In this document: piece after piece, positions 1 through 64,000 of the stretch
Position numbering within the stretch: the first letter of the stretch is position 1
How the letters are laid out: the number at the start of each line of letters is the position of its first letter
Source of the DNA: Bugula neritina
Taxonomy: Eukaryota > Bryozoa > Gymnolaemata > Cheilostomatida > Bugulidae
DNA length: 64,000 nt
NCBI GenBank assembly: GCA_964035545.1
Contig: OZ037765.1
Span: forward strand, 34,609,504-34,673,503
Direction of reading: 5' to 3'
Notes under the pieces: generated by a model
Databases searched by the model: none
The model's input: only the letters and a program-made list of their open reading frames with translations
What the model was told of the DNA's origin: nothing
Made by a program: the position numbers and the translations under genes

Positions 1-63
1 TATTAGTTTATAGTAAGTATATACTGTATTATTATCAGTTTATTATTCTGCATCTGCTGCCAG

Positions 64-3000
64 GACTGCTGCCTGGAAATTGCAGCCCACCCGGACAGAG
101 TGGAGGAGCTACAGGAGCAGATGAGAAGAGAAGTTTTAGAGGAGAAGCTGATGGTGAATGAGTCTTGTGAGAAAAAGTTGGAGGCGGAGAGACGAGAGTT
201 TGAAATGCTGCGGAGAAAAGTGAGTCACCTTGAGATTTAGACTCTCTTGTAATGAGAGATCAGTGTAGTATATGTTACAGGTAATGAGAGAGAGATCAGT
301 GTAGTATATGTTACAGGTAATGAGAGAGAGATCAGTGTAGTATATGTTACATGTAATGAGAGAGAGATCAGTGTAGTATATGTTACATGTAATGAGAGAG
401 AGAGAGATCAGTGTACTATATGTTACAGGTAATGAGAGAGAGATCAGTGTAGTATATGTTACAGGTAATGAGAGAGAGATCAGTGTAGTATATGTTACAG
501 GTAATGAGAGAGAGAGATTAGTGTAGTATATGTTACAGGTAATGAGAGAGAGAGAGAGATCAGTGTAGTATATGTTACAGGTAATGAGAGAGAGATCAGT
601 GTAGTATATGTTACAGGTAATGAGAGAGAGAGATCAGTGTAGTATATGTTACAGGTGATAGAAGATGAGAGAGAGATCAGTGTAGTATATGTTACAGGTG
701 ATAGAAGATGAGAGAGAGATCAGTGAAATGAAGCAGAGAAATGAAGAAATTGAAGACTCGATAGCCAAGCTAGAGGAGTACGAGAGAGAAGTGAACATAT
801 ATCTTGAGTCAAAGGAGGAACAACTCCTTAACTTGGATGTGGAGCTGAAACGTCTGTCTACTCTGAATGAGGAGGTGGGGAATAGGAGAGACGCACTGGG
901 TGAGTGACTCAGAGTGTAGTATCAGTGTTGACTCACACTAACTACACACTAACTATATACTAACTATATACTGTATACTCACTATATACTGTATACTCAC
1001 TATACACTGTATACTAACTATATACTGTATACTCACTATATACTAACTATACACTCACAGAGAAAGAGTACACACTGTATACTCACTATATACTAACTAC
1101 ACACTCACAGAGAAAGAGTACACACTGTATACTCACTATATACTAACTATACACTCACAGAGAAAGAGTACACACTGTATACTAACTATACACTAACTAC
1201 ACACTCACAGAGAAAGAGTACACACTGTATACTCACTATATACTAACTACACACTCACAGAGAAAGAGTACACACTGTATACTCACTATATACTAACTAC
1301 ACACTCACAGAGAAAGAGTACACACTCTATACTCACTATATACTAACTACACACTCACAGAGAAAGAGTACACACTGTATACTCACTATACACTAACTAT
1401 ACACTCACAGAGAAAGAGTACACACTGTATACTCACTATACACTAACTACACACTCACAGAGAAAGAGTACACACTGTATACTCACTATATACTAACTAC
1501 ACACTCACAGAGAAAGAGTACACACTCTATACTCACTATATACTAACTATACACTCACAGAGAAAGAGTACACACTGTATACTCACTATATACTAACTAT
1601 ACACTCACAGAGAAAGAGTACACACTGTATACTCACTATATACTAACTACACACTCGCAGAGAAAGAGTACACACTCTATACTCACTATATACTAACTAT
1701 ACACTCACAGAGAAAGAGTACACACTGTATACTCACTATATACTAACTACACACTCACAGAGAAAGAGTACACACTGTATACTCACTATATACTAACTAC
1801 ACACTCACAGAGAAAGAGTACACACTGTATACTAACTATATACTAACTATACACTCACAGAGAAAGAGTACACACTGAGAACACAAGAGTTGAGTGAAGA
1901 AGACAGGAAGCTGATGATACAACAAAAGACTCAACTCGCAACTCGCAAGAAACAGCTGCTGGAAGATGCGGAGAATTTGCAGGAGAGACTCGGAGATCTG
2001 GAGATGAAGCAGTGTCAGGCTAAAGATCTGGTAACCTTGTCTACTACCTTGTCTACTACCTTGTCTACTACCTTGTCTACCTTGTCTACTACCTTGTCTA
2101 CTACCTCGTCTACTACCTTGTCTACCACCTTGTCTACTACCTTGTCTACCACCTTGTCTACTACCTTGTCTACCACCTTGTCTACTACCTTGTCTACCAC
2201 CTTGTCTACTACCTTGTCTACCACCTTGTCTACTACCTTGTCTACTACCTTGTCTACCTTGTCTACTACCTTGTCTACTACCTCGTCTACTACCTTGTCT
2301 ACTACCTTGTCTACTACCTTGTCTACTACCTTGTCTACTACCTTGTCTACCACCTTGTCTACTACCTTATCTACCACCTTGTCTACTACCTTGTCTACTA
2401 CCTTGTCTACTACCTTGTCTACTACCTTGTCTACTACCTTGTCTACCACCTTGTCTACTACCTGCTCTACTACCTTGTCTACTACCTTGTCTACTACCTT
2501 GTCTACCACCTTGTCTACTACCTTGTCTACTACCTTGTCTACTACTTCGTCTACTACTTTGTCAACTACCTCTACTACTACCTCTACTACTACCTGTATA
2601 ACTATACATCTGTACATACTGTAGGCCACTGCAAAATGCAAGGAGTTCAACCACCTGGTAGACACTAACATGAACTCGTCAGTATCTGATAATCTGAAAG
2701 TAGACTGCAGTGTCTCGGGTCTCCAGAAGTTACAGCGAGCTGTCATGGTGAGTCTCTGGTGGTGTTACGAGTCAGTCAGTTGCTTGTAGCTGATTGGTCC
2801 TCTCTGTCATGTGACCTTTGAACTAAGTCAGTGCCAGGCAACACGCTGACTCTCTGTTTCAGCCATATTTAGAGAAGACGAGGGCCGACTTAGAGTCAAC
2901 AAGCGAGAGAGAGTTGAAAGAGAAAGTGAAGGCGAGGGAGCAGACAGCTGCGAATCTGCGGATAAAGAAGGCGGAGCTAGACGACCTGAGGAGACAGCAG

Positions 3001-3717
3001 AGTTCGGTTCAGCTGAGAAGTGAGACGGCCCTGAGTCAGCTGTCAGACCAGGTGGAGGGGCTGTCTCATGACAATGAGAAGGTCAAGGATAAATACCAAA
3101 AGGTGTTCACAGCGAGGAAAGATCTGGAAGGGAAGTTGAGGAAAGAGAAAGTAAGTGTAGCTGTGAAGTAGGTGTGTCATCCAGTGTGGTACAGTTGAGT
3201 CTCACCTGCTAATAGTACTCACAGTGTTTCATCTTGTAGTAGGAGGTGTGTGCTCTCTAAGGGTTACCACAGGATATGCTTTCCTTGTTTTGGTGTTATG
3301 ACACAAATAATTAAGATTACTTCTGTTGTTGGGCAGACAAGTACAGTATTTTATTCTGCCACCAGCATGTGGTACATTCCCATGATTGGTTAACCACTGA
3401 GAGATGCAACTGCTGAATGGCTGTGTATTTCATGTATATCAGTGCAAAAACTTTCAATTCAGGAAGATGTGAATAAATTGGAGTCGGTGACGGCAGAGTC
3501 TAAGAAGAAGTACGAATTGGAAGAAGAAAGGAAAGTTGCAAAGTTGAAGACCGCCGTGGAAAAGTACGACACATTAAATAAGAAGGTGAAGGACACATTA
3601 CGTAGGCAGCAGAGAGAGTTGAGTAGTCAGTTGGTGAGAGCCGAGTGTCTCAAAGCAGAGTGTGAGAATGTGAAGTTCCTAGCCCTGTCTCATATTCACA
3701 GTGACTCTGGGGACTAG
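64..3717 (+). CDS. ndc80: NDC80 (HEC1)-like kinetochore coiled-coil protein, 3' part
   Basis: Six exons join in frame: 64-219, 698-899, 1861-2030, 2625-2747, 2863-3150 and 3463-3717 (TAG). The 5' end lies outside the window. The roughly 430 visible residues are almost all charged heptad coiled coil. The assignment rests on layout: a coil starting near HPDRVEELQEQM, about 170 residues of coil, a break around KEFNHLV followed by a short non-coil stretch ending KVDCSVSG, then about 210 residues of coil. This spacing and these local residues resemble the C-terminal rod of metazoan NDC80, the microtubule-binding kinetochore subunit that pairs with NUF2. The diagnostic N-terminal calponin-homology domain is off-window. 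A weak match to the NUF2 tail (LKTAVEKYD) means NUF2 or another coiled-coil protein cannot be excluded. An ATTAAA at 3869-3874 may be the polyadenylation signal. Confidence 0.5.
247..697. repeat. Intronic minisatellite containing copies of the acceptor (unit 36-38 bp)
   Basis: About 12 copies of a unit ending in TATATGTTACAG. The last copies run straight into the exon at 698, whose first bases (GATGAGAGAGAGATCAGTG) also occur in the repeat. The array therefore appears to derive from the intron-exon junction and offers several equivalent acceptors. Confidence 0.9.
940..1864. repeat. Intronic minisatellite, 50-bp unit carrying acceptor plus exon start
   Basis: About 16 copies of a 50-bp unit from roughly 1070, preceded by degenerate ACTATATACTGT repeats. 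Each unit contains ACTCACAG followed by AGAAAGAGTACACACT. That second piece is the first 16 bases of the exon starting at 1861. Confidence 0.92.
2031..2600. repeat. Intronic 12-bp array (CTTGTCTACTAC), flush with donor
   Basis: About 45 copies start within the first bases after the donor at 2031 (GTAACCTTGTCTACTACC) and fill nearly the whole intron up to 2600. Confidence 0.92.
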
Positions 3718-4470
3718 TGGCAGACCACCCGTGTTCTGTGTGTCAAGTTATTCTACTAACAATATAGCCTGCATACAATATTATACTGCTAAGTTACTGT
3801 TTCAATATTATTTGCTTCATCACCTTTGTTGCTTTCTACTAAATTTGTTAATTTTATAAAATATATTTATTAAAGTACTACTCCTTGGGTGGCCACCTCA
3901 TCCTAGTAATACACTCATACTTTAATCCGCTTCAATCAACTTTATGAAAACTTCAATTGGTTACTGAATTATCTAATCTCAAGTAGAGACAACTCTTCAA
4001 ATCAATTTTATTTACTAAGGCATATGCAATGGTTTCTCTACATCCTAAGAATAATATGTTGAATAGATGGTAATGAGATAAAAGTACAGAAATAACATAG
4101 ATGATGGGGCTAAGCATGAAACCCCATAAACATGTTTAAGTCAATTCAACAGATTTCAACCAGGTTTCACAGCTGAATAAACTTCTATGTGCAAATATGT
4201 GAGTGTCTATACATTTAATAAAAGTAAATAGGCAAAAAACACAAAGAATTTATGTTGTTTAGCATGCAAGTTGAATAAAAAGTGGATGTGGTAACTCACA
4301 TTTCTACTTAAATCACAGGAACAGGCAAAATATATGAATTCATAAAATTAGAAATGATTGCATAAAATCAAAAGACATATGACAAGTCTGTCTAGCAGCT
4401 GCAAGTATCTAGCTAATATGGCAGGTCTGTGTCTGCTGCATGTGAACGCGTGATGTGCTGCAGATGTCAC
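3718..4470. other. Convergent 3' intergenic stretch
   Basis: AT-rich sequence between the stop of the coiled-coil gene and the stop of the caspase-fusion gene. It should hold both 3' UTRs. I see no additional gene. Confidence 0.6.
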
Positions 4471-6108
4471 TCACTGTGGGAGTTGTCTGCCATGGAACTT
4501 TGGAAAGAAGAAAAGTTTTCTGAGGTGAGTGAAAGTACATTCCTGACAATTAGGTACATTACCACCAGCTGCTTCATCTCCTGTCTTCTTACAATATGCA
4601 ATACTGACTCTTCTAACTCTGTCTTGTATCTGTAAGTATAAATAGAAGAGAAATATAAAGCTGATGACTCAACACACTACACAGTATCATACAAAGAGTA
4701 ATACTGAAGTACTTACTATCCTAAACAGCTCACTAACATCTCTGTGACAGCTGTGTCTGTAGAATGTAGCCACCAGTATTCTAATAAACCAGGTACCATA
4801 ATTCTCATTCCTACCAGCCTTGTAAGCTGTAACACATGAAAATGAGCAGTTAAATGTGAATGTCAGATTGATATGTGAAATAGTTTTTATTTAAAATTTG
4901 CAACAATTCTATTGACATGCAGCAAATATTTTAATTCGCACAAATAAAAGTTTCAGTCGACTCAAATATAATTTTCTTCCCACTAACTTTCTGTACTTGG
5001 CTTCACAATGTAGAAGTCATCAGCATCTAGGTGAGTGAATCTATCAAAGTGAATATTTGGAGACACATGTTGACCTGCAGAAGACTCACTCCCAGCTGTT
5101 GCAGAAGATGAGGGTAGAGGGGTTGGTGTTGGTGGTGAGATGGTGTCTAGGCTTTGTGACTGTGCAGCATTACCAGAATCAGTTCTGCCTGTATACAAGA
5201 TCATCGATGATGCAGAGTGAGAACAAACCCACCACTTGATTTCCATGTAGTAAAACCAACTCAAAACTAGAAGACGTATATATGTACTTTGGTTCAAAAA
5301 AAAATTATTTGGAACCATTATTAGTTCTAATAATTACTGTAACATGAATTAATGTAATCTAACTGCTAGTTCTAGTAACATGAGGAACAACTCTGCATTA
5401 CTTACTGCCAGAACAGGCATGGAAGATGATGAGTTTGGGTTTTCCTCTCATGGCAGGAAATTTACTAGCTGAGAGTAAATCTTTGACTTCTGACAAGTTG
5501 ACAGGTTTACAGTGTCTGTCATAGAAGATGTTTCCAGAAGTTCCGTGTGACATGATGACTAGAATGAACATGCCAAGATCCTTGTGGTCTCTGTGGGTGG
5601 TCTCCTTTCTCACTTCTGATAATATCTCCTGGTGAGTCATATTTAAATATTAAAATAAAGAGAGCTTTTGGTAAATTTTTGTTATCATGGTATAGAAAGA
5701 CATTTTTAGAGCTGATAGAAACTAACATCTGGTGAACATAAAATATTATATATTTGTTTAGATGTATGCTAGGAATGTTGCTTTCAATGGTGAACTTGAC
5801 AGCTAGTGTTGCATTTAGAATACAATGAATAACATATTATTAATTAACAGTCTATGTCAATAGTACAGAGCTTTATTACACAACGGATAAGAGATTGATA
5901 TAGTAACCTGTTTACTCAGGTCAAACAGAGGATCATCTTCATTGGCTACAACAAATCCCATGTCTTTCAACAGAGTTTTGATGTTAACATAGTCGATGTA
6001 TGAACCATCTCGGGTTGCCTTAGTCAATTCACTGCCATCATCTCTAAAGAATCTCTCATTGTTTATGATCATGACACGACCTCTAACAGGGTCACTCATC
6101 GCATAAAC
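4471..6108 (-). CDS. Caspase domain exons of the fusion (p20 and p10)
   Basis: Five exons. 5908-6108 gives the p20 start: RGRVMIINNERFF, then a TRDGSYIDYVNI loop and LLKDMGF. 5406-5628 gives the catalytic His in IMSHGTSGNIF (His codon 5545-5547) and the catalytic Cys in IIFHACSGS (codon 5413-5415). 4988-5188 gives a Ser/Pro/Thr-rich inter-subunit linker, then HLDADDFYIVKP, equivalent to the p10 start. 4717-4826 gives YKAGRNENYGTWFIRIL, the substrate-pocket strand and helix. 4471-4629 gives the C-terminal strands around LRKLFFFPKF and the stop. All core elements are present, so activity is plausible. The pentapeptide is HACSG rather than the usual QACxG. No CARD or death-effector prodomain is seen; the N-terminal partner is Roc-COR. 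Confidence 0.9.
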
Positions 6109-9100
6109 CTGCAAACCAATGCATTTTATCTTACTAAGGGTAGAAACTGAAAACGGATTAATCAAATCAAATATGAGATTCAATAGAAAATAAATGAAGA
6201 GCCATAATATCAAAAAATATTTTTCAATGATCTAAAAACTTGCGTTACCTGCTGGTGGTTGTCAAACTTCTGTCTAACTCGTTCATTGATGGTAGGTTTC
6301 AGCTGCATGCCATCAACCATAAATATAAAAGGTTCAAGGTCATCTTTAGTAAAATCAGCATATCCTTCCTCTTCTACATCAGAGCATTCACTGAGGTTAT
6401 CATCTTCACCCAGTACTAAAATAAACAAAAAGGAGATATGTTCAGTGCTAAGTATCAGATCTACTAAGATATACTAAGTATCAGAATGACTGTTAACAAT
6501 GAACAGAATTATACTTTCCCGTTTTAATCAGTAATTATATAAATAATATAATAATTATATAAATCAATTAAAGCTAAGTGATTTTGTTCTATCTGAGTGT
6601 CATGAGTTCTTGTCTATTGCTGTTTACATATGACTGAGCTCAGGCAGAGGATGTTACTTCTAACAGTAACAGTTTATGATAGAAAACTGATCATACCAGG
6701 GACAATTGAAGTAGTCTCTTCTCTTGCAGATCTCAGTTTGTTGACATATTCTTTTATGTTATCAGCTTCTTCTGGAGAGAGAGAACTGCCTGGATAATGA
6801 AAAACTGTCAGTTACCACATGAAAGTTCTATGCTTCTTAATATCAGAACATAAATAGTAGAAAGACTGATGAAAGTGAGCAAAACTAAATATTCACTTCA
6901 AACTGAATGTAAACATACATGGATAGAGTAGAGCACTTGGTATCTCCTCGTCACCACACAGAGTTGTTGAAGATCCACTACACAGTCTGGGACTTGGTCT
7001 GAGATGTTTCAAGGAACGAAGACACCATGGAGGATTCAGCACTTTCTTAGGACAAGGAAGTCCTAGCAGAAGACAGTGAGCACAGCAGCATGTAGTGACT
7101 GGTCTACTTGCTGTCCAAGTTTCTAGGACATGTCTAAGGATGTTGTTGTTGGTGGTGATGAGTCTCTCCCACATTCTGCTGATGTTGGCAGCATTAGATG
7201 ACACGTAGAGTAACACCTTTCTAGATGTATAGTCATGTACCAGCTGTGTGTAGATTCCATCTTGATAGACATTGGCGCCATTTTTCTTCACTTTAATCAC
7301 AGCAAACTCATCAGAAAACAACTTTAACAAGCAAACTATCATCTGCTGGTAGACATAGTGTGGTAGCGCTAGACCATTGAATGTGGTTTCAACTTGAAGG
7401 AGCATGTTTTTTGGCGAGGAGTGAAAGGCATCAAAGAAGTCGCTAGCAAACTGGGGAACAATAAAGCAGGGCTCCTTGGAATCAGCAGGTAAAGGACCAT
7501 ATAACAAACGGAAGGTTTGAAGCAAACACACAGCAACTTCTATATCTTCCAGACCAGTAAATGGTGTTTCTTGTTTAACCAGATGAGTGAGAAGACATTG
7601 CATCATCAAACCAGTCTCAGTGAAATGATTAACAAATCTCTCAAAGTCTTCTTTTTCAACAGGCATCCCATCCTCTGAAAAATATGGCTGGAACTTGTCA
7701 ACTCTACTCTGCCATATGCTAGGATCATGATGATACAAGACACAGAGAAGTTTGGTAACTTCTGAAATTTTGTGGAATATGTATGGGCGGAGAGAGCTGA
7801 TATCTTTATACCACAAGACTTTGCCGCAGTCATGCATGTATGTGAGGATTATATCCAGCTGACTTGACTCCATGTGTTGATGTTCTGTTTGTACGTATTT
7901 CAGTATCTCATCAAAGGTACTGTACACAAAGGGAATAGACAGCACTTTTTTATTGACCTCCTCCCAGACCAGAGGTAAAGGTTTCACAAAATGTTGACTG
8001 CTTTGAAGAAGAGACTCTTTGATCTGGTCAAACACTTCATACTTATCATCTTTCCCCACCTCATAAATTTCCTCACCAAGAAAGACTCCTTCAGTTGATT
8101 CACTAAAATGTTTGATTTGAGCAAATTCTCCACCCAATGCTTTCTCTTCTCTTATCATCTCCTCACACAGCTGATTGGAAGTTTCTATAAAGTTCTTTCG
8201 AAGCTTTTGAAATTCTGTACTTTGAAACTTATCTTTATGTGTGAAGATAAGTTTTGGAGCACCCAGAGTTGGGTTAGCCAGATAAAGGTGAGACATGTAA
8301 TCAAAGGCTAATCTTCTAACAGCTTCTCTGTTTGTTGATTCATTTAAAATCTCATCATACTGTTCCATGTTGACTACTATGACTGGAATGCAATTCTGTC
8401 TCAGTGTCAGTTGATAGGTGATATGGTAGACCTCCTGGCCTCCCATATCTATGACACGGAGTACTGTACCATCCACCTCCACTTCTTCAACATTAAACAC
8501 CTTTGTTGTCTCATCTCTCACAGCACCTGGCCCTCTGTTAGTCAAAACTCTCTTTCTGTCAGCATTCTGTAATGTTCTGATTAGACTGGTTTTTCCAGCC
8601 ATCGTATTACCCAGCACAGCTATAGTAGCGAATGGTAGACTTCTACCAGCATCTTTAGCCAAATCTGTGTAGTATTGTCTCACAGCATCTACTCCTCTCT
8701 TACATATTTCTAGTGGAGGAGAGGTGAGAGCATCACAATAACCAACATCCAGCTTACAAAGTTGAGTTAGTTGTAATATCTCAGGATCTAAGGATGTCAG
8801 GGAGTAGTTGGAGGATATATCCAGTTCTTGCAGACTACTCAGTGTGTACACAGGAGACGGTAAACTGGTGAACTTATTCCAAGATACTACCAGTATAGAT
8901 AGCTTCTGTAAACTCCGCATGCTATATTAGAGAGCATATTAAAAATATTACTTTTTTGTTGAAATTTAAAATCTTCAAGCCAAAGAATCCGTTACAATTG
9001 TATATAATTAAAATCTTCTGATACATATGAAACTTAGAAACTATTTCAAAAAAGCAAAGTCAAAAAGTTTCAGGATTTGAACACATAAAAAGTAATTCAA

Positions 9101-12100
9101 GAAGCTAAAGCTTCAAGCAATATTGTGTACATCTATTCAAGTTAAGAGTTGCGGTCCGGATAGACACTAGACCCTAGAGTATTTACATTAGTATGTTGCA
9201 CCAACTACCTGCGCACATTGAAACTTGGTATTTACAAATATTCTAGCTTTGTGGAAATAGATGTATGCATGTATACTATGTATGCAGACAGTTGCTGAGT
9301 TACTGATGAGATATTATATATATTACAGTATCATTCTACGCTATAAAATTATTCACACCTGTTTGGTAGAGTTGACAGTTCAGAGCTAATTATGTGCAAC
9401 TCTCTCAATGATAGTAAGGATGTGAATATATTGTCAGGTAGACCTTCAGATAGCTTATTATATGATATATTCAATACCTCAAGATTCTTCAGTGAAGATA
9501 TGCTGTAACAAAATATACAGGTATGAAATATTTACATCATGAAGTTAAAATCCTTTAGAACTTGAAAAAGCCATCCAGTTGTATCAACAAAGAAGTTTCA
9601 AAAGAGATGAACCAACGTTCCTGTTTGGTAGAGTTGACAGTTTACAGTTGCTGAGTTACTGATGAGATATTATATATATATTACAGTATTATTCTACACT
9701 ACAATAAAATACACACCTGTTTGGTAGAGTTGGCAGTTTACATTGATTCATGTCCAACTCTCTCAATGATAGTAAGGATGTGAATATATTGTCAGGTAGA
9801 CCTTCAGGTAGCTTATTATCTGATATATTCAATACCTCAAGATTCTTCAGTGAAGATATGCTGTAACAAAATATAAGTGTATTAACTTATGCATAATATA
9901 ATATCATATCAATGCAGTGGTGAAACAATTTCAATAAACTAACTTCTTCTACTATCGATGGGAATCTTTATTGAAATCAGACCATAGCTTTTCTCATTTT
10001 CCAATCTCAAACCTCTTTTAAAAAATACCTTGAATTACTTTCAGCAGTCTAGTATTATATTCCTTTCAGCCCTCAACAGATGGATAAGGCAATGGATTAG
10101 AAAGGTGATGAAGATGTAAAGATTTCAACCCTCAACACGGCTGCTAAAGTCCAGAGCAGAAAAAAAGCATCAAGATTGTCTAATAGAGACCATGTGAAGC
10201 TGAATGCATCACCTGATGAATGAAATAAGGCTACATCAAGAGGAGGAGAAGCCTTAGAGCGGCGGAGGAGAAGAAGTAACATTGATAGACTAGCAAAAGC
10301 TTGAAACAATTATACAAGCTTGAGAGAAAAAGTCTCAATGTTGAGAGGAAAAGCAGAATCACTCCAACAGACGACTNNNNNNNNNNNNNNNNNNNNNNNN
10401 NNNNNNNNNNNNNNNNNNNNNNNNNNNNNNNNNNNNNNNNNNNNNNNNNNNNNNNNNNNNNNNNNNNNNNNNNNNNNNNNNNNNNNNNNNNNNNNNNNNN
10501 NNNNNNNNNNNNNNNNNNNNNNNNNNNNNNNNNNNNNNNNNNNNNNNNNNNNNNNNNNNNNNNNNNNNNNNNNNNNTGTCAACTCTACTCAATAATAGTA
10601 GTGTATTATATTGTCAGGTAGACCTTCAGATAAGTTATTCATTGATATATTCAATACCTCAAGATTCTTCAGTGAAGATATGCTGTAACATAGCGTACAG
10701 ATATGAAATAATGTATAATATAACAGTTTATGACTATAATTGTATAATTAATGATGGATTCATAGCCTTATGACAGTAACAGGAAATGGAAGGTGGCAAG
10801 TACAAGGAGTGTGAACCAGCTCGTCTATATATCATAGCCTCACATCTTGTAAATAATAGACCAAGAACTGACTTGACTAAATGGCTAAATGGCTAGCAGC
10901 AGTGTTAGTGTAGGGCCACACGACTCGTTTTGCTCGAGAAATTGGACATCATGAGCGGGATTTTCATGCGTCTAGCATGCTGAGAAAGCGCAGCGGCACG
11001 CTCGTGCGTGTTTGATCTAATTGGCTTATTACCATGTAATAATTAGCGAGCGCACTTTTTTATTTTAATTTATGATTTAACTTCTAGCGAGCTGAATTAA
11101 AACAATTTTATATAGTTTGCCTTTCCACTTTTATAATATCCAAATCACTTTGCCGATGACTTATGGGGCTGCCACACTACAGTCAAAACGGCCATCTTGA
11201 ACGCGTTTTCGAGGCTAAGCGTTGACCTCTGTGACGTCACAACTGAACGCAACTGTCAGTTTTTAGCGATGCGATGAAAGTTCAACATGTTCAACTGTCA
11301 TCGCTGAAGTTGAGCGATCAGCCAATCACTGACTGGCCAGGTAAACCCTGATTGGTTAAGTGCTTTTACTTTTTCCACGTGCTACTAGCGAGCATTATTA
11401 TTTGATTTGGTTCTTCGAAAATTATATTAATTTACTTTTAAAATAATTATGATGAAGTTATGTATGAAAATTTCAATAAATCATGAAAATAAGTATTCAT
11501 TAGATAGATTTTGTTAAATTTTATCTGCATATTTAGTTTTTCTAATTTGGTTGAATTTTATTAGCGTACTATAACTATTTAGTTCTTTAGGCTAGTGAAT
11601 GAGCTTGAATAAAGCTAAGTAAATATATCATTAAATGAAGCTAGTAATTTTGAATAATTGAAGCTAGTAAATTAGAATAAAAATAACTAGAAAATCTTAT
11701 TAAATTATGCTAGTAAATCTTAAAAAATTGCGCTAAGATTAATTGTTGGTTACTGTGGATACTGCAGAAACTGGTCTATGGCATTCCTATTGGTTTAAAA
11801 GTTTACTGCGAGACTAGAGACAGTTAGCTTTCATCGTTCGTAGTGAACTGTAGTGTGACCAGCAAAAAGTAGGACGTGACGTTGAAGGCATGCGCAAGCA
11901 GCTTCAAAATGGCCGCCACAGTCGCGTTTCGACTGTAGTGTGTTATGGGCAATAATTTAAAAAAGCAAACGCCTATAGGCAAGCAGTAAAGTTTAACGCT
12001 AACATCATTGGCTAATAAATTTTTGCACTCGCAACATACGCACTGTGTGTGGCAGGTCACTAGCGTGTATTCTCGAACGTCACAAACGTGTAAAAACGCG

Positions 12101-13994
12101 TCGTGTGGCCCTACATTTAGTGCTATTACAGCATAATTCTAAACTGTAATACAATACAATACACACCTGTTTGGTAGAGTTGGCAGTTGACTTTGACAGA
12201 TATCTAACTCTCTCAATGATGTTAGTGTAGATGTGAATATATTGTCAGGTAGACCTTTAATGAAGTTACCATTTGATATATTCAATACCTCAAGATTCTT
12301 CAGTGAAGATATGCTGTAACATAGCGTACAGGTATGGAATGTTGTATAATACTATATATAACTAAAACTCTACAAATCATTTACATCTAATAGTAGCTAA
12401 ACTACAATAGCTCAAGTTCTTTAATTAGTTCTATGAACTTTATGTGGAATGAAGAGTTGACCCTCCGCACCAACATTCTTATGTTACTGCATCTAAGGGT
12501 GCGCCTCTGAGACAAGAGATAAGTATTAGGCCGTGAATAATAAGGAGACAGTTGCTGAGTTACTGATGAGATATTATATATACTACAGTATCATTCTACA
12601 CTATAATATAATACACACCTGTTTGGTAGAGTTGACAGAGAACAGTACCACATGTTCAACTCTCTCAATGATAGTAAGGATGTGAATATATTGTCAGGTA
12701 GACCTTCAGATAAGTTATTCGCTGATATATCCAATACCTCAAGATTCTTCAGTGGAGATATGCTGTAACATAACATATAGATGTGAAATTATTTATGATC
12801 TCTCAATAGTAGTTATAACTGGACACCTGGGTGGTCATAGTGATAGCAGGTTTGGGGTCAATTACATGTAAGTGTAATTGTTAATGTAAGTTAAAAATTA
12901 GTGTAATTAATTACAATTACAATTACTTTTGTTCTCTTAAGAGATAAATAGAAGTTATACAATGTCACTTCTAGGGTCCAAATACCAGGGGCAATGTTGA
13001 CAGTGGTGAACCTCCTTTGTTCTCAACAGTGATACTATAGGGTCATTCCATGCCAAGTCAGCCAAATTTTAAGTGGTCTCACGCCTTTGCGGCACAGATT
13101 TTGCTCATATTTACACCAAATGGACTTACAGATATCAGGAGTATTATTCGTGAATATTTCTGGCCTGACACAAAAATTGAAGTTCTCAAAGTACGCTATT
13201 GGGTACGATCTATTGCATCTCATTGGACATTTATATCCAATGAATTTCTGTCCAATAGGATCCCACCGCAATATTTTCGAATTAAATAGAGCTTGATCCT
13301 TGAACATCTTTAGAACAGTTGACATTGGCTATTGCAGCGTATAGTGCGGCAAAGTGTGTCTCGGGGAAACTTCTACACAGCAGTAATTATAGCTAGCTAT
13401 ACTAGCTAACTCTAGTAACATTCTATTCTAGCTGCGGCAGCACCCAGCCTCATCACTCAGCTGGCTTGAAAGTTCAAAGTCGGAAATTCCAAGCCACTAA
13501 GGCTTGTCAAATTAACTAGCTCAATTCAGTGAAATTTACTAACATTAAACCAAATCACAACCTAGTAATATTTACTAAAATACTAATGTAACATTACATA
13601 AAAATATTAACGCATTATTACATATTAAAATTAATATAACATTAACATCATAGCATACCTGGTCCAGTCAGGGTCTCGGTCTACATTAATGAGCCTCAGA
13701 TGTGTGAGATGAGGAAACAGTGTGTTGATATTTGGAAGAATGTCATCCTCCAGTACAACATGAGTAACTGTATGATGTCTACTTATTTCATTGATCTCTT
13801 CTATAGTGTAGGGTCTAGTTCTATTCTTCATCCACTTATCATCAGCTCCATCTATACTGGATGTGTTGAACCACACCCTGTACTTCTCTATAAAATATTC
13901 ACCAGTTTATAAATACTTACAAGACTTGGCATAATCCTAGACTCAGCTCCTCTATCTCTCTGAGAACCTGACTAGTTGAATGGAAGAAGGACAT
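4471..13994 (-). CDS. LRR-Roc-COR-caspase fusion protein (Roco family)
   Basis: Proposed exons, 5' to 3' on the minus strand: 13921-13994, 13659-13877, 12619-12762, 12167-12313, one partly in the N gap ending 10682, 9717-9860, 9359-9502, 6919-8921, 6697-6789, 6249-6415, 5908-6108, 5406-5628, 4988-5188, 4717-4826 and 4471-4629 (TGA). Junction phases agree throughout, giving roughly 1,350 residues. Order: N-terminal region, about ten or more leucine-rich repeats, Roc GTPase, COR region, acidic linker, caspase with large and small subunits. Roco proteins are GTPase scaffolds (LRRK, MFHAS1, DAPK1 types); caspases are aspartate-directed cysteine proteases of cell death and immunity. I infer a receptor and protease in one chain, with LRRs sensing, GTP state switching and caspase executing. 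The start at 13994 is a guess; an upstream exon may exist. A merge of two adjacent genes is possible, but no stop, ATG-rich start or promoter-sized gap separates Roc-COR from caspase. Confidence 0.82.
6919..8921 (-). CDS. Large exon: last LRRs, Roc GTPase and COR region
   Basis: One 2,003-base exon. It begins with about three LRRs (LQELDISSN, LCKLDVGYC). At about residues 98-250 there is a Roc (Ras of complex) GTPase with P-loop GNTMAGKTSL, switch II DMGGQEVY and the base-specificity motif THKD, all intact. A COR-type dimerisation region of about 330 residues follows, then a Cys-rich stretch (TTCCCAHCLLLGLPC) near the end. The donor after CTCTATCCAT (intron from 6918) gives phase 1 and joins in frame to the exon at 6697-6789. 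The upstream acceptor (intron side ends TCTAATATAG) accepts a phase-2 LRR exon. Confidence 0.9.
9359..12762 (-). CDS. Array of duplicated 144-base LRR cassette exons
   Basis: Near-identical exons at 12619-12762, 12167-12313 (147 bases), ?-10682 (5' part visible, rest in the gap), 9717-9860 and 9359-9502. Each encodes about 48 residues, that is two LRRs: SSLKNLEVLNIS, then LPDNIFTSLLSLREL, ending LPNS. All are phase 2-2, so any number can be added or skipped without frameshift. Intron sequence beside them is duplicated too (GTTGCTGAGTTACTGATGAG near 9290, 9645 and 12550), showing recent exon-plus-intron duplication. Residues vary mainly after LSLREL, where LRR ligand surfaces usually vary. Confidence 0.88.
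10377..10576. other. Assembly gap (200 N)
   Basis: Exactly 200 N. It interrupts an LRR cassette exon and may hide part of one exon or additional cassettes, so the LRR count is a minimum. Confidence 0.99.
10909..12115. mobile_element. Non-autonomous DNA transposon with ~20-bp terminal inverted repeats
   Basis: The left end TGTAGGGCCACACGACTCG is matched in reverse complement at the right end (12095-12115), about 1.2 kb apart, with no transposase ORF. It lies inside the LRR-array intron. A target-site duplication is not convincing, so the superfamily is unassigned. Confidence 0.72.
11173..11942. mobile_element. Nested inverted-repeat element inside the 1.2-kb transposon
   Basis: CACACTACAGTCAAAACG at 11173 reappears inverted as CGTTTCGACTGTAGTGTG ending 11942. 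It could be an independent insertion or an internal subterminal repeat of the host element. No coding capacity is seen. Confidence 0.55.
13150..13275. mobile_element. Relic related to the piggyBac-like MITE at 39827
   Basis: In reverse complement, about 75 bases (TTGGACAGAAA, CATTGGATATAA, ATAGATCGTACC) align closely with 39960-40040 in the TTAA-flanked element. The ends are not recognisable here. Confidence 0.6.
13659..13994 (-). CDS. N-terminal exons of the LRR-Roc-COR-caspase gene
   Basis: Exon 13659-13877 (phase 2-2) encodes a region ending in an LRR-like stretch (HLTHLRLINV), preceded by WFNTSSIDGADDKW. Exon 13921-13994 could begin at ATG (13994) with MSFFHSTSQVLREIEEL. It is open further upstream to an acceptor-like AACAG near 14025, so the true start may be in an earlier exon I cannot identify. 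Confidence 0.55.
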
Positions 13995-16479
13995 GAATAT
14001 CAACTTGTCCTTCACCTCTGTTTACAACATTAACTCACACCACAAACTGTTCACTATTCTATAAACAGAAGATGTACTGTAGCTGTGAGATGACAGAAAC
14101 TTTGGTTACTATGAAACTTACCATTGAAACTCACTCGGTATTTATATTTACTAACTTTTTGCACAGTCCGCTACAGAGTTAATTTGATCTGCTGTTCAGT
14201 TACTAGTTACAGTATATGGATTTATATGATTTGCTAAATTAACTCACTTTGACTCATTGTGTGTTCACTGGTTAGAGCTGTAGTTGTATTTACTAGCCTT
14301 TTTCTTTCCTGTAACAACCAGGTCAGTCAGTTAAACTAAACCAACTAATCTAAACGATCTACTAGATAATACATGAGCTCTTGTCACAAAATTTAAATAC
14401 CATACAAATTATTATTTGAGTGGTTGGCATAAGTACATGAGTTTATCAAATTTACATTGGCAGTTTAAAACAATGCAACATAAATGTCAACTTATTTCAA
14501 ATGTTATGCAATATGTTTATATAGGTATGCTCTAAATTAATTCCAAGTTATGTATAATATTATTAATAATAGAGTATGATATTACAAATAACTTTGATTT
14601 ACTGTTTAGTTACATAATCTATAAAAAATAAACCAATTAATAATCATTTTGACTTACTGTATAGTATTAGTAGAGAGTAACTATCAACTGTGAATAATAG
14701 CTCCATACACTTTGCACATAGCAATGAACAATTGTGATGGCCTATTATTCTGCACTTCTCTGTTGTTAAGTCATAACAGAAACATCTACAAGCAACAAAA
14801 CGAAAATTTTAGTTGAGAGGTATAATTATCATTATGCTGTAAATACTGTAAAATAAAAATCCTTTCTCACAACAGCCTGTTCCAGCAGACGTCTGTAATC
14901 GATATCGATATGCGAAGACGTCTGTAGCTTCCACTAGCAGTGACGATTAGTATTTTAATTTTGCCACCAACAGCTTTACATTGAATTGCTACTCCTAGAC
15001 ATTATTTTTTGACTAATGACTTACCACTGGCACTACTAGTCAGTTAGAGATAATATTAAACTTATTTTTAGTTTTTGAACTGTTATACTTATATTTATGT
15101 TGTTGTTATATTTATAATTATACTTATTAATAACTACCTACAGACGAAGTGAATTCAAATGAAATCACTGCGAATGACTGAATGAGTGAGTTGAGATATT
15201 CTATACCACCAGCATACGTTATGTATTATTAGTATTAACTTTAAGTATATCATATAAACTTGCTTCATTACCTTCTTACTACGACTTAGAAAGTAAGTGG
15301 CTTCTCTCCATGATGTCTTCTTCTGTTGAACACATTTCTCGGTACGTACCAGTAATTGTAAATACTACGACTGTGCGAAAGAAAGTGTTGTTATGATCAT
15401 GTGACTAGTTTCCGCAAAGATAAATGACCTTGCGCTTTTGATAATGCCGATAGATGTTCACATACGGAATAATCATATTAATTATTCTAGTGAAGTATGC
15501 TTTTTGATACTATGATCGGTCAACGTTCTAGTTTAAAGATAACATTTGGTCATCAACCAGCCAAAAATTTGTAGTTGACAATGTTTACTGGTGATGAATG
15601 TCAACAGATGTACAACAGACCAGCGATAATAATAACTATATGCAATTTGAATTTGTAACACGAATTATACACGCAGACAATCCCAAGTCTTTATAGCTAT
15701 CTCCATCAAAAATGAGTGGCCACTTCATGGACTATGATTCGGAAAGGTGCACAAAAAACTACGAATATTGCTAGAAGCAGCACCAAGTTAGGGGTGACTG
15801 AGTACAGTATTTTGCATACACATAGTCCCAACTCAACGCCCTCGAATTGAATTCCTTAGCCAATGCCCAGTGACTACCAACTCGATGCTGCTTCTAGCAA
15901 ACTTCTAGAAATACAGGTTTGACTAGCATGAGTTCTAGCAGGTCATCTTATTAAGTGTGATGTCACTTTGTTACAGCCTTCCCGCTCCAAGATAGTACAA
16001 TTTTATGAACAATAATGCAGTGTAGAACTGAGACTAAGATGCATATACAATGTTAACTTTTCTACATTAGCCTATTGTATTCTAGTCCCATTACTTGTAT
16101 TTCAACTTTCACATGAACTTAGTAAATGACGAAGAGAGTTGTGTTTGATGCTGGAATAACTGTATTATGATGACTACACAATATAATACAATAGAAAATA
16201 GCGACACAGAGTAGATATATGTGTATAGGAAGGAGAGAGAAAATAAGGCTACAGTACGGTGTAACAATATAATATAATAATAGAATAGAGAAAGACTAAC
16301 TAAAATATGTAAGTAATTACTAAACATCAGAGTGATTGAAGCATAACATATACAACAGTGAGAAATTATATATATAATCATAGAGGACAACTCCAACAGC
16401 TGCCGCTACACATTGCTGCCTTCGGTGACGCTAGCAGAATACAAAACCCTTTTATATACAAGACGACCTTGGCATAGCC
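13995..16479. other. Intergenic region upstream of the caspase fusion and downstream of SMARCA4
   Basis: AT-rich, with no convincing ORF. It should contain the promoter and possibly 5' exons of the LRR-Roc-COR-caspase gene and the SMARCA4 3' UTR. It holds a short inverted repeat near 14885-14930 (AGACGTCTGTA on each side of ATCGATATCGATAT) and a MITE at 15768-15900. Confidence 0.5.
15768..15900. mobile_element. MITE, family A copy 1 (~133 bp)
   Basis: The terminal inverted repeat begins TTGCTAGAAGCAGCA and is mirrored by TGCTGCTTCTAGCAA. The left arm also resembles the element at 53158 (AAGCAGCTCCAAGTTGGGGG type), so the two form one family. Confidence 0.7.
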
Positions 16480-30254
<13,775 letters not shown>

Positions 30255-30302
30255 CACTGACTGGCAGCAGAGTCGCTGCCTATCTACTGATACCTGCATC
30301 AT

Positions 30303-33184
30303 ATAAATGTCAGTTTAAACTGATGAGCAAAAAACCTGAAAGAGTTACCATAATACAATAAATGCAATCTCAATTTGTTGTAAGATCACTACCTTTACTA
30401 ATTGTTTTAAAACAACACCAGGGTATTTGTCATGCAGTATATAAGTTATAGTGTACCTCAACTGAACTAATGATGAAACAACGTGTTTCTGATATGAGGT
30501 AGAGGATTAATACTTGGAATGTCAACTCAAAGATTATACTGTATTCAAGTACTACATCTGAGCCACACTACGGCACTGTTACTTGTTGAAATATATTATT
30601 ATTACCACTGCCAGCACAAATGTCCAAAATAACTTCAGATTCATTTCAAATTAGGTTTAGTGATACATAAATGAAAGAGATTAGGCAATTAAATTTTGTT
30701 TGCTTGTGAACTGGTTTTCTCTATACACTTACTTAGCATCAATTAGTGTAAAAATCAAATGTATTTGAGTAATGCGTAATAACAATTGGTGAGTATCATT
30801 TGGCATATTTTTATACCAATAATTACTAACATAACTGTGAGTAACTAGCATTAGTAATCACTCATAGTTATTAGTTATTAAATCCAAAATAATGACGGCA
30901 AAGGTTTGAAACAAGTAATACTAATGTAAGGCAAAACTCTGTAACCGAAAATAAATTATAAAAAAATTACACATAAGAACTACATCAGGAAAAACGAGAA
31001 AACAAAAATATAATAATATAAAGTAATAGCATTAACTTTGAGTGGAGAAGAGAAGTTACTGTTATTTATTGATACTTTTATTACTCACTTTGCATTTGAT
31101 CATTAAACTTAATAATTTAGTTTTTACTTACACTTACAATCACTAACTTACAGTTAATGCTTCAACTTGATCTTATTATAAGTAATACATTTACTACTAG
31201 CGTTACTTTTACCTTTAGTTACCCATTATCACAATAGTAAGTATTCAATTATTAAATTGGTGATTAGCAATTTCTCACTAGTCCTTAATATTTATGTTAT
31301 AATTATTATTAGTATAAGTATAACATTGAGTATGATAGCATCACACTTACACTGACTATGAACATCAGCCATCGCCCATCACCATGACTACCACAGTCAG
31401 TGTGACTATTACTATTACTGTATTAGTATTATTATCATCATAGTCATAATGATAATCATAATGACCATCATAAGGTTAAACTTAAACTACCATAATAACT
31501 GATAATGAATAATGATAATCATAATGATAATGATTTGATTACCATTAAATTTAATATGGCATTAAGATTATGATGATATTGAATTTGATATTCATAATTC
31601 AATCATAATGATAATGATGATCAAGATATTCATAATAAATCATATTCATATTGATAATTGATATTGTGTGAATTATTGTCTATACTCATACTGATAGTGA
31701 TACTCTATTGGTAATCCTAAGTTTTAGCCTAAACCTAATACTAATAGTAATACTAATAGTAATGCCTACTATTACTAATAGTAATAACTATAATATTAAG
31801 TAACTGCAATAGTAATCTAAATCATAATAATTATTAATGATAATGTTAAACATAAGGTTTAAGTAATATAACCGAAGTATATTTTATGGACTTTCTTTTT
31901 TCAAGAACATTGAGTCCGGTAAACTATATCAGATAGTCATACATCTTAACTATGCTGGATCATAAGGTTTTTTACCTGCGAACGCATAATTTAATTTAAC
32001 TTACCCGCAATCAATCAACTTGATAATATAACCTATTTTTGTGTTTTTTATATATAATTATTTTAATTTTTGTGTTAATTATTTGAAATAATAAACATTC
32101 AAAACATGTATTTTTGTGATTTCAAAATACACAGGTTGACATTACAGGACACTTTGCACTGCTACTGAAAGAGACAACTCTGAATTACAACATTCATGTC
32201 AAGGTCAACCACATAAAAAAGTTAGGTTTTACAATTACTTCTTGCTTTGGGGCTTTGAAGTTACTCTTAAAAATAATATTAATATATATTTCAACTTTTA
32301 ACTTTTAGTTCATCGGAACTTAAACCCTAAAATTACTCAGATTGCTTGCTTTCAATCATCATGACAATGGTATGTGTAAATGCATTACTCATTTTACTGA
32401 AATACTTGTACTTTTAGTTTTACTTTTAGTGATTTAGTCATTTACTGATTACACTTGCACTACAGCATTACATTTACTATTACTACTAGACCTTAGCATT
32501 AATATTAGTATTTGTATTACTGTTTCTAATCGTCTATTAGTATTACATTACACTTTAACATACACAGTTACACTTACAGTGATTACTCATTTGTCATTAC
32601 TGATTACTTCATTACTGATCAGTGATCACATTTACTTTTACTTTTAGTTTACTATTAGTATTACTATTACTATTAGTATTACTATTACTATTCGTGTATT
32701 ACAATTAGTATTAGTTTTAGTATTGCATTTAGTTTTACTATTAGTATTAGTATTACTCTTAATTTATGAATTTTACTTAGAGAGTTAGACTTAGAGTTAC
32801 ACTTAAATTTACAGTTTCAGTTTGCGTTGTACTTGTAGCTACTGTTGCTGTTTGGGCTTGGTACTAGTGCTAGTAGTATTAGCATACTCATAGTCGTACT
32901 GATACTGATACTCATATTTTTATTGATATCATATTGATGTTAAATTTCATACCTATAATTATAACTATAATTATAACTATATTAAGATGTTTATAATATT
33001 ATTCATATTGTTATTTGAATTTAGACTCAGTCTCATACTTATAGTTACACTTTTTATTTATAAATTATAGAGTTATACTTCAAAGTTTGAACACGTTTAC
33101 TTATAGACTATGTTTATAGTTATACTGAAGTCGTAAAAATGTTCATTTTTGCTCGAATAGTCTATTTATTAACTTCATTTAAAG
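30303..33184. other. AT-rich spacer between divergent SMARCA4 and ARMC8
   Basis: About 2.9 kb with no convincing ORF. It should contain both promoters and the missing first exon(s) of ARMC8. The segment 31350-33100 is degenerate low-complexity sequence built from ATTAGTATTACT- and GATAATGATAATCATA-like words. Confidence 0.6.
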
Positions 33185-36100
33185 GATGTGGATGCAACTG
33201 ATGTACCCTTATTAGAAGCTAAGACTGAGGAACAGTTATTGCAACAAGTTATGTGAGTTACAAGAAACTTTCACCTGCTACTTTGTATCTATTGTTAGAA
33301 AGTCTTATTAGACAAATGAGTTTTGTGCTGTAGAAAAGCAGAGTGTCTACTTCGTGTAGTTGTTTAATGCTGACATCTTTATGACCAGAAAGAAGCGTGT
33401 TATAAATGGTTAGTACAAGCATCGCTGAAAATCACACATGTATCGTATGTATTTACTATAAAAGTGCCACTTCGCATTGCAGAGCTATCAAGAACAGAGT
33501 GATAGGAAACAAGAGGCAAAAGATGTCTCTGATAAACCAGGGAATTGTCCATCGACTTCTATCTATACTGAATGATGAAGAGCAAACAGATTCTGTTAGA
33601 ATTCATAGCGTTATAGTTTTGGGTAGTCTCTCCAAGGGACCCGATGAACACGTTTTCTCCATCTTGTCTTCCGGCGCCATCGAAACTCTCATTAAAGGTA
33701 GAAATATGCGGCTATCAAAGTGTGATCTCATACCAAGGCTTGTGTCTGGACAATCACCTGAAGTTATTTTCCTGTGGAGCCTAACTATGTGCACTGATAG
33801 TTCTAGTGGCTGATTTTGCTTTATTCAATCAGTTTGACTTTTGTTCAGATGCCATTGTAGAATAATGCTGTCTATTCTGTTCACCCTAGGGCTGGGATAC
33901 GCCAACACAAAGTATGTGGAACTGTGTCTATGTTGCCTCAGATCCTTAGTTCAGTCACCCGTCTGCCCTAAAGACTTCATCTACTCTGACCCGGCCACCG
34001 TACCTCACCTGCTGTCTCTAGTCGACATCTCCATCACCTCTCAGACCTGTGTCGCCACCATCTTAGCTGAGTGCTGCCAGGTGAGTCATGTGCTGTAGCT
34101 GAGAGCTGATGTATACATACTCTACATACTCTACACCCTCAGGTTCACCCCTCTGTGATGGGAGTTGCTTCCTCTTTTAGAAAGTGGAGCAGCAGAATTA
34201 CCTACACAGCAGACGTACTGTGGAGATCTTGTATCCTGGTCTATTATATAGCGGCATTCTCAAGGTAGGGCACACAACTCCCTGTACTCTAATCCTGCTC
34301 AGTCCTAGCTACTAGGTGATGTCATAGTATGTACTGTCTGTCTGTCTCTCTGTCTAGACGGAGCACGCCATCCTCCAGCTCTACACCCGACTCAGTTATC
34401 AGAATAGAATAGTCTCCACTCAGATGCTAACCGCTACTCTAAACGGGGTGGACCTCAAGCGCTCCATACTGCGTCACTTGGACAGGGACAGACCTCTGTC
34501 TACACGCTTGTTGGCTGCTAAGTGGTGAGTCAGCATGTAAGTGTATAGTGTGTATATAGTGTAAGTATAGAGTGTAAGTGTATAGAGTGTAAGTGTATAG
34601 AGTGTAAGTGTGTATAATGTGTGTCGTGTAAATGTATAGAGTGTAAGTGGGAGTAATGTAAGTGTATAGTGTAAGTGTATATAGTGTATAGAGTGTAAGT
34701 GTATAGTGTAAGTATGGTGTGTAGGTGTATGTGTAAAGCTATGAGAAAATAAAGCATTTTGATTTTCTACATAGACATATCCATGTTAAAAGTTAAATGC
34801 TGTTAGTATTCACTCTTCTTAGTGTTAAACTGTTCGTATTTACTCTTCTTAGTGTTAAACTGTCAGTATTTACTCTTCTTAGTGTTAAACTGTTAGTATT
34901 TACTCTTCTTAGTGTTAAACTGCTAGTATTCACTCTTCTTAGTGTTAAACTGTCAGTATTTACTCTTCTTAGTGTTAAACTGTTAGTATTTACTCTTCTT
35001 AGTGTTAAACTATTAGTATTCACTCTTCTTAGTGTTAAACTGTTAGTATTCACTCTTCTTAGTGTTAAACTGTCAGTATTTACTCTTCTTAGTGTTAAAC
35101 TGTCAGTATTTACTCTTCTTAGTGTTAAACTGTTAGTATTTACTCTTCTTAGTGTTAAACTGCTAGTATTCACTCTTCTTAGTGTTAAACTGTCAGTATT
35201 TACTCTTCTTAGTGTTAAACTGCTAGTATTCACTCTTCTTAGTGTTAAACTGTCAGTATTTACTCTTCTTAGTGTTAAACTGTCAGTATTTACTCTTCTT
35301 AGTGTTAAACTGTTAGTATTCACTCTTCTTAGTGTTAAACTGTTAATATTCACTCTTCTTAGTGTTAAACTGTCAGTATTCACTCTTCTTAGTGTTAAAC
35401 TGCTAGTATTTACTCTTCTTAGTGTTAAAATGCCAGTATTTAGGAATTGTCATCCCCTTGTGTTGTAGCCTGGTAAACATGTACAGATCAGAATCCCTTG
35501 TCAGCTCCGACCCTTGCATCACTCTACGCGTGAGTATTTTAGTCCCGTCTGTTCGGAAATAATATTCAACATGGATACCTTTATGACAATCTCGTTACTC
35601 CCTGATGATACAAAAGGTCACTGGTTTTGACACAAGTTGACACATTTTGACACAAGTGGACACATGCTGACACAAGTTGACAGATGAATGTTTAATATTT
35701 ACGGCAGGTGCTGCCCACTCTGGTGACGTTGTGTAAGGCAGACAGGTCCATCAACGAGAGACTGGAGGGGGCGGAGATGATAGCGTACCTTACCGAGCTG
35801 GATGTTGACCTTCAGAAGCAGGCTAGCATCACGGACCACTGCATACCTGTGTTGGCTACTTATCTCAAGGTGAAGACAACTCCTGTTGGCTCTCCTGTCA
35901 AGGTGAGTGAAACTTTGTTCTCTTTCATAGAGTTGTCGTCTTTGTTAGCTAGTGAACAATATTTCAACATAACTGAAATGCTTACAAAGCATTAGCTATT
36001 ATTATATTTATTTATTACTCATTAGTATTTATTATGTAACAAAAACTATCACCTCTGTTTACTGTATTGTGTTTTCAATCTCTATCAGTTTAATCATGAA

Positions 36101-39100
36101 TGAAAATGAAATAAATTTGCATCTTGATCAATACATATGTGTAATGTTTATATGTTAATATATACTAATAGACAGTGTAGTTAGACATCTATGTTGTAGT
36201 GTAGATACTAATAGACAGTGTAGTTAGACATCTATGTTGTAGTGTAGATACTAATAGACAGTGTAGTTAGATATATATGTTGTAGTGTAGATACTAATAG
36301 ACAGTGTAGTTAGATATATATGTTGTAGTGTAGATACTAATAGACAGTGTAGTTAGACATCTATGTTGTAGTGTAGATACTAATATACAGTGTAGTTAGA
36401 CATCTATGTTGTAGTGTATATACTAATAGACAGTGTAGTTAGACATCTATATTGTAGTGTAGATACTAATAGACAGTGTAGTTAGACATCTATGTTGTAG
36501 TGTATATACTAATAGACAGTGTAGTTAGACATCTATGTTGTAGTGTAGATACTAATAGACAGTGTAGTTAGATATATATGTTGTAGTGTAGATACTAATA
36601 GACAGTGTAGTTAGACATCTATATTGTAGTGTAGATACTAATAGACAGTGTAGTTAGATATATATGTTGTAGTGTAGATACTAATAGACAGTGTAGTTAG
36701 ATATATATGTTGTAGTGTAGATACTAATAGACAGTGTAGTTAGACATCTATGTTGTAGTGTAGATACTAATAGACAGTGTAGTTAGACATCTATGTTGTA
36801 GTGTAGATACTAATAGACAGTGTAGTTAGACATCTATGTTGTAGTGTAGATACTAATATACAGTGTAGTTAGACATCTATGTTGTAGTGTATATACTAAT
36901 AGACAGTGTAGTTAGACATCTATATTGTAGTGTAGATACTAATAGACAGTGTAGTTAGACATCTATGTTGTAGTGTATATACTAATAGACAGTGTAGTTA
37001 GACATCTATGTTGTAGTGTAGATACTAATAGACAGTGTAGTTAGACATCTATGTTGTAGTGTAGATACTAATAGACAGTGTAGTTAGACATCTATGTTGT
37101 AGTGTAGATACTAATAGACAGTGTAGTTAGATATATATGTTGTAGTGTAGATACTAATAGACAGTGTAGTTAGACATCTATATTGTAGTGTAGATACTAA
37201 TAGACAGTGTAGTTAGACATCTATGTTGTATCTTGTAGGACTTCCAGCAGAATCGACTCCGTCGGGCATGTCTGAGCGCGTTTGCCTCTCTCTCAGCCAA
37301 TGACGAAGAGATACGCAAACGAGTGAGTCATTTCCTTTAGTGAATGCTGCTAAGATATATACAGATGATGCGATATGATATATACAGATGATATGATATA
37401 TACAGATGATATGATATATACAGATGATATGATATATACAGATGATATGATATATACAGATGATATGATATCATGTACAGTTATATATATATTCCAATAT
37501 ATTGTGTAGATCATCTTCTATTTTGCAGATTATCGAGACGGATAACATAATGGATGAAATCAGCAGAGGTTTGAGCAGCCAATCAGACGAGTTGCAGCTG
37601 GCAGCACTGCGCTGCCTCCACTCTCTCTCCAGATCTGTGCAGCAGCTGAGGACAATCTTTCAGGACCATGCAGTGTGGAAACCTCTGATGAGTGTACGTG
37701 TCTATAGAATATGTGTCTATAGAATATGTGTCTATAGAATATGTATCTATAGAATATGTATCTATAGAATATATGTCTATAGAATATGTGTCTATAGAAT
37801 ATGTGTCTATAGAATATGCGTCTATAGAATATGTGTCTATAGAATATGTGTCTATAGAATATGTGTCTATAGAATATGTATCTATAGAATATATGTCTAT
37901 ATAGTATATGTCTATAGAATATGTATCTATAGAATATATGTCTATAGAATATGTGTATAGAATATGTATCTATAGAATATATGTCCATAGAATATGTATC
38001 TATATAATATGTATCTCTAGAATACGTGTCTATAGAATATGTGTCTATAGAATATGTGTCTATAGAATGTGTGTCTATAGAATATGTGTCTATAGATTCT
38101 GAGAAGAGAAGAATGTGAGGAACTGATGAGTGTAGCTTCTTCTACTCTCTGCAACCTCCTCCTCGAGTTCTCCCCTAGTAAAGAGGTAACTATCCACTCC
38201 CTCTTCCTGCGAAGGGGTAATTATCCACCCCCACTTTCTGCGAAGGGGTAATTATCCACTCCCACTTTCTGCAAAGTGAAGGGGTAGCTATCCACCCCAC
38301 TTCTTGTGAAGGGGTAGCTATCCACCCCACTTCTTGTGAAGGGGTAACTATCCACCCCACTTCTTGTGAAGGGGTAGCTATCCACTCCCACTTCCTGTGA
38401 AGGGGTATGTTTCTATTATATTATTTAACTGTGCAGTTTATACTTCACTGTAGCAAATACTTGACCTTGGTGCCATGGAGCTGCTCGTGTCCTTGACCTT
38501 CAGCAGCAGGACGTCGCTACGCCTGAATGCAGTCTGGGGTCTGATGGTGAGTCAACATGTGATATTTTATGATATGTTTATGATATGATATAATGTGATA
38601 TATCATATGTTATGATGTGATATATGGTATGATATGATATGTAAACTGGCAGTAAAGGACTGTGTTGTGTTCTGTTAGTCAATCAACATGTTAGAAATTC
38701 TCTTCACTTCCAGCTGATTGAAGTTGCCTGTTCTATGTGTCATGTGACTTCTTTGCTAGAACATGATGTTCCAAGCTGACCAGAAGGTCAAAGGTCAGCT
38801 CATCACCAAGCTGGGGAGTGACCAGCTGTTCTGTCTCCTCCGTGACCCGATTCCAGACATCGTGATGAAAACTCTCGGACTTCTGCGTAACCTGCTGTCG
38901 CCTAAACGGGATATCGATGACATCATGCGACAGAGTGGCGAACAGGTACTCTCTCTTGCCGCCTTTCCTTCAGTATGACACCTGTCACTCCTCCAGTATG
39001 ACACCTGTCACTCCTCTAGTATGACACCTGTCACTCCTCTAGTATGACACCTGTCACTCCACTAGTATGACACCTGGCACTCCTCTTGTATGACACCTGT

Positions 39101-42100
39101 TACTCCTGTAGTATGACACCTGTCACTCCTCTAGTATGACACCTGTCACTCCCTTAGTATGACACCTGTCACTCCTTCAGTATGACACCTGTCACTCTTT
39201 TAGTATGACACCTGTCACGCCCTTAGTATGACATCACATGTCATTCCTCTAGTATGACACCTGTCATTCCTCTAGTATGACACCTGTCACTCATATAGTA
39301 TGACACCTGTTACACCCTTAGTATGACACCTGTTACGCCCTTAGTATGACACCTGTCACTCCCTTAGTATGACACCTGTCACTCCTCTAGTATGACACCT
39401 GTCACTCCTCTAGTATGACACCTGTCACTCCTCTAGTATGACACCTGTCACGCCCTTAGTATGATACCTGTCACTCCTCTAGTATGACACCTGTCACTCC
39501 TCTAGTATGATACCTGTCACTCTTATAGTATGACACCTGTCACTCCCTTAGTATGACAGCTGTCACTCTTATAGTATGACACCTTTCACTCCTCTTGTAT
39601 GACACCTGTCACTCCACTAGTATGACACCTGTCACTCCTGTAGTATGACACCTGTCACTCCTCTAGTATGACACCTGTCACTCCACTAGTATGACACCTG
39701 CCACTCCTGTAGGCGTAGTCAGTCTAATGAGACAAGAAAGTAACAAAAGAAATTTTGACGACTGAAACATTTTAGTCGTCTATATTTTATCGACTGTATT
39801 CTATTTGTTTTAAGAGATATCATTAACCCCTCATTCACACTTACTGTACCGTAGGCCGTAACAGCAAATATCGGCCATTTTTACAATGTCTGAGCTTCCT
39901 GTACGGCGTTTTGGTACGTTAGGATCAAGCACTGCTTAATTCAAAAATGTTGTGACGGACTCCTGTTGGACAGAAAAACTTTTGCGTTAACTCATTGGAT
40001 ATAATTGTCCAATGAAGCGTCATAGATCGTACCTAATAGCGGACTTAAAAAATTCCAGCCCAAACACATTAAAAACGGCTGATATTTTACGTTACGGCCT
40101 ACAGTACGGTAAGTGTGAATGAGGGGTTAATGATAAACTCATGTGAATAGAGTTGTTTTCCCATGTAGTTTGTGAAATAGCCTGGGTTCTGTGTTGCAGG
40201 TCATACAGGCTGTGGTGATGATACTGGAGAGCGATCATACTGCTGAGATTAAGGAACAGGTGCAGTTGGCTATCTGAGAATATTTAACTTTGTTGTTTAG
40301 ATTTATACAGCACATAGTCTGTCATATACAGTATATACTCTGTCATATACAGTATATACTCTGTCATATACAGTATATACTCTGTCATATACAGCATATA
40401 CTCTGTCATATACAGTATATACTCTGTCATATACAAAATATACTCTGTCATATACAGCATATACTCTTTCATGTACAGTATATACTCTGTCATATACTCC
40501 TCTGTGATTGGATGTTACAGACGCTGTGCATTCTGGGTAACGTAGCTGACGGAGACTCCTCTAAGGATTACATAATGAACAATGATGACATTCTAAAGAA
40601 GGTTCTAGACTACATGGTGTGTATCCTGTAGTGTGTTATATAATACTGTGTGTATCCTGTAGTGTGTCATATAATACTGTGTGTATCCTGTAGTGTGTCA
40701 TATAATACTGTGTGTATCCTGTAGTGTGTCATATAATACTGTGTGTGTCCTGTAGTGTGTTATATAATACTGTGTGTATCCTGTAGTGTGTCATATAATA
40801 CTGTGTGTATCCTGTAGTGTGTCATATAATACTGTGTGTATCCTGTAGTGTATTATATAATACTGTGTGTATCCTGTAGTGTGTTATATAATACTGTGTG
40901 TGTCCTGTAGTGTGTTATATAATACTGTGTGTATCCTGCAGTGTGTTATATAATACTGTGTGTGTCCTGTAGTGTGTTATATAATACTGTGTGTATCCTG
41001 CAGTGTGTTATATAATACTGTGTGTGTCCTGTAGTGTGTCATATAATACTGTGTGTATCATGTAGTGTGTCATATAATACTGTGTGTATCCTGTAGTGTG
41101 TCATATAATACTGTGTGTATCCTGTAGTGTGTCATATAATACTGTGTGTATCCTGTAGTGTGTCATATAATACTGTGTGTATCCTGTAGTGTGTTATATA
41201 ATACTGTGTGTATCCTGTAGTGTGTTATATAATACTGTGTGTGTCCTGCAGTGTATTATATAATACTGTGTGTATCCTGTAGTGTGTTATATAATATTGT
41301 GTGTATCCTGTAGTGTGTTATATAATACTGTGTGTATCCTGTAGTGTATTATATAATACTGTGTGTATCCTGTAGTGTATTATATAATACTGTGTGATGG
41401 TGTGTAAAGAGCACGTGCTCATTTCATATCCAATTGCTGACCCTGTATTATGTACCTCCAACCTGTAGTTTTGTTATAAATTCATCTCAATTCAAATGTT
41501 CGGCAGCAACACACGAGCGTAAAGCTGCAGACGGCTGCCCTTATTTGTGTCAACAACCTGATATGGAGCACCGACAGCGGCCACCAGGACAGGAAACACA
41601 AGCTGCAGTCCATAGGCGTCTGTAAGATCATAGAGCAGCTGGAGCACTCGAAGGACAAGGCACTAGCTGACAGGTGAGTGTAGACACTAGCTGACAAGTG
41701 AGTGTAGACACTGGCTGACAGGTGAGTATAGACACTAGCTGACAGGTGGCACTAGCTGACAGGTGGCACTAGGTGACAGGTGAGTGTAGACACTGGGTGA
41801 CAGGTGAGTGTAGACACTGGGTGACAGGTGAGTGTAGACACTGGGTGACAGGTGAGTATAGACACTAGCTGACAGGTGGCACTAGCTGACAGGTGGCACT
41901 AGCTGAAAGGTGGCACTAGCTGACAGGTGGCACTAGCTGACAGGTGAGTGTAGACATTGGCTGACAGGTGGCACTAGCTGAAAGGTGAGTGTAGACACTG
42001 GCTGACAGGTGAGTGCAGACACTAGCTGACAGGTGGCACTAGCTGACAGGTGGCACTGGCTGACAGGTGGCACTGGCTGACAGGTGAGTGTAGACACTGG

Positions 42101-42472
42101 CTGACAGGTGAGTGTAGGCACTAGCTGACAGGTGAGTGTAGACACTAGCTGACAGGTGAGTATAGACACTAGCTGACATGTGAGTGTAGACACTGACTGG
42201 CAGCTGTCACTGTGAGACACTGACCTTAGGCCAGTTCTCAAGACCCTGGGGCACAGCCTGTTGACTCAATAATTACGAGTTAGGATAAACCTAAAGTCAC
42301 CAAAGTGTACTACTAAATAATGGAACATTTTATAAAAGGAAGACTTCTAATTGCTAGTTCTAACAATGCACTATTCCATCATACCATAGCCGCATAGCAT
42401 CTAATACATGTCTGTTGGTGTTTCAGTGCCAAGACTACACTGTGTCAGTTTGAGGGAGCTGAGGCTAAATGA
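33185..42472 (+). CDS. ARMC8: ARMC8, armadillo-repeat subunit of the CTLH/GID ubiquitin ligase
   Basis: Exons: 33185-33251, 33483-33697, 33890-34080, 34181-34264, 34358-34524, 35469-35529, 35708-35902, 37239-37322, 37529-37693, 38096-38185, 38454-38546, 38760-38945, 40200-40259, 40521-40616, 41507-41673 and 42427-42472 (TGA). Landmarks: [96 protein letters not shown]. These match metazoan ARMC8 from near its N terminus to its C terminus. ARMC8 is an all-helical armadillo scaffold that places substrate receptors in the CTLH E3 ligase, the animal counterpart of yeast GID. No in-frame ATG precedes the exon at 33185, so a short upstream exon is missing. Confidence 0.95.
34525..34735. repeat. Donor-adjacent GTGTAAGTGTATAGA array
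   Basis: About 12 irregular units begin right after the ARMC8 donor at 34525. Many contain GTAAGT, a strong donor-like word. Confidence 0.85.
34795..35430. repeat. Intronic 30-bp minisatellite (~21 copies)
   Basis: The unit includes CACTCTTCTTAGTGTTAAAC, with one variable T/C at two positions, in the ARMC8 intron before exon 35469. Long open frames here are an artefact of the 30-bp period. Confidence 0.95.
36130..37238. repeat. Intronic 43-bp minisatellite (~25 copies), flush with acceptor
   Basis: The unit contains CTAATAGACAGTGTAGTTAG. The final copy runs ATCTATGTTGTATCTTGTAG directly into the ARMC8 exon at 37239. Variant copies (TATATAT for CATCTAT) recur in blocks, suggesting higher-order duplication. 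Confidence 0.95.
37370..37475. repeat. Short GATATATACAGATGATAT array
   Basis: Five to six copies of an 18-19 bp unit in the short ARMC8 intron before exon 37529. Confidence 0.8.
37694..38095. repeat. Whole-intron 15-bp minisatellite (~26 copies)
   Basis: The array starts at the donor (GTACGTGTCTATAG) and ends at the acceptor (GTGTCTATAG before ATTCTG). The entire ARMC8 intron is GTGTCTATAGAATAT units. Confidence 0.95.
38190..38410. repeat. Intronic GAAGGGGTAACTATCCACCC repeat
   Basis: Six to seven ~30-bp units in the ARMC8 intron after exon 38096-38185. Confidence 0.85.
38990..39715. repeat. Intronic AGTATGACACCTGTCACTCC array
   Basis: About 30 copies of a 23-24 bp unit in the ARMC8 intron before exon 40200. 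Confidence 0.93.
39827..40126. mobile_element. piggyBac-like MITE (300 bp, TTAA target sites)
   Basis: It is flanked on both sides by TTAA (39823-39826 and 40127-40130). The ends begin CCCCTCATTCACACTTAC, mirrored by GTAAGTGTGAATGAGGGG, and the inverted repeat continues roughly to GGCCGTAA. TTAA duplication plus CCC-starting ends are typical of piggyBac elements. It has no coding capacity and sits in an ARMC8 intron. Confidence 0.85.
40310..40500. repeat. Intronic 21-bp array (CATATACAGTATATACTCTG)
   Basis: Eight copies between ARMC8 exons 40200 and 40521. Confidence 0.9.
40617..41400. repeat. Donor-flush 31-bp minisatellite (~25 copies)
   Basis: The array begins with the ARMC8 donor itself (GTGTGTATCCTGTAG). 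Every unit repeats TGTGTATCCTGTAGTGTG. Confidence 0.94.
41674..42210. repeat. Donor-site minisatellite: tandem copies of exon end plus donor
   Basis: The exon ends CACTAGCTGACAG followed by donor GTGAGTGTAGACA. The intron then repeats CTAGCTGACAGGTGAGTG or the shorter CTAGCTGACAGGTGGCA some 20 times, so many consensus 5' splice sites follow the real one. Confidence 0.95.
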
Positions 42473-43136
42473 CTAGAAATCGCGACATGGTACATGAATC
42501 TACATCCGTCTTAGGAGTGCTACTAACTGTTAGTTCAGAGTAGTAGGTTCAGGGTAGGACTAACAGTGAAACTATTTACTATGTGCAGTAATGTAGTATT
42601 TAGCTAAAACAAACCATTAGCTGATTTTATTAGCCAATAAAGTATTTGTGGTTTTAATTGTTTCCTGAAAGTAATGTTGTTACAAGTAGAAACTAACAAA
42701 CCATTTGAGTATTTACTGGATTTGTCTCCTCTTTAGCTGTTAGCTCCTACCAAGTGGAAGTTGGGTTTTCCAAGTATAGCTATTTAAAGATGCCTATCAG
42801 TTTATGGTTAAGTTTTGAATTTAAATGTACACCCAGTGAGTGTATTGCTACCTTTTGTTCTATTTATAATCTACTGTTCTATTTATAATAATCGAGTCGG
42901 TTTCAATTATTGTACTTTGAAAGTAAAGCTCACTTTTATTTGCACTTTTTATTTATTTTTTGGTGAATCATTTTTTATCACAAATATAAACTTGCTCTGT
43001 TTTATATTTGATACATTGTTCGGAGTCAATCGCTGATGTTCCATGCAAAGTTTTACTCGTATACAGAAATAAACAACCTTAATTAGTGGATGTTATAGCA
43101 ATATTTTTATTCATTGTGTAAATTATAAAACATGTG
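42473..43136. other. Convergent 3' intergenic stretch (ARMC8 / speriolin-like)
   Basis: An AATAAA at 42636-42641 suits ARMC8. On the minus strand an AATAAA at 43106-43111 lies about 26 bases past the speriolin-like stop. No other gene is seen. Confidence 0.6.
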
Positions 43137-46100
43137 TCACCAAATAAACAGAGGCATGCCATCATCAGCAGACATCATTGCAAGACACTGAAGTAGTATA
43201 AGAATGTCATTGACCTCTTGCGCGGTCGCGAACCTTCGCACGAGTTCCCTCAGCAAGCCCTCTTCATGAACCGTGACCACAACGTGCTGCACGTCTGATT
43301 TGCTCTGCTTCATAACGCCATATTTGTTGACCAGCGAAGACGCGAAGTTTGCGTGGTACGGGAATACGTAGCCTGCTGAATGTAGAGACCTCATAACAAA
43401 AGCATATCTGTCTATCATCACTTCCTTGATCTCTCCGGTCTCTCTCTCGATAATATTCTGTTGTAGGTTGACTACGTTGTACCCGTAGAAACTCTTGTAC
43501 TTGCACTGCTTGTTGAACTTGCCGTTCAGCACAAAGCTAAGAATGCGTTTGTCAAGCTGGAATGCTATTTCTCCCAACACCCTCTGGTGGTTGGATTCCA
43601 GCAAACTTATTTTGTCCAGATTGTGATGTCCGTTGTCACCAGCACTTCCCTTGGCTTCCACCAACATGGGTGTCTCTGGTAACCCCCTGAAAGACTTTGT
43701 GGGGGAGCATTGCTGCTCCTTCGGCTGTCTGGCTTCACCAAAGTTTATCGGTAGCGCTGCCTCTGATCTTCTGTTGCACTTGAGTGGCGGCTGTTTCTGT
43801 TTATATTTACCTAAAATAAATCATATGCCATATCTATCTTTTGTTTATATTTACCCACAATACATCATAATATAATGATGTTTAAACCCACACCAACCTG
43901 CACACATAACTCTTGGAGGTGCACCTTCTATAGAGCTCACTCCACTCACAGTTTTCCCACTACCTCTCTGCAAAGTGTACGTCTTGTTTAGATCTACTTT
44001 ACCCAACAAATTTCTTCTGTTCTCCTAAAACCGTACCCAGCTGTTCAAACATTTGATGTTATGCATTCATAGACCTGAAGTTATGGGCAATTATTTTACC
44101 ACGTTCTAAAGTATTTTAATAACCTTTGCCACTAGCTTTTTATGTTTAAGTTCTGCCGGGTTTGAGGGGGCGACATGGAGTCCTCTATGTTCGCAATGTT
44201 TCCAATGATGCACTAGATTTCTATGACTCATCTCTTTCGCTTTTCCTCGGTCTGATTTAGCCAAGAATTCCTTGACCTTGGAAGTCGTTCGTGGAAAGTA
44301 ATTGGACTGTGCATTGTCAGTAGAATTCAAATTCAGACCTAAAAATTTAGTTAATAAAACAATAGTCAAGTCAAGGCGTTCACATGAAACATATTCTCTC
44401 AGTACTGTTTGTGGCAAAGTATGTCATCATATTATACTATATAATGTTCTGTAGACATTATCTTATACTGTGTACAACACTGTAATATGTCTGCTGTTCA
44501 CCATTTCCTCCAATAACTCCCTAGTTACTGGGTCATGGGCAATCTCTATTTTGATGCATGAACATACAAGTGCTGGACCATTTACTATTTTGAGTTTTAT
44601 TAGTGATGAACCAGTTGCTACTTTGAATTAAATTATTTTGATTTAGAACTGTGCATGTGAGTTATCAGTCGCTGACTCGTGATAATACTCCTTCAGTTAT
44701 AACTGTCTGGGGAGAAGGTTAGCTTACACATAATATAAACTCAGTGAATCACCAAACTCAGTACGTACTAATTCCTAGAGAATATAAACTCAGTAAGTAC
44801 TGATTTCTAGAAAATATAAACTCTGTACGTACTAATTCCTAGAGAATATAAACTCAGTACGTACTGATTCCTAGAGAATATAAACTCAGTACGTATTAAT
44901 TCCGAGAGAATCTAAACTCAGTACGTACTAATTCCTAGAGAATATTAACTCAGTACGTACTCTCAGCATCTGACTCACTCTCCCAGTCAGTCAGTCCCTG
45001 TTGCTTGTTGTTGACATTGCAGTTTGCTGACTTTGGTTTTCTAGATGCTGACTTTCCCCTCGCACCTGTTAGTAGAGAATATTTATTATAGATTTATTGC
45101 AATATGCACATGAATTTAAACTTCTCATTTGATGGATATGTTCAGTGTTACACCTACAGTAGGGGTAACGGCGGGCCGAGTTTTGCATTTTTCGCTCTCA
45201 TTCGTCTGTTTTTCAAGTTACTAGTTCAATAATCTCTAGTCTTAATGCTGCATCTGTTGTCTATTACAGGTATCAGTTTGTTGTTTCTATCTCTCTCACA
45301 ACTTTCAGAATAATGAAATTTTCATGACGAAAAAATCGGCCCATTGTGCCCCGGTACCGGGGTACAATGGGACACAACAAATATATTGAAACTTTGCAGA
45401 TTTTGTTGCATTTGATCTTTATTTATTTATTATTACAAATAAATAAAAATATTCTTTCAGACCTAAAACAAAATTCATGTTTTAGCTGTATACAGTTTGT
45501 GCCACCACGGATAGCAGAGGAAGGCAAAATCAAACGCACATCACTAGGTTCTACGGTGCCATTATCATTACCGTTCAGAACTAAAAATGTTTTTTATTTT
45601 CACTTCAGAGGAACTTTTATTAGAAAAAAAAACTTTAGTAACATGTGCTACAAAATTTTGAGTGGACTTTTTTCTATAAACTGTAGCTAAGGTGCATGGC
45701 TCCAGTTTGTGGCTGAAGTGCGGAAGGGAGAGGCCGGGGGAGGAAATGAGCAGATCACAATTTATTTTGGTCAAATACATGTATATTCCCTCAATGATAT
45801 AATGTATAATGAATATCATGACTATCTACTAGTAGCAACAGCAGAGTATTTTGTATTATGTATAAAATGGCAAAGCTTTAACCTCACCAGATGTATATAT
45901 TAGGGGAACTTCACTTTGTAGTTTTGTAGTCTTACCATGATGTCTTTGATGATTTACAAAAAGGTCAGAAATGGCTATATCTATAGATTTTAGTAACATT
46001 TCAACCAACTTTTTGGGCAAACAAACTAATAACAGTGATCAGGGTGCAATAATCAGGTGGCCCATTGTACCCCAGTCAGCGTGGCCCATTGTGCCCCTGA

Positions 46101-48250
46101 TGGCCAAATTGAACATAAATGTGCCTCAAGGAAAATTTATTTTAGAGTTTGCTGTTATACTAGTTAAGCAGTGTAGAGACAAGCAATGGAAACAATATCA
46201 GTAAAATCTAGGCTTGTTGCCTTTGAGTGTAAAAAGTTCTAAAGCTTTAACACCATCTTAAAAATTTTACAAAAAGTAGGTAAAAGCAGTTTTTGACTTG
46301 CCTTTTCAACAAGTATGTTCTGCAAGTGTTGAAACTACAAAGGCTGAATATTTATGTCAATACCTTTTATGAAAAACAATCACAACTCTAAGTCAATAAG
46401 TTCTCTCACAATTTGGCCGGCTTTTTGTACCCCTATGACCGTTGTGCCCCCCCCCCCCCCCCCGTTACCCCTACTACTCACAGTACTACTACCAGTACTA
46501 CTACCAGTACTACTCACAGTACTATACTCACAATACTACTACCAGTACTACTTTCAGTGTTACCCTCTGCGCTACTCACACAGCTCTACTCACGTGATGA
46601 TGCTCGCAAGTTTCCTCTGGTAGAGTCTTTCTGTTTAGACTTGGTTTTTGGAGCAGCTTTTCTGGGGGCACAACTCCTCTCCAAGATGTCCTCCAGCTCT
46701 GTGCTGTCCATGGAAGGACTTCTGAGTCGGCTGGTTTCTCTTTGTCTGCGGAATACACTTGTGTCATGTGACCAACATACACTTATGTCATGTGACCAGC
46801 ATACACTTGTGTCATGTGACCAGCATACACCTGTGTCATGTGACCAGCATACACTCGTGTCATGTGACTGATGTCACTGAGAAGATAAAAGTGTACCTGT
46901 CACGAGAGTTGTCTCCCCTACCCATCTGTGCTAGTAGCTTGTGATCTTCAGTTAATTCTCTTTCATAAGGAGAGTTGAAATTCCTACTTCTTGACTGCAA
47001 AATAAAGAACATAGTTTTAAGGCATCAATCATACTAAACATATAATTTTCTTTCTTTTTTAATTTTTTGTAAAATATTTACCCGAGAGTCAAAGTCTCCG
47101 TATCCGTGCTGCTCTTTATACACAGGTTCTGAGGCTAGGTCAGGAGCTGTCAATATACAGTCAATATACATTCAGGGTAAACTCACAGAGTATACTTATA
47201 TATAGTGTGTTCATAAAGTATACAGGTAGATTTCACAAGTGCAACATTCTTTGTGCATTTACCTCTATGCCTGTCGCAGTTGATGTGATGCTGATCCAAG
47301 AGGTGTATTACATCAGACATCAATGTTAGACCGTGAAATCTCAGTGCCTCTTCCTTCAGGCTGAGTTGATCCTTCAGCAACTCGTTCTCTCTGCTCAGGT
47401 AAATATTCTCGCTCCTCAGTCGGTATAGAGAGTCATCTCCAGAGTGTGTCTGTCGTCTGTCACTACAAACATGCATCTCTGTGTTATAGAGGAAGGGATA
47501 GTGTGGTAGAGCAGCTAGTAGGGATAGTGTGGTAGAGCAGTTAGTAGGGATAGTGTGGTAGAGCAGTTAGTAGGGATAGTGTGGTAGAGCAGTTAGTAGG
47601 GATAGTGTGGTAGAGTAGCTAGTAGGGATAGTATGCTAGAGCAGTTAGTAGGGATAGTGTGGTAGAGCAGTTAGTAGGGATAGTGTGGTAGAGCAGTTAG
47701 TAGGGATAGTGTGGTAGAGCAGTTAGTAGGGATAGTGTGGTAGAGCAGTTAGTAGGGATAGTGTGGTAGAGCAGTTAGTAGTGATAATATGCTAGAGCAG
47801 GTAGTAGGGATAGTGTGGTAGAGCAGTTAGTAGGGATAGTGTGGTAGAGCAGTTAGTAGGGATAGTGTGGTAGAGCAGTTAGTAGGGATAGTGTGGTAGA
47901 GTAGCTAGTAGGGATAGTATGCTAGAGCAGTTAGTAGGGATAGTGTGGTAGAGCAGTTAGTAGGGATAGTGTGGTAGAGCAGTTAGTAGGGATAGTGTGG
48001 TAGAGCAGTTAGTAGGGATAGTTTGGTAGAGCAGTTAGTAGGGATAGTGTGGTAGAGCAGTTAGTAGGGATAGTGTGGTAGAGCAGTTAGTAGGGATAGT
48101 GTGGTAGACTCACTTGATAGTAACTCTCTTTGAAGGACTCTGGTGACCAGAGTAGCCACGTGCTGACTGTGCACGCATGTCGTCAGCGCTGCCTCCAGAG
48201 GACAGATCTGAGTACCGCAGTGTCTGTGCTCTAGATGATGAGTAAGTCAT
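43137..48250 (-). CDS. SPATC1: Speriolin / speriolin-like (SPATC1 family) protein
   Basis: Exons 5' to 3': 48114-48250, 47263-47462, 47082-47146, 46897-46994, 46594-46745, 44961-45065, 44124-44338, 43898-43967 and 43137-43810 (TGA); phases agree throughout. It starts MTYSSSRAQTLRYSDL. The second exon holds a short leucine-zipper coil (LRSENIYLSRENELLKDQL). The middle is basic and low complexity (APRKAAPKTKSKQK). The last exon carries the conserved speriolin C-terminal domain: LGEIAFQLDKRIL, FYGYNVVNL, VNKYGVMKQ, ending MPLFIW. Vertebrate speriolin is a centrosomal, germ-cell-enriched CDC20 partner and SPATC1L is its paralogue; function here is inferred only from that domain. A 1.3-kb transposon lies in one intron. 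Confidence 0.85.
44745..44961. repeat. Donor-flush 32-bp repeat
   Basis: On the minus strand the donor after exon 44961-45065 reads GTACGTACTGAGTT. About six tandem units repeat GTACGTACTGAGTTTATATT. Confidence 0.88.
45159..46475. mobile_element. Non-autonomous inverted-repeat transposon (~1.3 kb)
   Basis: The ends AGTAGGGGTAACGG and CCGTTACCCCTACT are mirrored. Internally, GGCCCATTGTGCCCC and related words recur in both orientations (45338-45375, 46058-46100), and a 20-base C run precedes the right end. No transposase was recognised. It lies in a speriolin-like intron. Confidence 0.75.
46740..46870. repeat. Intronic ~24-bp repeat (GTCATGTGACCAGCATACAC)
   Basis: Five copies; the array abuts the acceptor of the speriolin-like exon 46594-46745. 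Confidence 0.88.
47480..48113. repeat. First-intron 26-bp minisatellite (~24 copies)
   Basis: The unit contains GGGATAGTGTGGTAGAGCAG. It reaches the donor of the first speriolin-like exon, where the minus strand reads GTGAGTCTACCACACTATCC. Confidence 0.94.
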
Positions 48251-49515
48251 TGCGGCAGCACTCCTTGGCAGCAGTTATAGGAAGGCAAGAAGTTTCATTC
48301 AATTAGGTTTCTTTTCTACCTCAATATGAATACATTTGTATTTGTAGTAAGTTCCAATTATATTCATGCTAATGTTTGAGCAACATGTGTTAAATGATGA
48401 CCACTAGTTCCACTGTTGAATGAAATATATTCGAAATATTCTACCAACAATCAGGAAAGCTGAAAAAGATTTCACATGTATTGTTGAGCTTGCAGCTGAC
48501 TCAGGATATTATATAGTTGATTACTCCATTGTTGAGAAGAAGTGAAATGAGTGGCTCATTTGCTATGAGTTGTAGTACATTACTTGTACTATATCTTGTG
48601 ATTTAGTCTGATATTGACTTTCAGTAGTTGTGTGCTCTTGGAATAGTGAATTACATGATCTAGAGGTTAAGAGCTAAGTCTATACCAGCTAATATAGTCC
48701 AGTATCAGTGGCCAACCCTTATATTTATCAATGAATATTATATGGTTTGTTAGTTGCCACAGATAAACACAATATGGGAATTTCCATCATTCCAAAACAT
48801 TGTTTATTCATATCATAATCCCAACGCATACCACAGCAGAGTAATAAAGTACATAATATGGTGCTTTAAGTAATATATTGTAAAAAAACATATTGAATGG
48901 TTAACATAACAGGTGTAAAATAAATATTTAGTTATACATGTTGTAACCAGTTACAGCTTTATGAAGAGATAGGCTGAGAAATAGGTGATTGCTAGTGTAC
49001 GTCTGACTAGGATCACCGGGTTGTTCTAGGACTAGTTTATCATTAGTTGCTCCTACACCCAACAGTATGGATATGTGAGACATGAATAAATATATAACAA
49101 GAAAATGACTTATGATTTTATAGCTACTGCTTGCATAATATAAATACTAGACTGGTTTTGAAGCCATCTATATAACAATATGCTGTCATATATTTATAAT
49201 ATCTATTATAATGTACCGCCATATTTTTGTAATATGTATTTTTTAAGACTAGTAATAATAGAACATGGCAAGTATAGATATACTGTTAGAGTATAGATGT
49301 ACTGAAAGAGTATAGATATAAGTTTATAGAGTATAATTTGTTTCCATTAGTAAATATTATATCAAATATTCTAGAATTTCATTGAAAAATATTTCTACTT
49401 TCATACAAGACTTTCCAGCAGAAATAACAATCTTGAAAGAAGCCAAGTTACAGAGTAGCTGGTGGCTAAGGTCAGAGGTCACAGAGGTCAGAGGTCACAG
49501 AGGTCACAACTAAGG
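48251..49515. other. Spacer: speriolin-like promoter side and receptor 3' side
   Basis: AT-rich, with no convincing ORF. A minus-strand AATAAA near 48804 could end the receptor mRNA. GGTCAGAGGTCACA repeats at 49470-49515 lie just past the receptor stop. Confidence 0.5.
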
Positions 49516-52500
49516 TCAGAGGTGACTAGCTGGTAGGTTGGGCATACTGCTGCTAACATAATTCTCGTCAGCCTGTTCTTCTGTAATATTATTGAATGTG
49601 AAGGAGAATTTAGGGGTGGGCGGGACACTGCTCAACCCTAAGCTACTATTTGACCAGAACGGGGCAACTGGGGCGACCAGGTTGGGGGTTCTGAGAAGAG
49701 GCGAAGTTATATCTGGGTGTTCACTGGGAGCGGCAGGGGTCTGGTAGGGGAAGGAGGAGCAGACGGAGGTTGAAGAGGGTTTCAGGACGCTGGGGGTGAG
49801 CAGAGGCGGCATTTCCTCTGAGGGACTCAGGCTAGACATGAGCATTTGGTTGTTGTCTCCCTCGTCAAATATCTCCGCGACAAAGGCAGGTATCTCTGTC
49901 GGTTTGTCAAGCTTCACAGCCAGAACTCTCTCTGCGTGTCGAGTAGAGATAGTACGCAGATCTGTTACCTGGTAAACACAGCTCTGCACTCATCAGTGTG
50001 AAGATGGAGAGTTTCAAATATTAAATCAGTTTTCTATTTCAGACACCATTGAATAAACTAAACAGCTTTTATCAAATTTTAACCAACTAAAAGTTTTATA
50101 ATTCACTTAATAAACAATTACTTTGGAAGCTAAAAGTAAGAACTGAAGCTATAAATTCCTGCTCCAAACCTTAATCAAGATGGTGCCCCACCGACTCAAA
50201 CTCGGCCCTGGCTGTTCGCAGACGTAGCGACTGAAAGCTCCAATGATTGGATCTTGTAACCTCTCAATAGCATCCGGGTTCTTCAAACCCGTCCTATCTG
50301 ATAAACAACATAACTTTGGAGTTGTCTGTATTTATAGGACAAATTACTATAGAGTTATTTTCCCTGCTCATTTCACAAACTTTGACTAATTACCGTAACG
50401 ATATCTCCCTGTATTTAAAGAAATCAGAAAACATAGAAATAATTGCAGTACTTCGAGTCCAAATTTTTTAAAAATTCAACAAAATACACATAATATTTCA
50501 TTTCCCTACAAACTTGAGACGCTGACCTACAAACTTGAGACGCTGACCTACCGGTCTGCATGAGAAGTAAGGCAGCAAGCAGAGCTACTTCGTTACGATC
50601 CAAATTGAGTTTAGAAATGCTTTTAGCAAACTCGAAGATTGGTGCGAGCAGCAGACTGATGCCGTGGTGGGAGATCTCGTGGAGCTGGTCCTGGTAGAGC
50701 TTGACTCCGTTGGAGAGGGTGAGGGAGCGCTCGGAGTTGTTGTACCTGCACGCAGCTCTGAGGCACATGATCTCCATGCAGCATGACCTCAGCAGCAGCA
50801 CCCGGTCATTAAGGTCAATCTACATTCCAACCAAGACTTAGGAGAGCATAACTCTAAATATCTAGAGTATCTGGGAGAACATAACTCTGAATATCTATAG
50901 TATCTGGGAGAACATAACTCTAAATATTTAGAGAGTATTTGCGAGAATATAACTCCAGAGATTCATAGAATATTTGGCTCATATATAGTATAGTAGTAGA
51001 GACAAGCAAACATGAGAAAGGTATAAAGTTGACTCACTGTTTCAAATCCGGGCACATTTTTAGCAAAATCTACTACTTTGATTATTGAAGGAGTGATGAC
51101 CTCTGCCAGTTGCTGCCACATCCTGCTGCTGTTACCATCTTCAGAGTCAAAGGGTAAGGGTGGCTGCAGAGGAGTAGAGAGTATGTCTATTTACTTTATA
51201 GTCTATTATATTCTATGCACTCTATACACTTTCTATATATACTCTATATACTATACTCTATATTCTATGCAATATATACACTTTCTATTATATACTCTGT
51301 ATACTATACTCTGAATTCTATGCACTCTATACACTTTCTACTATATACTCTATATACTATACTCCGTATACTATACTGTATATAATACACTACACTATAG
51401 ACTATAGACTATAGAGAGCACCTAGCACCTTAACACACATTGAAGTATTATAATAAAACATAATCTTGCTCAGGTTACATAAAACAAATGTGCATAAATT
51501 TCAATTTAAGGAAAATGAATATTTAAAAGAGGAAGTAAATGAGTTCTCTCACGGAAGTGGAGTCTTTGTTTTTGACGGAGCTCTTCTCAAACGCCTGCAC
51601 AATGGCGTTGATGAGGTAATGATCCACTTCTTTGAGGGAGGAGGCGGGAGAGCTGCTGGTAGACTGCATGCTGCAGACACTCTCACTTGGAGACATTGAG
51701 GGACGCTTGAGAACGCCCCTTCCCGATATGCCAATAGCGAGTGGAACTTGTGAGATGTCTGGGTGGCTGTTGTTTACTTTTACTACCTTCACAAGTAGAG
51801 AAACAGGGCTTAGTATATCAGCCCGTGTAATATATATGACATCCTAATGTCTCATATATTATATAATATATGACATCATATTGTGTCATATATTATATAA
51901 TATATATGACATCATATTATCTCATATATAGTGTGTTGCATGTCTTAATGAGCAACCAAAGGATTTACCTCTCTGTCATAAGAAAGGTTTTCAAGCAATG
52001 TTCAAGTGGGCACTCAATACTAAGGAGTTGTCTATACAAAATAAGTGTGGAGAATTTGTAGCGTTACTTCATCATATAAATATCTCTAAAGAATTTAGGC
52101 TATCTCACTGCACCTCAATATCTCTCTTCCGTCTCTCTCTGTTCTCTTCAATCAACTTCCTTTTTGCAATTCTTTGCTTTTCATTTAGTACCACTTCAAA
52201 GAAGAACAATATAATATTAATAACAATGCCATGTAATAATACCGACAATAATATAGCGTCAATAATGTCATAAAATAATATTAGTATATAAAAAACACAG
52301 TTATATAATATTAGAAACCCTGCAGACGTCACACAGCTGCAGACGTCACACAGGTGCAAACATCACACAACTGCAGACGTCACACAGCTGCAGACGTATG
52401 CAGTTGTGTGACAGACAAAGGTAACTATGAGAAAGCATACAGTCGGTTGCCATGCCGACGGAGATGCACTTGTTGAAGCGACACTGCTGACACTGGTTCC

Positions 52501-55141
52501 TCGTGTTCTTGTCTATCACACACTGTCCACTCCACTTGCAGTGGTACTTCAGGCTCTTCTGGATTGTTCTTCGGAAGAATCCCTGCAGAAGGAAGTAGAC
52601 TAATGCATACCAGTTTCATGTGCAGAAAGTATTATGTGCAGAAACCATCATGAGTAGAAAGTATTATGTGCAGAAGTAGAGCAGTGTGTGTGTATTGTAT
52701 ACAATGATTGTCACAAGAGAAGGCAAACCTTGCAGCCCTCACAAGTCATGCATCTGTAGTGGTATCCTGTGGCAGCGTCAGCGCACACTACGCAAGGTTC
52801 GGGGCCGTTAGTCAAGTCCATGTAGCTCGGAATGTACGGAGTGCTTGCAGAATTACCTCCTACATGCAAGAGTATACACAAAGTAGAAGTTGTGAAATGG
52901 GAACAATATACAGATAACTGTGTAAAGCCTGTATCTATAAGATAATTCTAGCCTTACAAGTTGTTTGTTCTAGAAGTTCTAGACATGTAGAAACTCAAGC
53001 TAAGTAGTAAACAGAGAGAGTTGGAAATCTATGGATAACTGGTCTTGGAGTAACAAATTCTCATATTTTATAAAAAGCAAATAAAATCATAAAATATATT
53101 ATTGGAGAATGTTGAGGGTTTCATATCTTCAAACTCTGGGTCTGGTTTATAGAATGGTTCTATAAGCAGCTCCAAGTTGGGGGTGAAGGAGTGCAGTAGT
53201 TTCAGTTCTCCAGTTTACAACATAAATAGAAACTTGGAACCCCCAACTCGGAGCTACTTGTAGAATTATTCTGGTTTGTAGACTATGGGAGGAAAAGGAA
53301 TATGTTCATTATACTAAACTAGCACTGCTACTGTGTGGGTACACATACTAGTAGCACTGCTATTGTGTGGGTACACATACTAGTAGCACTGCTATTGTGT
53401 GGGTACACATACTAGTAGCACTGCTACTGTGTGGGTACACATACTAGTAGCACTGCTACTGTGTGGGTACACACATTGAACTATAATCGGGTTATAGTTT
53501 CAGTTCAGTGGGTACACATACTAGTAGCAGTGCTACTGTGTGGGTACACATACTAGTAGCACTGCTACTGTGTGGGTACACACTACTACTGTAAGACAAC
53601 AGAGACTGGATTAAGGATAGTTGACCTAGTGAGTGTTAGAGACGAGGCATTCTAATGCTTTTACCCTCGTAGCTTGGGTCAAGGCCTCCTGCAGACTCTG
53701 ATAAAACTGGTTATAATAGAGGGCTAGTGACCTTCGGCAGAACAGAGGCGTAGCCAGAAGGGGGGCTACAGTCTTGGTGCTTATTTTAGATTAATTTATT
53801 CTACTGTGACAACTTCAAACTGGGATAATTTCAAATAAGTCTTGTAAGCAACTTTCAATATCAGGGTTTAGCCGATATTTTAGTTTAAATATGAGGAATT
53901 ACCTTTTTATTATAGAAGTCTAGCATGCATATTGTTTATTCTATGCCGTCAATTTCCCATCACATATATATTCTATGAATATAAAGACTGCTTAATATAA
54001 TCAATCAGCTAATGTCAAGGACTGTACCCCCATGTTACTGCACCAATCCACCCCTTTCAGTTGTCTCTGCTGTTATGTAACACTAATCACGTGAATTATT
54101 AATACTGAGGTCAGTGTCCAGACACTAAATTGCAGCCTTCCTTGCCGCCCATCCTAGCCTCAAACAATCAATGGAGCTCTCAACTTCTCAACTCAACGCT
54201 TTCTAGTCTCAACCTTAAATTTATGATTCGTGCTTTATAGGAATGTGCTACACTCCTCACTGTATACTCAACTCAACTCCAGGCTCTCTGACCCCCCCCC
54301 CCTTTCCTGAAATACCACTTCACACAAGATGAAACTGACCATGTACATGTCTCATGGATCAGCAATAATTGCTGCTGCTGGCTGCAATGATTCAGTAAAA
54401 GTCACTAAAAGAAATTTTGTTTATTAAACTTTTTACATGATTTTAGAAAATTAAGTTCAATTATTTCCATCCAAACAAATAAATATCAGCTAATGGTCTG
54501 CAAACACAGTTGAGGCAGCACAACTGTGACATGCTTTTGGCAGCAATGAAGACTGAGGTGTGAGTTAGTAGACAAGAGGGCATTAGACGGGGGGGGGGGG
54601 GGATTCATACACACATAAAATGGGACACAGATTTTATGATTTTAGTATTAATAAGTTTACAGAAAATATATTGAACTAACAGAAATAAAATAATATATAC
54701 TAATCATGTAGCTATATATTATACCAATGTTGTAGATGAAAGTGTATTGTGTAGATATAGAGTATGCTGTATATATAGAGTATACTGTATATATAGAGTA
54801 TATTGTAGATATAGAATATATACTGTAGATATAGAGTATATAGTAGATATAGAGTAGATACTGTAGATAAAGAGTATATTTCTACCATACATCAACTAGA
54901 AATGAAAGCATTTCCCTCCGAATACAGAAATAATACCTTTCTTACGCTTAGAGCCAATCTCTGAGTGGGCAGATCTGTTGGACATGCCGGCCATTGCTCC
55001 TCCCACCATCTCGGCCATTGTTCCTCCCACCATCTCACTGGTGTAGTTATTGTTGTTGTACACCGGCATTCCCATCGGTATTCCAACTAGAGTCGGCATT
55101 GAGGGGCGCATCTCTACCGAACTGGTTGATGACGAGTCCAT
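49516..55141 (-). CDS. THR: Thyroid-hormone-receptor-like nuclear receptor (NR1A type)
   Basis: Exons 5' to 3': 54937-55141, 52729-52859, 52441-52582, 52114-52193, 51553-51786, 51038-51163, 50552-50819, 50170-50297 and 49516-49968 (TGA). A/B region: low complexity, from [17 protein letters not shown]-binding domain: two C4 fingers, [15 protein letters not shown] with P-box CEGCKGFF, then [20 protein letters not shown]-terminal extension: [17 protein letters not shown]. Ligand domain: [54 protein letters not shown]-2 helix FVAEIFDE. The DNA-binding extension and helices 3-6 are closest to thyroid hormone receptors, which bind DNA response elements as ligand-switched regulators. The two arginines of LRAACRY and the helix-11 His, equivalent to T3-contact positions, are kept. 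A tail of about 115 residues follows helix 12. ATG at 55141 is the first in that exon; an untranslated first exon may lie upstream. Confidence 0.93.
51180..51420. repeat. Intronic CTATACTCTATATTCTATGC low-complexity stretch
   Basis: Degenerate tandem words in the receptor intron between exons 51038 and 51553. Confidence 0.75.
53158..53265. mobile_element. MITE, family A copy 2 (~108 bp)
   Basis: TTCTATAAGCAGCTCCAAGT at the left end is mirrored by AGCTACTTGTAGAA at the right. The left arm matches the element at 15768. It lies in the receptor intron between the A/B and first zinc-finger exons. Confidence 0.75.
53325..53590. repeat. Intronic 32-bp minisatellite (~7 copies)
   Basis: The unit includes TGTGTGGGTACACATACTAG and is interrupted once near 53475-53510. 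Confidence 0.9.
53600..54936. other. Remainder of receptor intron
   Basis: No gene. It holds a 12-C run near 54290, a 14-G run near 54588 and a GTAGATATAGAGTATACT array at 54740-54890. Confidence 0.6.
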
Positions 55142-57549
55142 GCTATCCTTCAAGTCGTTCTCAACTCTAAATAGCACTCACTCAACATAGTACTGACTAT
55201 GCATATGTTATGATCAGCTTAAAACTCGAAAATAAATTCCAAGATAAAATTTTCTGGTTATAGTTTTATGCAGCACAAACCAAACTTGTGATAGCTATTA
55301 GCACATAGTAAAATGAAAAATAATAAAAGTGAAAAATAAAAGAAAAAACATGAAGTGACAATACTATATTGAAAAGCCCATTTGTGATATGATGTCTGCA
55401 GCCAACTAACGCATAGTGATAGCAAGAAGGTGTAATATATTAGCCTATGGTTGCTGTCATTCTTATAGTAACTGGTGAGCACTTACCTTCTATTTATAAT
55501 ATCATCACTATAGTTGATAATCACATGCTAACACATCTTGTCAGTGTCTGTAAGCAGCCATCATGTGAACCTAATGTAAGAGTATGTCACACCTCGTAGT
55601 CTAGTACTTCACTGTGTTATATCTGATTAGCCTTCTACACCGTACTGCTAGCCATGGTTAGCGGCTGTTGACCTTAGCTGTTTGTAACCACTAATATACT
55701 GCGCGGAAGAGTGGAGAACGAAAACCCTCGTGTATCCCCGATATCCTTAGTTATCAGTTGTGGATTCAATGCCGTTTATAAAGGTGCAGGTTTTGATATA
55801 TAAAGTTTCTTTTGTTACAAATTTCATTGGCTAAAGTAATGCCTCGCTTTTATTGGTCAAAATATTCTATAAAAAAAGCTGGCTTCATGTAAAACAGAAT
55901 TTGTGAGGCAATTAATTGCCTTACAATGCTCATAAATAAGTCATAAAATTATCAACGGCATCAAAACGAGCATGAATCACAAATATTTACATTATTCTTT
56001 TTTCGCCTTCTTTTCTTACCTATTTCCGCTTTGTCCTGTTCTGGTGTGGGGAAAATATTCATATTGTACTTTTTGAATATTACATGAGAAAGATAGCAAA
56101 AGCCAATGACGCTCCAATATGTCATTCCAAAGGTAATGCAGTTTTGCAATATAATATTACGCTTGCATGAACTAACATAGCAAGAAAATATCAAAATAAT
56201 AGCAATGATCGACTACAATAGCAAAATATTATTCTTATAACTTTTCAACAAGGTAAATATTGCATGTAAAAAATCAACCAATCAAAGTTAGCATGATAAC
56301 TAGCCAATTAAATTCGAAACGTAACTGACTGCACATAGTGACGTTCGAAAAGCGTATGAGTTCAATCTTCAATGACAATAACGATTGCTATGTGGATGTG
56401 GATGTAATTTGTAAGCACTCAATATTTCTTAATCAAATTGAACTATCAGTATATCTTGGTGAGATTATAGTTTTTTTTACAAATATATTATCAATAAAAC
56501 CTTGAACTAGGTAATCGAGTTTGACATAATGATAATGATAATCATTAATGACAATGATATTCATATTGAATTTGGTATTGTGGTTGTCAAACTCAATTGA
56601 TAATCCTAAGTCCTAATCTGTAAGTGTAATTATAATAATAATATTGTAAAATTAAATATAATTATAATGATATCATAATACTGATATTCTGAATATGTGT
56701 AACACCAACAGACTACCAGACACCAGTACTAATATTAATAATAATATCCGTTATCAGTTATGTACTTGTGATTATTTCATTTGACTTTGTCTAGTCTAAT
56801 GTTTTATTGATACTCATACTGGTGTTGATAATCTATATCATTCATAATAATCTTAAATTTGATATTAAAATTAAGTTTGATATATTCTTATCATATTCAT
56901 ATTGATATTGAACTTGATATTCATATTCATAACTGATATAGCTATGCATCTATTTTAATTCAGTTTCTGTTTGAGTTTCGCGTCTTATATGATTTAATTT
57001 TACCTTAAATAACAATAATTATTTTCCTTTATTCATTTTGACTTTCGGTTTAAGTTTAAATTCAATTACCAGCTTCGTAAGCTGAGGTGACTAATTTGAG
57101 TTGTGACACTGTGACAGTGACAGATGTCTGTAACACTACCAGTGATTGTGAGTGCACAAGTTAGTGATTGAATTTAGCATTTAGGCCTATGCACTTTCCA
57201 ATATTGAATATAGCTAATACTATAAGTATTTTGGATTGCTATTATTATGGATTAAATTCTTATTTATATTAATGTGGTGTACATGTTGTGAGTTTTGCAA
57301 GTTAGAAGATTGCAGTTTGATTCTCAATCATTTTTTACGTATCGATATTATTTATTCTTTACCATTAATGAAAACCTGTAGCCTATGTTAATAATAAGGG
57401 ATAATAGTTTACCATAGTTATGTTGTAATTATTTAATAATTAGCATTATATTCAACTATTTTTATTCAATTGTTTCACTTTACCTTTCAATTCTATTTTA
57501 ATTATGTTCTAGTAATACAGCTGAATTGAAATGTCCAGAATGGTAAGAA
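55142..57549. other. AT-rich spacer between divergent receptor and ERCC1 genes
   Basis: 2.4 kb with no convincing ORF, presumably holding both promoters. 56520-56960 has GATAATGATAATCATTAATG-type low-complexity sequence like that at 31400-31700. Confidence 0.55.
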
Positions 57550-60500
57550 ATGGCAACTTTTAAAGTCCCATCTCTTTCCGATGACGAGCTATTAGACAGC
57601 ATCACTTCTGCTGAAACGGGAGACAAAAAGGTGACATGTTTGATCAACTGCTAAAATAGAGACATCCCCTACTAATCTACATATATGTACAGTAGCTGAG
57701 TGACACCATGTAGATGTGGGTAGCTAGGAGTCAGTAGAAACTAACCGGGCTCTCAGCCTGTGATATTGGGACACGCGTATCTTTTGTTAACTAAATTCTC
57801 ATTTAATGTTTCCAGACTCTCTTTGAAAGGAGGGATGAATTCAAAGCTTCATCTGGTAGTCAACGTACCACCAGTGCTGCTAGCACGAGCACTGCGGGGG
57901 TAGCCCGACTACCCGAAGTGAAAGCAGTAAGCACTGAGTCTAAGAGCATCTCAGCTGATCCACCTTCTTCTTCAGGACACGAGTTGCAGAAGTCAGCGGC
58001 TGGCAGCAGGTGAGTAGTGAGATAGTGGAGAGTAGTTAGTAGTGAGTCAGTGGAGAGTAGTTAGTAGTGAGTCAGTAGAGAGTAGCTAGTCAGTGGAGAG
58101 TAGAGAGTAATGAGTCAGTAGTGAGTAGTTAGTAGTGAGTCAGTAGTGAGTCAGTAGTTAGTAGTAAGTAGTGAGTCAGTAGTGAGTAGAGAGTAGTGAG
58201 TCAGGAGAGAGTGAGCAGCATCCAGTTTCTCAGAATATGCTGACTCTGTGGGCGTGTCTAATCTGATGCTAAGAATATCACTTGCCAATCAGTTTTATTG
58301 TCACTTTTGAGTATTTGAAAATGTCTAAATATACTGATTTTAATCAAAATAGTGTTATGTAGTATTTTCTCACCTTTCTCCACCATTTCCTGATCGGGTG
58401 GCGGAGTATTATGTTATATTTGAATACAATGCTTCCTCCATATCACGCTATCAAAATGGTGATATGAAATTTCAAACATATTTATAGCTTCATAAAACAA
58501 TTGAACTGTTTGCACCAGTTATCTACACCAAGTGCATTCTACTGACTGCATGTGCTGAGAGTGGCGTGTGTCAGACAGACAGGGGACAGAATAGTTCGTA
58601 TTATATTTCAGTTCCTCAACATCTGCGTACAGAATATTAGTCAACAAGAAACAGAAAGGTAACCCAGTTCTCAAGTGTATACACAACGTACCGTGGGAGT
58701 ACGACTCCATCATACCAGACTACGAGCTGGGTCGGTGTGCGTGTGCTCTCTATCTCACGGTGAAGTACCATAATAGGTAATATATATACATTACTGTGTA
58801 ATATATATACCCTACTATGTAATATATATATACCTCACTGTGTAATATATATATACCTTACTGTGTAATATATATACCTTACTGTGTAATATATATACCT
58901 TACACTGTAATATATATACCTTACTGTGTAATATATATACCTTACTGTGTAATATATATACCTTACTGTGCAATATATATATATCTTACTGTGTAATATA
59001 TATACCTTACTGTGTAATATATATACCTTACTGTGCAATATATATATATCTTACTGCGTAATATATATACCTTACTGTGTAATATATATACCTTACTGTG
59101 TAATATATATACCTTACTGTGTAATATATATATACCTTACTGTGTAATATATATACCTTACTGTGTAATATATATACCTTACTGTGCAATATATATATAT
59201 CTTACTGTGTAATATATATACCTTACTGCGTAATATATATACCTTACTGTGTAATATATATACCTTACTGTGTAATATATATACCTTACTGTGTAATATA
59301 TATACCTTACTGTGTAATATATATACCTTACACTGTATTATATATATTTTACTGTGTAATATATACCTTATAGATTTCCAGAATATATTCACAATAGACT
59401 GAAAGAACTGGGCAAGTCATATGAGCTGAGAATTCTATTGCTGCTAGTAGACACGGTACGTTACGTCTCAAAATTATCTCAACTCTTATTTCATACTCGC
59501 TGACTTTATTTCAGGCTCGCTGATTCTTATTTTATCTTCGCTGACTCTCTGTTTACAGAAGCAGCAGGACATAAGTCACGAGTTGAATCAACTCACACGG
59601 ATATGCATCCTCGCCGACTGTACGCTCATACTAGCCTTCAGGTGAGACCCCCTCCCCTCCCCTGGGGGTGTAAGAAGGGGTGGATAACTGCCTACAGACA
59701 TATGTTGGTTTACTCATTCATCTGTGGAGAATACAATTCTGGGTTTAATTTAGAGTTGTCTGTCATATTGTTGGAATAAATTCCAGAATAATTTTTCCAA
59801 AAGCTGAAGAAAGTGATGATTATTTTCTCTAATATGTTGTTTATTTTGTATTAGCTGTTTAGCACAGAAACAGTGTATCACCAATTGCGTAGCTCTGGTT
59901 TGGCATGTCTGTATGTATAGACAACTCCTACTACTCTCAACTAAGTCTCTAGAATTGATTTACTTTAATTCTATTAGTATGTTCACGGTTGTGCTGGCAG
60001 TGACGTTGTGCTGGCAGTGACGTTGTGCTGACAGTGACGTTGTGCTGGCAGTTACGTTGTGCTGACAGTGACGTTGTGCTGACAGTGACGTTGTGCTGTC
60101 TGTAGTGTTGAAGAAGCGGGTAGATATCTCGAGTTGTATAAATCTTATGAAAACAAACCACCCACTGAGTTGATGGGGAAAACTAAATCAGATTTCCTTT
60201 CTCAGGTGAGAGGATAACTCTGTATATTGCATATAACAGTAATCAAATCTATAACTAGTAAAGGTTGAGCCTATCAAATATAAACCAAAGTGTACTGTAT
60301 TATAGAAATGCTATTGTATAACATTATTTCTCTGTTTCCATCACAAAGCTAACAGTCTAGTTTATTCCATATTCACGACATTCAAGGTGATTGGGTGAAT
60401 AACTCCTGAACTAGTACATATCTATCGTCACCAGATGCTATCATGTTACAATACTACGTTTCTACTACTAGTTTATGTGTTAACAATTAATATTTATAGC

Positions 60501-61313
60501 AATACAAATTTTACCATCTTATCGTGCACTTTACCTGCGCTGTCAGTGTTTATCTGCTCTGTCAGCATTCTATGGTAAACTGTTTTCAGTTAAATGGTCT
60601 TGAGAATTTCTTTATGTTATGATGCAGTTATTGCTCGAGCATAGTTAGCCAAATATTTATGATTAGAGTTTACTAACTCTTGATTCAATCAGCTTAAATT
60701 ATATGTGAGCACAACTCCAAGACAGTCATTTATGTTTTCATAGGCTACGGAATTTCTTACCTGTGTGAAGGGAGTCAACAAGACTGATGTGACCAGTTTA
60801 CTCTCTCGGTTCAAGGTGAGCCCAAAATAACTCACAACTATTGATGACTCATAGGTTTGTTTAGACAACACGGGTTTCCAAGCTTTGCATTATGCGAATA
60901 GATTTTTTATTTCATGTTTGAAAACACATGCAAACGGCTACCACAAATTCATCTGTGTGGGCATCCATTGCATAATGCAAGCCCGAGAGCCTCTGTTTGC
61001 ATTATTAGTCTAGATTTATCTGCTTTGTATGTTGAATTGTATTGAACAGATAACTCAGAATAGAACTGATAGCTTGTCTTTTGACCTCTCAAAGTGAGCC
61101 GCATGTACCTTGTAGACTCTGCGCGCAGTTATTAACGCAGATGTAGATTCACTCAGCATGTGCCCGGGTATTGGACCCGTGAAGGCGCGGAGGCTGCACA
61201 GCGCCTTCACCACCTCTTTCCTTAAACGCACTGCCAGCAAGAGAGCAGGAAATGTACCAACTGGCGAGATGGAGTTGCTAGAAGAAGACTGGGAAGATTG
61301 TGAAATGAACTGA
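57550..61313 (+). CDS. ERCC1: ERCC1, non-catalytic subunit of the XPF-ERCC1 endonuclease
   Basis: Exons: 57550-57630, 57816-58009, 58612-58776, 59374-59455, 59559-59641, 60106-60205, 60744-60815 and 61116-61313 (TGA), about 324 residues and close to family size. It starts [17 protein letters not shown]. Residues around 95-230 form the central domain: [25 protein letters not shown], with [23 protein letters not shown] and [14 protein letters not shown]. The C terminus has the double helix-hairpin-helix ([12 protein letters not shown]). ERCC1 dimerises with XPF to cut 5' of lesions in nucleotide excision repair and crosslink repair. As usual for ERCC1, the central domain lacks a nuclease catalytic motif. 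Candidate polyadenylation signals lie at 61467-61472 and 61557-61562. Confidence 0.95.
58010..58205. repeat. Donor-derived GAGTAGTTAGTAGTGAGTCA array
   Basis: The ERCC1 donor (GTGAGTAGTGAG) passes into a degenerate array of GTGAGTCAGTAGAGAGTAG words, many containing GTGAGT. Confidence 0.85.
58777..59373. repeat. Whole-intron 21-bp minisatellite (~28 copies)
   Basis: The ERCC1 intron begins GTAATATATATAC at the donor and ends ATATACCTTATAG at the acceptor. Everything between is GTAATATATATACCTTACTG units. Confidence 0.96.
59985..60105. repeat. Acceptor-flush 17-18 bp repeat
   Basis: About seven GTGCTGGCAGTGACGTT units lead into the ERCC1 acceptor GTGCTGTCTGTAG, whose exon starts TGTTG. Confidence 0.88.
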
Positions 61314-62081
61314 ACATATTTGTAAAAAAATTTGTAAATTATTTGCATTATTCCGCCCGATATCAGATCAAAGATAAAGGTTATCGATTAATAGGCTATA
61401 GTCAATTATATTTCTTTTTATATTTTATATTAAAATTTGTAAATTAAAACATAGAATCTTTACTAAAATAAAAAGTTTAATACTAAAAGACAATTTACTA
61501 TAGTTTAGTAATAGTACGACTATCATTCCCGGCAATCAACAAATTTTTTATTCAAGAATAAAAGCTGGAGAAATGGTGAAGACTTTTTATAAAAATATTT
61601 TTTATCCCCTGCAAAATGTTCAGAGATATGCATATAAGATTTCTGCAGTTTTAAGAAATCGTAAGCATCAAAATCGACGCCATATTGAATACTAAAATAC
61701 TCGCTCGCGACCAGTCAGTCAGTAACTAAGATTGAGCTACAATGCCAATGTAGAAAAACAGTAAAACTAAAACTTGACTCCAAAAATGGGAGAAAATAAC
61801 ACTAAAATATGCAACATATACAGGTGTACATTTCATAAAACGATCATAGAATTGCATAAATACAACAAAAACCGCGATTGATTCTTATTGAAACAGATGT
61901 AGATATACAGGTATTCACTATATACACTTTTATACAAGACCAGGTGTGATTACATCACACCCTGGAGAACACAACATGCACTGGCCGTCTCCTATAAACA
62001 CGGCGACAAGCCAGGGGGAGTAACTCCATCTAGCCAGCCACTCGTCATGTGCAGTAGATATCTAGTTTGTAGCACTCAGAC
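61314..62081. other. Convergent 3' intergenic stretch (ERCC1 / TCF)
   Basis: AT-rich, likely the two 3' UTRs. No additional gene is recognised. Confidence 0.6.
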
Positions 62082-63699
62082 TCAAGTTGCGTGGATGGCA
62101 GATTTGGTGGTGGAGAGAGTGGACGAATCGTTAGCCTGGGAACCAATGTCCAGGTCAGAGGAGTGAGCAGTCAATCTGGTAGGAGGAGTTCCTGGAAGCC
62201 CGAGTATGCCTCCGATACTGTGGTTATGACAGCCGGAGCTGGAGCTATTCTGATTGAGCATGGAGGCAGCAGGGACGCTGCTGCTCTCCGAGGCGTAGTC
62301 TGTCTGAGAAGAATCGTCACTATCGCTAGCCCCAGCTCTCCTGCCGCTACTATTGTCTAGGTCAAGGTCGTCCTCCTCGTCTTCTCTATCTGTCTGTTCG
62401 TCCGCGTCAGGATCACCTGTCATGAATCTAATGCACTTCTTCTTTCGTCTACAATAACCACATGACACTTAGAGCTGTTAGAGTGTAACTATAACCAGCA
62501 GCCTTGGCTCCAGTCATACCTCCAGCCTTCATAAGCTATAGCAAAGGACGTGCAGGAAACAGAGGCTAACCTCACCAAGCATCTCGCCAGCATGCTGACC
62601 CCAGAGCAGCACGGCTCAGCTCAGCACGTGTTATACAGTGAGTGATGTTACAGTATAAAGCAGGCATGCACTGCAGCGGCTGAGGACAAACCTACTCAAC
62701 AAATGAGATCTAAAGCTCTGTGACAACGTCATGGTTCACAGGTTCAACTGTAGACATCAATTTGCAGACGGACTTACAACAGCGAATATCCGGGTGGAGG
62801 TTGAAAAGAGTTAGTAAGAGTTGCGTGTGCTTTATACAAGCCCTTCACCAGCATTGCATTTGTGAGCGAGAATTATAGTGAGATGTTGGAGTTGTGATAC
62901 TTTGCTGATGTGAAACGTAGTTTAGACAACTTCAAATTTCATTAATAACCGATGCATGGCAGACATGGAAAAGCCTAGGCAGAGCAACTTTGAGTGATGT
63001 TGACGAGGCAATGTTAGGGTTAGGCTAGGAGGGAGAGAGGGGAGAGTAGGTTGATACAGGGTTACAGTGTGACAATCATGCAACATGCAGCTGTGTACCT
63101 GGTGCAGTGCTCACCGCCTCGCTGCCTGCTGCCATAACAGCCAGCAGACTAGACTGCGACGTGATTGGTGCCGCGCTATTCTGATCTAGAGAGAGTGCGG
63201 GGGGCCCCGCCCTGCCCGCACTGTTCTGCGGCTCGTCAGACTCGGTTTTTATACGCAAGTCTGTCGGCCCGTTACAGTGGTCGGGCAGAAAGACGTGCGG
63301 CTCAGCCGACGACAGCGGCTCTACCATTCTGAAACATACAGACTGCCTGTGCTAGAAAGTGCTAGAAACATACACCTTGTGCTGAAATAATGTGTGCCGT
63401 GGGTGCTGTCTTGTTAGAAATCATAAAACACTGAAATAGACACGAGCTGCAGTTAGGTGTGCTCAGAATAAATTCTACACATTGGTGCAAACAATTAGGA
63501 CAGAGTGTGGGCTAGTACAGTGTGGGCTAGTACAGTGTATTGAGTTAGCTTATATAGTGGTGCAGTTAGAATAGAAGATAGGCTAAAATCTAGCCCGCAG
63601 GTAAAGTGGATCATCATGGTACCTACCTGCAAGGCTTACACCATTGGCTCTGCTGGTCCAACCCAAATCTTGCTCTACATTTCTTAGGGTTTGAACATT
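62082..63699 (-). CDS. TCF7L2: TCF/LEF transcription factor, 3' end with split C-clamp
   Basis: Only the 3' part is in the window; the HMG box and beta-catenin-binding region are beyond 64000. Exon 63627-63699 encodes [17 protein letters not shown] and ends in phase 2. Joining it to exon 62082-62448 completes the C-clamp as [10 protein letters not shown], followed by an acidic and Ser-rich tail ending KSAIHAT. The C-clamp is a Cys/Lys/Arg-rich motif of TCF E-tails that adds helper-site DNA recognition in Wnt target selection. Invertebrates usually have one TCF/LEF gene, so the symbol marks the family, not a vertebrate paralogue. Confidence 0.88.
63076..63329 (-). CDS. Putative alternative terminal exon of TCF/LEF
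   Basis: The acceptor GTTTCAG at 63330 joins in frame to the C-clamp first-half exon (phase 2), giving [17 protein letters not shown] and running open to a TGA at 63076-63078 (GTQLHVA). If spliced onward from the donor after GCACCAG it would shift the C-clamp frame, so it best fits an alternative last exon that yields an isoform lacking the second half of the C-clamp. Confidence 0.6.
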
Positions 63700-63719
63700 C
63701 TGCAACAGAACATCCAGTA

Positions 63720-63870
63720 TGGTTGAGTTACTGACAGTCACAGTTACTGTGAGTTAGTCACAGTTACTGTGAGTTAGTCACAGTTACTGTGAGTTAGTCA
63801 CAGTTACTGTGAGTTAGTCACAGTTACTGTGAGTTAGTCACAGTTATTAGTTATTCATAGTTACTGTGAG
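63720..63870. repeat. Intronic 20-bp repeat (CAGTTACTGTGAGTTAGTCA)
   Basis: Six to seven copies in the TCF/LEF intron upstream of the C-clamp exon. Confidence 0.9.
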
Positions 63871-64000
63871 TTATAGTCATGTTGCTTTGCCAGCAAATCT
63901 AACATGAATAAGTTGAAATAGTGGAATGGCTAGTAATAATTCATCTCAACAGATGTATAAATAATGAGCAGACACACAGTTCCTTTCACCACTCTGCACC

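Follow-up and report, generated by a model that had tools for sequence, protein, structure and literature searches.

Roco proteins have been studied through LRRK2 in Parkinson's disease, and the roles of most members of the family are little understood; one member, DAPK1, is tied to cell death. In NLR receptors and in the Apaf-1 or CED-4 apoptosome, sensor repeats and a nucleotide switch are coupled to a caspase output. There, the switches are NACHT or NB-ARC ATPases, and a separate caspase is recruited via CARD or other death folds. A review of the Roco family sets out three groups, notes that DAPK1, also a Roco protein, carries a death domain, and in its text does not contain the word "caspase" (PMC6337361). 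Brown algae possess LRR-ROCO candidate immune receptors encoded by tens of genes, with LRR exons in phase 2, sites under selection on the concave face, and exon shuffling, to which groups 3 and 4 are exceptions; three group-3 members have a peptidase from a different family (IPR009003) at the C-terminus, and "caspase" does not occur in the text (PMC11378527). In the sponge Dysidea avara, the legend of a figure on NACHT proteins includes both COR and CASc when it lists the domains that make up NLR architectures (PMC12909245).

A gene of the bryozoan Bugula neritina differs from each of these systems. Its predicted product has the same LRR, Roc, COR order as Roco group 1 (CtRoco and MFHAS1/MASL1), including a matching fold, but adds a caspase after COR. 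The LRR-Roc-COR core is also common to LRRK1 and LRRK2, the best structural matches, which run on into a kinase, whereas the bryozoan protein runs on into a protease. DAPK1 starts with a kinase, lacks LRRs and carries a death domain, in contrast to the LRR-first protein with a caspase described here. The brown-algal genes resemble the bryozoan family in gene number, phase-2 LRR exons, concave-face sites and exon shuffling, although their LRR exons measure 72 bp, compared with 144 bp in the bryozoan. Relative to NLRs and the apoptosome, a GTPase and a caspase in one chain take the place of an ATPase and a recruited caspase. Judged by the wording of the legend rather than by exact domain combination, the D. 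avara proteins are NACHT-based, unlike this one. The initial annotation knew of no described animal protein with this domain order; the literature searched, part of it as partial text, likewise yielded no description of an LRR-Roc-COR-caspase fusion, but predicted proteins of this kind are already in public databases under other names.

Architecture of the Bugula neritina gene

The window is the whole stretch of DNA analyzed (64,000 nucleotides), and all positions refer to it. On its minus strand, exons from 13887 to 4471 join by GT-AG introns into a single open frame; every modelled exon has AG/GT borders, and a single frame holds from the cap exon at 13887 as far as the TGA at 4471. The gene consists of an LRR cap, phase-2 LRR exons, a single Roc-COR exon, two linker exons (LK1 and LK2) and a five-exon caspase (C1 to C5), followed by TGA:

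13659..13887, minus strand: LRR N-terminal cap exon, with AG/GT acceptor and donor and an open frame
12619..12762, minus strand: LRR exon a, 48 aa, both borders in phase 2
12167..12313, minus strand: LRR exon b, 49 aa, both borders in phase 2
10580..10682, minus strand: fifth LRR exon copy, frame disturbed, adjoining an assembly gap and excluded from the gene model
9717..9860, minus strand: LRR exon d, 48 aa, both borders in phase 2
9359..9502, minus strand: LRR exon e, 48 aa, both borders in phase 2
6919..8921, minus strand: Roc-COR exon, with the last LRRs, Roc GTPase, COR-A, COR-B and a Cys-rich end (Pfam Roc, AlphaFold, fold matches)
6697..6789, minus strand: linker exon LK1 (relatives in fetched loci)
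6249..6415, minus strand: linker exon LK2, acidic, with an SDVEEEGY motif (relatives in fetched loci, Ka/Ks, alignment A1)
5908..6108, minus strand: caspase exon C1, p20 start, with an S1-pocket Arg in TRDGSYIDY (splicing, caspase-3 alignment, profile)
5406..5628, minus strand: caspase exon C2, with the catalytic His (IMSHG) and Cys (HACSG) (splicing, caspase-3 alignment, profile)
4988..5188, minus strand: caspase exon C3, a Ser/Pro-rich stretch between p20 and p10, then the p10 start (splicing, profile)
4717..4826, minus strand: caspase exon C4, p10, AGRNENYGTWF with the second S1-pocket Arg (splicing, caspase-3 alignment, profile)
4471..4629, minus strand: caspase exon C5, p10 end and TGA stop (splicing, profile)

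This model departs from the initial annotation at several points. Seven introns, not six, separate the Roc-COR exon from the stop. A start at 13994 was rejected: the ATG exon there, with its gtaagt donor, is 74 nt long and leaves two bases of a codon where the next exon requires one, and the upstream exon has no conserved counterpart in either of the two relatives used for comparison. The cap exon itself encodes protein 74% identical to that of locus L031 and 71% identical to that of L012. The duplicated LRR array was recovered as four intact exons of 48 to 49 aa, whereas the fifth copy, beside the gap (N at 10377-10576), is disturbed in frame. Contamination was ruled out by the introns and by the neighbours on chromosome 1, where the gene adjoins a bromodomain and SNF2 gene, with a nuclear-receptor ligand-binding domain further off.

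The Roc motifs annotated originally (GNTMAGKTSL, DMGGQE and THKD) are all present, the P-loop is intact, and Roc passes the Pfam cut-off (PF08477, 29.6 bits versus 27). By sequence, COR-A scores below its own cut-off (17.0 versus 35.3). The AlphaFold model of the Roc-COR exon (pLDDT 85.6) matches the folds of LRRK2, LRRK1 and CtRoco and the structures 6hlu, 3dpu and 4wnr; the sequence match to 4wnr spans both Roc and COR, with a total E of 2e-4 to which each stretch contributes a match that is weak alone. COR directly follows Roc, as in Roco proteins generally, and the whole tandem fits solved Roco structures by fold. By its Roc and following COR, the predicted protein belongs to the Roco family, a group further marked by GTP binding and nucleotide-dependent dimerization; Pfam found neither NACHT nor NB-ARC in the Roc-COR exon, which sets it apart from NLRs.

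The claim of a complete caspase after Roc-COR held up. The spliced exons match PF00656 at E 1.8e-28 (100.2 bits), the match taking in profile positions 1-227 of 233 with both p20 and p10, and SHG and ACSG align to the catalytic His and Cys of caspase-3. The arginines in TRDGSYIDY and AGRNENYGTWF align to caspase-3 arginines that we take to be the S1-pocket residues for P1 Asp, the second within a weak stretch; p10 alone matches caspase-3 with 9.1 bits. Caspases carry the active-site pentapeptide motif QACxG. The window gene instead has HACSG, two positions off QACRG; its profile match and the fold of its residues thus make it a caspase, but one that deviates at this motif; because HACSG replaces QACRG, its protease activity is uncertain.

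The paralog family and the continuity of the chain

The gene family is large and clustered in the B. neritina genome. The Roc-COR exon has 66 genomic matches, counting the window copy, and the Roc, COR and Roc-COR searches combined identify 92 distinct places, of which two, both short matches to COR on C7, are perhaps unrelated. A same-strand caspase match lies within 6 kb downstream of 75 of the 92, and three more have one in fetched loci. These neighbour counts use the 150 listed of 176 caspase matches (295 candidates). Among those listed, at least 51 of the 66 Roc-COR exons are accompanied by a same-strand caspase match no more than 6 kb away, compared with about 0.002 expected per exon by a crude uniform estimate; of the other 15, 3 have caspase exons in fetched loci, and 12 are judged on the listed matches alone.

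Twenty loci (L009 to L028) were fetched, that is, 20 of the 22 plus-strand members among 39 long Roc frames (≥460 aa). G1 and G4 motifs are present in all of them and DxGG in 19. Both the catalytic His and Cys are kept in 18, the His being lost in L014 and the Cys in L027. At least two relatives carry stops, L018 in Roc-COR and L024 in exon C4; the Roc-COR acceptor of L024 is TG in the alignment. A 2,363-aa open frame at C1:33884494, considered as a retrocopy, proved to be an N gap read as open.

The linkers bear on whether the domains form one protein. Relatives of LK1 were found in 15 of the 20 fetched loci and of LK2 in all 20; the queries were window, L019 and L023 sequences, and these last two loci therefore match by construction. 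Compared with L024 to L026, LK1 contains no indels and no stops, and its Ka/Ks of 0.49 to 1.57 over 30 codons gives no clear purifying signal; for LK2, Ka/Ks is 0.25 to 0.40. Furthermore, in the bryozoan Watersipora subatra, two predicted proteins each align as a single chain to Roc-COR, the linkers and the caspase, and SDVEEEGY of LK2 is shared between Watersipora and the window gene (alignment A1). Both proteins have the pentapeptide QACSG, Roc falls below the Pfam cut-off in both, and one is labelled an MFHAS1 homolog by NCBI. Phyla outside Bryozoa are poorly sampled because the protein search of alignment A1 was dominated by LRR proteins. Thus, conserved and frame-preserving linkers, a domain order fixed in tens of paralogs and the single-chain Watersipora predictions strongly support, at the level of sequence, a sensor, a switch and a protease in one polypeptide, as first proposed, whereas activation without an adaptor is something we infer.

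The sensor idea gains from LRR diversification, evidence absent from the initial annotation. At concave-face sites, pN/pS was 2.19, compared with 0.40 elsewhere, in 13 exons (13 of 21 matches; seven without a canonical end and one of 49 aa were omitted). In 20 further exons, hand-picked from 150 listed rows and each 79-85% identical to a window exon (a choice biased, if at all, toward conserved exons), the values were 2.74 (bootstrap 1.67-5.85) and 0.28. These are ratios from related exons with non-independent pairs, as distinct from a codon-model test. The caspase and Roc-COR trees are discordant (AU p 1.8e-4 and 4e-6, for groups defined after inspection of the identity table and first trees, all of which omit L016, which has no C1 match); this conflict indicates that modules have been exchanged or converted.

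Proposed mechanism and alternatives

The window gene probably belongs to a family of bryozoan LRR-Roc-COR-caspase receptors that is large and diversifying, with each member firing its own caspase by induced proximity. By analogy with other Roco proteins, the receptor would reside in the cytosol, where its LRR face would bind a putative ligand, microbial or from other colonies. Binding would change the nucleotide and dimer state of Roc-COR, dimerization again being suggested by other Roco proteins, and two caspase domains brought together would fire. The outcome would be cell death or signal release without a CARD or death-domain adaptor. More tentatively, bryozoans may possess a Roco-based receptor system of about a hundred genes. 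Each would combine an LRR face, hypervariable through and through and shuffled by exon, with a GTPase switch and a caspase of its own, and the caspase modules would have moved from one switch type to another.

Alternatively, a caspase gene and the LRR-Roc-COR gene next to it could have been co-duplicated as a unit, with no fusion protein made. In favour of this, 61 of the 150 listed caspase matches stand more than 6 kb from any Roc, COR or Roc-COR match, by Roc and COR lists that are incomplete, and caspases lacking a Roco neighbour may therefore exist. However, the linker exons preserve a frame that runs stop-free, LK2 is universal among the fetched loci and aligns inside single Watersipora proteins, and, among the matches listed, no opposite-strand or upstream caspase lies within 6 kb of the 128 Roc, COR or Roc-COR rows, all of which makes separate genes very improbable. 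The caspase domain of the window gene might instead serve mainly as a dimerization or scaffold module, a pseudo-protease, as the two differences between HACSG and QACRG and the losses in L014 and L027 would allow. Against this stand the His, the Cys and both S1 arginines of the window gene, the 18 loci that keep both catalytic residues, and exons C4 and C5, which show zero or one amino-acid change relative to L025 and L026; we regard this reading as quite improbable.

A different question is what the receptors recognize. Bryozoans are colonial animals, which lends some appeal to colony allorecognition (fusion or rejection), rather than pathogen sensing, with the caspase executing rejection. 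The large, clustered family with its diversified LRR face is compatible with either role, as are the results as a whole. Inspection by eye revealed no obvious signal peptide at the Watersipora N-termini, one of which may be incomplete; this would suit an intracellular sensor more than a recognition protein at the cell surface. We regard allorecognition as unlikely.

Little is known about either the immune receptors of bryozoans or their allorecognition. Under the favoured reading of a caspase-firing receptor family, a Roco core between a diversifying LRR face and a caspase suggests a receptor-switch role, and protease activity would be a simple readout of how Roc-COR controls output. Such a protein would link recognition to a caspase in these animals by an adaptor-free path and, if true, the family would be an animal counterpart of the plant NLR and brown-algal LRR-ROCO repertoires, leading from recognition to cell death within one molecule.

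Structure of the gene and its surroundings

The window gene is encoded on the minus strand in 13 exons that run from 13887 to 4471, with AG acceptors and GT donors at the exon borders and a TGA at the end of the last exon. The 13 exons join as a single open frame of 1322 codons (partial first codon and stop included) that encodes, from 5' to 3':

LRR cap
Four intact LRR exons
2003-base exon, carrying the last LRRs, Roc and COR
Two linker exons, LK1 and LK2
Five caspase exons, C1 to C5

The initial annotation counted six introns after Roc-COR; there are seven between the Roc-COR exon and the stop. Its start codon at 13994 is rejected too: with the best donor, its frame does not continue into the next exon, and the exon upstream of the LRR cap is not conserved in either relative compared. 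The LRR exons are in phase 2 at both ends, as is the junction into the Roc-COR exon, so that the LRR array can gain or lose exons with the frame intact. A 200-N assembly gap (10377-10576) lies inside the array and adjoins a copy of the LRR exon whose reading frame is disturbed.

Neighboring exons belong to ordinary animal families. On the minus strand, these include Bromodomain (17800-18111) and SNF2 (22433-22789) exons within 16500-25700, probably from one SMARCA2/4-like gene; a Speriolin C terminus (43140-43820); and a nuclear hormone receptor ligand-binding domain (50427-50819). The long open frames at 16.9-17.5 kb and 18.4-19.1 kb consist of tandem repeats.

Continuity of the Roc-COR and caspase parts

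The caspase domain (Pfam E = 1.8e-28) has caspase-3 and CED-3 as its best PDB matches, and its His, Cys and two S1-pocket arginines align with those of caspase-3; the p10 stretch, taken alone, is a weak match. The initial annotation placed this domain and Roc-COR in one polypeptide, and the predicted frame, open across every junction, upholds that view. Five lines of evidence say that the LRR-Roc-COR and caspase parts form one predicted protein rather than two genes: the open frame, linker conservation, the presence of LK1 and LK2 in paralogs, the fixed caspase position, and single chains in the bryozoan Watersipora.

Compared with three close paralogs (L024-L026), the linker exons are free of stops, and LK1 and the caspase exons contain no indels; most introns contain indels, many not multiples of three. 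In L026, the nucleotide alignment has a 42-column gap run in LK2, yet the protein alignment shows LK2 complete at that locus. AG/GT splice borders are found in L025 and L026 and, except for the Roc-COR acceptor, in L024. Ka/Ks is 0.25 to 0.40 for LK2 and 0.49 to 1.57 for LK1, an exon too short to judge.

Among 20 fetched paralog loci, LK2 is present in all and LK1 in 15; downstream of Roc-COR, caspase exon C2 is found on the same strand in all 20, C1 in 19 and C4 in 16. A genome search with the Roc-COR exon yielded 66 scored matches of 163 candidates, the window's own included. By coordinates alone, 51 of the 66 have a downstream match among the caspase matches listed, and the fetched loci add three; the same three add to the 75 of 92 distinct Roc or COR places with a downstream caspase among the matches listed. 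No upstream or opposite-strand caspase within 6 kb of these places was found among the caspase matches listed.

Two predicted Watersipora subatra proteins (1835 and 1419 amino acids) with LRR and Peptidase_C14 domains align with the window gene across the whole Roc-COR, linker and caspase (34 and 33% identity) and share the linker motif S-x-x-SDVExEGYxD. Their Pfam Roc scores fall under the cutoff (20.7 and 18.4 versus 27 bits), and their pentapeptide is QACSG, versus HACSG in the window gene. The initial claim that no animal protein with this order had been described holds for the literature searched, which covered few subscription journals and yielded no description of a Roco-caspase fusion, but the Watersipora predictions were already in databases. 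PF00656 was annotated in none of the 103 proteins listed by a first protein search and in 2 of 10 from a second, both from Watersipora; hits in such searches are limited to relatives within a set length range that have short words in common with the query. A predicted Branchiostoma belcheri MFHAS1 homolog (1690 amino acids) combines LRR, Roc and COR-B with PF00534 and PF13692, both glycosyltransferase families, and is perhaps another animal Roco fusion.

Family size and discordance between modules

Of the 66 Roc-COR matches, 64 are stop-free; chromosomes 6 and 1 carry 31 and 25 of the matches, respectively, and all family counts are lower bounds. With Pfam COR-A, a further, more distantly related set appears on chromosomes 1, 6 and 7; 21 of 23 COR matches have a downstream match among the caspase matches listed. 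Broken-looking members occur. Both His and Cys are kept in 18 of the 20 fetched paralogs; L014 has lost the His and L027 the Cys. L027 (C1:32580843-32590842), with a Roc-COR 82% identical to that of the window and ETYKGG at the lost Cys, is a possible pseudo-protease.

Caspases that lack a Roco neighbor may also exist: for 61 of the 150 matches listed, no Roc, COR or Roc-COR match is known within 6 kb (examples lie at C4:5000994-5001812, C8:4.8-5.0 Mb and C2:30.5 Mb), and one comprises a full-length caspase frame without interruption. Metagenome proteins contain Roc-COR exons as well, at 31 to 87% identity. Strong Roc-model matches on small contigs (C58, C90, C99, C210, C144, C36 and others) contain in-frame TAA and TAG but very rarely TGA, a pattern resembling a ciliate nuclear code; these contigs look like a cobiont in the assembly.

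The window Roc-COR shares 88 to 90% identity with its counterparts in L023-L026 and L028, but the caspase is 94 to 96% identical only to those of L024-L026, with 44% identity to L023 and L028. Conversely, in eleven pairs drawn from L009-L013, L023 and L028, identity is 76 to 82% for the caspases and 61 to 66% for the Roc-COR exons. Faster evolution of one part cannot yield both patterns. In AU tests of groups picked after seeing the data, the caspase data reject a clade of similar Roc-COR rows (P = 1.8e-4) and the Roc-COR data reject a clade of class-B rows (P = 4e-6); the Roc-COR data do not reject a clade of class-A rows (P = 0.28). Hence, either caspase modules were swapped or Roc-COR exons underwent conversion, the border being near the intron following Roc-COR. 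An unrooted caspase tree joins class-A caspases with those of Watersipora against other Bugula caspases (99/97); the same tree has a branch with all Bugula rows on one side (76/46), and therefore the caspase classes are not shown to predate the Bugula/Watersipora split.

Diversification of the LRR face and a proposed mechanism

The LRR exons are near-invariant save at exposed positions of the LxxLxLxxN strands, which are given by the general LRR pattern. Eight such positions, set from that pattern after the exons had been viewed, have a pN/pS of 2.19 versus 0.40 elsewhere in 13 exons, and their mean column entropy exceeds that of all 20000 random eight-column draws. In 20 further exons, pN/pS is 2.74 (bootstrap, 1.67 to 5.85) at exposed positions versus 0.28 elsewhere. 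The genome holds at least 150 such LRR exons, a number that comes from scoring part of 643 candidates. Brown-algal LRR-ROCO genes likewise combine LRR exons in phase 2 with concave-face sites under selection, resembling the window gene in both exon phase and LRR-face pattern (PMC11378527).

In other Roco proteins, COR dimerizes and the nucleotide state alters the dimer; initiator caspases fire once two are brought together. In the predicted fusion, a ligand would be bound at the LRR face and the signal passed via Roc-COR to the caspase, which, lying behind COR, may fire directly upon ligand binding.
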